Shown here: in pieces, positions 1 to 64,000 of the stretch
How positions within the stretch are numbered: the stretch's first letter is position 1
How the letters are laid out: each line of letters starts with the position of its first letter
Assembly (NCBI RefSeq): GCF_000220985.1
Contig: NZ_AFRW01000116.1
Span: 1 to 64,000, forward strand
Direction: 5' to 3'
Source: Nesterenkonia sp. F
Lineage (GTDB): Bacteria; Actinomycetota; Actinomycetes; Actinomycetales; Micrococcaceae
Length of the DNA: 64,000 nt
The notes under the pieces: model-generated
Told to the model about the DNA's origin: nothing
Databases searched by the model: none
The model's input: the letters and a program-made list of their open reading frames with translations, nothing else
Program-made: the position numbers and the translations under genes

Positions 1-484
1 GCTCGTCGGCGGCACCCTGCACGGCCGCGCGGCTGTCCGGCTCCTCGGCCTCGGCGGCCAGCCGCCGGGCCCGCGCGGCCAGAGCATCCACCACGGAGAG
101 CATCGTGCCGGACACCGGCTCGGAGAGCGCGGACCAGGCGCGCAGCCCGCCGCGCTCCAGAGCATCGGCCAGACCGGCGGCGGTGAGCCGAGGGACGGCG
201 TGCAGCGGCTCGGCGAATCCGGAGATCAGCACGGCCAGCAGCGTGCCGGAGTTGCCGTGCGCCTCGGACATCGCCCGCGTGCCGGCGACGGCGAGCAGCG
301 CGCCCAGATCCTCCTGATCCTCCCGCTCGGCGGCCTCCTCCTCTACGGCCCGACGGCAGGCGCGCATCGTCGCCAGCATGTTCGTGCCGGTGTCGGAGTC
401 CGGGATCGGAAACACGTTGAGCCCGTCCAGCCGATCACGTGCGGCCTCCAGCGACTCCTCGGAGAGGAGGAGCCAGCGATGCAT
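1..484 (-). CDS. DAK2 (DhaL)-domain kinase, YloV/FakA-like, 5' part only
   Basis: This is the N-terminal part of a DAK2-domain protein; the rest lies left of the window. The frame from ATG at 484 begins MHRWLLLSEESLEAARDRL and then gives LNVFPIPDSDTGTNM, the aspartate-rich Mg-ATP loop of the DhaL fold, followed by AHGNSGTLLAVL and EPVSGTML, both expected in this domain. Proteins of the YloV/FakA type phosphorylate fatty acids bound to a FakB partner in Firmicutes; the role of the actinobacterial version is less certain. An upstream in-frame GTG at 514 with a GGAGGGGGA ribosome site is an alternative start, but the ATG matches the usual distance to the LNVF motif. In actinobacteria this gene commonly sits near recG, thiL and DUF3515, consistent with the genes to the right. 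Confidence 0.85.
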   Translation of the reverse strand, partial: MHRWLLLSEESLEAARDRLDGLNVFPIPDSDTGTNMLATMRACRRAVEEEAAEREDQEDLGALLAVAGTRAMSEAHGNSGTLLAVLISGFAEPLHAVPRLTAAGLADALERGGLRAWSALSEPVSGTMLSVVDALAARARRLAAEAEEPDSRAAVQGAADE

Positions 485-560
485 GGCGGCGGGTCCTCGA
501 ACCTTCCCCTTCACAGCTCCCCCTCCCGGACAGGTGCGCGGCGTGCGTCGTCGACGGTGC

Positions 561-1631
561 TCAGAGGTCGTTCTCCTCGACGTACTCCTCGAGCGTGTCG
601 TCGGCCAGCGCGTCGGAGATCTCGGCCATCGCCTGCTCGTCCTGCTGCCAGATCCACTGCCCGTCGGCGGAGCGGCCGTCCGGTCCCGTCGGCAGGGTGA
701 ACATCGTGATGTCGTCGGCCGCGCCGCGGATCTCCCAGCCGAGCGAGGCGACCGTCGAGGCGTCGAGGGACTCGTCGACCGTCAGATACGGGGTGAAGGT
801 CTCGACCATGTCGCGCACGCGGCCGGGGTTGGCGAGGGTGCCGGCCTGCAGCGATTCGTCGACCACCGCCCGGATGAACGACTGCTGATTGCGCGCCCGC
901 TGCAGATCCCCGTCGGGGAAGCTCTTGCGCTCCCGGACGAAGGCCAGCGCCTCGTCGGCGTCCATGTGCTGCGTGCCGGGGCGGAAGGTGCGTCCGCCCG
1001 TGGTGGTGAACGCCTCCGGGTAGGTGGAGTCGACCTCGACGCCGTCGAGAGTCTCGACCAGGCCGATGAACCCCTCCATGTCCACGGAGGCGACATGGTC
1101 GACGCGCACGTCGAAGAGCCCTTCGATGGTCTGGATGGTCAGCGAGACGCCGCCGAGCGCCAGCGGGGCGTTGATCTTGGCCTCGCCGTGCTCCCCGGGC
1201 ACGTCGACCCACAGGTCGCGGGGGATCGACATCACCTGCACGCCGCTGCGGTCCGAGGGCACGTGGACCAGCATCATCGTGTCCGAGCGGCTCCCGGGGA
1301 ACTGCCCGGTGCTCTGCTCGAGGTCGGTGCCGGCACGGTCGTCGGAGCCGAGCAGCAGGATGTTGATCGACTCGTCGTCCGAATCCTTCGCCGGTCGGTC
1401 GGACTCCTCCGGGAAGGTCTCTCCGGTCTCCGCGCCCTCGCCCTGCTCCCGGGCCTGCTGCTCGAAGGTCTGGACGTTCTCCTCGTAGCTGCTGCTCAAC
1501 GAGTCCAGGTAGTACCAGGCCGTCGCGAGACCGCCCACCACCAGCACCAGCAGGCTGATCAGCACCACCGCGGTGATCCGACGACGGCGCCTCCGACGCG
1601 GTGCGGCGGCGGGCGCTGGGGTCTCGGACAT
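561..1631 (-). CDS. LytR-CpsA-Psr (LCP) family cell-wall ligase
   Basis: The 356-residue protein has a short Ala/Pro/Arg-rich cytoplasmic start, a run of arginines, one membrane segment at about residues 19-41, an acidic linker, and then an LCP domain from about residue 85. LCP landmarks visible are ILLLGSDDRAG, SRSDTMMLVHV and MSIPRDLWV, the last carrying the arginine that binds polyprenyl pyrophosphate. LCP enzymes attach glycopolymers to peptidoglycan on the outer face of the membrane. A longer frame reaches 1757, but ATG at 1631 has a strong GAGGAGG site and begins just before the membrane anchor, so I chose it. It is transcribed toward the DAK2 gene and away from the DUF3515 lipoprotein gene. 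Its exact polymer substrate cannot be told from sequence. Confidence 0.9.
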   Translation of the reverse strand: MSETPAPAAAPRRRRRRRITAVVLISLLVLVVGGLATAWYYLDSLSSSYEENVQTFEQQAREQGEGAETGETFPEESDRPAKDSDDESINILLLGSDDRAGTDLEQSTGQFPGSRSDTMMLVHVPSDRSGVQVMSIPRDLWVDVPGEHGEAKINAPLALGGVSLTIQTIEGLFDVRVDHVASVDMEGFIGLVETLDGVEVDSTYPEAFTTTGGRTFRPGTQHMDADEALAFVRERKSFPDGDLQRARNQQSFIRAVVDESLQAGTLANPGRVRDMVETFTPYLTVDESLDASTVASLGWEIRGAADDITMFTLPTGPDGRSADGQWIWQQDEQAMAEISDALADDTLEEYVEENDL

Positions 1632-1847
1632 GGATCCTCCTCGGAGACGGCGGCCCCGGGGCGGGTCCGCGGGGTCGCGCGGTCCGACGCCGGCGCCTGC
1701 GGACGAGCTCGTCCGGGCGATGCTGGTCAGCGGCGTCGACGGGTCGACAGACTGCACCCAGGATAGGACACGCGCGCGGTCTCGGCGGAAAACGGCACGT
1801 CACCTGCGAATGGGCGCACCGTCGGGAGGGTCCGATATCCTGGCCCC

Positions 1848-2465
1848 ATGCTCTCAGCTCCCTCCGACCCGCCGGCCCCGCACCCCGTGTCCCGCACGCC
1901 CTCCCGGCGGCCGGATTCCGGTGGTCTCGGAGGAGGCCGCGGAGCCCGGAACGGCCGCGCCTCCGGACGGGCGCGCGGACGGTGGACGACTCTCGCCGCG
2001 CTCGGCGCCGCGGGGCTCGCGCTGACCGCCTGCGGGAGCATCGCCGACGTCGAGGCGGCGCCGCATGCCGCCGACCCGGACTGTGCCCCGGTGATGATCG
2101 CCCTGCCGGACAGCATCGGTGAGGCCGGACAGCGTGAGACCAATGCCCAGGCCACCGCCGTCTTCGGCGAGCCGAGCCGGGCCGTGGTCCGGTGCGGCGT
2201 GGAGCCGCCGGGGCCCAGCAGCGAGCACTGCGTCAGCGCCGACGGCGTCGACTGGCTGGCCGTCGAGGAGGACGGCGCCACCTGGCGGCTGATCAGCTAT
2301 GGGCGCGAGCCCGCGGTGGAGGTGCTCATCGACACCGAGGAGATCTCCTCCTCCTCGGTGATGCTGGGGATGGCCCGTCCGACGAAGCGCATCGAGGCCG
2401 ACGAGCGCTGCCCCTCGGTGGAGCAGTCGATCGAGGACGTCGAGGGGTCGGACTCCGCCGGCTGA
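1848..2465 (+). CDS. DUF3515 family lipoprotein
   Basis: This 205-residue protein has a basic N-terminus, a hydrophobic stretch ending in the lipobox LTAC at about residues 60-63, and a secreted domain with RCGVEPPGP, CVSADGVDWL and WRLISYGREPAVEV. These are features of DUF3515, an actinobacterial family of unknown function found next to ddl and thiL. A -10-like TATCCT at 1836-1841 lies 6 bp before the ATG and no ribosome site is suitably placed, so the mRNA is probably leaderless. An internal in-frame GTG at 1887 would also leave a full signal peptide. The gene converges on ddl, with 45 bp between the two stop codons. It is probably an envelope protein acting outside the membrane; the function is unknown. 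Confidence 0.8.
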   Translation: MLSAPSDPPAPHPVSRTPSRRPDSGGLGGGRGARNGRASGRARGRWTTLAALGAAGLALTACGSIADVEAAPHAADPDCAPVMIALPDSIGEAGQRETNAQATAVFGEPSRAVVRCGVEPPGPSSEHCVSADGVDWLAVEEDGATWRLISYGREPAVEVLIDTEEISSSSVMLGMARPTKRIEADERCPSVEQSIEDVEGSDSAG

Positions 2466-2510
2466 CCCTGTCCGTCGGCCCCGATCCGCCCCCGGGTCGG
2501 GCCCCCACGG

Positions 2511-3722
2511 TCAGCGCAGCCCGACGGGCCGCTGCCTCGCCAGCGTGATCAGCTCGGTGATCAGCTCTCGATAGTCCAGCCCGGTGGCCCGCCACATCTG
2601 CGGGTACATGCTGATCGGCGTGAAGCCGGGCATGGTGTTGATCTCGTTGATGGTCACGGATCCGTCCTCGGCGCAGAAGAAGTCCACCCGGGACAGCCCC
2701 TCCCCGTCCACGGCTTCGAAGGCGACCACCGCCTGGCGGCGCACCTCGGCCGAGACCTCCTCGGGCAGGTCGGCCGGGCAGCTCAGGTCCGCGGCCGCCG
2801 CGTCGGTGTACTTGGCGGTGAAGTCGTAGAACTGGTGGGACTCTCCGCCGTCGTGGACGACGATCTCGCCCGGCAGGGACGCCCGCGGGGCGGCGCCGTC
2901 GCGGCCGTCGAGCACGCCGCATTCGATCTCCCGTCCGTCGATGCCCTCCTCGACGATGATCTTCGGGTCGTGCTTCTGCGCGCCGGCGATCGCCGGGTCG
3001 AGCTGCTCCCACGCCTCGACCCGAGTGATGCCCATCGAGGAGCCGGCCCGGGCGGGCTTGACGAAGACCGGCAGCCGCAGCCCGCGGATGCGTTCCCGGG
3101 CGGCGTCGGGATCGGCGGCCCACTGCCGGGCGGTGACGGTCTCGTAGGGGCCGACCCGCAGGCCCGCCGCGGTGAAGGCCACCTTCATGAAGTGCTTGTC
3201 CATGCCCACGGCCGAGGCCAGCACCCCGGCGCCGACGTAGGGCACCCCGACCGTCTCGAGCAGCCCCTGCAGCGTCCCGTCCTCGCCGAAGGGCCCGTGC
3301 AGCAGCGGCAGCACCACGTCCACCGTCCCGAGCGACTCGGCGGAGCCGTCGGCGCCGATCTCGAGCAGCTCGGCTCCGCGTTCGGCGGAACCCGACGGCC
3401 CGGAATGCAGCTGCACCGTCGAGTCGGTCGGGACGACGCGCGGCAGCTCCGCGCCCGGGGCGAAGGCGTGGATCCGCGGGTCGACCGCCGGGCGGGTCCA
3501 CTGGCCGGCGGCGGTCACGCCCACCGGCACGACGTCGAACTGCTCGTGGTCGACGGCCTCGAGCACGCCGGCGGCGGTCACGCAGCTCACCGCATGCTCG
3601 GAGGACTGGCCGCCGTAGAGCACCAGCACGCGCGGGCGCCGGGCCTCGGCGCGGGCGGTGCCGGAGGCGGCCGCCGGGTCGGGGACGGAGTGGGGGGACG
3701 GAGCGTCGGACACGTCGGTCAC
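2511..3722 (-). CDS. ddl: D-alanine--D-alanine ligase
   Basis: Makes the D-Ala-D-Ala dipeptide for peptidoglycan precursors in the cytoplasm. The 403-residue frame starts, after a disordered Ala/Pro-rich stretch of about 30 residues, with VLVLYGGQSSEHAVS, followed by the ATP-grasp core: PVFVKPARAGSSMGITRV, IIVEEGIDGREIECGVL and the metal-binding INEINTMPGFTPISMY near the end. The GTG start at 3722 overlaps the TGA of gpsA (GTGA), and a second in-frame GTG follows three codons later. It is the last gene of the murA-plsC-gpsA-ddl run and is probably translationally coupled to gpsA. Confidence 0.95.
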   Translation of the reverse strand: MTDVSDAPSPHSVPDPAAASGTARAEARRPRVLVLYGGQSSEHAVSCVTAAGVLEAVDHEQFDVVPVGVTAAGQWTRPAVDPRIHAFAPGAELPRVVPTDSTVQLHSGPSGSAERGAELLEIGADGSAESLGTVDVVLPLLHGPFGEDGTLQGLLETVGVPYVGAGVLASAVGMDKHFMKVAFTAAGLRVGPYETVTARQWAADPDAARERIRGLRLPVFVKPARAGSSMGITRVEAWEQLDPAIAGAQKHDPKIIVEEGIDGREIECGVLDGRDGAAPRASLPGEIVVHDGGESHQFYDFTAKYTDAAAADLSCPADLPEEVSAEVRRQAVVAFEAVDGEGLSRVDFFCAEDGSVTINEINTMPGFTPISMYPQMWRATGLDYRELITELITLARQRPVGLR

Positions 3723-4786
3723 TTTCCTTCGGCTTTGAGGTCGCGTGCCAGCAGCAGCGGGGCGATGCGGTCGACGCTCAGCGTGCCGTCCAGCACGGCG
3801 ACGACCGCCTCGGAGATGGGCATCTCCACCCCGTGGCGGCGAGCCAGGTCCACCACGGCGGACCCGGACTTCATGCCCTCGGCGGTCTGGGTGAGCTCGG
3901 CGACCGCCTCGTCGGCGGTCAGCCCGTCGCCGAGCAGCCGCCCTGCGGTGCGATTGCGCGAGAGCGGCGAGGCGCAGGTCGCCACCAGGTCGCCGAGGCC
4001 GGCGAGCCCGGAGAACGTCTCCAGCGTCCCGCCCAGGGCGTGGGCGAGCCGCGTGGTCTCGGCGAGCCCGCGGGTGATGACCGAGGCTTTGGAGTTGTCC
4101 CCCAGACCCTGCCCGTCGCAGATGCCGACCGCCAGGGCGATGACGTTCTTGACGATGCCGGCCAGCTCCACGCCGACCACGTCGGAGTTCGTGTACGGCC
4201 GGAAGTAGCCGTTGTTGATCAGCCCGGCGATGCGCTCGGCGACGGCATGGTCGGCGCAGGCCACCACGGAGGCCGTCGGCTCCTCGCGGGCGATCTCCAT
4301 GGCCAGGTTCGGCCCGGAGACCACGGCGATCCGCTCGTCCGGCAGCGCCAGCTGCTCGGCGATGACCTCCGACATGCGCAGGTCGGTGCCGCGCTCCAGC
4401 CCCTTGATCAGCGAGACGACGACGGTCTCGGCGCCCAGACGACCGCGGACCTCGTCCAGCTGCGTGCGCAGCGACTGAGCCGGCAGCGCCAGCACGACGA
4501 CGTCGGCGCCGGCGACGGCCTCGCCGACCTCGGCGGTGGCGGTGACCGTCTCCGGCAGCCCGATCTCGCCCAGATACCTGGTGTTCGTGTGCTGCTCGGC
4601 GATCTCGGCCGCGACCTCGGGGCGACGGGCCCAGAGGACGATCTCGGGCTCCTCGCCGCGGCAGGCGGCGGCGTCGGCGAGGACCTTGGCGAAGGTGCTC
4701 CCCCAGCTGCCGGCCCCCAGCACCGCGATCCGCTGCGCTCCGGCCCCGGAGGAGGACGCCTCGGAGGCGTCGGCGGGTGCCGTCAT
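3719..4786 (-). CDS. gpsA: NAD(P)H-dependent glycerol-3-phosphate dehydrogenase
   Basis: Reduces dihydroxyacetone phosphate to sn-glycerol 3-phosphate, the backbone of phospholipids. The 355-residue protein has an N-terminal Rossmann motif (VLGAGSWGSTFAKVLAD from about residue 23), the conserved lysine region AGIVKNVIALAVGICDGQG, and the C-terminal GLAGLGDLVATC and SRNRTAG segments typical of GpsA. The start ATG at 4786 overlaps the plsC stop by 4 bases (ATGA), and its own stop overlaps the ddl start, so plsC, gpsA and ddl look like one translationally coupled unit linking membrane-lipid and cell-wall synthesis. Confidence 0.96.
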   Translation of the reverse strand: MTAPADASEASSSGAGAQRIAVLGAGSWGSTFAKVLADAAACRGEEPEIVLWARRPEVAAEIAEQHTNTRYLGEIGLPETVTATAEVGEAVAGADVVVLALPAQSLRTQLDEVRGRLGAETVVVSLIKGLERGTDLRMSEVIAEQLALPDERIAVVSGPNLAMEIAREEPTASVVACADHAVAERIAGLINNGYFRPYTNSDVVGVELAGIVKNVIALAVGICDGQGLGDNSKASVITRGLAETTRLAHALGGTLETFSGLAGLGDLVATCASPLSRNRTAGRLLGDGLTADEAVAELTQTAEGMKSGSAVVDLARRHGVEMPISEAVVAVLDGTLSVDRIAPLLLARDLKAEGK

Positions 4787-5700
4787 GAGTTCTGCTCTCC
4801 GCTCTGCCGGGTGTCGTTCTCCATGGGCGCCTCGCGGTCGGGCCGGATCCCTTCCTGCTCCTGCGCCTCATCCTGCCCCCGCGCCTCAGCCGGTCCGGAG
4901 CCCGCGGAGGCGGCCCCTCCCCCGGGCTGCCGCAGGTGCTGGTCGCGCGGGACGCGGCAGCGCAGCGCCCGGTCCCAGATGAGCTCCGGGGCCGGCTCGC
5001 CGCGCAGCTCGGCCACGCCGTCGCTGAGCGCCTGCTCGATGCGCATCGTGGCCTCGGCCAGGCTCCGGCGGGTCATCCGCCCGTCGCGCAGGTCCTGCAG
5101 CTCCACCGGGTGTCCGACGGAGAGCCGGTACCGGGCGCGCGGCAGCACGTGCGGCACCTTGCCGTAGGGCGCCAGGAAGTCCTGCACGCCCCAGTGCGTG
5201 ATCGGCACCACCGGCGCGCCGGTGGTCAGCGCCAGCCGGGCGGCGCCGGTCCTCGCGCGCATCGGCCAGAGCTCGGGGTCCCGGGTCAGCGTCCCCTCCG
5301 GGTAGATGATGATCGCGCCGCCGGAGTCGATGACCTCGCGGGCGACCTCCAGGGACTTCTGCGCCTCACGCCGGTCGCGGATCACCGGGATCTGCTTCAG
5401 CCCGCGCAGCGCCGCGCCGACGACCGGCAGCCGGAACAGCGAATCCTTGGCCAGGAAATGCGGTGTGGTGCCGCTGGAGTAGATCGCGTGGGCCACCGCC
5501 AGCGGATCCACCTCGGTGACATGGTTGGCCACCACGATGAATCCGCCGTCGGGCAGGCGATCCATGTGCTGCCAGCGCTTCCCCATCAGCAGGTTCAGCG
5601 CCGGGCGCGCGACGGCGGCCGCGGCGCGGAAGCCCGGCGGGATGCGCCGGGCACGCGTCGGGGCTGGCCGTGCGGAGGAGGTGTCGTCAGCTGCGGTCAC
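4783..5700 (-). CDS. plsC: 1-acyl-sn-glycerol-3-phosphate acyltransferase
   Basis: Adds the second acyl chain to lysophosphatidic acid at the inner membrane face. The 305-residue protein has the PlsC motifs in order: NHVTEVDP (the NHX4D catalytic motif, about residue 58), DRREAQ, and IYPEGTLTRDPEL (motif III). There is no clear membrane helix, only a hydrophobic stretch near the N-terminus. The C-terminal 60 residues are rich in Gly, Pro, Glu and Arg and look disordered. It precedes gpsA, whose product supplies glycerol 3-phosphate for the same pathway, and the two genes overlap by 4 bases. It starts 17 bp after the murA stop. Confidence 0.92.
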   Translation of the reverse strand: MTAADDTSSARPAPTRARRIPPGFRAAAAVARPALNLLMGKRWQHMDRLPDGGFIVVANHVTEVDPLAVAHAIYSSGTTPHFLAKDSLFRLPVVGAALRGLKQIPVIRDRREAQKSLEVAREVIDSGGAIIIYPEGTLTRDPELWPMRARTGAARLALTTGAPVVPITHWGVQDFLAPYGKVPHVLPRARYRLSVGHPVELQDLRDGRMTRRSLAEATMRIEQALSDGVAELRGEPAPELIWDRALRCRVPRDQHLRQPGGGAASAGSGPAEARGQDEAQEQEGIRPDREAPMENDTRQSGEQNS

Positions 5701-5717
5701 GTCGCCAGCCTACCGAC

Positions 5718-7040
5718 TCAGCGCTCGGTGAGCTCGACGTCCGCGCCCAGGGCGTGGAGCTTGTCCATGAAGTGCTCGTAGCCACGGTTGATGATCTCGA
5801 TGCCGGTCACCCGAGACGTGCCCGAGGCCGCCAGCGCGGCGATCAGATGGGAGAAGCCCCCGCGCAGGTCCGGCACGTCGATGTCGGCGCCCTTCAGCTC
5901 CGCGGGACCGGAGATCACCGCCGAGTGGAGGAAGTTCCGCTGGCCGAAGCGGCAGGGGTTCGAGCCCAGGCATTCCCGGTGCAGCTGGATCGAGGCCCCC
6001 ATGCGCCTCAGGGCCTCGGTGAAGCCGAAGCGGTTCTCATAGACCGTCTCGTGGACGATGGAGACGCCGTGGGCCTGGGTCAGCGCCACCACCATCGGCT
6101 GCTGCCAGTCCGTCATGAAGCCGGGGTGCACGTCGGTCTCCAGCACCAGCGGCTCCAGCTGGCCGCCGGCGTGCCAGAAGCGGATGCCGTCGTCGTCGAC
6201 CTCGAACTCGCCGCCGATCTTGCGGTAGGTGTTCAGGAACGCCGACAGATCCCGCTGGGCCGCCCCCTGGACATAGATGTCGCCGCGGGTGACCAGCGCC
6301 GCCGAGGCCCAGGAGGCCGACTCGATGCGATCCGGAATCGCCCGGTGCTTGTAGCCGCCGAGCCGCTCGACGCCCTCGATGCGGATCGTGCGGTCGGTGT
6401 TGACGGTGATGATCGCGCCCATCTGCTGCAGGATGGCGATCAGGTCATGGATCTCGGGCTCGACCGCGGCGTTCTTCAGCTCGGTGATGCCGTCTGCCAG
6501 CACAGCGGTCAGCAGCACCTGCTCCGTGGTGCCCACCGAGGGGTAGGGCAGCTCGAGCTTCGCACCCTTCAGCCCCTTCGGGGCGGTGATGTGGATGCCG
6601 GTGGCCTGCTTGTCCACCACGGCGCCGAAGGTCCGCAGCACCTCCAGGTGGTAGTCGATCGGCCGGTCCCCGATCCGGCAGCCGCCGAGGTCGGGGATGA
6701 ACGCCTCGCCGTTGCGATGCATGAGCGGACCGCAGAACAGGATGGGGATGCGCGAGTCGCCGGCGTGGGCGTCGATCTCCGAGTGCTCGGCGGTGCGCAT
6801 CTGGCGCGGATCCAGCGTCAGGTCGCCGGTCTCGACGTCGGCCTCGACCTTCACCCCGTGGATCGTCAGCAGGTTGGTGACGATCTCGACGTCCTTGATC
6901 TCCGGGACGTTGCGCAGCTGCGACGGCGAGCTGCCCAGCAGGGAGGCGACCATCGCCTTGGGGACGAGATTCTTCGCCCCGCGGACCCGGACGCTGCCCT
7001 GGAGGGGCTTTCCACCCTGGATGGTGAGCAGTTTGGTCAT
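5718..7040 (-). CDS. murA: UDP-N-acetylglucosamine 1-carboxyvinyltransferase (MurA)
   Basis: Catalyses the first committed step of peptidoglycan synthesis, adding enolpyruvate to UDP-GlcNAc. The 440-residue protein begins MTKLLTIQGGKPLQGSVRV and then RGAKNLVPKAMVASLLG. The active-site loop reads LGGCRIGDRP, so the catalytic cysteine is kept, unlike the Asp in the naturally fosfomycin-resistant mycobacterial enzyme; sensitivity to fosfomycin is therefore predicted. The frame extends upstream to 7121, but ATG at 7040 gives the standard N-terminus. A -10-like TACAGT lies about 50 bp upstream of that ATG. It is first in the murA-plsC-gpsA-ddl run, and the leuD stop lies 121 bp upstream of its start. 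Confidence 0.95.
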   Translation of the reverse strand: MTKLLTIQGGKPLQGSVRVRGAKNLVPKAMVASLLGSSPSQLRNVPEIKDVEIVTNLLTIHGVKVEADVETGDLTLDPRQMRTAEHSEIDAHAGDSRIPILFCGPLMHRNGEAFIPDLGGCRIGDRPIDYHLEVLRTFGAVVDKQATGIHITAPKGLKGAKLELPYPSVGTTEQVLLTAVLADGITELKNAAVEPEIHDLIAILQQMGAIITVNTDRTIRIEGVERLGGYKHRAIPDRIESASWASAALVTRGDIYVQGAAQRDLSAFLNTYRKIGGEFEVDDDGIRFWHAGGQLEPLVLETDVHPGFMTDWQQPMVVALTQAHGVSIVHETVYENRFGFTEALRRMGASIQLHRECLGSNPCRFGQRNFLHSAVISGPAELKGADIDVPDLRGGFSHLIAALAASGTSRVTGIEIINRGYEHFMDKLHALGADVELTER

Positions 7041-7161
7041 GGTGACTCGACGGTCCCTTCGTGGTGCACAGGTTCTCAGCCCTGCCACTGTAACCAACTC
7101 GGAACGGCCGCCCGCGCACATCCACGTGCGCCTTCGGCAACGATTCGGTGACGGAACGGCC

Positions 7162-7761
7162 TCAGGTGCGAGCGGGCAGCGTGGTGGGCTTGAACGCCGC
7201 GCGGGAGGCCTCGTAGTCGACGATGTCCTGCTCGGAGGTCAGCGTGAGAGAAATGTCATCATGCCCCTCCATCAGCCGCCACCGGGTGTAGTCGTCGATG
7301 GCGAAGGGAGCCTCGACGGCGCCGCAGCGGACCAGGCGGCTCTCCAGGTCGACCTCGACCTCGGTGCCGGGGACGGTCTCCAGCTCCTTCCAGAGGCGCT
7401 CGACCTCGGACTGCTCGACCTCCGCGGTGAGCAGGCCCTGCTTGCCGGAGTTGCCGCGGAAGATGTCGGCGAAGCGCGGGGCGATGACCACCCGGAAGCC
7501 ATAGTCCTTCAGCGCCCAGACGGCGTGCTCGCGGGAGGAGCCGGTGCCGAAGTCGGGACCGGCCACCAGCACCGAGCCGGCCGAGTAGGCCGGCTGGTTC
7601 AGGACGAAGTCCGGATCCCTGCGCCAGGCGGAGAACAGCGCGTCCTCGAAGCCGGTGCGCGTGATCCGCTTCAGGTAGACGGCGGGGATGATCTGGTCGG
7701 TGTCGACGTTGGAGGCGCGCAGCGGCACGCCCACTCCGGTGTGGCGGATGATCGGTTCCAT
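7162..7761 (-). CDS. leuD: 3-isopropylmalate dehydratase, small subunit
   Basis: Small (swivel) subunit of isopropylmalate isomerase in leucine synthesis. The 199-residue protein has the family length, the N-terminal [16 protein letters not shown] segment and [18 protein letters not shown], which lines the active site together with LeuC. The ATG at 7761 is preceded by AGGAG at a good distance. It follows leuC by 55 bp on the same strand, so the two subunits are co-transcribed. The gene presumably shares the leuC promoter and the inverted-repeat operator at 9340-9360. Confidence 0.95.
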
Positions 7762-7816
7762 GGCGGGGTCTCCTGTATGTCCTGGTACGTGGCGGCGGGC
7801 CGTGCGACGAAGACGG

Positions 7817-9253
7817 TCAGGCCGGGTGCGCGGCCAGCACGTCGGAGGGGGCGGAGAGCGTGCCGCGGATCGCCGTGGCGGCCGCGACGACCGGCGAGAC
7901 CAGATGGGTGCGCCCGCCCTTGCCCTGCCGCCCCTCGAAGTTCCGGTTCGACGTCGAGGCGCAGCGCTCGCCCTCCGCGAGCTGGTCGGGGTTCATCCCC
8001 AGGCACATCGAACAGCCGGCGAAGCGCCACTCCGCGCCGAAGTCCTTGAACACCTGGTCCAGCCCCTCGGCCTCGGCCTGGAGCCGGACCTTCTGCGAGC
8101 CCGGCACCACGATCATCCGCACGTCCGCGTCCTTCTCTCGGCCGCGGATCAGCTCCGCGGCCGCCCGCAGGTCCTCCATCCGGGAATTGGTGCATGAGCC
8201 GAGGAAGACCGTGTCCACGCGGATGTCGCGCATCGGGGTGCCCGGCTCGAGGTCCATGTAGCGCAGCGCCCGCTCCGCCGCGTCGCGGTCGCCGGAGTCG
8301 GAGAAGTCCTGCGGCGACGGCACCGACTCTCCCAGGCCGACGCCCTGCCCGGGATTGGTGCCCCAGGTGACGTGCGGCTCGAGCTCGTCGGCGTCGATGA
8401 CGACCTCGGTGTCGAACTCCGCACCCTCGTCGGTGCGCAGCGAACGCCAGTACTCCACGGCGGCGTCCCAGTCGGCGCCCTGCGGCGCGTGAGGACGGCC
8501 CTCCACGTAGTCGAAGGTCGTCTCGTCCGGGGCGATCATGCCTGCGCGGGCGCCCGCCTCGATGGACATGTTGCAGATGGTCATCCGCGCGTCCATCGAC
8601 AGCTGCTCGATCGCGCTGCCGCGGTACTCCAGCACGTAGCCCTGGCCGCCGCCGGTGCCGATCTTCGCGATGACCGCCAGGATGATGTCTTTGGAGCTCA
8701 CCCCGGGCTTCAGCGTGCCCTCGACGGTGATCGCCATCGTCTTGAACGGGTTCAGCGGCAGCGTCTGGGTGGCCAGCACGTGCTCGACCTCGGAGGTGCC
8801 GATGCCCAGGGCCAGGGCCCCGAAGGCACCGTGGGTGGAGGTGTGGGAGTCGCCGCAGACCACGGTCATGCCGGGCTGGGTCAGTCCCAGCTGCGGACCG
8901 ACGACGTGGACGATGCCCTGGTCGTCGTCGCCCAGCGAGTGCAGCCGTACGCCGAACTCCTCGGCATTGTCGCGCAGCGTGTCGACCTGCTTGCGCGAGA
9001 CGGGGTCGGCGATCGGTTTGTCGATCTCCAGGGTGGGAGTGTTGTGGTCCTCGGTGGCGATGGTCAGGTCCGGGCGCCGGACCGGCCGCCCGGCCAGCCG
9101 CAGCCCCTCGAAGGCCTGCGGGGAGGTGACCTCGTGGACCAGGTGCAGGTCGATGTAGAGCAGGTCCGGTGAGCGCTGCCCGTCCTTCTCGACGCCGGGC
9201 GCGACGACGTGGTCGCGCCAGACCTTCTCGGCGAGGGTGAGCGGCCTGCTCAT
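7817..9253 (-). CDS. leuC: 3-isopropylmalate dehydratase, large subunit
   Basis: Catalytic [4Fe-4S] subunit of isopropylmalate isomerase, interconverting 2- and 3-isopropylmalate. The 478-residue protein shows the aconitase-family iron-sulfur cysteines in [13 protein letters not shown] and [10 protein letters not shown], the [16 protein letters not shown] motif near residue 130 and the C-terminal [13 protein letters not shown] longer frame begins at 9289, but ATG at 9253 has GGGAGG just upstream and gives the usual start [13 protein letters not shown] possible -10, TATATG, sits at 9287-9292 on this strand. The intergenic region with the divergent IclR-type gene contains a perfect 8-bp inverted repeat, the probable control site. 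Confidence 0.96.
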
Positions 9254-9339
9254 GGGAGCCTCCCTGGGGGTCGTCCTGCTGCGGTCCATATACCACTACA
9301 GAAGCACCTCCGCCAGTCGGACCTCCATACCGTGACGCC

Positions 9340-9360
9340 AGGTCTCACTATCTGAGACCT
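9340..9360. promoter_or_regulatory. Inverted-repeat operator between leuC and the IclR-type gene
   Basis: AGGTCTCA and TGAGACCT form a perfect 8-bp inverted repeat around the 5-bp spacer CTATC. The centre (9350) is 39 bp upstream of the IclR-type gene's predicted start, where it would cover the -35 region and could allow autorepression. It is about 60-70 bp upstream of plausible leuC transcription starts, a position more typical of activation. The same core recurs upstream of leuB and, less perfectly, ilvB. Regulation of leuCD by an IclR-type protein (NdgR in Streptomyces, LtbR in Corynebacterium) is known; assignment of this site is inference. Confidence 0.75.
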
Positions 9361-9388
9361 CGGCCGCGATGCGTCGTATCATGGGGCC

Positions 9389-10302
9389 ATGTCCAGTCCT
9401 CGCGCCCCGAAGAATCAGCGGCCGGAGCACCCGGCCCGGGACGTCGCCCCCGGCGGCGCGGCCGGCGCCGCCTCCGGCTCCGACGCCGAACCCCCGACCG
9501 GCGTCGCGTCCCCGGTCCCCGTCGGCCCGGAACCGCCGCGGCCGCTGCACTCCCCCTCCGGCATCGGCGTCGTCGACAAGTCGGTGATGATCCTCGATGC
9601 GCTGGAGGCCGGCCCGGCCTCGCTCGCCCAGCTGGTGGAGTGCACCGGCCTGGCCCGGCCGACCGTCCACCGGCTGGCCAGCGCGCTCATCCACCACCGC
9701 TTCCTCTCCCGCGACGTGCGGGGCCGCTACGTCATCGGCTCGCGACTGGCCGAGCTGGCCTCCGCGCGGGGGACGACCGGCTGATCTCGGCGGCCGGACC
9801 GATCCTGCTGCGGCTGCGCGACGCCACCGGAGAGAGCTCGCAGCTCTACCGCCGCCAGGGCGACGCCCGCATCTGCGTGGCCTCGGCCGAGCGTCCCATC
9901 GGCCTGCGCGACTCCATACCGGTGGGCACCCAGCTGTCGATGAAGGCCGGCTCCGCCGCACAGGTGCTGCTGGCCTGGGAGGATCACGAGCGGCTCGTCG
10001 AGGGACTGCAGGGCGCCCGGTTCACCCCCACGGTGCTGGCGGGGGTCCGCCGGCGCGGCTGGGGCGAGTCGCTGGGCGAGCGCGAACCCGGCGTGGCCTC
10101 GGTCTCCGCGCCGGTGCGCGGCCCCTCCGGCCGGGTCATCGCCGCCGTGTCCATCTCCGGGCCCATCGAGCGGCTGACCCGCCAGCCGGGCCGCCAGCAC
10201 GCCGAGGTGGTCGTCCAGGCCGCCCATCAGCTCACCGAGCTGGTGCGGCGCAACCCCGAGGCCGCCGAGCATGGTCTGGGCGAAGATGCCGGACGCGCCT
10301 GA
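9389..10302 (+). pseudogene. IclR-family regulator (NdgR/LtbR-like), one-base frameshift
   Basis: In two frames this region encodes one IclR-type regulator. Residues 1-50 are Ala/Pro-rich; a winged helix-turn-helix follows (VDKSVMILDALEAGPAS, CTGLARPTVHRLASALI). The frame then hits a stop at 9784, while the effector domain (LISAAGPILLRLRDATGES, YRRQGDARICVASAERP, LRDSIPVGTQLSM) continues in another frame to 10302. The break falls at a run of five G at 9768-9772; one more G would restore a 304-residue protein reading LASARGDDRLISAAGP. It may thus be a sequencing error or a real lesion. The start is leaderless: TATCAT at 9377-9382 precedes the ATG by 6 bp. Divergence from leuCD and the operator between them fit a regulator of leucine genes. 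Confidence 0.85.
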
Positions 10303-10359
10303 CGCGCCGGACGCCGGTCGAGTCTCGCCGTGGTCCCGGCGCGTCCTATGATGGGGCGC

Positions 10360-11694
10360 GTGATCAAGAACATCAGTGTCATCGGAACCGGTTACCTGGG
10401 CGCCACGCATGCCGCATGCATGGCCGAGCTCGGCTTCGACGTCCTCGGCGTCGACGTCGACCCGGAGAAGATCGAGGCCCTCTCGCGCGGCGACCTGCCC
10501 TTCCACGAGCCCGGACTGCCGGAGCTGATCCGCAAGCATGTGGACTCCGGACGGCTGCGCTTCACCACCGACATGGCCGGCGCCGGATCCTGGGCGGACG
10601 TGCACTTCATCGCCGTCGGCACTCCGCAGGTCGCCGGCGGCACGGCCGCGGACCTGACCGCCGTCGACGCCGCGACGGCCGCGCTGGCCCGCTCGATCAC
10701 CAAGGACGCCCTGGTGGTCGGCAAGTCGACGGTGCCGGTGGGCACTGCGCGCCGGCTGCAGCGGCTGGCGGCCGAGGACGTCCCCGGCGACGTCGAGGTC
10801 TCGCTGGCCTGGAACCCGGAGTTCCTCCGCGAGGGATTCGCCGTGCAGGACACTCTGCGCCCGGACCGCCTGGTGATCGGCACCGACGCCGCGGCCGACG
10901 AGCAGGTGCTGCGCGAGGTCTACGCGGATGCCCTGACCCAGGACACCCCGTGGATCAGCACCGACTTCGAGACCGCCGAACTCGTCAAGGTCGCCGCCAA
11001 CGCCTTCCTGGCGACGAAGATCTCCTTCATCAACGCCTTCTCCGAGGTCACCGAGGCCGTCGGCGGCGACATCCGGACGCTGGCCGACGCGATCGGCCAC
11101 GACACCCGCATCGGTCGGAAGTTCCTCAACGCGGGCGTCGGCTTCGGCGGCGGCTGCCTGCCCAAGGACATCCGCGCGCTGCAGACCCGGGTCTCGGAGC
11201 TCGGCCTGGACCACTCGATGACCTTCCTCAACGAGGTCGACCAGATCAACCTGCGCCGGCGCGAGCGGGTGGTGACCCTCGCCGAACAGATGCTCGGCGG
11301 GCTGCCCGGCACGCGGATCGCGGTGCTGGGGGTGACCTTCAAGCCGCTCTCCGACGACGTGCGCGACTCCCCCGGCCTGGACGTGGCCAACCGGCTCTAC
11401 ACCGCCGGCGCGGACGTCCTCGTCTATGACCCGGAGGGCAACGAGAACGCCGCGAAGCGCTTCCCGCGGCTGGGCTACGTGGACTCGCTGCGCGAGGCCG
11501 CCGAGCAGGTCGACCTGGTGGTGCTGACCACCGAGTGGAACGAGTTCAAGGCCCTGACCCCGTCGGACCTCGACGAGGTCGTGGCCGTCCGGCGGCTGCT
11601 CGACGCGCGCAACGTGCTCTCCGCCGAGCAGTGGCAGACCGCCGGCTGGCAGTTCGCCCAGCTGGGCCGCTACTACGACGGCGCCCCCGAGTGA
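10360..11694 (+). CDS. UDP-glucose/GDP-mannose dehydrogenase family (probable UDP-glucose 6-dehydrogenase)
   Basis: Probably oxidises UDP-glucose to UDP-glucuronate, an NAD-dependent four-electron reaction. The roughly 444-residue protein has the Rossmann start NISVIGTGYLGATHAACMAE, the lysine-containing central helix ETAELVKVAANAFLATKISF, the catalytic cysteine in GVGFGGGCLPKDIRAL, and the C-terminal UDP-binding domain beginning IAVLGVTFKPLSDDVRDSP. I prefer GTG at 10360 because TATGAT at 10347-10352 would act as a -10 element 7 bp before it, giving a leaderless mRNA; ATG at 10348 or 10351 would lie inside that element. It stands alone, not in a polysaccharide cluster, so the polymer it serves is unknown. 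It converges with thiL. Confidence 0.87.
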   Translation: MIKNISVIGTGYLGATHAACMAELGFDVLGVDVDPEKIEALSRGDLPFHEPGLPELIRKHVDSGRLRFTTDMAGAGSWADVHFIAVGTPQVAGGTAADLTAVDAATAALARSITKDALVVGKSTVPVGTARRLQRLAAEDVPGDVEVSLAWNPEFLREGFAVQDTLRPDRLVIGTDAAADEQVLREVYADALTQDTPWISTDFETAELVKVAANAFLATKISFINAFSEVTEAVGGDIRTLADAIGHDTRIGRKFLNAGVGFGGGCLPKDIRALQTRVSELGLDHSMTFLNEVDQINLRRRERVVTLAEQMLGGLPGTRIAVLGVTFKPLSDDVRDSPGLDVANRLYTAGADVLVYDPEGNENAAKRFPRLGYVDSLREAAEQVDLVVLTTEWNEFKALTPSDLDEVVAVRRLLDARNVLSAEQWQTAGWQFAQLGRYYDGAPE

Positions 11695-11755
11695 CGCATC
11701 CCTCACGATGATCCGGCGGTGACCCTGGGGTGAGTCTCCGCCGACCCCGGCGGCG

Positions 11756-12898
11756 TCAGCCGCCCAGCGAGTCCCACCCCGTCGACTCCACGGAGCCCCC
11801 GGCGTCCACGCCGGGGGCTCCGTCGTGCGCGCGCACCGTACCGATCCGGCGGAATCCCTCGGGCAGATCGGCGACGGCGCCGAACGTCGCCAGCAGGGCG
11901 TAGTCCTCGCCGCCGGAGAGCACCCACGCCCGCGGGTCCGGGCGGGCCCCCGGCGCGCGGCGGCGCAGCGTCTCGGCGGCTCGGCGGAGCGGCTCGATCT
12001 CCTCCTCCAGCGCGGCCTCGTCGAGGTCGAGAGCGACGTCGGAGGCCGCGGCGAGGCGTCCGGCGTCGCGCAGCAGCCCGTCGGAGACGTCCAGCCCCGC
12101 CGAGGCGCCGGCACGCACCGCCGCGGGCCCCAGGGTCAGATCAGGGCCCGGGGCCGCCTGGGCGGCCGCACAGGCGGCCAGCAGGGCCTCCTGCGGGCTC
12201 TGTCCCCGCATCGGCCGCGCGTCGGCAGCGACGACTCCGGCCTCGATCAGCGCCAGACCCGCCGCCGCACGACCCAGCGGCCCGCCGATCGCCAGGACGT
12301 CGCCGGGACGAGCACCGTCGCGGCGCAGCGGCCGGGCGGCGGCCTCCGGCTCCGGATGCCAAGGCTCCCCGACGGCGGTGATGGTCACCGCCAGGCCGGG
12401 CCCGGAGCCCAGGTCTCCCCCGGCGACGACGCAGCGTGCCGCGCCCGGTGCGCGGCAGGCCGCCGTCAGGCCCTCGGCGAGGGCGGACACCGCGGCGAGC
12501 GGCAGCTCGGCCGGCAGCGTGCAGCTGACCAGCAGGGCCAGCGGTTCGGCCCCCATGGCATTGAGGTCGGAGAGGTTCTGCGCGGCGGCCTTCTGCCCGA
12601 CGGCGCGGCCCGCCGCAACGGGGTCGGGCCACCAGGAGAGCCGGAAGTCCTGCCCCTCGGCCATGGTGTCGGTGCTCAGCACCGCCTCAGTGGAGGCCAG
12701 GCGCAGCACGGCGGCGTCGTCGCCGGGCGGCAGGGCCAGCCCCGGAGCCCGGGCCTCCTCCGCGTTGTGCGCGTCGATCACCGCCCGCACGGCCGCCAGG
12801 ACACGGTCCTCCCCGACGTCGCCCACGGTGGGGCCGACGGCCTCCGACGTGTCGGCGGCGAGCTCAGCACGGGCGTGGATCTGTCGCGGTTCTGCCAT
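11756..12898 (-). CDS. thiL: Thiamine-phosphate kinase
   Basis: Phosphorylates thiamine monophosphate to the active cofactor thiamine diphosphate. The 380-residue protein has ThiL/PurM-fold motifs: ALPPGDDAAVL near residue 50, STDTMAEGQDF, QNLSDLNAMGAEPLALL, VVAGGDLGSG, and GLDVSDGLLRDAGRLA. I chose ATG at 12898, which has CAGGAT 7 bp upstream as a leaderless -10; another in-frame ATG lies three codons earlier. The frame is open further upstream but overlaps the thiL promoter and terminator region. Codons near its 3' end contain a 16-bp perfect hairpin, listed separately. thiL is often linked to ddl and DUF3515 in actinobacteria, here with leuCD and ugd in between. Confidence 0.93.
   Translation of the reverse strand: MAEPRQIHARAELAADTSEAVGPTVGDVGEDRVLAAVRAVIDAHNAEEARAPGLALPPGDDAAVLRLASTEAVLSTDTMAEGQDFRLSWWPDPVAAGRAVGQKAAAQNLSDLNAMGAEPLALLVSCTLPAELPLAAVSALAEGLTAACRAPGAARCVVAGGDLGSGPGLAVTITAVGEPWHPEPEAAARPLRRDGARPGDVLAIGGPLGRAAAGLALIEAGVVAADARPMRGQSPQEALLAACAAAQAAPGPDLTLGPAAVRAGASAGLDVSDGLLRDAGRLAAASDVALDLDEAALEEEIEPLRRAAETLRRRAPGARPDPRAWVLSGGEDYALLATFGAVADLPEGFRRIGTVRAHDGAPGVDAGGSVESTGWDSLGG
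11790..11823. repeat. 16-bp perfect inverted repeat inside the thiL 3' end
   Basis: Two 16-base arms, 11790-11805 and 11808-11823, are exact reverse complements around a 2-base CC loop, with a GGAGCCCCCGGCG core. It lies within thiL codons 98 bp past the convergent ugd stop. The loop is very tight and no T-tract follows in either direction, so it is only a possible bidirectional terminator. Confidence 0.6.
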
Positions 12899-13127
12899 GC
12901 GTGCCATCCTGCCACGTCGATTCGGAGCTCCGGTCCTGCCGGCCTGCCGATCGTCGGGGATCCGGCAGCAGCATCGAGGCTCCCGCCCCAGCCGGGCCGG
13001 GACCTGCCGCCCGGACCGCACCGGAGCCCCGCGCCCGCTCGGAATGGCCTGCGCGTCACTGACGCGTCCGGGCCATACACACATTTCGGCCGCTAACCCC
13101 CGGCGGGCGCGGTCATCCACGCATGGC

Positions 13128-13162
13128 GAAGGCCCCCGATCCACGAGAGATCGGGGGCCTTC
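13128..13162 (-). terminator. Terminator after the first tRNA-Glu
   Basis: Fourteen-base arms GAAGGCCCCCGATC (13128-13141) and GATCGGGGGCCTTC (13149-13162) pair perfectly with a 7-base loop, 6 bp beyond the 3' end of the minus-strand tRNA-Glu. There is no strong T-tract, as is common in high-GC actinobacteria. The rest of the gap back to thiL (12899-13127) shows nothing further. Confidence 0.8.
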
Positions 13163-13168
13163 CAGCAG

Positions 13169-13241
13169 TGACCCCAGCGGGATTCGAACCCGCGTTACCG
13201 GCGTGAGAGGCCGGCGTACTAGGCCGCTATACGATGGGGCC
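13169..13241 (-). tRNA. tRNA-Glu (anticodon CTC)
   Basis: A 73-nt cloverleaf on the minus strand: acceptor GGCCCCA pairing with TGGGGTC plus discriminator A, an anticodon stem CCGGC/GCCGG around loop CTCTCAC (anticodon CTC, reads GAG), and a T arm with GGTTCGAATCC. CCA is not encoded. It is identical to the copy at 13414-13486. Confidence 0.97.
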
Positions 13242-13413
13242 GTATATGATTTTCCCCTCATCAGAAGGCTTTTTCATCCTCACAGAATTTTCCGGGAGAA
13301 TCCAGTGAGGAGAGGGTGCCGACGGTCTCCCGACGGATGACGCCCGACGATCCGGACGCCTGCTCATGGCGACGGCCCTCGCACTGTGATCAGCACGAGG
13401 GCCGCGTGAGCGG

Positions 13414-13486
13414 TGACCCCAGCGGGATTCGAACCCGCGTTACCGGCGTGAGAGGCCGGCGTACTAGGCCGCTATACGATGGGGCC
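13414..13486 (-). tRNA. tRNA-Glu (anticodon CTC), second copy
   Basis: All 73 bases match the first copy exactly, with the same CTCTCAC anticodon loop. The two copies are 172 bp apart in direct orientation, and the spacer has no gene. Together with the tRNA-Gln next to it, this forms a small cluster close to gltX. Confidence 0.97.
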
Positions 13487-13542
13487 CTCTCCATATGTCG
13501 GGCCCCCGTCTCCGAGGGCCCTCGACCCCCGAGGGGATCTCG

Positions 13543-13614
13543 CTGGGCTACTAGGACTCGAACCTAGAACGACGGTACCAGAAACCGCTGTGTTGCCGAT
13601 TACACCATAGCCCA
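13543..13614 (-). tRNA. tRNA-Gln (anticodon CTG)
   Basis: A 72-nt minus-strand cloverleaf: acceptor TGGGCTA with TAGCCCA and discriminator G, anticodon loop TTCTGGT (anticodon CTG, reads CAG) and T arm GGTTCGAGTCC. The unusual U1-A72 acceptor end is normal for bacterial tRNA-Gln. It is probably the first gene of the tRNA transcription unit. The stretch 13615-13908 upstream has no gene that I can support and should hold its promoter. Confidence 0.96.
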
Positions 13615-13908
13615 TCGGCCGCTGCTCCTCGTCCAGTCATCCGGCCGTCTCCGACCGGCGTTCCGAACGCCGTGCAACGGACAACTACTCTACACGACCC
13701 CCTGCTCGATGTACAAAATCGAGAGCGTCCCCCAGCACGTTGACCTTCGTCACACTGCCCGTCCCCGATTCTCAGATTCCTGCAGCAGGATTCACCCCGC
13801 CCCTGATCCCGGCGATCCGCAGCGGAACTCGGCATATGTCACCCGTCACGCGTATCGTCGAGACCGCCGTCGACGAGAGGGGATGCACGTATCAGGGATA
13901 CATTCTCC

Positions 13909-14984
13909 GTGATCGACACGGAGACCGCCGGGTTCGATGCGAGGGGCCAGGACCGCATCGCCGAGATCGCGATCGTCACCGTGGCCGGAACTGGAGAGAT
14001 CCTCGATCGGTGGAAGACGCTCATCGATCCGCGACGAGACCTCGGCAAGACGTCCCTCCACGGGATTCGAGCGGCCGAGACGCTGGACGCCCCGCTGTTC
14101 GCGGATCTCGCCGAAGAGGTCGCCTGGAGGCTCTCCGGCACGGTCCCCGTGGCGCACAATCTCGACTTCGACGCACGGTTCCTCGATGCCGAACTCGACC
14201 GGGCCGGCATCTCCCCGCCCACGTCATTCCGAGAGTCCGGATTGTGCACCATGCGGATGGCCCACGAATTCCTCCCGGGAGCGGGACGTCGCCTGGGAGG
14301 AGCACCTCCGCGCCGCCGAACGGTCGGCTTGGCACGCCGACGAGCCGACAGCACGGCGCGCACCGGTCCCGCGCGACCAGCCGGCCGAGTCCGCACATTT
14401 CCTCGAGAAGGTGCTCCTCCGAGTCCCGGAGTACACCGGACCGTCGGAACACGAGCAGTACCTGGCCCTGCTCGACCGGGCTCTCCTCGACCGCCGCCTG
14501 TCCCGCCACGAGACGTCGGCACTGGTCGCCCTCGCCGACGAGCTGGGGATCTCACGGACCACAGTCGGCGAACTCCACAGCATGTACTTCGAGCAGCTCG
14601 TCGACGCGGCCTGGGCCGACGGCGTGGTGACCGACGCCGAATGGGAGGACGTCCAGACCATCGGTCGACTTCTCGACGTGCCCGAACCTCAGGTGTCCGA
14701 TGCCCTCGTGCCTCGTGAGGCGACGGGTGCCGCCTCGTCGTCGCTCGCCCTGGAACCTGGGCCGAGGTCGTGCTCACCGGAGACACGAGCCGTCCGCGTC
14801 CGACGATCGAGGAGGCGCTCAGCTCGGCCGGCTGACGCCCCATCGTGCCGTGACGAAACAGGTTCAGCTCCTCGGCGCGGCAGATCCCGACACGGTCTCC
14901 GGAAAAGCGCGCAAGGCGCGGGACTATGGCATCCCCGTCGTCGGAGAGGACCACCTCTGGAGCACGGTGCTCCCGGAGCAGTGA
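13909..14984 (+). pseudogene. Decayed DEDDh exonuclease with C-terminal BRCT-like domain
   Basis: Pieces of one protein occur in different frames. Frame one (from 13909) gives the DnaQ-like exonuclease start VIDTETAGFDARGQDRIAEI (Exo I Asp/Glu) and VAHNLDFDARFLDAEL (Exo II), up to HEFLPGAGR near 14290. The text then resumes in another frame as RDVAWEEHLRAAERSAW and runs on to DALVPREATGAASSS; the Exo III region with its His/Asp is missing, so a deletion of tens of codons is likely. A third shift at a G run (14759-14761) gives EVVLTGDTSRPRPTIEEAL, and a fourth near 14832 gives the BRCT-like ending GKARKARDYGIPVVGEDHLW. With a lost catalytic segment and at least three lesions the gene is dead. 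The start is uncertain. Confidence 0.85.
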
Positions 14985-14994
14985 GGGGCGCCCG

Positions 14995-15030
14995 GCTTCG
15001 GGGTCCGTCCGCGCGGACGGACCCCGAAGC
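14995..15030. terminator. Bidirectional terminator between the exonuclease remnant and gltX
   Basis: Seventeen-base perfect arms (14995-15011 and 15014-15030, core CTTCGGGGTCCGTCC) surround a 2-base loop, placed 10 bp past the remnant's stop and 23 bp past the gltX stop. It can serve both convergent genes. There is no T-tract on either side. Confidence 0.75.
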
Positions 15031-15053
15031 GCCGTGCTCCTGGCAAGAAGCTG

Positions 15054-16595
15054 TCAGCCCTCCTGCCGGGCGACCAGCTCGCGACGGAAGCGGGCCAGCC
15101 GGGCCAGCGAGGAGGCCCGGCCGAGCAGCTCCATCGACTCGAAGAGCGGCGGAGAGACCTTGCGCCCGGAGACCGCAGATCGCACCGCGCCGAAGGCCTT
15201 GCGCGGCTTGAACCCCAGCCCGTCGACCAGAGCCTCGCGCAGCCCGGCCTCGATGCGCTCGGTCGTCCAGGCGGCGTCGTCGAGCTCCTCCAGGGCCGCG
15301 ACGGCGGCGTCCACGGTGGCCGACGCGTCCTCGCCGAGCCCGCTGAAAGCCTTGGACTCGATCTCCAGCTGCTCGTCGTCGACGAAGAGGAAGGCCATCA
15401 TGTCCGCCCCCTCGGCGAGCAGCGCGATGCGCTCCTGCACCAGCGGGGCGGCGCCGTCGAGGATCGCCGCCTGCCGTGCGGTGAGCTCCTCGCCGACCAG
15501 GCCCTGGGCCTGCAGATGCGGCAGCAGCCGGTCGCGGAAGTCCTGCGGGTCCAGCCGGCGGATGTGGGTGCCGTTGATCGCCTCGGCCTTCTTGGTGTCG
15601 AAGCGTGCCGGGTTGCCCAGCACGTCGGCGACGTCGAAGTGCTCGACGAGCTGGTCGACGGTGAAGACGTCCTCGTCGGACGACAGCGACCAGCCCAGCA
15701 GCGCCAGGTAGTTCAGCAGGCCCTCGCGGATGAAGCCGCGGTCGCGATGGTGGAAGACGTTCGACTCCGGGTCGCGCTTGGAGAGCTTCTTGTTCCCCTC
15801 CCCCATGACGTAGGGCAGATGCGCGAAGGCCGGCATGTGGTCGGCGACGCCGATCGCGTGCAGCGCCCGGTAGAGGGCGATCTGCCGCGGCGTCGAGGAG
15901 AGCAGGTCCTCGCCGCGCAGCACGTGGGTGATGCCCATCAAGGCGTCGTCCAGCGGATTGACCAGGGTGTAGAGCGGTCGGCCGTCGGCGCGGGCGACGA
16001 CGAAGTCCGGCGTGGAGCCGGCGGCGAAGGTGATCTCGCCGCGCACCAGGTCGGTGAAGGTGAGGTCCTCGTCGGGCATCCGCAGCCGCAGCACGGGCTG
16101 CCGGCCCTCGGCGCGGAAGGCCGCCTTCTCCTCCTCGCTGAGATGCCGGTCGTGATTGTCATAGCCGAGCTTCGGATCCCGGCCGGCCGCGCGGTGGCGC
16201 TCCTCGACCTCCTCCGGCGTGGAGTAGGCCTCGTAGACATGGCCGGAGGCCTTCAGCCGCTCGAGCACGTCGGCATAGATCTCACCCCGCTCGGACTGCC
16301 GGTACGGGCCGTGCTCGCCGCCGACTTCGACGCCCTCGTCCCAGTCCAGACCCAGCCAGCGCAGCGCCTCGAGGAGCTGCGCGTAGGACTCCTCGGAGTC
16401 GCGGGCCGCATCGGTGTCCTCGATGCGGAACACCAGCGTCCCGCCGGTGTGGCGGGCATAGGCCCAGTTGAACAGGGCGGTGCGGATGAGCCCGACGTGC
16501 GGGGCTCCCGTCGGCGACGGGCAGAACCGCACGCGCACGGGTGCGGCGGGGTCGACGGCGGGGATCTCGGTGCCGGAGGCGGCGGGGGTGCTCAT
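15054..16595 (-). CDS. gltX: Glutamyl-tRNA synthetase
   Basis: Charges tRNA-Glu with glutamate. The 513-residue class I synthetase has its HIGH-equivalent in [20 protein letters not shown] (about residues 24-43), [15 protein letters not shown], and the KMSKS-equivalent [10 protein letters not shown] near residue 265, followed by the helical anticodon-binding domain. The frame is open further upstream, but ATG at 16595 leaves only a short disordered lead before the catalytic fold. No GlnRS is seen in the window, so charging of tRNA-Gln through the amidotransferase route is likely but not shown. Its cognate tRNAs lie 1.6-2.1 kb away. The upstream neighbour on the same strand is the FAH-family gene, a common actinobacterial pairing. 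Confidence 0.96.
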
Positions 16596-16646
16596 AGCGG
16601 TGTGATGGCTCCTGATCGGTGCGGGAGGTGGGAGGGCGCGGCGCCG

Positions 16647-16684
16647 GCCGGCGCCGACTGACGTCGGCCGGCGTCGGCGCCGGC
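16647..16684 (-). terminator. Possible terminator between the FAH gene and gltX
   Basis: GCCGGCGCCGAC (16647-16658) and GTCGGCGCCGGC (16673-16684) pair perfectly, with a GC-rich palindromic loop that could form a larger cruciform. It lies 37 bp past the FAH stop and 52 bp before the gltX start. It could terminate or just reduce read-through. Confidence 0.45.
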
Positions 16685-16720
16685 GGGCACGACGGCGCGC
16701 GGCCGTCCGCGCCGCCGAGG

Positions 16721-17494
16721 TCAGCGTCGGAAGTGGTTGACCAGCGTGCCGAGGCCCTCGACCTCGGCCTCGAAGCGGTCGCCGTCCGAGACGGTGCCGA
16801 CGCCGGCAGGCGTGCCGGTGAGGATGACGTCGCCGGGCAGCAGGGTGAAGGCCTGCGAGATCTGGGAGATGAGCTCGGGCACGCCGAAGATCATCTCGGA
16901 GGTCCGGCCCCGCTGGACGACCTCGCCGTTCAGCCGGCCGGTGATCTCCAGGTCCTCGACGTCGAGGTCGGTCTCCACCCAGGGGCCGAGCGGCGTCGAG
17001 CCGTCGAAGCCCTTGGCGCGGGCCCACTGGCCGTCGGTGCGCTGGGCGTCGCGGGCGGTGATGTCGTTGGCGACGGTGTAGCCGAAGATCACCTCGTCGA
17101 CGCGCTCGAGCGGCACGTCCTTGCAGATCCGGCCGATGACGACGGCCAGCTCGGCCTCATAGCTGACCTCCTCGGAGAAGGAGGGCAGGGTGATCGGCTC
17201 GTTCGGTCCGGACACGGCGGTGTTGGGCACCAGGAACAGCAGCGGCGAGACCGGCGGCTCTCCCCCCATCTCGGCGACGTGGTCGGCGTAGTTGCGGCCG
17301 ACTCCGACCACCTTGCTGCGGGGGATGATCGGGGCGACGAGCCGGACGTCGTCGATGGAATGGGTGGTTCCGGTCTGCTGGACGGATCCGTAGAACGGAT
17401 CGCCGGTCAGCTCGGTGATGGTCTCCTCGCCGGGATCGCCGGTGACGATGCCGTAGGCGGGCTCAGCCTCAGTGACGAAACGTGCAATGCGCAT
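16721..17494 (-). CDS. Fumarylacetoacetate hydrolase (FAH) family protein
   Basis: The 257-residue protein starts MRIARFV and carries the FAH-fold motifs [27 protein letters not shown] (metal-binding Glu pair), [29 protein letters not shown] and the ending [19 protein letters not shown]. Family members include fumarylpyruvate hydrolases, oxaloacetate decarboxylases and 2-hydroxyhepta-2,4-dienedioate isomerases, and the exact substrate cannot be assigned here. The ATG at 17494 has TAGACT 7 bp upstream, indicating a leaderless transcript; a longer frame to 17512 would run through this element. It is placed just before gltX, as in many actinobacteria, without an aromatic-degradation cluster nearby. 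Confidence 0.9.
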
Positions 17495-17516
17495 GCCCGC
17501 CAGTCTACTCACCGCA

Positions 17517-17552
17517 CCCCCGGGCGCGCCGCCGCGGCGGAGCGCCCGGGGG
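17517..17552 (-). terminator. Probable ilvE terminator
   Basis: CCCCCGGGCGC (17517-17527) pairs perfectly with GCGCCCGGGGG (17542-17552), starting 22 bp beyond the ilvE stop on the minus strand. The FAH-gene promoter follows directly, so it would separate the two units. No T-tract. Confidence 0.6.
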
Positions 17553-17574
17553 GCGGCCGGACCTGTCCGGCGGC

Positions 17575-18657
17575 TCAGGCCAGTCGGTGCATCCAGCCGT
17601 GGCGGTCCGCCACCGCGCCGGTCTGGATGCCCAGCAGCTCCTCGCGGATGCTCGCGGTGATCTCACCGGTGCCCGGCGAGGCGATGATCGTCTCGCCGTC
17701 GACGAGCTCGCCGATCGGGGTGATGACGGCCGCAGTTCCGCAGGCGAAGGCCTCGATGATCGTGCCGTCCTCGATCCCGCGGGCCCACTCGTCGAGGGTG
17801 ACGCGCCGCTCCTCGACCGCCAGGCCGCGATCCTGCGCCAGCTGGATGACCGAGTCGCGGGTCACACCCTCGAGGATCGTGCCGGTCAGCTGCGGAGTGA
17901 TCAGCCGGTCGTCGGAGGTGACCAGGAAGACGTTCATGCCGCCGAGCTCCTCGACGGCGTTCTCGTGCAGCGGGTCCAGGAAGAGCACCTGGTCGCAGCC
18001 GTGCTCGGCGGCCTGGGCCTGCGCCGCCAGCGAGCCGGCGTAGTTGCCCCCGGTCTTCGCCGCGCCGGTCCCGCCGGGAGCCGACCGGGTGAAGTCCCGG
18101 GAGACCCAGATGCGCACCGGCTTGAGCTCGCCGCCGAAGTAGTTGCCCGCCGGCGAGGCGATCACCCGGTACGAGACCTCGCGCGCCGGGCGGACGCCGA
18201 GGAAGGCCTCGGTGGCGACCATGAAGGGGCGCAGGTACAGCGCCGCGCCCTCACCGTCCGGCACCCAGGCCGCGTCCACGGCGAGCAGCTGCTCCAGCGA
18301 CTCGACGAAGACCTCCTCGTCCAACTGGGGCAGCGCCATCCGGCGGGCCGAGCGGTTCATCCGCGCGGCGTTGGCCCGTGGGCGGAAGGTGTGCACGCCG
18401 CCGTCGGCGTGCCGGTAGGCCTTCATACCCTCGAAGACCTCCTGGGCGTAGTGCAGCACCGAGGCGGCCGGATCCAGCGTGATCGGGCCGTAGGCCTCCA
18501 CACGGGCATCGTGCCAGGAGCCGCCGTGGCCGTCGTCGGTCCAGTCGATGACCGCCGTGTGGTCGCTGAAGTGCACGCCGAAGCCCGGATCGGCCAGGAT
18601 CTCGCGACGCCGATCCTGCGGGACGGGGTGCGGGTTCTCAGTGACGTCGAACTGCAT
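17575..18657 (-). CDS. ilvE: Branched-chain amino-acid aminotransferase
   Basis: PLP enzyme for the last, reversible step of Leu, Ile and Val synthesis. The 360-residue fold-type IV aminotransferase shows YAQEVFEGMKAYRH, RMNRSARRMALP, LYLRPFMVATEAFLGV, the PLP lysine in AAKTGGNYAGSL, and EELGGMNVFLV, plus GTAAVITPIGEL near the end. ATG at 18657 has GAAGG about 12 bases upstream and the family's usual N-terminus. It is 72 bp downstream of leuB on the same strand, so the two may be co-transcribed. Neither gap contains another regulatory repeat that I can see. Confidence 0.96.
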   Translation of the reverse strand: MQFDVTENPHPVPQDRRREILADPGFGVHFSDHTAVIDWTDDGHGGSWHDARVEAYGPITLDPAASVLHYAQEVFEGMKAYRHADGGVHTFRPRANAARMNRSARRMALPQLDEEVFVESLEQLLAVDAAWVPDGEGAALYLRPFMVATEAFLGVRPAREVSYRVIASPAGNYFGGELKPVRIWVSRDFTRSAPGGTGAAKTGGNYAGSLAAQAQAAEHGCDQVLFLDPLHENAVEELGGMNVFLVTSDDRLITPQLTGTILEGVTRDSVIQLAQDRGLAVEERRVTLDEWARGIEDGTIIEAFACGTAAVITPIGELVDGETIIASPGTGEITASIREELLGIQTGAVADRHGWMHRLA

Positions 18658-18729
18658 TCAGGACTGCCTTCCACTCGGCGGGTGCATCGGGCCCATACTC
18701 TACCGCCGCACGCGCCCGCTCTCGACCGG

Positions 18730-19830
18730 TCAGCCGGCGAGCACGCGCTGGAGCAGCGCCTCGCCGCGGGCTGCGGTGGTCAGCGCCCTGGAGGCCTCCG
18801 GATCGCGGGCCCACTCGGCGATCTGCGCGTCGACGGCGGCCTGGATGCGGGCGGCCGACCCCTCGTGGCCGAGATGCTGCAGCATCAGCGCCGCCGAGAG
18901 GACCGCCGCCGTGGGGTCGGCGATCTGTGTGCCGGCGATGTCCGGGGCCGAGCCGTGGACCGGCTCGAACATCGACGGCGCAGTGCCCTCGGCGTTGATC
19001 GACCCCGAGGCGGCCAGTCCGATGCCGCCGCTGATGGCGCCGGCGAGGTCGGTGAGGATGTCGCCGAACAGGTTGTCGGTGACGATCACGTCGAAGCGCG
19101 CCGGGTCCTGGACCATGTGGATGGTCGCGGCGTCGACGTGCATGTACTCCCAGCTCACGTCCGGGTGCCCGACGGCGGCCTCCTCCACGGCCCGGCGCCA
19201 GAGGTCGCCGGCGCGGGTGAGCACGTTGTGCTTGTGCACCAGGGTCAGCTTCCCGCGGCGCGAGGCCGCGCGGGCGAAGGCGTCGGCGACGACGCGCCGG
19301 ACCCCGTGGGCGGTGTTCAGCGAGACTTCGGTGGCGATCTCCTGGGCGGTGCCGCGGCGGATGGTGCCGCCGTTGCCCACATAGGGGCCCTCGGTGCCCT
19401 CGCGGACGACCACGAAGTCGATCTGCGGGCCCGACTGCTCGCCGACGCCGCGCAGCGGCGAAGTCACCCCCGGGTACGAGCGCGAGGGGCGCAGGTTGAT
19501 CGCGTGGTCCAGGCTGAAGCGCAGCTTCAGCAGCAGCTCCCGCTCGATCAGCCCCGAGGGGACGCGGTCATCCTGCGGGTCGGCGCCGACGGCTCCGAAG
19601 AGGATCGCATCATGCCTGCGAAGCCTCTCGAGCGTGTCATCCTCGAGCGTCTCGCCGCTCTCCAGCCAGTGGGCGGCGCCCAGCGGGTACTCGGTGCAGC
19701 GCAGCTCGACGCCCTCGGAATCCAGCACCGTCTCCAGCACGCGCCGTGCTTCCGTGATGACCTCCGGTCCGATCCCGTCCCCGGGAATGACCGCGATGTC
19801 CAGAGTCGTCCGCGCAAAGATGTCAGCCAT
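18730..19830 (-). CDS. leuB: 3-isopropylmalate dehydrogenase
   Basis: NAD-dependent oxidative decarboxylation of 3-isopropylmalate in leucine synthesis. The 366-residue protein starts [19 protein letters not shown] (IGPEV follows), and has [11 protein letters not shown], the catalytic-region [22 protein letters not shown], and the substrate and NAD-binding [18 protein letters not shown] and [18 protein letters not shown] at 19838-19843 is 7 bp before the ATG, so the mRNA should be leaderless. An inverted repeat like that at leuC is centred 59 bp upstream, while the -35 region is poor, fitting activator-dependent transcription. leuB is thus split from leuCD but probably under the same regulator. 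Confidence 0.96.
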
Positions 19831-19880
19831 GTCGCCCACAGTAGGGCCCTGCCGTCGCGACGGCGAGAGGACGCCGACGG

Positions 19881-19898
19881 CTCTCACCATCTGAGACC
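19881..19898. promoter_or_regulatory. Inverted-repeat operator upstream of leuB
   Basis: TCTCA (19882-19886) and TGAGA (19892-19896) flank CCATC. With the following CC it matches the leuC-side site at 16 of the 17 positions from TCTCA to TGAGACC. Its centre at 19889 is exactly 59 bp from the first base of the leuB ATG. The site lies upstream of the -35 region, so activation is more likely than simple blocking. Its assignment to an NdgR/LtbR-like protein is inferred. Confidence 0.75.
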
Positions 19899-19922
19899 GC
19901 GGCGGCCCGACCGTCGGGCGCC

Positions 19923-21527
19923 TCAGCCCTCGTGACGCGGGAAGATCGGCTGCGGCTTCTCCAGCGGGGTGCCCGGCCGCAGCTGCTCGTCGAAGGCGAC
20001 GAAGCCCCGCGGCCCCTCCCCCGAGGCCGTGGTGCGGCCGGCGTCGCCGTCCGCCTCCACGCCCAGGGCGTCGAGCAGCCGGGTCGCCGACTCCGGCATC
20101 ACCGGCTGGGCCAGCAGCGCGACCCGCCGGACGATCTCGGCGGTCACGTACAGCACCGTCGCCATCCGCTCCGGATCCGAGGTCTTCAGCTTCCAGGGCT
20201 GTTCGTCGGCGAAGTAGGCGTTGGCCTCGCCGAGCACGAACCAGGTCCGCTCCAGCGCACGATGGAAGTCCTGGACCTCGTAGGCCGCGCGGTTGATCTC
20301 CAGCAGCTCCTCGGCCCGGGCGAGGATCGTCCAGTCGGCCTCGGTGAGCTCGCCGGGCTCGGGCACGGCGCCGTCGCAGTTCTTCACGATCATCGACAGC
20401 GACCGCTGGGCCAGATTGCCCAGGTTGTTCGCCAGGTCCGAGTTCTTCCGCCCGACGACGGCCTCGTGGGAGTACGAGCCGTCCTGGCCGAAGGGGAACT
20501 CGCGCAGCAGGAAGAAGCGCACCGCGTCCAGGCCGTACTCCTCGACCCACTCGCGCGGGGCGACGACGTTGCCCACCGACTTCGACATCTTCTCCCCGGC
20601 GTTGTGCAGGAAGCCGTGGATCATCACGCGCTTCGGCAGTGGCAGGCCCGCGCTCATCAGGAAGGCCGGCCAGAAGATGCAGTGGAACCGCGAGATGTCC
20701 TTGCCGATGATGTGCAGGTCGGCCGGCCAGTAGGCCTGATAGTCCGCCGACTCGACGTCCGGGAAGCCGGCGCCGGTCAGGTAGTTGGTCAGCGCGTCGA
20801 CCCACACGTACATCACGTGGTTCTTCGACGTCTCCGCCGCGGTGAGGTCCTCGGGCACCGGCACGCCCCAGTCGAAGGTGGTCCGCGAGATCGACAGGTC
20901 CTCCAGGCCGGACTCGACGAAGCGGATGACCTCGTTGAAGCGGCTGGCCGGCGCGGCGAACTCCGGGTGGTCCCGATAGAGCGCCAGCAGCTTCTCCTGA
21001 TAGGCGGAGAGCCGGAAGAAGTAGCTCTCCTCCTCGGTCCAGGTGACTTCGGTGCCGGTCTCGGAGGCCCGGCGGACGCCGTCGTCGCCGATCTCGGTCT
21101 CGTCCTCGGCGAAGTAGCGCTCGTCGCGCACCGAGTACCAGCCGGCGTAGTCGGCCAGGTAGATGTCGCCGTTCTCCACCATGCGCCGCCAGATGGCCTG
21201 GGAGGCCTCGTAATGGTCGGAGTCGGTGGTGCGGATGAACCGGTCGTAGGAGACGTCGAGGACCTCGTCGTCGACCTCGCGGATGGCCTGCGCATTGCGC
21301 GCGGCCAACTCCAGCGGGGTGATCCCCTCGGCCTCCGCGGTCTGCTGGACCTTCTGGCCGTGCTCGTCGGTGCCGGTCAGGAACCGCACGTCGTAGCCGT
21401 CCAGCCGCTTGAACCGGGCCATCACGTCGGCGGAGATGTACTCGTAGGCGTGGCCGATGTGCGGCTCACCGTTGGGATAGGTGATCGCCGTGGTCAGGTA
21501 GTAGGGGGAACGCTGCACAGAAGTCAC
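19923..21527 (-). CDS. metG: Methionyl-tRNA synthetase
   Basis: Charges initiator and elongator tRNA-Met. The 534-residue class I synthetase has [19 protein letters not shown] (HIGH at about residues 23-26), [14 protein letters not shown], the KMSKS loop [13 protein letters not shown], and the anticodon-binding helical domain. The four-cysteine zinc knuckle of the MetG1 type is absent, as in the shorter actinobacterial enzymes, and there is no C-terminal tRNA-binding domain. The GTG start at 21527 has TAGATT 6 bp upstream and no ribosome site, so it is probably leaderless with a GTG start. It sits between serA and leuB on the same strand but appears to be its own unit. Confidence 0.96.
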
Positions 21528-21593
21528 ATCGAGAATCTACCGCACCGGCGTCGCCCGCGCCGAGCCGGTGACGTCGCCGCGGCCGCAGACACG

Positions 21594-21639
21594 ACGACGC
21601 CGGCCGCCGATCCCTGCGGGGTCCGGCGGCCGGCGTCGT
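21594..21639 (-). terminator. serA terminator
   Basis: ACGACGCCGGCCGCCG (21594-21609) pairs perfectly with CGGCGGCCGGCGTCGT (21624-21639); the inner GATCCC/GGGGTC extends the stem with one wobble pair. It lies 44 bp beyond the serA stop and before the metG promoter. There is no T-tract. Confidence 0.8.
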
Positions 21640-21682
21640 GCGGCGGGGCGGTTGGGTCAGGATCGGTCCGGCTCGGACCGGC

Positions 21683-23284
21683 TCAGCCACGCTCCTCGAG
21701 GTCGACCTCGGCGGCCAGCGCCGCGCCGACCTCGTCGGCGATCTCGTCCAGCACGCCGGCCGGCAGCGCGGCGTCGACGGCCAGCACCGCCAGCGCCCGC
21801 TCCTCCTTGGTGCTCTGCGAGACCTGCATTCCGCCGATGTTCAGCCCGTGCTGGCCGAGGATCCGTCCCAGCGCGCCGACGACGCCGGGGCGGTCGGCGT
21901 ACTCGAAGATCACCAGGTGCTCGGTCAGCGGGATCTCCAGGTCGTAGCCGTTGATCCCGATGATCTTCTCGACCTGCTTCGGCCCGGTCAGCGTGCCGCG
22001 GACCTCGAACTGCGCCCCGGAGGAGGTCGCTCCGCGCACGGTGAGCGCGTTGCGATAGTCCTCGACGTCGGGCGTGGTGGTCAGCCGAGTCGCGATCCCA
22101 CGCTGCTCGGCGAGCACCGGAGCGTTGACGTAGGAGACCTGCTCGGAGACGACGTCGGTGAACAGGCCCTTCAGAGCGGCCAGCTGCAACGCGTCGACGT
22201 TGAGCTCGGCGATCTCGCCGGCGGCCTCGGTCTCCACATCGGTGAAGGCGTCGGAGCCGACGGCGGTGAGCACCCGGCCGAGCTTCTCGATCAGCGGGAT
22301 GCCGGGGCGGACGAGCTCATCGATCGCGCCGCCGGCGACGTTGACCGCGTCGGGCACCAGCTCGCCGGCCAGAGCCAGGCGCACCGATTTCGCGACCGAG
22401 ACGCCGGCCTTCTCCTGGGCCTCGGCGGTGGAGGCGCCCAGATGCGGGGTGACCACGACGTTCTCCCGGGAGAAGAACGGCAGGTGGGTGGACGGCTCGG
22501 AGGCGAAGACGTCGATCGCCGCCCCGCCGATGCTGCCGGCCTGCAGGGCCTGCTCCAGGGCGTCCTCGTCGACCAGGCCGCCGCGGGCGACGTTGACGAC
22601 GTAGGCCGAGTCCTTCATCCGGTCGAAGGCCGTCGCGCCCAGCATCCCGAGCGTCTCCGGGGTCTTGGGCATGTGGATGGTGACCACGTCCGCCCGTTCA
22701 TAGAGCTCCTCGAGGCTGAGCAGCTGCGCGCCGATCTGGTGCGCGCGGGCGGAGGTGACATAGGGGTCGTAGGCGACGATCTCCATGCCGAAGGCCTTCA
22801 TGCGCTCGGCGACCAGCCCGCCGATGCGGCCCAGGCCGATGACCCCGAGGACCTTGTCCTGCAGCTCCAGGCCGGCGTACTTCGAGCGCTTCCACTCCCC
22901 CGCCTTCAGCGCCGCCGTCGCCGGCGGGATGTTCCGCGCCAGCCCCAGGATGTGGGCGCAGGTCAGCTCGGCGGCGGAGACGATGTTCGACGTCGGCGCG
23001 TTGACCACCATCACGCCGGCCTCGGTGGCGGCCTTGATGTCGACGTTGTCCAGACCGACGCCGGCGCGGGCGACGACCTTCAGCCGGGGCGCGTGGGAGA
23101 GGACCTCGGCGTCGACGGTGGTGGCCGAGCGGACCATGAGGGCATGGGCGTCGGCGAGGTCGGCGGCGAGCCGGTCACGGTCGGTGCCGTCCGACTGGCG
23201 GATCTCGAAGTCGGGCCCGAGGGCATCGACGGTGGCGGGCGAGAGTTCCTCGGCGAGGACGACGACGGGGCGGTTGCTGCTCAC
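21683..23284 (-). CDS. serA: D-3-phosphoglycerate dehydrogenase (long form with ACT domain)
   Basis: First step of serine synthesis: oxidises 3-phosphoglycerate with NAD. The 533-residue protein has the substrate/NAD-binding domains (VVARAGVGLDNVDIKAATEAG, VIGLGRIGGLVAERMKAFG, HMPKTPETLGMLGA, NVARGGLVDEDAL, VTPHLGASTAEAQ with the catalytic His), then an allosteric-substrate-binding domain, then a C-terminal ACT domain (VIFEYADRPGVVGALGRIL, about residues 455-533). The ACT domain normally binds serine for feedback inhibition. GTG at 23284 has AAGGA 6 bases upstream. It lies 130 bp downstream of ilvC, from which a hairpin separates it. Confidence 0.96.
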   Translation of the reverse strand: MSSNRPVVVLAEELSPATVDALGPDFEIRQSDGTDRDRLAADLADAHALMVRSATTVDAEVLSHAPRLKVVARAGVGLDNVDIKAATEAGVMVVNAPTSNIVSAAELTCAHILGLARNIPPATAALKAGEWKRSKYAGLELQDKVLGVIGLGRIGGLVAERMKAFGMEIVAYDPYVTSARAHQIGAQLLSLEELYERADVVTIHMPKTPETLGMLGATAFDRMKDSAYVVNVARGGLVDEDALEQALQAGSIGGAAIDVFASEPSTHLPFFSRENVVVTPHLGASTAEAQEKAGVSVAKSVRLALAGELVPDAVNVAGGAIDELVRPGIPLIEKLGRVLTAVGSDAFTDVETEAAGEIAELNVDALQLAALKGLFTDVVSEQVSYVNAPVLAEQRGIATRLTTTPDVEDYRNALTVRGATSSGAQFEVRGTLTGPKQVEKIIGINGYDLEIPLTEHLVIFEYADRPGVVGALGRILGQHGLNIGGMQVSQSTKEERALAVLAVDAALPAGVLDEIADEVGAALAAEVDLEERG

Positions 23285-23345
23285 AGTGTCCTTCTTCTCG
23301 GTGGTGGGTGGATCGAGTCCGATCGACGGTGCGGAGCTCAGCGAG

Positions 23346-23377
23346 GCGGGGCCGGGCCGCGGACGACCCGACCCCGC
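23346..23377 (-). terminator. Probable ilvC terminator
   Basis: GCGGGGCCGGG (23346-23356) and CCCGACCCCGC (23367-23377) pair with one C-A mismatch and a 10-base loop, about 38 bp beyond the ilvC stop. No T-tract. Confidence 0.5.
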
Positions 23378-23414
23378 TCACTCTACTGCCTCCTGCGTGC
23401 CGCTCGACGACGGG

Positions 23415-24545
<1,131 letters not shown>

Positions 24546-25070
24546 TCACGGCTTCAGCGCCCGGTCGGTCATGGACTTCGCGCCTCGGCTGATCGCGAGC
24601 GTCCCGGACCGGACGATCTCGCGGATGCCGTAGGGCTCGAGCACGTCCAGCAGGGCGTTGAGCTTGTCGGGCGCCCCGGTGGCCTCGACGGTGAGCGAGT
24701 CGACCGAGACGTCGACGATCTTGGCGCGGAACAGGTCCACCGCCTGGGTCACCTGCAGCCGGGTCGGCGAATCGGCCCTGACCTTGATCAGCAGGTGATC
24801 GCGCTGCACCGAGGTCTCCGGCGCCAGCTCGATGATCTTGATGACGTTGATGAGCTTGTTCAGCTGCTTGGTGATCTGCTCCAGCAGCACCTCGTCGGCG
24901 CGGACGACCACGGTGATCCGGGAGAGACCGGCGATCTCCGAGGGCCCGACGGCCAGCGAGTCGATGTTGAAGGCGCGTCGGGAGAACAGCCCGGAGACTT
25001 TGGAGAGCACTCCGGGCACGTCCTCGACGAGCACGGACAGGGTGCGGCGTTCGGCCGTCTCGACGTTCAT
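24546..25070 (-). CDS. ilvN: Acetolactate synthase, regulatory small subunit
   Basis: Stimulates IlvB and gives it feedback sensitivity, mainly to valine. The 174-residue protein begins MNVETAERRTLSVLVED and has two ACT-like halves: PGVLSKVSGLFSRRAFNIDSL at the start and a C-terminal domain ending GTLAISRGAKSMTDRALKP. The ATG at 25070 lies 2 bp beyond the ilvB stop, with GAGGAGG 7 bases upstream. A GTG two codons earlier overlaps the ilvB stop and is an alternative. Tight coupling to ilvB suits a fixed subunit ratio. Confidence 0.95.
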   Translation of the reverse strand: MNVETAERRTLSVLVEDVPGVLSKVSGLFSRRAFNIDSLAVGPSEIAGLSRITVVVRADEVLLEQITKQLNKLINVIKIIELAPETSVQRDHLLIKVRADSPTRLQVTQAVDLFRAKIVDVSVDSLTVEATGAPDKLNALLDVLEPYGIREIVRSGTLAISRGAKSMTDRALKP

Positions 25071-25072
25071 GG

Positions 25073-26959
25073 TCACTCCTCCTCGTCCCAGTCCGGGGTC
25101 AGGTCGCGGGCGACCTGGATGTCGCTGTTGGACACCCCGGCCGGCACCATGGGCCAGACCATGGAGTCGCGGCTGACCCGGAAGTCGACGACGACGGGCC
25201 GGTCGGTGATGGCCATGGCCTCGGCGATCGTCGCGTCCAGGTCCTCCTCGCGCTCGCAGCGCAGCCCCGCGCAGCCGTAGGCCTCGGCGAGCTTCACGAA
25301 GTCCGGGATCGGCACGACCTGGTCGCCGTGGCGGTCCATGGCCGTGTTCAGGTCGGTGTTGGAATAGCGCGACTCGTAGAACAGCGTCTGCCACTGCCGC
25401 ACCATGCCCAGCGAGGAGTTGTTGATCACCGCCACCTTGATCGGGATGCCGTTGATCGCGCAGGTGGCCAGCTCCTGGTTGGTCATCTGGAAGCAGCCGT
25501 CGCCGTCGATCGCCCAGACCACGCGGTCCGGCTGGCCGACCTGCGCCCCCATCGCGGCGGGCACCGAGTAGCCCATGGTGCCCAGTCCGCCGGAGTTCAG
25601 CCACTGCCGGGGCCGTTCGAAGCCGATGAACTGCGAAGCCCACATCTGGTGCTGGCCGACGCCGGCGACGTAGACCGCCTCCGGTCCGGCGGCCTCGCCG
25701 ATGCGCCGGATGACCTGCTGCGGAGCGGTCATGCCGTCCTCCGGCTCGGTCCAGCCCAGCGGGTAGGTGGTGCGCATCCGATCCAGCTGGCGCCACCAGC
25801 TCTCCAGCTCCGGACGACCCTCCCGCTCGAAGACCTCGGCCACCGCCGCGGTCAGCTCCGGGACGATCTCCTTCAGCGACCCGACGATCGGCACGTCGGC
25901 CAGCCGGTTCTTCGAGATCTCGGCCGGGTCGACGTCGGCGTGGATGACCTTCGCGTCCGGGGCGAAGGAGTCCAGCGCCCCGGTGACGCGGTCGTCGAAG
26001 CGGGCGCCGAGCGTGATCAGCAGGTCCGCCCGCTGCAGCGCGGCGACGGCGGCCACGGTGCCGTGCATGCCCGGCATCCCCAGGTTCTGCTCGTGCGAGT
26101 CCGGGAAGGCGCCGCGGGCCATCAGCGTCGTCGCCACCGGAGCGCCGGCGGCCTCGGCCAGCGCGCGGAACTCCTCGGAGGCCTCGGCCTTGACGATGCC
26201 CCCGCCGAGGTAGAAGACCGGACGGCGGGCCTGCTGGATGAGCTTGGCGGCCTCGCGGACCTGCTTGGCGTGCCCGCGGGTGACCGGCCGATAGCCCGTC
26301 AGTCCGATCTCGGGCGGCCAGGAGAAGGTCGTCCTCGCCGCCTGGGCCGACTTGGTGATGTCCACCAGCACCGGCCCCGGCCTCCCCGAGGAGGCCAGGT
26401 GGAAGGCCTCGGCCATCACCTGCGGGATGGTGTCGGCGTCGGTGACCAGGAAGGAATGCTTGGTGATCGGCGCGGAGATGCCGACGATGTCGGCCTCCTG
26501 AAAGGCGTCGGTGCCGATCACCGAGGCGTTGACCTGCCCGGTGATCGCGACCATCGGCACCGAGTCCATATGCGCGTCGGCCAGCGCGGTGACCAGGTTC
26601 GTCGCACCGGGTCCGGAGGTGGCCAGGCAGACGCCGACCTGCCCGGTGACCATCGCGTAGCCCTGCGCGGCATGGCCGGCGCCCTGCTCGTGGCGGACCA
26701 GCACATGATTGATCGTCGACGAGTCCATCAGCGGGTCGTAGGTGGGCAGGATCGCGCCGCCCGGGAGGCCGAACACATCGGTCACCCCGAGCGCCTCGAG
26801 GCTGCGGATGATGGACTCCGAGCCGGTCACCTCCACCGGGTCCACGGGCAGGCCCGGGCCGTAGAGGCGGTGATCGGCGGTCGTGGTGTGGCTGGTCCGG
26901 CTCCGCTCGGGGCTCGACGCCGGCGGAGCCGCTGGGCTCGTCGCAGCTGTTCTGCTCAT
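25073..26959 (-). CDS. ilvB: Acetolactate synthase, catalytic large subunit
   Basis: ThDP-dependent enzyme condensing pyruvate with pyruvate or 2-oxobutyrate, the first common step for Val, Leu and Ile. The 628-residue protein has a 35-residue disordered lead, then [21 protein letters not shown], the catalytic Glu in [15 protein letters not shown], a central FAD-binding domain with [12 protein letters not shown], and the ThDP motif [12 protein letters not shown] ending in NN ([12 protein letters not shown]). ATG at 26959 has AGGA 8 bases upstream. The preceding 400 bp hold a leader peptide, an attenuator hairpin and an operator-like repeat, so both amino-acid attenuation and an IclR-type regulator probably act here. 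Confidence 0.97.
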
Positions 26960-27035
26960 CAGTGTGTTCCTGTATCCGGTCGGCAGGGGCTGCGCCCCCG
27001 GATGGATGCTGGCAAATGACCCCGGAGATGAGAAG

Positions 27036-27080
27036 ACCCCGGCGAGGAAGCGTCCCTGCGGGGGCTCTCTCTGCCGGGGT
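27036..27080 (-). terminator. Transcription attenuator in the ilvB leader
   Basis: On the minus strand ACCCCGGC (27080-27073) and GCCGGGGT (27043-27036) form an 8-bp perfect stem, immediately followed by TCTTCTC. It lies about 85 bp after the leader-peptide stop and 77 bp before ilvB. A second CCGGGGT at 27020-27026 could compete for the same 5' arm, as an antiterminator would. This fits leader-peptide attenuation; termination itself is not shown. Confidence 0.65.
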
Positions 27081-27164
27081 TCAGCGTCATGCGTCAGCTC
27101 GAGTGCGACCGTCCGCCCGCTCGACGCCGAGCAGGGTTCCGGCCGCCCTGAGGAACGTGGATCG

Positions 27165-27215
27165 TCACGCTTCCCCCGGCGGGAGGACGGGAGCTACTCG
27201 TAGCATCTGGCGCAT
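27165..27215 (-). CDS. ilvB operon leader peptide (16 residues)
   Basis: The open frame reads [16 protein letters not shown] and stops. It contains two valine and two leucine codons clustered at positions 5-11, as expected when ribosome stalling on scarce branched-chain aminoacyl-tRNAs controls the operon. It lies 206 bp upstream of ilvB and is followed by the attenuator hairpin. No ribosome site is apparent. TTGACT at 27246-27251 is a good -35, with GCATTG-like sequence about 18 bp further, so the ATG at 27215 (or 27206) may be at or close to the transcript start. The translation and control are inferred from position and composition. Confidence 0.7.
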
Positions 27216-27265
27216 GCCCCCAATGCTTCCCCGGCGTGGTGGACGAGTCAACAGACGAGTCGACC

Positions 27266-27281
27266 GTCTCACCATCTGGAC
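27266..27281. promoter_or_regulatory. Degenerate copy of the leucine-type operator upstream of the ilvB leader
   Basis: GTCTCACCATCTGGAC keeps the 12-base TCTCACCATCTG of the leuB site, but the right arm is TGGAC instead of TGAGA. The centre (27274) is 59 bp from the leader-peptide ATG, the same distance as at leuB. The left half and spacer are conserved, so it is probably a weaker site for the same regulator. Confidence 0.6.
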
Positions 27282-27327
27282 TGCCCGTCGGACGCCCCCT
27301 CGAGGGCGCACCTCCCGGGCGCCGAGC

Positions 27328-27345
27328 CCCGGGCCTCCGCCCGGG
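27328..27345 (-). terminator. Possible ilvD terminator
   Basis: CCCGGGC and GCCCGGG pair perfectly around a 4-base loop, starting 10 bp beyond the ilvD stop on the minus strand. It is short, and no T-tract follows. Confidence 0.45.
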
Positions 27346-27355
27346 ACGCGGGCGG

Positions 27356-29128
27356 TCAGCCGCAGTAGGCGCCCTCGGCCGCCGAACGGACCAGCTTGGC
27401 GTACTTGCCCAGCACGCCCGTGGTCGTCGTCGGGTCCAGGGGCTCCCAGCCCTCGGCGCGTCGGGAGAGGTCCTCTTCGTCGACCAGAAGATCGATGGTA
27501 CGCCCGGCGATGTCCACCCGGATCCGGTCCCCGTCGACGATATGGGCGATGGGCCCGCCGTCCACCGCCTCCGGGGCGATGTGGCCGATGCACAGCCCGG
27601 TGGTGCCGCCGGAGAAGCGGCCGTCGGTGATCAGCAGCACGTCCTTGCCCAGGCCCGCCCCCTTGATCGCGCCGGTGATGGCCAGCATCTCGCGCATGCC
27701 GGGGCCGCCCTTGGGGCCCTCGTAGCGGATGACGACGACGTCGCCCGCGGTGATGGTGCCGGCGGCCAGCGCGTCCAGCGCGGCCTGCTCCCGCTCGAAG
27801 ACCCGCGCAGTGCCGTCGAAGACCTCGGCGTCGAAGCCTGCGGACTTCACCACGGCGCCCTCCGGGGCCAGCGAACCGCGCAGCACGGCGATGCCGCCGT
27901 TGTGGTGCATCGGGTCCTGCAGCGAGCGGATGATCGAGCCGTCGAGGTCCGGCGGGTCGATCTCCGCGAGGTTCTCGGCCACCGTGCGGCCGGTGACGGT
28001 CAGCGCGTCGCCGTGCAGCAGCCCGGCGTCGAGCAGCGCGCGCATGACCACCGGCACGCCGCCGACGCGGTCGACGTCGGCCATCACGTACTGGCCGAAG
28101 GGCTTGAGGTCGCCGAGATGAGGGATCCGATCGCCGATCCGGTTGAAGTCCTCCAGCGCCAGGTCGACTCCGGCCTCGCGGGCGATGGCCAGCAGGTGCA
28201 GCACCGCATTGGTGGAGCCGCCGAAGGCCATGGTGACCGCGATGGCGTTCTCGAAGGCCTGCTTGGTGAGGATGTCACGAGTGGTGATCCCCTGTCGGAG
28301 CAGCTCGACGACGGCCTCGCCGGCCCGGTGGGCGAAGACGTCGCGACGGCGGTCGGCCGACGGCGGCGCGGCCGAGCCGGGCAGCGAGAGGCCGAGGGCC
28401 TCGCCGATGGCGGCCATCGTGTTGGCGGTGTACATGCCTCCGCAGGCCCCTTCGCCGGGGCAGATGGCGCGCTCGATGACTCCGAGGTCCTCTTCGCTGA
28501 TGGTTCCGCGGGCGCAGGCGCCGACCCCCTCGAAGGCGTCGATGAGGGTGACCTCCTTCTCGCTGCCGTCGGAGAACCGCGCGGTGCCCGGCATGATCGA
28601 GCCGGCGTAGAGGAAGACGCTGGAGAGGTCCAGGCGCGCGGCGGCCATCATCATCCCGGGCAGCGACTTGTCGCAGCCGGCCAGCAGGATGGAGCCGTCC
28701 AGCCGCTCGGCCTCCATGACCGTCTCCACGGAGTCGGCGATCACCTCGCGGGAGACCAGCGAGTAGTGCATCCCCTCATGCCCCATGGAGATCCCGTCGG
28801 AGACCGAGATGGTGCCGAACTCCAGCGGATAGCCGCCGCCGGCGTGCACGCCCTCCTTGGAGGCGCGGGCCAGTCGGTCCAGCGAGAGGTTGCACGGCGT
28901 GATCTCGTTCCACGAGCTGGCGATGCCGATCTGCGCCTTGCCGAAGTCCTGGTCGCCCATTCCGACGGCGCGGAGCATGCCGCGCGACGGTGCGCTGGTG
29001 TAGCCGTCGGTGACCTGCCAGCTGCGCGGCTTCTCCGGGATGCTCGGCCCGGTGACCGGCGCGGGCGGGGTGTGGGGCGCCTCCTCGGCGGCGCTCCGTG
29101 CTGGATCCTCTGGGGTGCTGTGTGCCAT
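27356..29128 (-). CDS. ilvD: Dihydroxy-acid dehydratase
   Basis: Iron-sulfur dehydratase for the third common step of valine and isoleucine synthesis. The 590-residue protein carries the cluster cysteines in [25 protein letters not shown] and [15 protein letters not shown], and the catalytic-serine region near the end, [19 protein letters not shown]. About 35 disordered residues precede the fold. ATG at 29128 has TAGAAT 6 bp upstream, a good -10, implying a leaderless mRNA. A second possible promoter lies 270 bp upstream (29403-29431). It is transcribed toward ilvB but is separate from it, with the ilvB leader and operator between them. Confidence 0.97.
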
Positions 29129-29605
29129 GCTGCGATTCTATGCCCAGGTCGGGGCGGTACGACCACAGCCCCGCCGCCGTCTCAGCATGCAGGACGCTCC
29201 GGAAGAGCGTCACAGCACAGCGCTGCGAGACGACGACGGGGCTGCGCCTCCCCTCGACGGCGGCGCCCCGCTCCGAGGAGCGACCGGGAGCGACCTGGGG
29301 CCCCGCCGCATCCGGCGCGCCGCACCACCAGCGCCCCGGCATCCGTCGGCCGGCCGGGCCGGCCACGACTCCCCACCCTGTGAGGTGCATCGCTTTATCG
29401 TGACACTACCCGGTGGAGGGATCGTTCACAAGAGCACGAACGATAGGTGTCGGCGGTCTGTGGTGGTGCGGGCCTCCGATTGACGACCGGGCCGGACCTT
29501 CCGAAGGTCGCGGCCGGGCGGACATCGTGCCGCCGGGCCACCGGGCCGCCCGGCCGCCCGGCCGCCGGACATGCCCCGCCGAGGCATCCCGCTACAGTGG
29601 AGGCC
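29129..29605. other. Intergenic region between ilvD and the CHY-finger gene, no gene seen
   Basis: The 477 bp are very GC-rich except around 29385-29450, and frames crossing it lack any recognisable product. Palindromic stretches occur at 29341-29370 and a small hairpin, GACCTTC/GAAGGTC, lies near 29494-29508. The ilvD -10 is at its left edge, and TACAGT near its right edge is the -10 of the CHY-finger gene. Confidence 0.6.
29403..29444 (-). promoter_or_regulatory. Possible promoter with inverted repeat, upstream of ilvD
   Basis: On the minus strand TTGTGA (29431-29426) and TAGTGT (29408-29403) are separated by exactly 17 bp, a good sigma-70-type promoter directed toward ilvD. ATCGTTC (29421-29427) and GAACGAT (positioned about 10 bp further) form a 7-bp inverted repeat that embraces the -35 element, as an operator would. 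It would give ilvD a roughly 270-nt leader, or a separate short RNA. Confidence 0.45.
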
Positions 29606-30001
29606 ATGGCCCGAGCCGATCCCCGCATCGATCCGCCGCACGGCCGGCCGGCCGATCCGCACGATGCGCCCCGACGCCCTGCCGTGGGCGGCGCCGTCGT
29701 CGATGCGCAGACGCGCTGCGCGCACTATGCCGACGCGCTGGACGTGGTGGCGATCCGCTTCCGCTGCTGCGACCGGTGGTACCCCTGCCTGCACTGCCAC
29801 GCCGAGGCCGAGGAGCACGCGCCCCTCCCCTGGCCCCGCGCCGAGCACGACGCGTCGGCGCTGCTCTGCGGAGTCTGCGGCGTGCGGCTGACGATCCGCG
29901 CCTATCTCGAGGCCGACGCTGACCGACCGGCCTGCCCCTCCTGCGGCGCGCGGTTCAATCCCGGGTGCCGGAGGCACCACCCGGTGTACTTCGAGACCTG
30001 A
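29606..30001 (+). CDS. CHY-type zinc-finger protein
   Basis: The 131-residue protein begins with about 27 disordered residues and then has RCAHYADALDVVAIRFRCCD, RWYPCLHCHAE, CGVCGVRLTI, CPSCGARFNPGCRRHHPVYF. This Cys/His pattern is that of the CHY zinc finger, found in small bacterial proteins and in eukaryotic Hot13 and Pirh2. The metal is probably zinc; the bacterial function is unknown. The frame runs further upstream, but ATG at 29606 has TACAGT 7 bp before it, so a leaderless start is most likely. It converges with pdtaR, with 24 bp between stops. Confidence 0.85.
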   Translation: MARADPRIDPPHGRPADPHDAPRRPAVGGAVVDAQTRCAHYADALDVVAIRFRCCDRWYPCLHCHAEAEEHAPLPWPRAEHDASALLCGVCGVRLTIRAYLEADADRPACPSCGARFNPGCRRHHPVYFET

Positions 30002-30025
30002 GCCTCTCTCCCGCCGGCGGAGGGC

Positions 30026-30661
30026 TCAGCCCATCTGGTCGACGACGGTCTCGGCGACCTCGCGCATGCTCAGCCGGCGGTCCATGGAGGTCTTCTGGAT
30101 CCAGCGGAAGGCCTCGGGCTCGCTGAGCCCCATCTTGGTCGTCAGCAGCGACTTCGCCCGGTCGACCAGCTTGCGGGTCTCGAACTTGTCGTTGAGCGAG
30201 GCGACCTCCTGCTCCAGGGCGCGGATCTCGTCGAAGCGCGCGACGGCGACCTCGATGGCCGGGATGAGGTCGTTCTCGGTGAAGGGCTTGACCACATAGG
30301 CCATCGCCCCGGCCTCGCGGGCGCTCTCGACGAGATCCCGCTGGGAGAAGGCGGTGAGCATGACCACCGGAGCGATCTGCTCCTCGGCGATCGTCGTCGC
30401 GGCGGTGATGCCGTCCATGACCGGCATCTTCACATCCATGACCACCAGATCCGGGTCGTGCTCGCGGGCCAGCTCGACGGCCTGCTCGCCGTCGTCGGCC
30501 TGCGCGACGACCTCGTACCCCGCTCCGCTGAGGATCTCGACGATGTCCAGGCGGATGAGCGTCTCGTCCTCGGCGACGAGGACGCGGCGCGTCGGGGCCT
30601 CGGCGTCGGACGCTGCGTCGGATGCGGCCTCGGCGGATGCGGAGTTCTGCTCTTCGGTCAC
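30026..30661 (-). CDS. pdtaR: ANTAR-domain response regulator PdtaR
   Basis: The 211-residue protein has an acidic lead, a receiver domain (VLVAEDETLIRLDI, phosphoacceptor Asp in LVVMDVKMPVMDG, VVMLTAFSQ, YVVKPF) and a C-terminal ANTAR RNA-binding domain (about residues 145-205, ending in SMREVAETVVDQMG). PdtaR partners with the histidine kinase PdtaS in actinobacteria and binds two-hairpin RNA targets to prevent termination. No kinase gene is adjacent, which is usual because pdtaS is normally elsewhere. GTG at 30661 has GGAG 5 bases upstream. Confidence 0.94.
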   Translation of the reverse strand: MTEEQNSASAEAASDAASDAEAPTRRVLVAEDETLIRLDIVEILSGAGYEVVAQADDGEQAVELAREHDPDLVVMDVKMPVMDGITAATTIAEEQIAPVVMLTAFSQRDLVESAREAGAMAYVVKPFTENDLIPAIEVAVARFDEIRALEQEVASLNDKFETRKLVDRAKSLLTTKMGLSEPEAFRWIQKTSMDRRLSMREVAETVVDQMG

Positions 30662-30864
30662 CGTTCTCCTTCGGATGGGGACTCATCTGCTGGTGCGGGG
30701 CCGCCCATGCCGCCGATCCCGGCGGCGCGGCCGAATTGTCGCCCCCAGCGTATCGCCCGGTATGCTGATCGGGCACCTCGAGTCCGTCGGTTCCCACCAG
30801 CACGACCAGTGACGACGTCTCCGCCTCCGGCGGATGACGACGACCTGGACTCGAGCGGCCACCA

Positions 30865-30945
30865 GCCCGAATGGCGGAATCGGTAGACGCGCCGCACTCA
30901 AAATGCGGTACCACTGGTGTGCGGGTTCGAGTCCCGCTTCGGGCA
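30865..30945 (+). tRNA. tRNA-Leu (anticodon CAA)
   Basis: An 81-nt plus-strand type II cloverleaf: acceptor GCCCGAA with TTCGGGC and discriminator A, anticodon stem CCGCA/TGCGG around loop CTCAAAA (anticodon CAA, reads TTG), a long variable arm (TACCACTGGTGT region) and T arm GGTTCGAGTCC. Only CC follows the discriminator, so CCA is not fully encoded. It is divergent from pdtaR. Confidence 0.96.
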
Positions 30946-31030
30946 CCGGAATCACGCGGATCGACGGTCAGACGTCGGCGAGGGCGGCATCCCGACGACG
31001 AACCGGCCCCGGTCGCCGCGCGGGGTCACG

Positions 31031-31330
31031 TCAGCGCGTGGTGGGACGTCGTTTCACCTCGCGGGTCACCGCCTCCACGACGTCCATCCAGTCGTTCCGG
31101 CCTCGGTACCTGCCCAGCAGATACCAGCCGGCCCGGTGGTGTTCATACCCCTCGATCCAGAGGCACAGCTGCCCCAGGATCTCCGGCACGTGGTCCTCGT
31201 GGATGTAGCCGCAGTAGGCCCAGTCATTGAGGATCGGCACGAGTTCGCTGGGCCGCAGCGTCTCGCCTGAACCAGGGGTGTAGTCGAGCTGCTGCGAGAT
31301 CTCGTGCCGTTCCGCCTCATAGTCCGACAT
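31031..31330 (-). CDS. Small hypothetical protein (99 residues)
   Basis: I do not recognise the family. The 99-residue frame starts MSDYEAERHEISQQLDY and contains ELVPILNDWAYCGYIHEDHV and WIEGYEHHRAGWYLLGRYRG, then ends in a basic stretch. It is soluble, rich in aromatic residues (Trp, Tyr) and slightly acidic, with no signal peptide or membrane segment. The start has a G-rich stretch (GGGGGA) 7 bases upstream. The base composition is a little lower in GC than neighbouring genes, as is that of the next gene upstream. It could share a transcript with the membrane protein gene 156 bp upstream on the same strand. No function is proposed. Confidence 0.65.
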   Translation of the reverse strand: MSDYEAERHEISQQLDYTPGSGETLRPSELVPILNDWAYCGYIHEDHVPEILGQLCLWIEGYEHHRAGWYLLGRYRGRNDWMDVVEAVTREVKRRPTTR

Positions 31331-31486
31331 GACAATCCCCCGTCACCGTGCGCCGCGCGCCCCGAGCGTGGCCCCCGGACGTCATCGTCCGGGACGTCCG
31401 AGCGTACCGGCATCATCGGTGCAGAGTCAGGGATTCTCGACCGCGCCGGGACCAGAAGATCCCGGGGACTTCGTGGACGGGACTGC

Positions 31487-32641
31487 TCAGGAGTCGGCCT
31501 CACGCGCCTGTCGTGCCGACGTGACATCGTCGACGATGACGACGATGTGGCGCAGACTGGTGAGCAGCGACCCGTAGATCGGCCACAGGTCAGCGTCCAG
31601 ATGCCCGTCCTCTGCCATCTCAGTGGACAGTGACGTCAGCGCGTCGTGCAGCGGCTCCACTTCGGCATCGGGGTCGGCGATCGCCCGGCCCGCCTGGTCG
31701 ACGATCCCGACCCATCGGTCTCGGAAACGGGCATCCCAGGCTTCTTCGAAGCCTGCGGCCTCGCGCAGGGTGCGGATCAGGCTGCGCAGGTGTGAGACAC
31801 CTTCGTCGGCTCGGTCCAGGATCTCTTCGGAGCTGGCACGGTCAGCAGCCGAGTTCGACCGGCGGCGCCTCCTGACCCCCAGGAGGCCCCCCTGTCTGCG
31901 CGGGTTCATGCGCCGGGACTCCCGGGCGAAGCGCACGATCGCCCAGGCTGATCGCAGCTCGTCGCGGATGGAGTCCGACTCGGCGAACCAGGCGTCGGCG
32001 CGCTCGATGCCCCAGGAGTCCGACAGGTCGTCGGCCATGCTGATCAGCACTCCGCCGATCCGTCGGTTGATGCTGTCGATGTACCTGCCGGCCTGCCGGT
32101 CACGCAGAGGCGGAAGCACGAGCAGATTGACCACGATCCCTGTACCCACCCCGACACCGACCTGCAGAATGCGCTCGTCGAGCAGCGGGGCCTGCTCGTC
32201 GAACCCGCTGCTCAGGACGAAGATCGCCGTCGTCGCGATCGCCACGCCTTCCTCGCGGATCCACGAGAGGCGGGAGGCGGCGAGTCCGACGACGAGTGCC
32301 AGGGCGAAGGTCCAGAGGTGGACGCCGAGGTAGTACCCGATCACGAAGGAGAGAGCGACGCCGATGGTGGAGGCCGCCGTCGTCTGCACCCCGCGGGACA
32401 ACGAGCGGTGCACCGTGGCGTGCACGGTGAGCAGGGCGGTCCACGGGGCCAGGAACGGCATCGACGACCCCAGGACGGTCAACGAGATCCACCAGGCCGC
32501 CGTCCCGGCGACTGTGGCTTTGACGATCTGCAGCACGTCGGTGAGGAACTCCCGACGGCGGACCACGTCCTTGGCCCAGTTCGCCGCTCGCCGCCTGCGC
32601 GATGACGGCCCGGGCGCGGAGTCTGTTCGTGGATTGGTCAC
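31487..32641 (-). CDS. FUSC/aromatic-acid-exporter-like membrane protein
   Basis: The 384-residue protein has a basic N-terminus, then about five or six membrane helices within residues 35-175 (ATVAGTAAWWISLTVLG, WTALLTVHATVHRSL, VALSFVIGYYLGVHLW, TFALALVVGLAASRLSW, VGVGVGTGIVVNLLVLPP), then a long cytoplasmic helical domain. This matches half of a FUSC/ArAE-type transporter, proteins linked to export of aromatic acids; two copies would be needed to make a full unit. The substrate is unknown. GTG at 32641 follows TATGCT by 6 bp, indicating a leaderless mRNA. It is downstream of pyk, from which a strong hairpin separates it. Confidence 0.8.
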   Translation of the reverse strand: MTNPRTDSAPGPSSRRRRAANWAKDVVRRREFLTDVLQIVKATVAGTAAWWISLTVLGSSMPFLAPWTALLTVHATVHRSLSRGVQTTAASTIGVALSFVIGYYLGVHLWTFALALVVGLAASRLSWIREEGVAIATTAIFVLSSGFDEQAPLLDERILQVGVGVGTGIVVNLLVLPPLRDRQAGRYIDSINRRIGGVLISMADDLSDSWGIERADAWFAESDSIRDELRSAWAIVRFARESRRMNPRRQGGLLGVRRRRRSNSAADRASSEEILDRADEGVSHLRSLIRTLREAAGFEEAWDARFRDRWVGIVDQAGRAIADPDAEVEPLHDALTSLSTEMAEDGHLDADLWPIYGSLLTSLRHIVVIVDDVTSARQAREADS

Positions 32642-32723
32642 GCGGTGAGCATAGGGACCGTGTCGCGCGAAGTCGAGAGCCGGCCCCGGGCAGCACCGCC
32701 GCCGGAGCGAGGGCCCGGACAGG

Positions 32724-32761
32724 ACGACGCCCCGCGCCCTGTCGAGGGCGCGGGGCGTCGT
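32724..32761 (-). terminator. pyk terminator
   Basis: ACGACGCCCCGCGCCC (32724-32739) and GGGCGCGGGGCGTCGT (32746-32761) pair perfectly around the 6-base loop TGTCGA, 29 bp past the pyk stop. This is one of the strongest hairpins in the window; it lacks a T-tract. Confidence 0.85.
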
Positions 32762-32790
32762 AGGACGGCGAACCGGGGCGGATCAGCCGA

Positions 32791-34305
32791 TCAGAGCGCG
32801 CTGGACGCGCTCTTCGCCGGCCAGGGGCCGACCGGCTCCTTGTTCGGCGGTGCGATGTCGCCGCGCTGCAGAGTGGCCAGGTCCGCGCTGTCGGGGATGT
32901 CGCCGATGCGGTGGACCTTGACCATGTTGGTGGTGCCGGCCTGACCGGGAGGCGAGCCGGCGGCGATGACCACGAGGTCGTCGGGCTTCGCGATGCCCTC
33001 CTCCAGCAGGAGCTTGTCCACCTGAGCGGTCATCTTGTCGGTGTGCGAGGCGAACTCCACCCAGCGGGGCTGCACGCCCCACGACAGGCACAGGATGTTG
33101 TGCGTGTGCTCGACATGGGTGAAGGCGAAGATCGGCTGGACCGGGCGGAGCCGGGAGAGCCGCCGCGCCGAGTCGCCCGACCGGGTGAAGGTGGCCAGGT
33201 AGTCGATGTCCAGCTGCTCGGCCATCTCCGCGGCCGCGCGGGTGATCGCCCCGCCCCGGGTCCGCGGCAGCGTGCCCAGCGGGGGGATGCGGCTCAGCCC
33301 CTTGCGCTCGGTGGCGGAGATGATGCTGGACATCGTCTCCACCGTGCGCACCGGGTACTGTCCGACCGACGTCTCGCCGGAGAGCATGACCGCGTCGGCG
33401 CCGTCGAGCACCGCATTGGCGCAGTCGGAGGCCTCCGCACGGGTCGGCCGCGGGTTGTCGACCATCGACTCGAGCACCTGAGTGGCCACGATGACCGGCT
33501 TCGCCCAGCGGCGGGCCAGCTCGATGGCGCGCTTCTGCACCAGCGGGACCTCCTCCAGCGGGAGCTCCACGCCCAGGTCGCCGCGGGCGACCATGATCGC
33601 GTCGAAGGCGTCGACGACGTCCTGCAGCGCGTCGACCGCCTGGGGCTTCTCCACCTTGGCGATGACGGGCACGCGGCGGCCCTCCTCGTCCATGATGCGG
33701 TGGACCGCCTCGATGTCGGAGGCGTCACGGACGAAGGACAGCGCGATCATGTCGAAGCCGGTGCGCAGCGCCCAGCGCAGGTCGTCCTCGTCCTTCTCGC
33801 TCAGCGCGGGGACGGAGACGGCGACGCCGGGCAGGTTGATGCCCTTGTTGTTGGACACCGGACCGGCCACCGTCACCTCGGTGATCACCTCGGTCTCGGT
33901 CACCTCGACGGCGCGCAGCGAGACCTTGCCGTCGTCGATGAGCAGCGTGTCGCCGGGCTCCACATCGCCGGGCAGGCCCTTGAACGTGGTCGAGCAGCGC
34001 TCCTTGGTGCCCTCGACGTCCTCGGTGGTGATGGTGAAGCGGTCGCCGACGGCGAGCTCGTGGCCGCCCTCGACGAAGCGGCCCAGACGGATCTTCGGTC
34101 CCTGCAGATCGGCGAAGAGCGCGACGGCGCGGCGCAGGTCCTTGGAGACCTCGCGGACGGTGTTGTAGGTCTGCTCGTGGACGCTGTAGTCCCCGTGGCT
34201 CATGTTCACCCGGGCCACGTCCACGCCGGCCTCGACGAGCCGACGCGTGGTCTCATATCCCTCGGTGGCCGGCCCGAAGGTCGCGACGATCTTGGCGTGT
34301 CTCAT
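32791..34305 (-). CDS. pyk: Pyruvate kinase
   Basis: Last step of glycolysis, making pyruvate and ATP from phosphoenolpyruvate and ADP. The 504-residue protein has AKIVATFGPATEGYETTRRL, ARVNMSHGDY, FADLQGPKIRLGRF, the metal-binding VIAKVEKPQAVDAL and IMVARGDLGVELPLEEVPL, KPVIVATQVLESM and the C-terminal allosteric domain. The ATG at 34305 gives the usual actinobacterial N-terminus. Upstream, 34306-34457 contains a perfect CACTGG/CCAGTG repeat at 34357-34369, which may be a control site. gltD ends just upstream on the same strand. Confidence 0.96.
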   Translation of the reverse strand: MRHAKIVATFGPATEGYETTRRLVEAGVDVARVNMSHGDYSVHEQTYNTVREVSKDLRRAVALFADLQGPKIRLGRFVEGGHELAVGDRFTITTEDVEGTKERCSTTFKGLPGDVEPGDTLLIDDGKVSLRAVEVTETEVITEVTVAGPVSNNKGINLPGVAVSVPALSEKDEDDLRWALRTGFDMIALSFVRDASDIEAVHRIMDEEGRRVPVIAKVEKPQAVDALQDVVDAFDAIMVARGDLGVELPLEEVPLVQKRAIELARRWAKPVIVATQVLESMVDNPRPTRAEASDCANAVLDGADAVMLSGETSVGQYPVRTVETMSSIISATERKGLSRIPPLGTLPRTRGGAITRAAAEMAEQLDIDYLATFTRSGDSARRLSRLRPVQPIFAFTHVEHTHNILCLSWGVQPRWVEFASHTDKMTAQVDKLLLEEGIAKPDDLVVIAAGSPPGQAGTTNMVKVHRIGDIPDSADLATLQRGDIAPPNKEPVGPWPAKSASSAL

Positions 34306-34457
34306 GCCTCACCCTTAGTCGTTGGCGGTCATTGCTCTGCTCGATGGCTGGCACGACACTGGGCCAGTGGAAGCATGCGTCGCTGACGTCGCTGACGTCC
34401 GACGCGTCACGCTCCGAGCCTATCTCACTTGATTCCGGCGGCGGACCGGCCCGGCGC

Positions 34458-35925
34458 TCAGGCCGAGAGCGAGATCCCGTGGTCGGAGGGCTTGACCGGT
34501 GCCGGCAGGCGGGACTCGCCCTCGAGGTAGGAGTCCACCTCCTTGGCGACGGCGCGCCCCTCGGCGATCGCCCAGACCACCAGCGAGGCCCCGCGGCCGG
34601 CGTCGCCGACCGAGAAGACGCCGTCGACGTCGGTCATGTAGTCCTCGCCGCGGTCCAGCGCCCCGCGCCGGTCGAAGCCGGTGCCCAGCTGCTCGGACAG
34701 CGTGTCCTGCTCCGGACCGGTGAAGCCCAGCGCCAGCAGCACCAGATCGGCCGGGATCTCGTGCTCGGTGCCGTCCATGGGCGTCCGCGAGCCGTCCTCG
34801 TTGTACTGGGTCTCGGCCACCTTCAACGCCCGCACTCGGCCTTCCTCGTCGCCGAGGAACTCCACCGTCGAGGCGAGATAGCGTCGCTCGCCGCCCTCCT
34901 CGTCGGCCGAGGTGATCTCGAAGATCTTGGGATCCACCGGCCACGGCTGGTTCTCCGGGCGCTCCTGCGGCGGCTGGGCGCCGATGGCCAGCGTCGTCAC
35001 CGAGGCCGCGCCGTGGCGGTGGGCGGTGCCGATGCAGTCGGCGCCGGTGTCGCCGCCGCCGAGCACGATCACATGCTTGCCCTCGGCGTGGAGCTGGTCC
35101 TCGACCGCATCGCCGGCGGTGGCCTTGTTCGACTGGACCAGGTACTCCATGGCGAAATGCACCCCGTCCAGGCCGCGGCCCGGGATCGGCAGGTCGCGCG
35201 GGACCATGGCTCCGGTCGCGACCACGACGGCGTCGTAGCTCTCGCGCAGCGAATCCCAGGAGATGTCCTCGCCGATCGCCGTCGAGGGGTAGAAGCGGGT
35301 GCCCTCGGCCTCCATCTGCTCGATGCGGAAGTCGACGTGCTGCTTCTCCATCTTGAAGTCCGGGATGCCGTAGCGCAGCAGACCGCCGAGACGGTCGTCG
35401 CGCTCGTAGACGGCGACGGTGTGCCCGGCGCGGGTGAGCTGCTGGGCCGCGGCCATCCCGGCCGGGCCGGAGCCGACGACGGCGACGGTCTTGCCGGTCA
35501 GCCGCTGCGGCATCACCGGCTCCACCCAGCCCTGATCGATCGCCTCGTCGGCGATGGAGACCTCGGACTGCTTGATGGTGACCGCCGGCTGGTTGACTCC
35601 CCAGCACGCAGGAGGTCTCGCAGGGCGCCGGGCAGACGCGACCGGTGAACTCCGGGAAGTTGTTGGTCATGTGCAGCCGGGCGGAGGCCTCCTCCATCTG
35701 GTCCCGATGGATGAGGTCGTTCCACTCCGGGATCAGGTTCCCCAGCGGGCAGCCGGTGTGGCAGAACGGGATGCCGCAGTCCATGCAGCGGCCCGCCTGG
35801 GTCTGGACCGTGTCCTTGTCCTGGCGCTCATAGACCTCGTGGAAGTCCATGATGCGCACGGGCACGGGGCGCGAGGGCCGGTCCCGGCGCTCACGGTGCT
35901 TCAGGAATCCGCGGGGATCAGCCAC
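34458..35925 (-). pseudogene. gltD: Glutamate synthase small subunit, one-base frameshift
   Basis: Electron-input subunit of NADPH glutamate synthase. From GTG at 35925 the frame gives [14 protein letters not shown] and the N-terminal iron-sulfur cysteines [17 protein letters not shown] and [12 protein letters not shown]. It then departs from the family just after VLG. The remainder is intact in another frame: [20 protein letters not shown] and [10 protein letters not shown] (FAD), [15 protein letters not shown] (NADPH), [13 protein letters not shown]. The break is at a run of four C (plus strand 35599-35602): with three, the text would read [14 protein letters not shown] and the protein would be 488 residues, the normal length. 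It is therefore either a recent lesion or a homopolymer error. It overlaps gltB by 8 bases. Confidence 0.9.
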
Positions 35926-38900
35926 GGGTCACCTCCAGAATCTTCTGCCACGTCTCGTCCCCGTCGGGGTCGAGGCCCTCGTCGAGCGCCTCGGAGCGAG
36001 CCCGCAGCACGGCGTCGTAGTTGCGCGGCATCACCTTGGTGATCCGCGAGAAGGTCGTCTCGACCTCGTCGAGCAGGTGACGGGCCAGCTCGGAGCCGGT
36101 CTCCTCGAGGTGGCGGCGCAGCAGATCCAGGATGATCTGCCGGTCCTCCTCGTCCGGCTCCTCGAGCATCAGGTCGTCGTTGGCCCGGGCCTGCGAGTTC
36201 ATCAGCTTCGGGTCGAAGTCCAGCACGTAGGCGGTGCCGCCGGACATGCCGGCTCCGAAGTTGCGTCCCGTGGGTCCGAGGATCAGCGCCTGGCCGCCGG
36301 TCATGTACTCGCAGCCGTGGTCGCCGATGCCCTCGACGACGGCGGTCGCCCCGGAGTTGCGCACCAGGAAGCGTTCGCCGACCTGGCCGCGCAGCAGGAT
36401 CTCGCCCGAGGTCGCGCCGTAGCCGATCACGTTGCCGGCGATCACGTTGTCCTCGGCCCGCAGCGGCGCCTCGGGGTCCGGGTGGACCACCAGGCGTCCG
36501 CCCGAGAGGCCCTTGCCCACATAGTCGTTGGCGTCGCCGGAGAGCCGCAGCGTCACGCCGTGCGGAAGGAAGGCGCCCAGCGACTGCCCGGCCTCGCCGC
36601 GCAGATCGACCTCGACGGTGTCGGGGTCCAGCGTCTTCAGCCCCAGCGCCTTGGTGATCTCGTGGCCGAGCATCGTGCCCACCGAGCGGTCGGTGTTGAT
36701 CACCTTCCGCTCCAGCCGCACGTGCCGTCCGTGGCGGATCGCCGGCTGGGCCTGCTCGATCAGCGCGACGTCGAAGTGCTTCTCCAGCTCGTGGTCCTGC
36801 CCGCCGGTGCGGCGCAGCATCGCCTCGGTCGCCGGGTCCTGCGCATCGTAGCCGCCGAGCACCGAATCCAGGTTCAGCCCGTCGGTCTTCCAGTGGCGCT
36901 TGGCCTGGTCGAAGTCCAGCGACTCGATGTGCCCGACGGCCTCGTCGAGGCTGCGGAAGCCGAGCTCGGCGAGGTGCTCGCGGACCTCCTGGGCGACGAA
37001 CTCGAAGAAGTTCACCACGTGGTCGGCCTGGCCGGTGAAGCGCGAGCGCAGCTCGGGGTTCTGCGTCGCCACGCCGACCGGGCAGGTGTCCAGGTGGCAC
37101 ACGCGCATCATCACGCAGCCGGAGACCACCAGCGGGGCAGTCGCGAAGCCGTACTCCTCGGCGCCCAGCAGCGCGGCGATGACCACGTCGCGGCCGGTCT
37201 TCATCTGTCCGTCGACCTGCACGGTCACCCGCTCGCGCAGGCCGTTGAGCATCAGCGTCTGCTGCGCCTCGGCCAGACCGAGCTCCCAGGGGGCTCCGGC
37301 GTGCTTCAGCGAGTTCAGCGGCGAGGCGCCGGTTCCGCCGTCGTGCCCGGAGATGAGCACGACGTCGGCCTTGGCCTTGGTGACGCCGGCGGCCACCGTG
37401 CCCACGCCGTTGAGCGCGACCAGCTTCACGTGGACCCGGGCACCGGTGTTGGCGCGCTTGAGGTCGTAGATCAGCTGGGCGAGGTCCTCGATGGAGTAGA
37501 TGTCGTGGTGCGGCGGCGGCGACACCAGCGAGACGCCGGGCGTGGAGTGCCGGGTCTCGGCCACCCACGGGTAGACCTTCTTGCCCATCAGCTGACCGCC
37601 CTCGCCGGGCTTGGCCCCCTGGGCCATCTTGATCTGCAGGTCGTCGGCGTGGGTGAGGTACTGGCTGGTCACGCCGAAGCGGCCCGAGGCGATCTGCTTG
37701 ATCGCCGAGCGCCGCTCGGGGTCGGCCAGGCGCGCGGGGTGCTCGCCGCCCTCGCCGGTGTTCGACCGGCCCTTCAGCCGGTTCATCGCGATCGCCAGCG
37801 TCTCGTGGGCCTCCTGCGAGATCGAGCCGTAGCTCATCGCGCCGGTGTTGAACCGCTTCACGATCTCGCTGACCGGCTCGACCTCGGAGATCGGGATCGA
37901 GGAGCGGGTGCCCTTGAGCTTGATGAGTCCGCGCAGAGTCATCAGCGACTCGGACTGGTCGTCGATCTGGCGGGTGTACTGCTTGAAGATGTCGTAGCGG
38001 CGCCGGGCGGTGGAGTGCTGCAGCTTGAACACCGTCTGCGGGTTGAACAGGTGCGGCGGGCCCTCCCGGCGCCACTGGTACTCGCCGCCGACCTCCAGCT
38101 CGTCGCCGCGCCCGAGGTCGTTGCCGTCGGACGGGTACGCGTGGGCGTGCCGGGCCATCGTCTCGGCGGAGATGACCTCCAGCCCCGCGCCGCCCATCGG
38201 CGAGTGGGTGCCGGAGAAGTACTGGTCGACGACATGCTGGGCCAGCCCGACCGCCTCGAAGGTCTGCGCGCCGCAGTACGAGGCCACTGTCGAGATGCCC
38301 ATCTTGGACATGATCTTCAGCACGCCCTTGCCCAGCGCGGTGAGCAGGTTGTGCACCGCCTGTCCCTCGTCGACGCCGGTGATGTCGCCGCGGCGGACCA
38401 TGTCCTCGGCCGACTCCATGGCCAGGTAGGGGTTCACCGCCGCCGCACCGTAGCCGATCAGGCAGGCGACGTGGTGGACTTCGCGGACGTCGCCGGCCTC
38501 GACGATCAGCGAGGCCCGCGTCCGGTTCGCCGACTTCAGCAGGTGGTGGTGGATCGCCGAGAGCAGCAGCATCGACGGGATCGGAGCCCACTGGGCGTTG
38601 GAGTCCCGGTCGGAGATGACGATGTAGCTCACCCCGCGGTTGACCGCCGCCGAGACGTTCTCGCAGAGGTCGCGGATGCGCTGGCGGAAGTCCTCCTCGG
38701 TGTTGCCCACCCGGTAGAGCCCGCGCACCTTCATCGCGATCTTCCGGCCGTCGTCGTCGCGGATGTTGGCGATCTTGGCCAGCTGGTCGTTGTCGATGAC
38801 CGGGAAGTCCAGCGCCACCTGCTTGGTGGTCACGTGCTCGGTGCTCAGCAGGTTGCCGTTGGGGCCGATGTGGTGGCCCAGCGAGGTGACCAGCTCCTCG

Positions 38901-40555
38901 CGGATGGCGTCCAGCGGCGGATTCGTGACCTGGGCGAAGCCCTGCACGAAGTAGTCGAAGAGCAGCCGCGGACGGTCGGCGAGCACCGCGATCGGCGTGT
39001 CCGTGCCCATCGCGCCCAGCGGCTCGGCGCCGTTGGACGCCATCGGGCCGACCAGGATCTTCAGCTCCTCATGCGTGTAGCCGAAGGTCTGCTGGCGGCG
39101 ACGCACCGAGTCTGAGGGGTGACGGACGTGGAGCCGCTCGGGCAGGTCCTGCAGCCCGATCAGGTTCTGGTCCACCCACTCCTGCCACGGCGCGGCGGAG
39201 GCGAACTCGGACTTGACCTCCTCGTCCTCGATGATCCGCCCCTCGGCGGTGTCGAGCAGGAACATCATGCCCGGGGCCACGCGGCCCTTGCGCACGATCG
39301 AGGAGGGCTCGAGATCGACGACGCCGACCTCGGAGGACATCACGACCAGACCGTCGTCGGTGACCCAGTAGCGCGCCGGACGCAGACCGTTGCGGTCCAG
39401 CACCGCGCCGACCTGGACGCCGTCGGTGAAGGCCACCGCCGCCGGACCGTCCCAGGCCTCCATGAGCATGGAGTGGTAGCGGTAGAAGGCCCGCAGCGCC
39501 GGGTCCATGGTGTCGTGGTTCTCCCAGGCCTCCGGGACCATCATGCGCATCGCCTGCGACAGCGGCCGGCCGGAGAGCATCAGCAGCTCGGCCGCCTCGT
39601 CGAAGGAGGCGGAGTCGGAGGCGCCCGGGGTGCAGATCGGGAACAGCTGCTCCGGGTCCTCCCCCAGCAGCTCGGAGGACATCACCGACTGTCGCGCCCG
39701 CATCCAGTTGCGGTTGCCCTTGACGGTGTTGATCTCGCCGTTGTGCGCGATGTTGCGCAGCGGCTGGGCCAGCGGCCAGGAGGGGAAGGTGTTCGTCGAG
39801 AACCGCGAATGGACGATGCCCAGCGTGGTCTTGAACCGCGGATCGGAGAGGTCCGGGTAGAAGGGCTCGAGCTGAGCAGTGGTCAGCATGCCTTTGTAGG
39901 TGATCGTCTTCGACGACAGCGACGGGAAGTAGGCGCCCAGGCGGTTCTGGCTGCGCTTGCGCAGCCGCCAGGCCCGCTGATCCAGCGTCCCCTCGGCGTC
40001 GGCGGACTCGTCGAGCGCCAGGAAGAGCTGCTCGAAGACGGGCATGGCTTCACGGGCCAGCTCGCCGATCATCGAGTCGTCGATCGGCAGCTGGCGCCAG
40101 CCGAGCACGGTCAGTCCCTGCTCGCCGGCGAGCTCCTCGATGCCGACGACCATCTGCTCGCGCTCCTCGGCGGACTGCGGGAGGAAGGCGATGCCGACGG
40201 CGTAGTCCCCGGCGGCGGGCAGGTCGAAGTCCACCACGGCGCGGAGGAACTCGTCGGGGACCTGCGTGAGCAGGCCCGCGCCGTCGCCGGTGCCGACGTC
40301 GCCGCCGACCGCGCCGCGGTGCTCGAGGTTGCGCAGCGCGCGCAGCGCGTGGTCGACGATGTCGTGGCCGGGCTCGCCGCGCAGGGTGGCGACGGCGGCC
40401 ATGCCGCAGTTCTCGTGCTCGTTGTCGGGAGAATAGAGCCCCGTCTGCTCAGGGCGGGTCGAGAACCGGCTGAACGGGCTCACCACCTGCCCCGGGCTCG
40501 ACTGCTCCTCGGCAGTCGCGGGGACATGCATCTCCGAGGGTCCTCGGGTGGACAT
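35918..40555 (-). CDS. gltB: Glutamate synthase (NADPH) large subunit
   Basis: Makes two glutamates from glutamine and 2-oxoglutarate. The 1545-residue protein is intact. After a propeptide of about 50 residues comes the glutaminase nucleophile in [13 protein letters not shown], then the central domain, the FMN-binding synthase domain ([39 protein letters not shown]), the [3Fe-4S] cysteines in [19 protein letters not shown] and the C-terminal beta-helix domain with repeated Gly. I chose ATG at 40555, with GGAAGGA 8 bases upstream; the longer frame to 40918 has no family similarity. gltD follows with an 8-base overlap. A promoter-like sequence lies about 410 bp upstream. Confidence 0.96.
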
Positions 40556-40975
40556 GACGGTGTTCCTTCCTCCGCATGCGGACGATTCATGGGAGGGGAC
40601 ATCATCGGCCCCTGTCACAGCTGGAGGGCGGCGCCGCCGTGATGACGGTCGGCTCGGCCCGCGGATCGCCCGGGCGCCCTCGTCTCGCGTCTCATGCAGT
40701 CTCGGGCCCGGGGTCCCGCCGGCTCCGCCGTGCAGGCGGCCGGCCGGTCCCCGGACAGGCTGTCGGTGCGTCCTGAGGCACCGGTGCTCCGGCTCCGGGC
40801 TCCGGCTCCGACGTCGCAGTCCGACGCCGCACCCGGGACGACGTGCGGTCCCGGGCGCCGGACCCGGCCCGCGGCGACGCCCCGGCGCCGGATGTGGAGC
40901 GCCGGTCGCGCCCGGCATCGATGGTGCGGCTGTCCGGGCACGACGGTGTCGCCTGGGTCTCAGGTGATCAGATTC
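40556..40975 (-). other. Long gltB leader, no gene seen
   Basis: The roughly 415 bp between the predicted gltB transcript start and the gltB ATG contain no supported gene. Base composition is GC-rich with many CCGG and GGCC stretches. I see no recognisable riboswitch. Confidence 0.5.
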
Positions 40976-41004
40976 ATCTTGTGCGTCACAGGACGCAGAA
41001 GCAA
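40976..41004 (-). promoter_or_regulatory. Probable gltBD promoter with operator-like inverted repeat
   Basis: On the minus strand TTGCTT (41004-40999) and CAAGAT (40981-40976) are exactly 17 bp apart. The spacer contains TGCGTC-ACAG-GACGCA, a perfect 6-bp inverted repeat at 40982-40997, so a bound protein would sit between the -35 and -10. This is the AT-richest part of the gap. The binding protein is unknown; nitrogen regulators such as AmtR or GlnR use different motifs. Confidence 0.5.
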
Positions 41005-41006
41005 AT

Positions 41007-41022
41007 CACATCTCATGATGTG
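41007..41022 (-). terminator. Small hairpin after lgt
   Basis: CACATC and GATGTG pair around a 4-base loop 6 bp beyond the lgt stop; on the minus strand it is followed by ATTTGCTTC. It is a weak candidate terminator that directly abuts the gltB promoter. Confidence 0.35.
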
Positions 41023-41028
41023 GACCGC

Positions 41029-42216
41029 TCATCGGCGCTCATCAGCGGCTTCGGAGGGGTCCTCTCCTGCGCTCCCGGCGGTCGGGTCGGCCGTCCCGGC
41101 CTCCTGGGCCGCGGCGTCCTCCTCGGTCGTCCCAGCATCTGGACCGTGCGAGGTCTCATCATCCGGACTCTGGTCCGCGACGGTGCTCTCGGCGGCATCG
41201 TGGTCGACGTCCTGGTCGGCGTCCTGGTCGGCGTCCTGGTCGACATCGGGGTCGATGTCCTGGGCGCGTCCCACGGTACGGGTCCCGTGGCCGACGCGGT
41301 AGACCTGGAGCTCCTCGGCGAGGGCCTCGGCGGTGCGCGGGCGGCGCAGGAAGAGCACCACGAGCATGACGAGGGCCACCAGGAAGGTGAACAGCGCGGC
41401 CCACATGTTCAGCCGCCACTCCTGCCCGAAGAGGCTGATCCACTGGGTCGACTTGCCCAGCTCGTCGATGCGCAGGCTCTCGATCCAGAAGCGGCCCAAC
41501 GTGTAGTAGGCCACGTAGGTCCAGGCCACCAGGCCCTGCTTGAAGCGGAACTTCTTGTGCAGCAGCACCAGCACCACGACGCCGGCCAGGCTCCAGAGGC
41601 TCTCGTAGAGGAAGGTCGGGTGGAACAGCGTGGACTCCGAGAGGTGCTGGACCTGCGGGACCCGGTGCTCGGCGTCGACCTCCAGGCCCCACGGCAGGCT
41701 GGTCGGGGCGCCGTAGAGCTCCTGGTTGAACCAGTTGCCCCAGCGGCCGATCGCCTGCCCCAGCAGCACGCCGGGGACGATCGCGTCGGCGAATCCGGCG
41801 AACTTGATGCCGTAGCGTCGGCAGGCGATCCAGATGCCGACCGCACCCAGGACGATGGCTCCCCAGATGCCCAGTCCGCCGAGCCAGACCTGCGGGATCA
41901 GCGTCAGGTCGCCGGTGCCGTCGAAGTTCGGGCCGAAATAGGCGTCCGGCGAGGAGAACACGTGATAGAGCCGGCCGCCGACGATGCCCAGCAGCACCGC
42001 CCACAGCGTGGCGTCCATGACGTTGTCGACCGATCCCCCGCGCGACTTCCACAGCCGGGAGCTGAGCAGGATGGCGGCGATGATGCCCACCACGATGCAC
42101 AGGGCGTAATAGTTCAGGGTCAACGGGCCGAACAGGTCGAGACCGCTGGAGGGCGGAGCCGGGAATCCTGCACGCAGGTCCCCGGCAGGGGCGGCCGCCG
42201 CAACGGTGGGAGTCAT
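41029..42216 (-). CDS. lgt: Prolipoprotein diacylglyceryl transferase
   Basis: Membrane enzyme that adds diacylglycerol to the lipobox cysteine of prolipoproteins. The 395-residue protein has about seven membrane helices, the Lgt signature GQAIGRWGNWFNQELYG near residue 155, and YYALCIVVGIIAAI, GGRLYHVFSSPDAYF and FHPTFLYESLW. Residues 290 onward form an acidic tail of about 100 residues with repeats such as DPDVDQDADQDADQDVDHD, not needed for catalysis; long tails are common in actinobacterial Lgt. It lies 228 bp downstream of trpA, with a hairpin between. It would process the DUF3515 lipoprotein, among others. Confidence 0.95.
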   Translation of the reverse strand: MTPTVAAAAPAGDLRAGFPAPPSSGLDLFGPLTLNYYALCIVVGIIAAILLSSRLWKSRGGSVDNVMDATLWAVLLGIVGGRLYHVFSSPDAYFGPNFDGTGDLTLIPQVWLGGLGIWGAIVLGAVGIWIACRRYGIKFAGFADAIVPGVLLGQAIGRWGNWFNQELYGAPTSLPWGLEVDAEHRVPQVQHLSESTLFHPTFLYESLWSLAGVVVLVLLHKKFRFKQGLVAWTYVAYYTLGRFWIESLRIDELGKSTQWISLFGQEWRLNMWAALFTFLVALVMLVVLFLRRPRTAEALAEELQVYRVGHGTRTVGRAQDIDPDVDQDADQDADQDVDHDAAESTVADQSPDDETSHGPDAGTTEEDAAAQEAGTADPTAGSAGEDPSEAADERR

Positions 42217-42263
42217 GGGCAGAAGGTCCTCTCGGATCTGTGCACGGTCAGGCGCGCCGCCGA

Positions 42264-42293
42264 CCGGCCGGCTCCCGGACGGGAGCCGGCCGG
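42264..42293 (-). terminator. Terminator after the trp genes
   Basis: CCGGCCGGCTCCCG (42264-42277) and CGGGAGCCGGCCGG (42280-42293) pair perfectly around a 2-base loop. It is 150 bp beyond the trpA stop and 48 bp upstream of lgt. No T-tract. The rest of 42217-42443 shows no gene. Confidence 0.65.
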
Positions 42294-42443
42294 GGCCGAC
42301 GGCGCGACGTCGGTGGCGAGTCTACGTCGTGAGTCTGGACACGCGGCGCACGTCGACCGGAGCGTGGCCCGGCCGGTGCGACCGAGTCGGACCGGTCCGG
42401 ACGGAGCCGCCGCGTGCCGCGTCGGATGCCGCGTGGCCGATGC

Positions 42444-43220
42444 TCAGCCGCGGCCGGAGAGCTCGGCGGCCTTCGCCGCGACCGCCTCCGGCCCGCCGTC
42501 GCGCAGCGCGGCGACCAGGGCGGTGCCGACGATGACGCCGTCGGCGTAGGCGCCGATCTCCTCCACATGGGCTCGGGTGGAGACGCCGAGTCCGACGCAG
42601 ACGCGCTCGGCGCCGGCCTCGTGGGCGGCGGACACCACGCGCTCCGCGGCGTCCGACACCTCGGTGCGCGCCCCGGTGACGCCCATCAGCGACACTCCGT
42701 AGACGAAGCCGCGGGAGGACTCGGCGATCCGCCGCATCCGCTCCGGCGTCGACGTCGGGGCGGCCAGGAAGACCCGGTCGAGGTCATGGGCGTCGGCGGC
42801 GGCGATCCAGGCCTCGGCCTCATCCGGCGTGAGGTCCGGGGTGATCGCTCCGGCTCCGCCGGCCTCGGCCAGTCGGCGCGCGAAGACCGCCGGTCCCATC
42901 CGATCGATGAGGTTCCAGTAGGTCATCACCAGCACCGCGGCGTCGGTGGCCGCGGAGACGGCGGCGACGATCTCGAACACCTCGTCCATGCGGAACCCGC
43001 GGGCGAGCACCTCGGTGGTGGCCTGCTGGATGACCGGGCCGTCCATCACCGGGTCGGAGTACGGGATGCCGATCTCGAGGACGTCGGCGCCGTTCTCCGC
43101 CAGCGCGATCGCCGCGGCGATGGAGGCCTCCTTGTCCGGGTAGCCGGCCGGGAGATAGCCGATGAAGGCCGAACGCCCCTCGGCGCGGGCGGCCTCGACG
43201 GCGTCTGCGGTGATGCTCAT
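42444..43220 (-). CDS. trpA: Tryptophan synthase alpha subunit
   Basis: Cleaves indole-3-glycerol phosphate to indole and glyceraldehyde 3-phosphate, passing indole to TrpB. The 258-residue TIM barrel has [15 protein letters not shown], the catalytic Glu in [20 protein letters not shown] (with its catalytic Asp later in [15 protein letters not shown]), YWNLIDRMG, and the phosphate-binding [16 protein letters not shown] and [14 protein letters not shown] at 43220 overlaps the trpB stop (ATGA), so the subunits are translationally coupled. It is the last trp gene. Confidence 0.95.
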
Positions 43221-44539
43221 GCCTGGACTCCTGTCTCGTCGCCCTGCTCGTCCTCGTCGAGCCGCTCCTGCCGCTCCTGCCGCTCCTGCCGCTCCTGCTG
43301 CTCGTCGAGCAGGTCGAACCACTCGGCGGCGGTGCCGACGTCCTTGTCCCCGCGGCCGGAGAGGCTGACGACGATGATCCTCTCCGCGGCGGCCTCGGGA
43401 TCCTCCGCCGTCCAGGCGGCCGAGAGCCGGGCCGCGCCGGCGAGCGCGTGGGCCGACTCGATCGCCGGGATGATGCCCTCGGTGCGGCACAGCGTCTCGA
43501 AGGCGGTCATGCACTCGGCGTCGGTGACCGGCTCGTAGACTGCCCGGCCGCTGTCGGCCAGATGCGCGTGCTCCGGCCCCACCGAGGGGTAGTCCAGCCC
43601 GGCCGAGATGGAGTGCGAGTCCAGAGTCTGTCCGTCCTCGTCCTGCATCAGGTAGGAGCGGGCGCCGTGCAGCACCCCCGAGCGGCCGAGCGTGATCGCC
43701 GCGGCGTGCCGACCGGTCTCCACGCCGTCGCCGCCGGCCTCGTAGCCGTGCAGGGCGACCTCGGCGTCGTCGAGGAAGGCATGGAAGATGCCCATCGCGT
43801 TGGAGCCGCCGCCCACGCAGGCGGCCACCGCATCGGGCAGCCGGCCCTCCTGCGCCAGCATCTGCTCGCGGGCCTCCTCGCCGATGACCTGGTGGAACCA
43901 GCGGACCATGGACGGGAACGGGTGCGGGCCGGTCACGGTGCCGAGCAGGTAATGGGTGTTCTCCACCGTGGCGACCCAGTCACGCAGCGCCTCGTTGATC
44001 GCGTCCTTCAGCGTCTTGGCTCCGTGCTCGACGGGGACCACCTCGGCGCCGAGCAGCCGCATCCGGGCGACGTTGAGCGCCTGCCGGCGGGTGTCCTCGG
44101 CCCCCATGTAGATCATGCACTCCATGCCCATCAGCGCCGCGGCGGTCGCCGTGGCCACCCCGTGCTGGCCGGCGCCCGTCTCGGCGATCAGCCGGGTCTT
44201 GCCCATCCGGCGGGCCAGCAGCGCCTGACCCAGGACGTTGTTGATCTTGTGGCTGCCGGTGTGGTTCAGGTCTTCGCGCTTGAGCAGGATGCGCGCCGCG
44301 CCCTGCTCGGCGGCGAAGCGCGGGACTTCAGCCAGCAGCGAGGGACGACCGGTGTAGTCGCGGCAGAGGCGCTGGTACTCGGCGACGAACTCCTCGTCCT
44401 CGCGGGCCTCGCCGAAGGTCTGCTCGACCTCGTCGAGGGCGGCGATCAGCGACTCGGGCATCCATCGACCCCCGTAGGGGCCGTAGTAGGGGCCCTCGGC
44501 GCCCCGGTGGGAGGAGCCGGCGGCTGCGGAGTCGGTCAT
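43217..44539 (-). CDS. trpB: Tryptophan synthase beta subunit
   Basis: PLP enzyme that joins indole and serine. The 440-residue protein has [15 protein letters not shown], the PLP lysine in [49 protein letters not shown] and [13 protein letters not shown]. The C-terminal 25 residues are a charged extension beyond the fold, containing four QER repeats encoded by four exact 9-bp repeats (43262-43297). ATG at 44539 has GGAGA 5 bases upstream. It follows trpC by 89 bp and overlaps trpA by 4 bases. Confidence 0.96.
43262..43297. repeat. Four 9-bp tandem repeats in the trpB 3' end
   Basis: CCGCTCCTG is repeated four times exactly; on the coding strand it encodes QER four times in the trpB tail. 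A length change in whole units keeps the frame, so the tail length may vary between strains. Confidence 0.85.
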
Positions 44540-44628
44540 GGGAGTCTCCTTCTCGACGAGAGGTGGTCGGCGACCCGTCCGGTCGCCTCGGGCGCCGTGA
44601 GGACGCCGGCGGGACGTGGCGGGGGGGG

Positions 44629-45492
44629 TTAGGCCCGCGAGGCGGCGCGGAAGCGGCCCAGCGCGGCGCGCGGGTCGCCCTCGCGGACCAGCGCCTCGCC
44701 GACGAGGACCGCATCGGCGCCGTCGCGGGCGTAGTCGGCGACCACGCCGGGGCCGTCGACGCCGGACTCGGCGACCCGCACGACGTCGGCGGGGAGGTGC
44801 CCGGCCATCGTGGCGTAGTGGGCGACGTCGACGTCCAGCGTCTTCAGGTTCCGCACGTTGATCCCGACGATCCGCGCGCCGACGGCGGCGGCACGCTCGA
44901 TCTCCTCGGCGGTGTGCGCCTCGACGAGGGCCTCCATGCCGAGTTCGCGGGTCAGCGCGAGGTAGTCGCGCAGCCGGGCGTCGTCCAGGGCGGCGACGAT
45001 CAGCAGCACCAGGTCCGCCCCGTGGGCGCGGGCCTCATGGAACTGGTACTCGTCGACCATGAAGTCCTTGCGCAGCACCGGCACGTCGACGGCGGCGCGC
45101 ACCGCGTCGAGATCGGCCAGCGAGCCGCCGAAGCGACGCGGCTCGGTGAGCACGCTCACCGCCGAGGCCCCGCCGGCGGCGTAGGCCGCGGCCAGCTCGG
45201 CCGGGTCGGGGATCTCCGCCAGGGCGCCCTTGGACGGCGAGGAGCGCTTGACCTCGGCGATGATCCGAACCCCGTCGGCGTCGGCACGGCCGTCCGCCAG
45301 GGCGGCGCGGGCGTCGCGGGCCGGGGCCTCCTGCTGGGCCCGGCGGGCCCGGGCGACGATCTCCTCCAGCGGCACCTCGGCACGCCGCGTCGCGAGATCC
45401 TCGCGGACGCCGGCGATGATCTGATCGAGCACCGTGCCGGAGGTCCCGTCGGCGGCGACGCCGGAGCTGGTCCCAGGCTGCTCCACTGTCAC
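44629..45492 (-). CDS. trpC: Indole-3-glycerol-phosphate synthase
   Basis: Closes the indole ring from carboxyphenylaminodeoxyribulose 5-phosphate. The 287-residue TIM barrel has [17 protein letters not shown] (catalytic Glu and Lys), [42 protein letters not shown] and [16 protein letters not shown]. The GTG at 45492 is 1 bp beyond the small membrane protein stop. TrpF is not fused and is not in this window, as is usual in actinobacteria, where PriA does that job. The TAA stop is followed directly by eight C on the coding strand, a homopolymer prone to length errors. Confidence 0.95.
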
Positions 45493-45493
45493 C

Positions 45494-45826
45494 TCAGCGT
45501 CCGGAGCGGGCGGGGTCGCGCCGCAGCACGGACGAGCTGTCGATCTCCACGCCGTGGCCGGCCTTCTTCAGCACCGCGCCGAGGATGAGCGCCAGCGGCA
45601 CGCAGGCGGCGGCGACCCACACGAGCGCCCACAGCTGGACGACGAAGCCGATGCCGCCGAGCACCGAGCCGATGATCAGCGTGATGCTCAGCGTCCAGGC
45701 CGCCGGAGTGGAGCCGTGGCCGATGTGGTCGTCGTGGATGAAGGAGTCGTCCGGCCGCTCGACGGCGTGCTCGGCGGCGCGGCGCGTGGTGGCCTCGGCC
45801 GGCCGCTGCGTGGTGGTGGTGCTCAT
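45494..45826 (-). CDS. Small trp-cluster membrane protein with HGxxPAAWT motif
   Basis: A 110-residue protein with a polar N-terminus, [14 protein letters not shown], and two membrane helices ([20 protein letters not shown] and [19 protein letters not shown]), ending in a short cytoplasmic tail. I recognise it as a small family placed between trpE and trpC in Micrococcales and relatives (DUF6704/HGxxPAAW type); its function is unknown. The strict location suggests a role in tryptophan metabolism or transport, but this is inference. ATG at 45826 starts before the conserved region. It is 169 bp downstream of the TrpE-associated membrane protein gene. Confidence 0.8.
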
Positions 45827-45995
45827 CGCTGTCCTCTCTGCTGCGCGGCGCACGGGCGCCGCGGACTGCCGTTGAAGTCTCCGTCGTCCATTCTGCCACG
45901 CCCGCAGGGCCCCGCGGGCGCGGGCGTCACGGCCCGGACCGGGCGACCGCCGGGGCGATGGAGGCTCAGCGGGTCCGGGCGCCGCTCGGCCCCGC

Positions 45996-46748
45996 TCAAC
46001 GCCGATCCGTCGGGTCATCTCCCCGGGAGAGCCCGTCCCACAGGTCGAAGGGATCGTCGTCGTCACCCTCGACGTCCTCGAGGCCCTCGACACCGTCCCC
46101 GTCGCGATCCTGCTCGCGGCCCGGCTCCGGCACACCCGATTCCGCGGCGTGCTCGAGGCCCCCGGCCGATCCCCCGGCCGGATACACGGCCGGATCCGCG
46201 GCGTCCGACTCCGCCGACGAGGACTCCGCGGCGGTCTCATACCGGCGAGTCTCCGGCCAGCCGCGGGATCCCAGCAGCAGCGCGGCCGGGCCGAGCAGCA
46301 GCACCGCCCCGGCGGCGGCCAGCCAGATCGCCGGCCGCAGCGCGTACTCGGCGGCGGCCTCGGTGGTGCCGGTCATGTCGCCCAGCTGCGTCTGCGCCGC
46401 CCCGGCGGGGTCGGCGACGACGGATCCCACCATGACCAGGGTGACCGCCGCGGCCGCCAGCAGCAGCACGGCGATGACCAGCCGCCCGAGGCGACGGGCG
46501 ATGCTCACCGCCGCGCCGCCGGCGAGGGCCACCAGGCCCATGGCCGTGACCGTCTGCGCGGCGTCGGAGCCGGCGACGTCGACGGAGGAGGACACGCTGG
46601 TCGGCCCCAGCCCCGTCGCGGTGATCCAGGGCTGGGCGGTGGCGACGAGGATCAGGGCTCCGGAGAGCAGCGCGCCCAGCACCACGGCGCGGCGGCCGGG
46701 ACGGCGGCCGGACCCGGCGCTCGTCGACGGTCTCGTCGTCCCGCTCAC
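45996..46748 (-). CDS. Trp biosynthesis-associated membrane protein (TIGR02234 type)
   Basis: The 250-residue protein has four membrane helices (VVLGALLSGALILVATAQP followed by WITATG, VTAMGLVALAGGAAVSIA, LVIAVLLLAAAAVTLVMVG, AIWLAAAGAVLLLGPAALLL) and a long acidic C-terminal tail. The AQPW motif after helix 1 and the position next to trpE fit the actinobacterial Trp-associated membrane protein family. Its biochemical role is unknown; a tryptophan or precursor transporter or a regulator has been suggested only by context. GTG at 46748 overlaps the trpE stop (GTGA). The tail (about 75 residues) is rich in Asp, Glu and Gly. Confidence 0.85.
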   Translation of the reverse strand: MSGTTRPSTSAGSGRRPGRRAVVLGALLSGALILVATAQPWITATGLGPTSVSSSVDVAGSDAAQTVTAMGLVALAGGAAVSIARRLGRLVIAVLLLAAAAVTLVMVGSVVADPAGAAQTQLGDMTGTTEAAAEYALRPAIWLAAAGAVLLLGPAALLLGSRGWPETRRYETAAESSSAESDAADPAVYPAGGSAGGLEHAAESGVPEPGREQDRDGDGVEGLEDVEGDDDDPFDLWDGLSRGDDPTDRR

Positions 46749-48343
46749 CGTGGCTCCGACCCATCGTCGGCGACGTCGTGCAGCCGATCGGCGGCCAGCA
46801 CCGCACGCAGCGGGGCGGCGGCCTTGCTCACCGTCTCCCGTCGCTCGGCGTCGTCGTCGGAGTCGGCCACGATCCCGCCGCCGGCCTGGACATGGGCGAC
46901 GCCGTCCTTCAGCAGCGCCGAGCGGATGGCGATCGCCGCGTCCATCCGGCCGGAGAGGTCGAAGTACCCGACGACGCCGCCGTAGACCCCGCGGCGGGTC
47001 GGTTCCCACGCGTCGAGCAGCTGCAGCGCCCGCGGCTTCGGCGCCCCCGAGAGCGTGCCGGCCGGGAACGTCGCGGCCAGCACGTCCAGCGGGGCCACCC
47101 CCTCGGCGACGCGACCCTGGACGTGGGAGGTCATGTGCATCACATGGCTGAAATGCTCCACCCTCATGAACTGGGTGACCTCGACGGAGCCGGGTTCGCA
47201 GACTTTGGCGAGGTCGTTGCGCGAGAGGTCCACCAGCATCAGGTGCTCGGCACGCTCCTTCTCGTCGGCCAGCAGGTCCTCGGCCAGCTCCTGGTCCGCC
47301 CGCGGCGTCTCGCCGCGCGGCCGGGTGCCGGCGATGGGATGGGTGACCACAGTGCCCTCCTCGAGGGTGACCAGCGCCTCCGGCGAGGCGCCGACGACCT
47401 GATACGGCTCTCCGTCGGGGGTCTGATGGTGCAGCAGGTACATGTAGGGACTCGGGTTGAGCAGCCGCAGCATGCGGTAGACCGTCAGCGGGTCGACGTC
47501 GGTGTCGACGTCGAAGCGGCGCGAGACCACGATCTGGAAGACCTCGCCGTCGACGATGGCCTGTTTGGCCTTCGTCAGCGTGTCCAGGTACTCGCGCTCG
47601 TCCCAGGCGTGGCGCACCCGCGCGTCGAGGTCGCGCTCGACCTGTGCGGCCCAGCCGGCCTCGGCGCTGCTCACCCCGGAGAGCGCGGGATCGCCGGCCG
47701 GCGTCGACAGCTCGGCGCGCATCCGGCGCAGCCGGGCGACGGCGTCCTCGTAGGCGGCCTGCGCTCCGGTGTCGCGGCCGTCCTGGTTGATCGCGTTGGC
47801 CACCAGGGTGACGGTCCCGTCGCGGTTGTCATGGACGACCAGATCGCTGACCAGGTGCATCGCCATCTCCGGCACCTGGAGGTCGTCGGCGGGCGGGTGC
47901 GGCAGCCGCTCCCAGTGCCGGACGACGTCCCAGCCGATGTAGCCGACCATCCCTGAGGTCAGATGGGGCAGCTGGGCGGTGCGGGCCCGACCGTCGTCGC
48001 CGGCGAGGAACTCCAGCGTCGCGCGCAGCACCTCGGCGGTGGTGCCGTCGCGCGGGGTGCCCGCCGGCGGCTCGCCGATCCAGTGGGCGGCGCCGTCGCG
48101 CTCGGACAGCGTGGCGCGGGAAGAGACGCCGACGAAGGAATGCCGCGACCAGGCGGCACCCGGGGCGGCGGACTCCATGAGGAAGGTCCCCGGCCGCCCG
48201 TCGGCCAGCGTGCGGTAGATGCTCAGCGGCGTGTGCCCGTCGGCGAGCAGCCGCATGGTCACCGGGATCACCCGGTGCCGGGAGGCCAGGTCGGCGAACT
48301 CCTCGGGACTCGGCGAGACGGTGCCCAGCTCAGGCGTCCCCAT
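46745..48343 (-). CDS. trpE: Anthranilate synthase component I
   Basis: Converts chorismate to anthranilate using ammonia from TrpG, which is not in this window. The 532-residue protein has the N-terminal feedback domain, with [18 protein letters not shown] (the serine-containing Trp site), and a C-terminal catalytic domain with [79 protein letters not shown] and [14 protein letters not shown] at 48343 lies inside hisI, overlapping it by 14 bp, so his and trp genes are translationally linked. An open frame extends 20 codons upstream but without similarity. There is no Trp leader peptide upstream. Confidence 0.96.
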
Positions 48344-48749
48344 CGATGCGGCCCTCCTCCCCCGTGCGCGCCGCCTCGGCGGCGTCGGCGGTCTCGAGCG
48401 CATCGAGGTCCACGGCGCGGTCGGTGAAGCAGCTGGTCGTGCCGGTGTGGCAGGCCGGACCGGTCTGCTCGACGCGCAGCAGCACCGTGTCGCCGTCGCA
48501 GTCCAGCGCGACGCCGACGACCTGCTGCGTGTGCCCCGAGCTCGCGCCCTTGCGCCAGAGCTCGCCCCGCGAGCGCGACCAGTACGTGCCCTGGCGGGTG
48601 GACAGCGTCGTCGCCAGGGCGGCGTCGTTCATCCAGGCCATCATCAGCACCTCCCCGGTGGCGACGTCCTGGGCGATCGCCGGCACCAGGCCGTCGGCGT
48701 CGAAGCGGACGCGGTCGCGGACGGCGGCGGGAAGCGGGGTCGAGCTCAT
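48330..48749 (-). CDS. hisI: Phosphoribosyl-AMP cyclohydrolase
   Basis: Third step of histidine synthesis; opens the purine ring of PR-AMP. The 139-residue protein has [46 protein letters not shown] and the zinc/magnesium-binding CHTGTTSCF. It is a stand-alone HisI without the HisE domain, as in other actinobacteria. ATG at 48749 has AGGAGA upstream. It lies between hisF (77 bp upstream) and trpE (14-bp overlap). Confidence 0.95.
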
Positions 48750-48826
48750 CGGGATCTCCTGGGCGGATGGACGGGACGATGATGGACGGGACGATGGCAG
48801 GGCGAGGACCCGGCGTCGACGGCGGG

Positions 48827-49597
48827 TCAGCGCACCGGATGCCCGGCGGCGGCCACGGCCTCCTTGACCCGGGCGAGCATGTCGTCGGGGCCGAAGTGGA
48901 ACAGCGAGGCGGCCAGCACGGCATCGGCGCCGGCGTCGACGGCCTCCGGGAAGTCCTCGGGCCTCCCGGCGCCGCCCGAGGCGATCAGCGGCACCCGGGT
49001 GGCCGACCGGACGGTCCGGATCATCTCGACGTCGAAGCCGTCGCGGGTGCCGTCGGCGTCGATGGAGTTCAGCAGGATCTCGCCGACCCCGCGCCCGGCC
49101 GCCTCGCGGCACCACGCGACCGCGTCGAGGCCGGTGCCGCGTCGTCCGCCGTGGGTGGTGACCTCGAAGCCGGAGCCGATCGCCGGATCCTCGGTGCGCC
49201 GGGCGTCGAGCGAGAGCACCAGGACCTGGGAGCCGAAGCGGGCGGCGATCTCGTCGATGACCTCCGGCCGGTCCACCGCCGCGGTGTTGATCGAGGCCTT
49301 GTCCGCTCCGCAGCGCAGCAGCCGGGCCACGTCCTCGGCGCTGCGGACGCCCCCGCCGACGGTCAGCGGGATGAAGACCTCCTCGGCGGTGCGGGTGACC
49401 ACGTCGTAGGTCGTGCTGCGGTCCGAGGACGAGGCGGTGACGTCCAGGAAGGTCAGTTCGTCGGCGCCGGCGGCGTCATAGCGGCGGGCCAGCTCCACCG
49501 GGTCGCCGGCGTCGCGCAGCTCGGCGAAGTTCACGCCCTTCACCACCCGGCCGGCGTCCACGTCGAGGCAGGGGATGATCCTGACCGCCAATGACAT
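48827..49597 (-). CDS. hisF: Imidazole glycerol phosphate synthase, cyclase subunit
   Basis: With HisH (not in this window) it makes imidazole glycerol phosphate and AICAR. The 256-residue barrel starts [19 protein letters not shown] (catalytic Asp) and has [34 protein letters not shown] and [14 protein letters not shown], the half-barrel phosphate sites. ATG at 49597 is preceded by AGGAGG. It follows hisG by 62 bp. Confidence 0.96.
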
Positions 49598-49659
49598 GCT
49601 GTGCTCCTCCTGTGCTCGATCGGACCGGGACGGGACGGGGTGGCTGGGCGACGACGCGC

Positions 49660-50511
49660 TCAGACGCGGCAGGCGTGGATGGAGGAGACCAGGATCGCCC
49701 GGGCTCCGAGCTCGTAGAGCTCGTCCATCAGCTGGTTCGTGCGTCCGCTGGGCACCATCGAGCGCACGGCCACCCAGTCCTCGTCGGCCAGCGGGGAGAC
49801 CGTCGGCGACTCCAGCCCAGGAGTGATCGCGGCGGCCTGGTCGAGCAGCTCGCGGCGGATGTCATAGTCCATCATCACGTAGCGCCGGGCGACGAGCACG
49901 CCCTGGATCCGCCGGATGAGCCGGTCGATGCCGACGGGACGCTCGCCGTGGCGGGAGATCAGGATGGCCTCCGAGCGCATGATCGGCTCGCCGAACATCT
50001 CCATGCCGGCGGCCTTGAGCGTGTTGCCGGTCTCGACGACGTCGGCGATGGCGTCGGCGACGTCGAGGCGGACCGCAGTCTCCACGGCCCCGTCGAGGTG
50101 GACGACTTCGACGTCCTCGATGCCCTGGGTGGTGAACCAGTGGGCCAGAAGCCCGTCATAGCTGGTGGCCACCCGCCTGCCGGCCAGCTCCTCGGCGGAG
50201 CTGAAGCTGCCCTGCGGAGCCGCCAGCCGGAAGGTGGACTGGCCGAAGCCCAGGCCCAGGATCTCCTCGGCGCCGTGGTCGACGCGTGCGTCCTGGAAGA
50301 GGTCGCGGCCGGTGATCCCGATGTCGAGAGTTCCGGAGCCGACGTAGACGGCGATGTCGCGAGGACGGAGGTAGAAGAACTCGACGCCGTTCTCCTCGTC
50401 GACCATCACGAGGTCGCGCTTGTCACGGCGCTGGACGTATCCGGCTTCGGAGAGCATGGCCATGGCGGCCTCGGAGAGCGCGCCCTTGTTCGGTACGGCA
50501 ACACGCAGCAT
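49660..50511 (-). CDS. hisG: ATP phosphoribosyltransferase (long form)
   Basis: Commits ATP and PRPP to histidine synthesis. At 283 residues it is the long form with a C-terminal regulatory domain (about residue 210 onward), so no HisZ is required and histidine feedback is expected. Recognisable segments are [32 protein letters not shown], the PRPP-loop-like [13 protein letters not shown] and the end domain [19 protein letters not shown]. It is 78 bp downstream of hisE; ATG at 50511 follows a GAGGGACCATCTG stretch. The hisG-hisF-hisI-trpE run is co-directional. Confidence 0.95.
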
Positions 50512-50589
50512 GGATCAGATGGTCCCTCGGGTCAGTATGCGGATCAGGAGCGGTTCAGCGGGCGACGAGCGGCGAGACGCGCCGCCGCC

Positions 50590-50853
50590 TCAGAGATGGC
50601 GGTAGACGTCCTCGGGGCTGATGCCGCGGGCGAGCATCATCACCTGCAGGTGATAGAGGAGCTGGGACATCTCCTCGGCGGCGGCCTCGTCGGACTCGTG
50701 CTCGGCGGCCATCCAGACTTCGGCGGCCTCCTCGACGATCTTCTTGCCGATGCTATGGACGCCGGCGTCGAGGGCGGCGACGGTGCCGGATCCCTCGGGT
50801 CGGGAGGCGGCCTTCTCGGCGAGTTCGGCATACAGCTGGTCGAAGGTCTTCAC
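50590..50853 (-). CDS. hisE: Phosphoribosyl-ATP pyrophosphohydrolase
   Basis: Second step of histidine synthesis, removing pyrophosphate from PR-ATP. The 87-residue all-helical protein reads [53 protein letters not shown], the MazG-like metal-binding Glu/Asp helices. I chose GTG at 50853: TACCCT lies 6 bp before it, giving a leaderless start, while the longer frame to 50913 has no family similarity. It therefore probably begins a new unit that runs into hisG. Confidence 0.94.
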
Positions 50854-50953
50854 CGTCCCAGGGTATGCCGTCGGCGCCCGTCGCCGCGATTCGCCCGCCC
50901 GCGACGACGTCACGGAGCATCCGACGGATCATCCGACGGAGCCTCCGCGGGCC

Positions 50954-51448
50954 TCAGTCGAGCGCGTCGAGCACCGCCCGGGTCGCCACGGCGGCATGCG
51001 CGGCCTCGAAGCCCTTGTCCTCCGTCGACCCCTCCAGGCCGGCGCGGTCGAGGGCCTGCTGGTCGTCGTCGACGGTGAGCACGCCGAAGCCCATCGGGGT
51101 CGAGGTGCGCAGCGAGGCCTCGGTGAGCCCGTCGGTGGCGGCCTGGCAGACGTAGTCGAAATGCGGGGTGCCGCCGCGGACCACCACGCCGAGGGCCACC
51201 ACCGCGTCATGGGTCTCGGCGGCGCGGGCTGCGATCAGCGGCAGCTCGAAGCTGCCCGGGGCACGGAGCAGCGTGACGTCGTCGACGCCGATCTGCTCCA
51301 GGAAGCGGTGTGCGCCGCCGATCAGGCCGTCCATCACGCGGGCGTGCCAGCGGGAGGCCACCACGGCCACGCGCAGGCCGCGCCCGGCCCGGGCGCGCAG
51401 CTGCTGCAGCTCGTCGGCGTCGATCTCGGGGGTTCCGGTGCTGCTCAT
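50954..51448 (-). CDS. ribH: 6,7-dimethyl-8-ribityllumazine synthase
   Basis: Penultimate step of riboflavin synthesis, forming lumazine from the pyrimidinedione and butanone phosphate made by the RibB domain next door. The 164-residue protein has [49 protein letters not shown] (catalytic His) and [16 protein letters not shown]. It starts at ATG 51448, overlapping the stop of the fused ribE-ribBA gene by 4 bases, and is the last gene of the operon. Confidence 0.96.
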
Positions 51449-53553
51449 CGTTCTCCTTGCTCGTTCAGCGGTCGGGTCTCCTCGGCCGGCTCGCCGCGGC
51501 CGTCGACGTCGTCGAGGGCGGGCTCCTGCTCCGACGCCTCGCCCAGGCCCAGGCGGTCACCGAGGTGGTCCATCAGGTGATGCATGCGGTCGCGCTTGGT
51601 GCGCAGGTACCGGCGGTTCTCGTCGTGGACCTCGCCCTCGGAGGGGACCTGGTCGACGTCGAGTCCGGCCTCCTGCAGCGCGGCGACCTTCTCCGGATTG
51701 TTCGTCAGCAGACGCACCCGCGTCAGCCCGCAGCTGTGCAGGATGGCCGCCGCCCCGGTGTAGTCGCGCAGCTCGGCGGCCAGGCCGAGCATCTCGTTGG
51801 CCTCGACGGTGTCCGCGCCCTCCTCCTGGAGCCTATAGGCGCGCAGCTTGTTGGCCAGTCCGATGCCGCGGCCCTCGTGGCCGCGCAGGTAGAGCAGATG
51901 GCCGCCGTCGCGCTGGATGGACTCCAGCGCCGAGGCCAGCTGCGTGCCGCAGTCGCAGCGGTGCGAGCCCAGCACGTCGCCGGTGATGCATTCGGAGTGC
52001 AGGCGGATCAGCGGAGCCTCGGCCGACGCGTCCGCGGCGGGGCCTGACGCCCCGGCGGCGGGATGCTCGGCCGGCGCCTGGGAGCGGGCGGAGATGAGCA
52101 GGTGCTCATGGCCGGTGTCGTGCTCGGCCCAGACCTGGGCGGCGAAGATGCCGTGGTCGGTGGGCAGCGTGACCACCGGCCCGGGGGTCACCAGGGCGCG
52201 GGCCTGCTCGGAGGGACGGTCCCAGCTCGCCCGCGCCGCATCGCGCACGGTGGAGGGGTCCACCGTGCCGCCGCGGTAGTCGACCAGGTCCGCGATGGAG
52301 ATCAGCGCCAGCCCGTGGGCGTCGGCGAACTCGCGCAGCGCCGGCACGCGCATCATCCGCCCGTCGTCGTGGACGAGCTCGGCGATCACCCCGACCTGCG
52401 AGATCCCGGCCAGCCGACAGAGGTCGACGGCGGCCTCGGTGTGCCCGGACCGGCCGAGCACGCCCTCGGCGTGGGCGACGAGCGGGAAGACATGGCCGGG
52501 GCGGGTCAGGTCGGCGGCGCCGGCGCCGCTGTCGGCCAGCATCTGCAGCGTGCGCGCCCGGTCGGCGGCGCTGATGCCGGTGCTCACCCCCTCGGCGGCG
52601 TCGACGCTGACGGTGTAGGCGGTGCCCTTGGGATCCTCGTTCTCGGCCACCATCGGCGGCAGGTCCAGATGGGCGGCGCGCTCGGCCGTCATCGGCGCGC
52701 AGACCACCCCGGAGCTGTGCCGGACGGTGAAGGCCATCAGCTCCTCGTCGGCGAGGGCCGCCGGCAGGATCAGGTCGCCCTCGTTCTCGCGGTCGGCGTC
52801 GTCGACGACGACGACCGGCCGCCCCTGGGCGAGCTGGTTCAGCGCGACCTCCACCGGATCCAGCACCGGGGCCGGCGTCGTCGGCGCCGGGACGGCGGGC
52901 ACCGCCGCCGCGGGATCCTCCGCGGCGAGAGCGGGAGCGGCGGACTCGCCGGAGAAGCGCAGCATGCGGCGGGCGTACTTGGCCAGCACGTCGACCTCGA
53001 GGTTCACCGCATCGCCGACCTGGCGGCGACCCAGCGTGGTCTCGGCCAGTGTGGTCGGGATGAGCCCGACCTCGAACCAGGCCGGCGCCTCCCCGGCCTC
53101 GGAGACCGCGGTGACGGTCAGCGAGACGCCGTCGACGGCGATCGAGCCCTTCTCCGCGAGATAGGGCGCCAGCTCCGCGGGCACCGCGAAGCGGTGACGA
53201 CCGTCGTGGACGTCGCGGGCGAGCAGCTCGCCCAGCCCGTCCACATGGCCCTGGACCACGTGTCCGTCCAGTCGGGCGCCGGAGGGCACGCAGCGCTCCA
53301 GGTTCACCCGGTCCCCGACGGCGCGCCGGCCCAGCGTGGTGCGCCGCAGCGTCTCCTGGATGAGGTCGACGGCGAGGTGCTCGCCGTCGACCGAGGTGGC
53401 GCTGACGCAGACGCCGTCGACGGCGATCGAGCCGCCCAGCGGCAGGTCTTCGACATGGCCCGGGGCGGCGACGGTGAGCCGCTCGACCCCGCGGGCGGGA
53501 TCGGGGCGGCGCTCCACGACGGTGCCGAGTCCGGTGATGATTCCGGTGAACAT
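51445..53553 (-). CDS. Fused riboflavin synthase - DHBP synthase - GTP cyclohydrolase II
   Basis: One uninterrupted 702-residue frame holds three riboflavin enzymes. Residues 1-200 are riboflavin synthase alpha (RibE): [17 protein letters not shown] and two lumazine-binding repeats with [15 protein letters not shown] and [15 protein letters not shown]. An Ala/Pro linker (about 200-230) leads to DHBP synthase (RibB): [19 protein letters not shown] and [22 protein letters not shown]-type metal sites. From about residue 440 follows GTP cyclohydrolase II (RibA), with the zinc cysteines in [18 protein letters not shown] and [18 protein letters not shown]. The last 40 residues are acidic. RibBA fusion is common, but adding RibE is unusual. 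It follows ribD by 3 bp and overlaps ribH. Confidence 0.93.
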
Positions 53554-53556
53554 CTC

Positions 53557-54648
53557 TCAGCTGCTCCTGTTCGCTGGGGTGGATGACGACGGGGGGTCGG
53601 GGGCCAGGTGGACGCAGACGTCGTCCTCCATCAGCGTCACGGGCCCGTCCTCGGCGGAGTCCGGCCGGAAGCGCGGCGCCTCGGACAGCGTGGAGACCCC
53701 GATGGCTCCGACGCTGCTGGGGCCCTCCCCGAGCAGCACCGGTGCGTGGTAGGCGAAGATCTCGTCGACCAGGTCGGCGGCGAAGAAGGCCGAGAGCACC
53801 CGGGATCCGCCCTCGACGAGCACATGGCGGACGGGGCGCCCGTCGAGCTGCGCGGCGGCCAGGCGGCGCAGCGCCTCGAGCGGATCGTGGGTGGGCAGCT
53901 GCAGCCACCCCTCCCCCTCGGGACGTCCGCCGCGCAGCCGCGCATCCTCCGGCACCGGGCGACGCCCCATGACCACACGCAGCGGCTGCGCCGCCAGCGG
54001 CTCGCCGGACGCGTCGCGGGCGGTGAGCCGGGGGTCGTCGACGGCGACGGTGCTGCTGCCGACCAGGATCGCGTCGATGCGGGAGCGGATCCGGTGGGTG
54101 TGGCTCCGCGAGGCCGCCGAGGTGATCCACTGGCTGGTGCCGTCGGCGGCGGCGATGCGCCCGTCCAGACTCTGCGCCAGGTGCACGGTGACGAAGGGAC
54201 GTCCCTGCTGCCGGGCGAGGTTCCATCGATGGTTCAGCCGACGACACGCCGCGGCCAGCACTCCGGAGACGACCTCCACGCCGGCCGCGGCGAGCTCGGC
54301 GGCTCCCCCGCCGGCGTCGGCGGTCGGATCGGCGGCGCCGTGGACGACGCGCGGGACGCCGGCGGCCAGGATCGCCTCCACGCACGGGGGCTGGCGGCCG
54401 TGGTGCCGACAGGGCTCGAGGGTGCAGTAGAGCGTCGTGGTGGTCAGATCGACGTCGGGCCGCTCGGCGGCGGCCCGGGCGAGCGCGTCGCGCTCCGCGT
54501 GCAGGTGCCCGGCGCCGCGGTGGTGGCCGACGGCGACCACCTCGCCGGAATCGTCGACGAGCACTGCTCCGACCAGCGGATTCACTCCGCGCACGCCGCG
54601 GTCGGCGGCCTGCAGCGCGGCCGCCATGTGCTTCTCGTGCTCAGTCAT
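53557..54648 (-). CDS. ribD: Riboflavin biosynthesis deaminase/reductase
   Basis: Bifunctional second and third steps after GTP cyclohydrolase II. The 363-residue protein has the cytidine-deaminase-like zinc site (GHLHAERDAL; LYCTLEPCRHHGRQPPC) in residues 1-145 and a reductase domain beginning PFVTVHLAQSLDGRIAAADG, with WITSAASRSHTHRIRS, DAILVGSSTVAVDDPRLTAR and VLVEGGSRVLSAFFAADLVD. ATG at 54648 gives the usual start MTEHEKHMAAALQAA. It is first in the riboflavin operon, 350 bp downstream of an FMN riboswitch, so FMN should repress the entire operon. Confidence 0.95.
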   Translation of the reverse strand: MTEHEKHMAAALQAADRGVRGVNPLVGAVLVDDSGEVVAVGHHRGAGHLHAERDALARAAAERPDVDLTTTTLYCTLEPCRHHGRQPPCVEAILAAGVPRVVHGAADPTADAGGGAAELAAAGVEVVSGVLAAACRRLNHRWNLARQQGRPFVTVHLAQSLDGRIAAADGTSQWITSAASRSHTHRIRSRIDAILVGSSTVAVDDPRLTARDASGEPLAAQPLRVVMGRRPVPEDARLRGGRPEGEGWLQLPTHDPLEALRRLAAAQLDGRPVRHVLVEGGSRVLSAFFAADLVDEIFAYHAPVLLGEGPSSVGAIGVSTLSEAPRFRPDSAEDGPVTLMEDDVCVHLAPDPPSSSTPANRSS

Positions 54649-54998
54649 CGCCGCCCTCTCCGCACGCGGTCCGGCGACGACGTCGCACGGCCCGCTCCTC
54701 GCGGGGCAACAGCGCGACGGGCCGAGACATGCCCGGTCCGGTCCCCGGCGCCGACGGGTCGGGCCGCCGCAGGGCGGCTTTCCGGCGGTGCCGGGCGACG
54801 GCGCCGGACGACGAGGGACGAAGAGCCCGAGGGGCGCAGCGGGATCGGAGAGCGCGGAGAGCGCGGAGCATGCATGGGCGTCGTGTCCTCCCCGGTCCGG
54901 CGGATCTCGTGGATGCCAGGAGCTCCGGGACGACGGCGCCTGCGCGGCGGAGGGCGGCGCCGGCCCGCGGAGAGACCCGGGACGCGTCCGACCCCCAG
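54649..54998 (-). other. Long leader between FMN riboswitch and ribD
   Basis: The 350-nt stretch has no supported gene and should contain the expression platform. GC-rich hairpins are present, such as GCCCCGC/GCGGGCC near 54690-54707 and a GCCGCCCTGCGGCGGC stretch near 54763-54778. I cannot tell whether control is by termination or by hiding the ribD start. Confidence 0.5.
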
Positions 54999-55126
54999 CG
55001 TGCTTCTCCCCTCCAGACTCTGACTGTCGGCACCGGAATTCCACCGGTTCAGCCGCGGACGTCGGGGACGACCGCGGGTCGCGGGCTGTGACCGCCGGTT
55101 CGGACTTCCACCGATCCCGGAGCACG
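54999..55126 (-). promoter_or_regulatory. FMN riboswitch (RFN element)
   Basis: Read on the minus strand, the conserved RFN parts occur in order: closing stem CGTGCT ... AGCACG, GGTGGAAGTCCGAACCGGCG then GTCACAGCCCGCGACC, GAACCGGTGGAATTCCGGTG then CCGACAGTCAGAGTCTGGA, and GGGAGAAGCAC at the end. Length (about 128 nt) and order match the FMN aptamer. It precedes ribD, where FMN binding would lower expression of the riboflavin operon. A CAGACT -10-like element lies about 20 bp before it. Confidence 0.95.
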
Positions 55127-55160
55127 TGGTGTGTCGAGGTCCAGTCTGCCACAGGCATGA

Positions 55161-55196
55161 GAGAGGCCCGGAATCCTGTCGGATTCCGGGCCTCTC
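55161..55196 (-). terminator. Terminator of the tRNA Gly-Cys-Val-Gly unit
   Basis: Sixteen-base perfect arms, GAGAGGCCCGGAATCC (55161-55176) and GGATTCCGGGCCTCTC (55181-55196), with a 4-base TGTC loop, start 13 bp past the last minus-strand tRNA. The riboflavin promoter follows immediately. Confidence 0.85.
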
Positions 55197-55209
55197 GGTG
55201 ATGCTCCAG

Positions 55210-55283
55210 AGCGGATGACGAGATTCGAACTCGCGACCCTCACCATGGCAAGGTGATGCTCTAGCCAGCTGAGCTACATCCGC
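55210..55283 (-). tRNA. tRNA-Gly (anticodon GCC), copy 1
   Basis: A 74-nt minus-strand cloverleaf: acceptor GCGGATG with CATCCGC and discriminator T, anticodon stem TCACC/GGTGA around loop TTGCCAT (anticodon GCC) and T arm AGTTCGAATCT. Identical to the copy at 55689-55762. CCA is not encoded. Confidence 0.97.
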
Positions 55284-55309
55284 ACGGATGATCAGTATAG
55301 ACCATCCAG

Positions 55310-55381
55310 TGCGCGATACTGGGTTCGAACCAGTGACCTCTTCCGTGTCAAGGAAGCGCGCTACCGCTGCGCCAATCGCGC
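55310..55381 (-). tRNA. tRNA-Val (anticodon GAC)
   Basis: A 72-nt minus-strand cloverleaf: acceptor GCGCGAT with ATCGCGC and discriminator A, anticodon stem CTTCC/GGAAG around loop TTGACAC (anticodon GAC), T arm GGTTCGAACCC. Confidence 0.97.
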
Positions 55382-55425
55382 CTGTTCAGTTGTCGGCCGG
55401 CTGCGGACAGCTCGACCGTCGTGCG

Positions 55426-55496
55426 AGGTGGGGACGGGATTCGAACCCGCGTTGACGGCTTTGCAGGCCGCTGCCTCGCCACTCGGCCACCCCACC
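55426..55496 (-). tRNA. tRNA-Cys (anticodon GCA)
   Basis: A 71-nt minus-strand cloverleaf: acceptor GGTGGGG with CCCCACC and discriminator T (normal for Cys), anticodon stem GCGGC/GCCGT around loop CTGCAAA (anticodon GCA), T arm GGTTCGAATCC. Confidence 0.97.
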
Positions 55497-55688
55497 GTAC
55501 CCGATCAGCTCCTCGCTCGCATCCCGGAGGATCCTGCGAGGCCTGCTCGACGTCCAGCGGCCGGGCCGGAGCCCGCACGCCGTCTGCAGTGCCCCTCCGC
55601 CGCCGGACGGATCCGGGCGGCGAAGAGCGAACCGCAGCATGCGACGGCCTCGGAGGACCGATTCCGCCGCATGGCATGCAGCTCGTCG

Positions 55689-55762
55689 AGCGGATGACGA
55701 GATTCGAACTCGCGACCCTCACCATGGCAAGGTGATGCTCTAGCCAGCTGAGCTACATCCGC
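55689..55762 (-). tRNA. tRNA-Gly (anticodon GCC), copy 2
   Basis: All 74 bases equal copy 1. It is the promoter-proximal gene of the tRNA unit; the order of transcription is Gly, Cys, Val, Gly. The 192 bp between it and tRNA-Cys contain no further tRNA or gene that I can support. Confidence 0.97.
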
Positions 55763-56080
55763 CTGTCGTCTGCGTCGGTTCCGCGGGAACCCCTCGTCAG
55801 GCGACCCTGACAGTGTCTCACACTCTCGTGGTCGCCGTCCCGGAGCGGGGCGGCCCGTCGTCACCTCTGCGTTCCGACGACATGAAACTCTAGTGGAGTC
55901 CGACCCGCCGCGTCCAATCGAGGGCAGGTGACCCCCGTCACGCGCAGCGGAAGCCCTCCGTTCATCCCCGTCACGGCGGGCGAGGACGCCGCCGCACGAC
56001 CCGCCGCCGACCGCCTGCGCCCCGTCGCCGCACGCCGGGCGGACGCGCTCCGCGACGGTCATGGCAGACTGGTCGGCGAC
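55763..56080. other. Divergent promoter region between the tRNA unit and the nuclease-like gene
   Basis: These 318 bp contain no supported gene. TAGAGT on the minus strand near 55890 is a plausible -10 for the tRNA unit, and CAGACT at 56065-56070 on the plus strand one for the gene starting at 56081. An open plus-strand frame from 55928 joins the nuclease-like gene but lacks similarity to anything I know. Confidence 0.5.
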
Positions 56081-56986
56081 ATGACACAGCCCAGCCTCGC
56101 CCACGCCACCGACTTCGGCCGGATGTACTCGCGCTCGACGACCTCGGTCCCCGAGGTCCCCTCGATCACCACGGTGATCGGCCAGGAGCACAAGGACCTC
56201 ACCGGCTGGGCAGGCCATATGGCCGCCACCGAGCTCATCGCCGACGACCGGCTCCCCGACGCGGTGGGCTCGACGACGAAGCTGCGCTCCCTGGCGCGCC
56301 GGGCCTCCTCGGCCGCCGCACGTTTCCGTGACGACGCCGCAGCGCGGGGCGATCGCGTCCATCACTACGCCGAGCAGGTCGCTCTGCGTGCCCTGGACGC
56401 CGAGCACGAGGCCGAGGCCGCCCGCGAGGTGCTGCGCACCCACGATGAGCTGGCCTTCGCCGAACAGTTCGACCACTGGTGGCAGACCTTCGCCGTGAAG
56501 CCGCTGGCCGCGGAGGTCACCGTCTGGAACCACACTCTGGGATACGCCGGGACGCTGGACCTGGTCGCCGAGATCGGCGGCCGCACCTGCATCATCGACT
56601 TCAAGACCAAAGGCCTGACGCGGAAGGGCCGCGCCAAACCGCTCAGCGAGTCGGTGGTGATGCAGCTGGTCGCAGGCATGCAGGCCGAGGAGATGCTCGT
56701 CGACGCGGACGCCGGCCGATGGACGCCGTGGCCGCACGGCGCCGATTCCCCGGTGCTGCTGGGCGTGGCCCTGTCCGCCCGCGAAGTGGTGCCCGTCCAG
56801 GCCAACCCCGAGGTGCTGAAGTCTCACTGGCACAAGTTCTGGGCGCTGCGCCAGGTCTGGGAGCATATGCGCCGCGCCAGCGAGGCCGGCCCCGCGCTGC
56901 GCCCGATCGGCCCGCCGCCGGCACCCGCGTCGGAGGTCACGCCGGCGCGCGCGCCGGACGACACCGCGACCCCGTCGACGGCGTAG
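56081..56986 (+). CDS. PD-(D/E)XK nuclease-like protein
   Basis: The 301-residue protein carries LGYAGTLDLVAEIGGRTCII followed by DFKTKGLTRKG: an Asp in a beta strand and a D-x-K pair, which is the PD-(D/E)XK active-site pattern of RecB-like and Cas4-like nucleases. The N-terminal half is helical with RMYSRSTTSVPEVPSITTVI and a WAGHMAATEL segment; there are no cysteines for an iron-sulfur cluster. The C-terminal 40 residues are Ala/Pro-rich. I recognise this as a protein often found before def in Micrococcales, usually annotated as hypothetical. Nuclease activity and target are inferred. ATG at 56081 has a -10-like CAGACT 10 bp upstream. Confidence 0.75.
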   Translation: MTQPSLAHATDFGRMYSRSTTSVPEVPSITTVIGQEHKDLTGWAGHMAATELIADDRLPDAVGSTTKLRSLARRASSAAARFRDDAAARGDRVHHYAEQVALRALDAEHEAEAAREVLRTHDELAFAEQFDHWWQTFAVKPLAAEVTVWNHTLGYAGTLDLVAEIGGRTCIIDFKTKGLTRKGRAKPLSESVVMQLVAGMQAEEMLVDADAGRWTPWPHGADSPVLLGVALSAREVVPVQANPEVLKSHWHKFWALRQVWEHMRRASEAGPALRPIGPPPAPASEVTPARAPDDTATPSTA

Positions 56987-57069
56987 CGCGCAGCGTCCCC
57001 CGGCCCCGCCCGCGCTCCACGTGGCCGACGCACGACCTCCGCAGTCCCTCGCACAGTAGGATCGACACC

Positions 57070-57669
57070 ATGGCAGTTCTCCCCCTCCGCATGATCGGCG
57101 ACCCGGTGCTGCGCACGCCGGCCCGCGAGGTCGGCGTCGTCGACGACTCGGTGCGCCGGCTGATCGAGGACATGCTCACCACGATGGACGCCGTCGGCGG
57201 GATCGGCCTCGCCGCGCCGCAGGTCGGCGTGGGACTGCGGATCTTCACCTACGACGTCGCCGGCTCCCGCGGCGCCGTCGTCGACCCGACGGTGGAGACC
57301 TCCGGCTCGCCGGAGTTCACCCCGCACGACTCCGCGGCCGGCCCGGCCACAGGGACGAACCTCGTCCGCGAAGGCTGTCTGTCCATCGCCGACGTGCACG
57401 GACCCGTGGGACGTCCGCAGCGGGCCCGGCTGACCGGGCTGGCCCCCGACGGCGGGCGCGTCGACGTCGAGGCCTCGGGACTGCTCGCCGTCTGCTTCCA
57501 GCACGAGGCCGACCATCTCGACGGCCGGCTCTTCGTGGATCGGCTGGTCGGCGAGGAGAAGCGTGCCGCGCTGCGCACGCTGCGGCAGACCCCGCAGGAC
57601 GCCGACTCCTCCCCCGCCGCACGCCGCGCCCCGAGCGCGGGAGGGAGCTTCTTCGCCGCGGGCCGCTGA
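57070..57669 (+). CDS. def: Peptide deformylase
   Basis: Removes the formyl group from the N-terminal methionine of new proteins. The 199-residue metallo-enzyme has motif 1 GGIGLAAPQVGVGL, motif 2 REGCLSIADVHG and motif 3 CFQHEADHLDGRLF, which supply the Gln, Cys, two His and Glu of the iron site. Thirty disordered residues follow the fold. ATG at 57070 lies 7 bp after TAGGAT, so it is probably leaderless. fmt, which formylates initiator tRNA, follows 114 bp downstream. Confidence 0.96.
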   Translation: MAVLPLRMIGDPVLRTPAREVGVVDDSVRRLIEDMLTTMDAVGGIGLAAPQVGVGLRIFTYDVAGSRGAVVDPTVETSGSPEFTPHDSAAGPATGTNLVREGCLSIADVHGPVGRPQRARLTGLAPDGGRVDVEASGLLAVCFQHEADHLDGRLFVDRLVGEEKRAALRTLRQTPQDADSSPAARRAPSAGGSFFAAGR

Positions 57670-57783
57670 CCCCGCGGCCCGGCGGAGGGCGTCGCGCAGG
57701 AGCCCGACGGCCCGCACCGTCCGAGAGGGCCCGCCCCGCCCGCCGATCGACCAGCACAGCACCGATTCCCGGGAAGGACCTTC

Positions 57784-58935
57784 GTGCAGCACCATACCGA
57801 GACGTCGCTCGCCGACGTGGGACGCCGCATCGATCCCGCCGCGTCGGCCGCCGGGAGCATCCTCTTCGCCGGCACTCCGCAGATCGCCGCCGACTGCCTG
57901 ACCGGACTGCTCGCCGCCGGCGTCGACGTCGCCGCCGTGCTGACCCGGCCTGACGCCCCTGTGGGACGCAGGCGACGGATGACGCCCTCGCCGGTGGCAC
58001 AGATCGCCGAGGAGGCCGGGATCCCGGTGATCCGCGCCTCCCGCGTCGACGAGGAGGTCTCCGCCGCGATCGGCCGCACCGGCGCTCGGCTCGGGGTCGC
58101 CGTCGCCTACGGGGCGCTGCTGCCCCAGCACGCCCTCGACGCCCCGGAGCACGGCTGGGTGAACCTGCACTACTCGCGGCTGCCGGCCCATCGCGGGGCC
58201 TCGCCCGTCCCGCACGCTGTGCTGGACGGAGACGTCGAGACCGCCGCGACGGTCTTCCAGATCGAGGCGGGCATGGACACCGGCCCGATCCACGGCGTCT
58301 GCCCGCTGCCGATCAGCGAGGAGATCTCCTCCGGCGAGCTGCTCGACGAGCTCACCGCCGTCGGCACCCGCCTGCTGATCGCCCTGCTCCCCGACCTGCT
58401 GGCCGGCCGCTCCGTCCCCGAGCCGCAGGTCGGCGAGGCGACCTACGCGCCGAAGCTCACCCGCGAGGACGCCTTCATCGACCCGCGGCACCCTGCCGCG
58501 GAAGTGGTCCGCAGGATCAACGCCACCACCCCCGAGCCGGGCCCCTGGACGCTGCTGGGCGAGACGCGGCTCAAACTCGGCACTGCCCGACCCTATGAGG
58601 CCGAGACCCCTGACGACATCGACGAGGCACCCGTCGGTGCTGTCCTGCCGGCGCCCGAGGACCGTCCCGGTGCGGGCCCGGTCCTGACGCTGCGCGCCGG
58701 CGACGGGAGGCCCGTCGTGCTGCGCGGCGTGCAGCCGGCCGGCAAGCAGATGATGGACCCGGCGGCCTGGCACCGCGGGCTCCGCGAGACCCCCGTCCTG
58801 GGCACGGCTCCCGCGGCGGAGGACGTCGCATCGGGAGTCCCGTCGTCGCGCGACAGATCTGAGCGTCCGTCGTCCTCTGACGATTCCCACCCGGCCGACG
58901 CCCGGCCGCAGACCTCCCGGGAGGAGCAGCGATGA
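57784..58935 (+). CDS. fmt: Methionyl-tRNA formyltransferase
   Basis: Formylates Met-tRNA of the initiator tRNA using 10-formyltetrahydrofolate. The 383-residue protein has about 22 extra N-terminal residues, then GSILFAGTPQIAADCLTGLL, VAVAYGALLPQHAL, the active-site NLHYSRLPAHRGASPVPHA (Asn and His) and TVFQIEAGMDTGPI (Asp), plus the C-terminal tRNA-binding domain and a 35-residue polar tail. GTG at 57784 has AAGGA 6 bases upstream. Its TGA overlaps the rsmB ATG by 4 bases. def-fmt-rsmB-rpe is a conserved order. Confidence 0.95.
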   Translation: MQHHTETSLADVGRRIDPAASAAGSILFAGTPQIAADCLTGLLAAGVDVAAVLTRPDAPVGRRRRMTPSPVAQIAEEAGIPVIRASRVDEEVSAAIGRTGARLGVAVAYGALLPQHALDAPEHGWVNLHYSRLPAHRGASPVPHAVLDGDVETAATVFQIEAGMDTGPIHGVCPLPISEEISSGELLDELTAVGTRLLIALLPDLLAGRSVPEPQVGEATYAPKLTREDAFIDPRHPAAEVVRRINATTPEPGPWTLLGETRLKLGTARPYEAETPDDIDEAPVGAVLPAPEDRPGAGPVLTLRAGDGRPVVLRGVQPAGKQMMDPAAWHRGLRETPVLGTAPAAEDVASGVPSSRDRSERPSSSDDSHPADARPQTSREEQR

Positions 58936-60620
58936 CCCCGCAGCAGCACCGAGGCTCCGGCGACGGCGCGTCGGACCGTCCCGACCGTCCCGACCGTCGA
59001 GCACGGCAGGACCGGCAGGATCGGCAGAACCGCTCCGCGGACTCGACACCGCGCGACGCCGGCGGCCGTCAGCGGTCCCGTGCGGGCAGCTCGACGCCGC
59101 GGAGACGCAGCCGCAGCGCTCCCTCGGCGCGCACGCGCACGGCCGACCCCGCCCGTCGCACCGCCTTCCGCGTGCTGCGCGCGGTCTCGGCCGACGACGC
59201 CTATGCGAACCTCGTGCTGCCCGCCGAGATCCGGAGGGCGAAGCTCGACCGCCGCGACGCCGGCTTCGCCACCGAGCTGACCTACGGCGCGCTGCGCGGC
59301 CAGGGCACGTATGACGCGATCCTGGCCGCCTGCGTGGACCGGCCGCTGGGCTCCCTCGATGCGCCGGTGCTCGACGCGCTGCGGCTGGGCGCCCACCAGC
59401 TGCTCGGCATGCGGGTCGACGACCACGCCGCCGTCGGCGAGACCGTCGGCCTGGTCCGCGGCGAGATCGGAGCCGGCCCCTCCGGCCTGGTCAACGCCGT
59501 GCTGCGTCGCGTCGGGGCGAAGTCGCGCGCCGATTGGATCGCCGAACTGGCCTCCGCCCGCGGCACCTCCGCCGGCGACGACGAGGCGCTGGCTCTGGAA
59601 CATGCCCATCCGTCCTGGGTGGTGCGGGCGCTGCGCCAGGCGCTGCGGCTGCACGGCCGCGGCGAGCCCGACGAGCTGGAGCAGCTCCTGGCCGCCGACA
59701 ACGCCGCCCCCGAGGTCCACCTGGTCGGCCTGCCCGAGCTGGGCGAGCGCCACCTGCCGGCGGCGGTGGAGGTCGGCGGCGAGGAGAGCCCGCTGATCGA
59801 GGACGCCGTGGTCTTCCGCGGCGGGGACGTGGGCCGGCTGCCCGGAGTGCGCGAGGGCGTCGTCCGCGTCCAGGACATCGGCTCCCAGTGGATCGCCCGG
59901 GCGCTGACGGCGGCCTTCACCCCGGAGACCGTCGACCCCGACGTCGCCGGGGAGCGCTGGCTGGACCTCTGCGCCGGGCCGGGCGGCAAGGCCGCCCTGC
60001 TCGCCTCCCTGGCCGCCCAGCAGGAAGCCTGGCTGCTCGCCAACGAGCCCGCCGACCATCGTGCGAAGCTGGTCCGTCAGGCCCTCGACGCCGTGGACGA
60101 GGAGGCCTGGAGCCTGCGCACCGGAGACGGGCGCACCATCGGCGACGACGATCGCGGAGACTTCGACCGGATCCTTCTCGACGCCCCGTGCACCGGACTC
60201 GGCGCGCTGCGTCGGCGCCCCGAGGCGCGCTGGCGGCGCAGCCCCTCGGACCTCGCCGAGCTGACGGTGCTGCAGTCCGAGCTGCTCGACGCCGCCGTCG
60301 GGGTCCTCGCCCCCGGCGGCCTGCTGGGCTATGTCACCTGCTCGCCGCACGCCGCCGAGACCGTGGTGCAGATCGACGACGTGCTGCGCCGCCATCCGGA
60401 GCTGCAGCTGCTCGACGCGCACGACCCGATGACGATGGTCGCGCTGCCCGAGGGCGCCCGGCTGGCCGCCGCGTCGCCGACGTCGCCGACGTCGCCGACG
60501 TCGCCGGACGGATCGGACACCGGCGCCGCCGTCGCCGACCGGTCCCGCATGGTCCAGCTCTGGCCGCACGTCACCGGCACCGACGCGATGTTCTTCGCCC
60601 TGCTGCACCGCCCGGCCTGA
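58932..60620 (+). CDS. rsmB: 16S rRNA m5C967 methyltransferase (RsmB family)
   Basis: Methylates cytidine in 16S rRNA. The 562-residue protein has a long Arg/Gln/Ser-rich disordered N-terminus (about 75 residues), a NusB-like domain ([40 protein letters not shown]), and an SAM-dependent methyltransferase domain: [37 protein letters not shown] and [15 protein letters not shown], with both family cysteines. Near the end, three 9-bp repeats encode SPTSPTSPT. It is coupled to fmt by an ATGA overlap, with rpe 49 bp downstream. Confidence 0.94.
60474..60508. repeat. Short 9-bp tandem repeat in rsmB
   Basis: TCGCCGACG occurs three times exactly, followed by a variant TCGCCGGAC; it encodes a Ser-Pro-Thr repeat in a loop of the methyltransferase. 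The reading frame is kept for any number of units. Confidence 0.8.
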
Positions 60621-60669
60621 CCGGAGCTCGACGCAGCCCACCGACCCGATCGACCAGGAGGATCGACCC

Positions 60670-61338
60670 GTGACCCCCTCGCCCCGCACGCCCTGCATCC
60701 ACCCGAGCATCCTCAACGCGGACTTCGCGAACCTCGAGCGGGAGCTGTCCCGGATCAGCACCGCCGATGCCGTGCACGTCGACGTCATGGACAACCACTT
60801 CGTGCCCAACCTCACGCTGGGCCTGCCGGTGGTGGAGTCGCTGCGGGCGGCGACGGACCTGCCGCTGGACATCCACCTGATGATCGAGGACGCCGACGTC
60901 TGGGCGCCGCGCTACGCGGAGCTGGGCTGCGAGTCGGTGACCTTCCACGCCGAGGCCGCGCAGGCCCCGATCCGACTGGCCCGCGAGCTGCGCGCCCGGC
61001 GGAGCCGAGCGGCGATGGCGCTGAAGCCGGCCACCGGGATCGAGTCCTATCTGGACATCCTCGGCGAGCTGGACATGCTGCTGCTGATGACCGTCGAGCC
61101 GGGCTTCGGCGGGCAGTCCTTCCTGGACCTGGTGCTGCCGAAGATCCGCCGGGCGCGGAAGGCGGTCGACGACCTGGGCGGCGAGATCGCCGTGCAGATC
61201 GACGGCGGGGTGAACGCGGAGACCATCCTGCGCGCCGCCGACGCGGGTGCGGACACGTTCGTGGCCGGCTCGGCGGTCTACGCGGCCGAGGACCCCGACG
61301 CCGCGATCGCGGACCTGCGCGGACTGCTGGACTCCTGA
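60670..61338 (+). CDS. rpe: Ribulose-phosphate 3-epimerase
   Basis: Interconverts ribulose 5-phosphate and xylulose 5-phosphate in the pentose phosphate pathway. The 222-residue TIM barrel has [69 protein letters not shown] and [13 protein letters not shown], with the metal-binding His/Asp residues. GTG at 60670 has AGGAGG 8 bases upstream. It follows rsmB on the plus strand, and a terminator hairpin lies beyond. Confidence 0.96.
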
Positions 61339-61361
61339 GCCGCAGGGCCCCGAGACGAAGA

Positions 61362-61403
61362 CCGGCGGTGCTCCCGACCTTCCCCTGTCGAGAGCACCGC
61401 CGG
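61362..61403. terminator. Terminator between rpe and nrdR
   Basis: CCGGCGGTGCTC (61362-61373) and GAGCACCGCCGG (61392-61403) pair perfectly with an 18-base loop, between the convergent stops of rpe (61338) and nrdR (61447). It can serve both strands. No strong T-tract. Confidence 0.75.
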
Positions 61404-61446
61404 AGACTGCGATGCGGCCGCCGCGCGGGCGACCACGGCCCCGAGT

Positions 61447-61953
61447 CTAGCGGAACCCGAAGCGCGGCTGCACCACGGTGACGCCGTCGGCGGTCCCGCC
61501 GGGCATCTCCTCCTCGCGGCGCAGCTCGTCGATGGCCTCCTGGAAGTCGTCGAGGCCGTCGAAGCCCCGGTAGACGGAGGCGAAGCGCATGTAGGCCACC
61601 ACGTCGAGGGTGCGCAGCGGGCGCAGGATGGCCAGGCCGACGTCGTTCGCGTCGACTTCGGCGTTGCCCGAGGCGCGCACCGTCTCCTCCACCTCCTGGG
61701 CCAGCACGGCGAGGTCGTCGCTGGACACCGGCCGTCCCTGGCAGGCTTTGCGCACGCCGTTGATGACCTTGGATCGGTCGAAGGGCTCGGCGGCGCCGGA
61801 ACGCTTGATCACGTTCAGCGACGTGGTCTCCATCGTGGTGAAGCGCTTCGAGCACTGGGGGCACTGCCGCCGGCGTCGGATGCCGGAGCCGTCGTCGAGC
61901 ATCCGCGAGTCGACCACGCGGGACGCGTCGTGGCGACAGTACGGACAGTACAT
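61447..61953 (-). CDS. nrdR: Transcriptional repressor NrdR
   Basis: Represses ribonucleotide reductase genes when dATP is abundant. The 168-residue protein starts [17 protein letters not shown] and [15 protein letters not shown], a four-cysteine zinc ribbon, followed by the ATP-cone domain ([21 protein letters not shown]) and ending in [16 protein letters not shown] at 61953 has GGAGAGGAG upstream. Two NrdR boxes flank its promoter, so it should control itself. In this window it is not linked to nrd genes; it stands between rpe and dnaE. Confidence 0.96.
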
Positions 61954-62027
61954 CGCGGCGCTCTCCTCTCCCCGGTCCGCTGGCGGCTCGTCGGACGCTG
62001 TTCCGACGCGATCCGCCGGACGGCACG

Positions 62028-62081
62028 AGTCTACGCACTAGATGTGGTGGCCATCAAATCCATGCACACAAGATGTTGTGG
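62028..62081 (-). promoter_or_regulatory. nrdR promoter with two NrdR boxes
   Basis: On the minus strand TTGATG (62057-62052) and TAGACT (62033-62028) are 18 bp apart. Two 16-bp boxes with the family pattern CAC-8-GTG, GCACTAGATGTGGTGG (62035-62050, between -35 and -10) and ACACAAGATGTTGTGG (62066-62081, upstream of -35), are separated by 15 bp, so their centres are 31 bp, or three helix turns, apart. This is the classic NrdR arrangement and implies autorepression. Confidence 0.85.
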
Positions 62082-62104
62082 GGAGGGACGTGTCGGCGAA
62101 CGAA

Positions 62105-64000
<1,896 letters not shown>

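Follow-up and report, generated by a model that had tools for sequence, protein, structure and literature searches.

A fused ribE-ribB-ribA gene in the riboflavin locus of Nesterenkonia

The window analysed here, the whole stretch of 64,000 nucleotides from Nesterenkonia sp. F (NZ_AFRW01000116.1), carries a set of neighbouring riboflavin genes on its minus strand. Between ribD and ribH, a single gene covers riboflavin synthase (RibE), DHBP synthase (RibB) and GTP cyclohydrolase II (RibA). From upstream to downstream, the features are:

54997-55128, minus strand: FMN riboswitch, upstream of ribD
53557 to ~54699, minus strand: ribD, deaminase/reductase (ORF and Pfam; approximate start), just upstream of the fusion gene
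51445-53553, minus strand: ribE-ribB-ribA as a single gene (ORF, Pfam domains, mass), 702 aa, 73.9 kDa
52960-53553, minus strand: RibE domain, residues 1 to ~198, riboflavin synthase with two lumazine-binding barrels; C-terminal helix at 189-204 in the model
52864-52959, minus strand: RibE-RibB linker, residues ~199-230, Ala/Pro-rich; pLDDT <50 at 204-226
52273-52863, minus strand: RibB domain stretch (Pfam, structure match)
51568-52191, minus strand: RibA domain, GTP cyclohydrolase II, residues 455-662
51445-51537, minus strand: C-terminal tail (residues 673-702, pLDDT <50) and stop codon of the fusion gene
50954-51448, minus strand: ribH, lumazine synthase most similar to the pentamer-forming Mycobacterium enzyme; start codon (ATG) overlapping the stop of the fusion gene

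Downstream of ribH are histidine genes (window 48827-50913, minus strand): PRA-PH (hisE), hisG and a His_biosynth protein read as hisF. Four tRNA genes (55210-55762, minus strand) lie just upstream of the riboswitch.

Elsewhere, RibE, RibB and RibA are mostly separate, or joined in pairs at most. The sequence-only reading of this DNA had proposed that all three share one 702-residue frame, with an Ala/Pro linker of about 30 residues near 52,850-52,960, and both proposals are borne out. The frame opens with an ATG and runs for 702 codons with no internal stop (ORF reading, 51,445-53,553, minus strand). Pfam places two Lum_binding domains (best stretch residues 101-188), DHBP_synthase (236-426) and GTP_cyclohydro2 (461-634) along the protein, all far over cut-off, and the linker, at about nt 52,864-52,959, has a core of 30 residues that is 60% Pro+Ala. 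We found no second copy of the RibE, RibB or RibA domains in the organism's own genome (93% complete); all three activities should therefore come from the fusion, if the organism makes its own riboflavin.

We checked 19 active-site positions in the three domains, and 18 hold the E. coli residue. The residues that we take to be catalytic in E. coli RibE (F2, S41, C48, T67, H97 and H102) are kept as F2, S42, C49, T68, H98 and H103. What is presumably the RibB active site (R37, E38, D42, C67, H153 and E174; C67 and E174 located from adjacent positions in the printed alignment) is kept as R255, E256, D260, C285, H371 and E392, and the presumed functional residues C54, C65, C67, Y105, R128 and K154 of E. 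coli RibA as C522, C533, C535, Y573, R596 and K622. The nineteenth position, residue 594 (E. coli RibA D126), is Glu here; among triple-fusion rows it is Glu in 28 and Asp in 2, and in all 170 rows Asp in 124 and Glu in 46. The other 18 are invariant in 30 triple-fusion rows, which include L027, L028 and L214, the last of these with an unread linker. The RibA part is ~17 residues longer before the HSEC motif than E. coli RibA. A low-complexity Ala/Pro/Ser stretch lies in RibA ahead of that motif (window 52033-52095, minus strand; residues ~487-507).

Family models sort the protein as follows. On the RibE part, PF00677 matches two stretches (151 bits), and the score exceeds the cut-offs of the riboflavin synthase models TIGR00187 (180.7 against 156.6) and PRK09289 (204.1 against 155) and falls short of riboflavin synthase alpha PRK13020 (159.7 against 180). 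The RibB part scores 269 bits with PF00926 and 230.2 with TIGR00506 (cut-off 177.45). RibA passes Pfam and the subfamily model PRK00393 (211.9 against 148) and misses the equivalog TIGR00505 (197.4 against 205.85). All bifunctional RibBA equivalogs listed were missed, the best being PRK09311 with 507 against 569. The protein is related to RibBA and is not filed as a RibBA equivalog. Judged from its sequence, the gene most likely makes a trifunctional riboflavin enzyme.

The same arrangement is found throughout the genus sample. Of 30 Nesterenkonia genomes, 29 have a single open frame for RibE, RibB and RibA, among them G028, whose RibA is cut by a contig end, and G006, G009 and G023, each represented solely by its rows in the genus search table. 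The thirtieth, G015, is 62% complete with broken frames and was counted as a miss. All 13 named Nesterenkonia/Garicola records that we fetched (L069-L081) are single-frame, with L081 ending inside RibA; many are identical in sequence to genomes of the genus sample, and many genus genomes share RibE-RibB-RibA sequences with named Nesterenkonia records, one of these as Garicola.

The end of the linker that adjoins RibB carries the motif P-x-[TS]-P-[AGE]-P-[VLIM]-L-D in 26 of 28 Nesterenkonia proteins and in none of 151 others; a tighter form with leading P-x matched 17 of 28 and the relaxed form was chosen afterwards, so the motif is descriptive. We also compared ribosome-binding sites, writing a hyphen for domains joined in one frame and a slash for separate genes. 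A strong Shine-Dalgarno (SD) sequence before a start no more than 30 codons upstream of RibB occurs in 1 of 30 triple fusions (28 Nesterenkonia proteins, L027 and L028) versus 58 of 93 distinct unfused ribBA genes (E/B-A); the Fisher p of 2e-9 overstates the evidence, the sequences being related, and the contrast is partial, as the same scan found no strong SD for 35 of the 93 unfused genes either. For joins of RibE to RibB with RibA known (triple fusions and E-B/A), 4 of 58 have such a site, compared with 73 of 118 in the E/B-A and E/B/A classes. The scan had been tightened from 4-mers to 5-mers before the two classes were compared.

These observations bear on what the gene is and what it makes. 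That a sequencing error joined separate ribE and ribBA genes has one precedent in our own material: another apparent triple fusion, G560 (L214; group g14), proved to have a run of N as its linker, and was rejected, left out of the trees and the SD count, and kept in the active-site residue counts. Error fits poorly, however, with a conserved linker end and scarce ribosome-binding sites, and the same open frame recurs in nearly the whole genus and in every named record, which means that the fusion is no assembly artefact. An indel at the linker, creating a stop and a separate ribBA start, had been named beforehand among the findings that would speak against a fusion; independent genomes show one open frame instead. 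An artefact thus has next to no probability, and the fusion gene is real and conserved in Nesterenkonia.

Harder to dismiss, yet still distinctly unlikely, is a gene with two products, in which the full-length fusion is only part of the pool and separate RibBA arises by internal initiation or linker proteolysis. Some in-frame GTG, TTG or ATG is present in 25 of 28 Nesterenkonia linkers, so internal initiation is possible; an SD-like 4-mer precedes a GTG or ATG in 9 of 28, in the L011 linker a GTG follows a strong SD, and model confidence is low across the linker. Half-way states exist as well: an in-frame join in the Brevibacterium group (G387, L242) still has an AGGAG before the RibE ATG downstream of the junction. 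Against two products stand the near absence of a strong SD from triple fusions, when most unfused genes have one, and three linkers without any ATG, GTG or TTG; no SD-preceded start is common to the 28 Nesterenkonia linkers. The RibE helix closes with RRML, which includes a conserved ATG; this codon was rejected as an internal start, since it sits inside the helix and no SD-like 4-mer was flagged ahead of it. Separate initiation of RibBA is, on these sequence features, unlikely to be the main mode. One trifunctional polypeptide, RibE then RibB then RibA, is very probably the best explanation of the whole; its size in the cell, activity, assembly and benefit are what we infer.

How far does the join extend among relatives? 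The systematic samples cover Actinomycetota, and the family, order, phylum and class samples overlap. In the family sample of 395 genomes, few candidates (~4) were scored per genome and counts are lower bounds. RibE and RibB share one open frame in at least 30 of 35 genomes of group g3, assigned to Rothia by identity to named records (one partial match), in at least 14 of 27 of g6 (Kocuria; three partial), and in the one genome of g9, a triple fusion. Beyond these and Nesterenkonia (302 genomes), G560 with its run of N is the only case among the matches listed. Like the Nesterenkonia gene, the Rothia and Kocuria fusions have one frame, the same order and a variable linker; unlike it, those read have RibA in a gene of its own, G107 excepted. 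G107 (within g3) and G037 are single triple fusions, and Arthrobacter sp. H16F315 is a single RibE-RibB join. L122 (Arthrobacter sp. OVS8) was rejected as such a join, its RibB being partly covered, and was dropped as short. Two g3 genomes, G142 (L238, L247) and G584, each hold two RibE-RibB fusion genes. Eighteen of the 395 family genomes gave no RibE-RibB match with ~4 candidates scored each (8 in g32, 4 in g12, 2 each in g3, g11 and g31); these are possible riboflavin auxotrophs, or misses.

In the wider samples, at a strict E-value, RibE and RibB lie in one frame without a stop in 11 of 396 genomes of the order (own genome included), two of them of the Brevibacterium group. Among the matches listed, such a frame occurs in none of the 395 other genomes of the phylum sample, and in the class sample in 1 of 255 others (G148, with a frameshift in RibB); under the strict E-value and the matches listed, split or distant matches can escape. 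The contig scan of relatives covered the best 80 of 558. Apart from our own genome and G148, in-frame neighbours in the phylum and class samples have 1-2 stops between RibE and RibB, so they are adjacent genes and were rejected as fusions.

The Brevibacterium-group pair joins a different set. By Pfam, RibD, RibE and RibB share one open frame in G387 (L242:1459-4095, minus strand) and G148 (L245:229-2967, plus strand), measuring 879 and 913 codons between stops; the RibB half of L245 is frameshifted, and no RibA was found in the stretch read of either. The sequence gives the impression of a more recent fusion whose internal start codon may remain in use. The sequence-only reading knew of no wide spread of an N-terminal RibE added to RibBA. 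In our samples the triple form occurs in 29 of 30 Nesterenkonia genomes and as two singles. The case is not isolated: the joining of RibE to RibB recurs in Rothia, Kocuria, one Arthrobacter genome and the Brevibacterium pair.

We turned to trees of the joined domains for the origin of the join. The E-B state needs 7 changes on the 169-row tree, 7 on the 97-row tree and 6 on the 55-row tree; the B-A state needs 6 on each of the first two. Nesterenkonia forms one clade (100/100, 55-row tree), placed with support 94/95 among genera that are nearly all E/B-A or E/B/A, and the Rothia and Kocuria joins sit on other branches. AU tests reject a single clade of all E-B rows (p 1.6e-53), a Rothia plus Kocuria E-B/A clade (p 9.4e-5) and a Kocuria E-B/A clade alone (p 0.007); the groups tested follow joining states, and the first tree had been inspected before testing; both these tests and the 55-row tree use a subset of 55 of the 169 rows under LG+G4, a model without mixture. 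Nine rows were dropped as short before tree building (L122, L002, L081, L169, L179, L186, L191, L193 and L197); L222, L230 and L235, with no RibA match in the locus, are absent from the trees, and the long branch L028 (G037) is in the 169- and 97-row trees and was omitted from the 55-row one.

The tree rejects one fused clade. Gains and splits are not separable with certainty, and one old join followed by many later splits stays formally admissible. A simpler route would be that, in an FMN-riboswitch operon ribD-E-BA-H, the ribE stop codon and the ribosome-binding site of the ribBA directly behind it were lost, giving the fusion.

The AlphaFold2 model of the fusion (41 aligned rows) has a mean pLDDT of 81.5 and a pTM of 0.48. 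Its domains are mostly confident, and pLDDT falls below 50 at the first residues, at 90-102 and 504-506, in the linker (204-226) and in the tail (673-702); the C-terminal helix of RibE spans 189-204 in this monomer model. The best solved match of the RibBA part is M. tuberculosis RibA2 (PDB 4i14), which has the same RibB-RibA order and aligns over both domains, whereas the fusion has RibE in front. For RibE the best matches are trimeric riboflavin synthases (PDB 4e0f, 1i8d), with which the fusion shares two lumazine-binding barrels, catalytic residues and, in the model, the C-terminal helix. In contrast to these, its RibE C-terminus is not free: the linker and ~470 residues run on beyond it, leaving no free C-terminal cage-localization peptide. 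Linker lengths of 24 to 67 residues, with the low pTM, support no fixed inter-domain geometry. According to excerpts of PMC10366380, riboflavin synthase is a trimer held together by its C-terminal helices, with active sites formed between the subunits. The fusion must accordingly keep forming trimers through RibE. Its RibBA part would be expected as a dimer. Speculatively, the fusion probably assembles either into a closed hexamer of D3-like symmetry, in which three dimers connect two trimers, or into a more open network.

RibH, which encloses RibE in some bacteria, is indeed encoded next door, as the sequence-only reading had stressed; the capsid puzzle that this raised mostly dissolves. In heavy riboflavin synthase (Bacillus, Aquifex), a RibE trimer sits inside an icosahedral RibH capsid. 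That complex, like the fusion, brings RibE near another pathway enzyme; here, in contrast, RibH is of the pentamer type and the partners of RibE are RibB and RibA. The best solved match of the neighbouring RibH is the M. tuberculosis lumazine synthase 1w19, identical in sequence to 2c94. RAG and KG are 7 residues apart in our RibH and in this match, against 5 in the Aquifex capsid former. Across loci a spacing of 7 is the rule, with 5 in 13 rows, all E/B-A, and 10 rows off-pattern. M. tuberculosis lumazine synthase is a pentamer (excerpts of PMC10366380 and PMC2935281), and in capsid formers the encapsulation of RibE uses a free C-terminal peptide (excerpt of PMC13376624). The locus has neither the short icosahedral-type RibH loop nor a free end of RibE, whose C-terminus runs on into RibB, so encapsulation of RibE would not be expected. 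A capsid-volume estimate was set aside, as its outcome shifts with the assumed cavity diameter; at 8 nm, the cavity would match three chains in volume.

What, then, might the fusion be for? It had been described as uniting the first enzyme of the GTP branch, that of the ribulose-5-phosphate branch and the final enzyme. The triple fusion is right, but more than first and last steps is brought together. RibB makes DHBP, RibE releases the ribitylamino-pyrimidine while making riboflavin, and RibH condenses both; RibE and RibB together thus supply the two RibH substrates. The domains would work as independent enzymes on flexible linkers, and a possible benefit is that a single particle produces both substrates next to a pentameric RibH; just as well, joining the enzymes may do no more than fix a 1:1:1 ratio. 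A bolder proposal is that the trimer-dimer fusion builds a defined closed assembly (for instance a ~440-kDa D3 hexamer, or some bigger cage) which serves as riboflavin metabolon in place of the RibE-in-RibH capsid, with RibB and RibE feeding RibH from one particle, and that it evolved repeatedly where RibH stays pentameric; we regard this as a long shot.

Nothing may have been gained at all, if an occasional stop loss in a tight, GC-rich operon gave a protein that was tolerated. This concerns why the gene exists rather than what it is, and its chance is slightly short of even. The loci read are ordered ribD-E-B-A-H and the joins follow that order, joined and split states occur among close relatives, and the linker varies in length and composition. 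Yet the fusion has been kept in almost all genomes of the genus and the linker end adjoining RibB is conserved, which suggests some constraint. A neutral fusion and the supply of RibH are about equally plausible as reasons.

By titles and abstract openings, we found no RibE-RibB-RibA fusion in the open-access literature. The B-vitamin gene fusion survey of Henry et al. 2016 (PMC4921024) tabulates riboflavin-pathway fusions, triple fusions included. Excerpts of its text do not name RibE-RibB-RibA; a prior listing in the supplement is possible. The fusion is built from well-known enzymes. Trimer-dimer fusions are used by protein designers to build cages. Here is a natural trimer-dimer fusion, in an essential pathway that is absent from people. 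In one family, three consecutive genes occur in four joining states (E/B/A, E/B-A, E-B/A and E-B-A), and the same operon in all four thus offers a natural test of whether fusion is helpful or merely tolerated.
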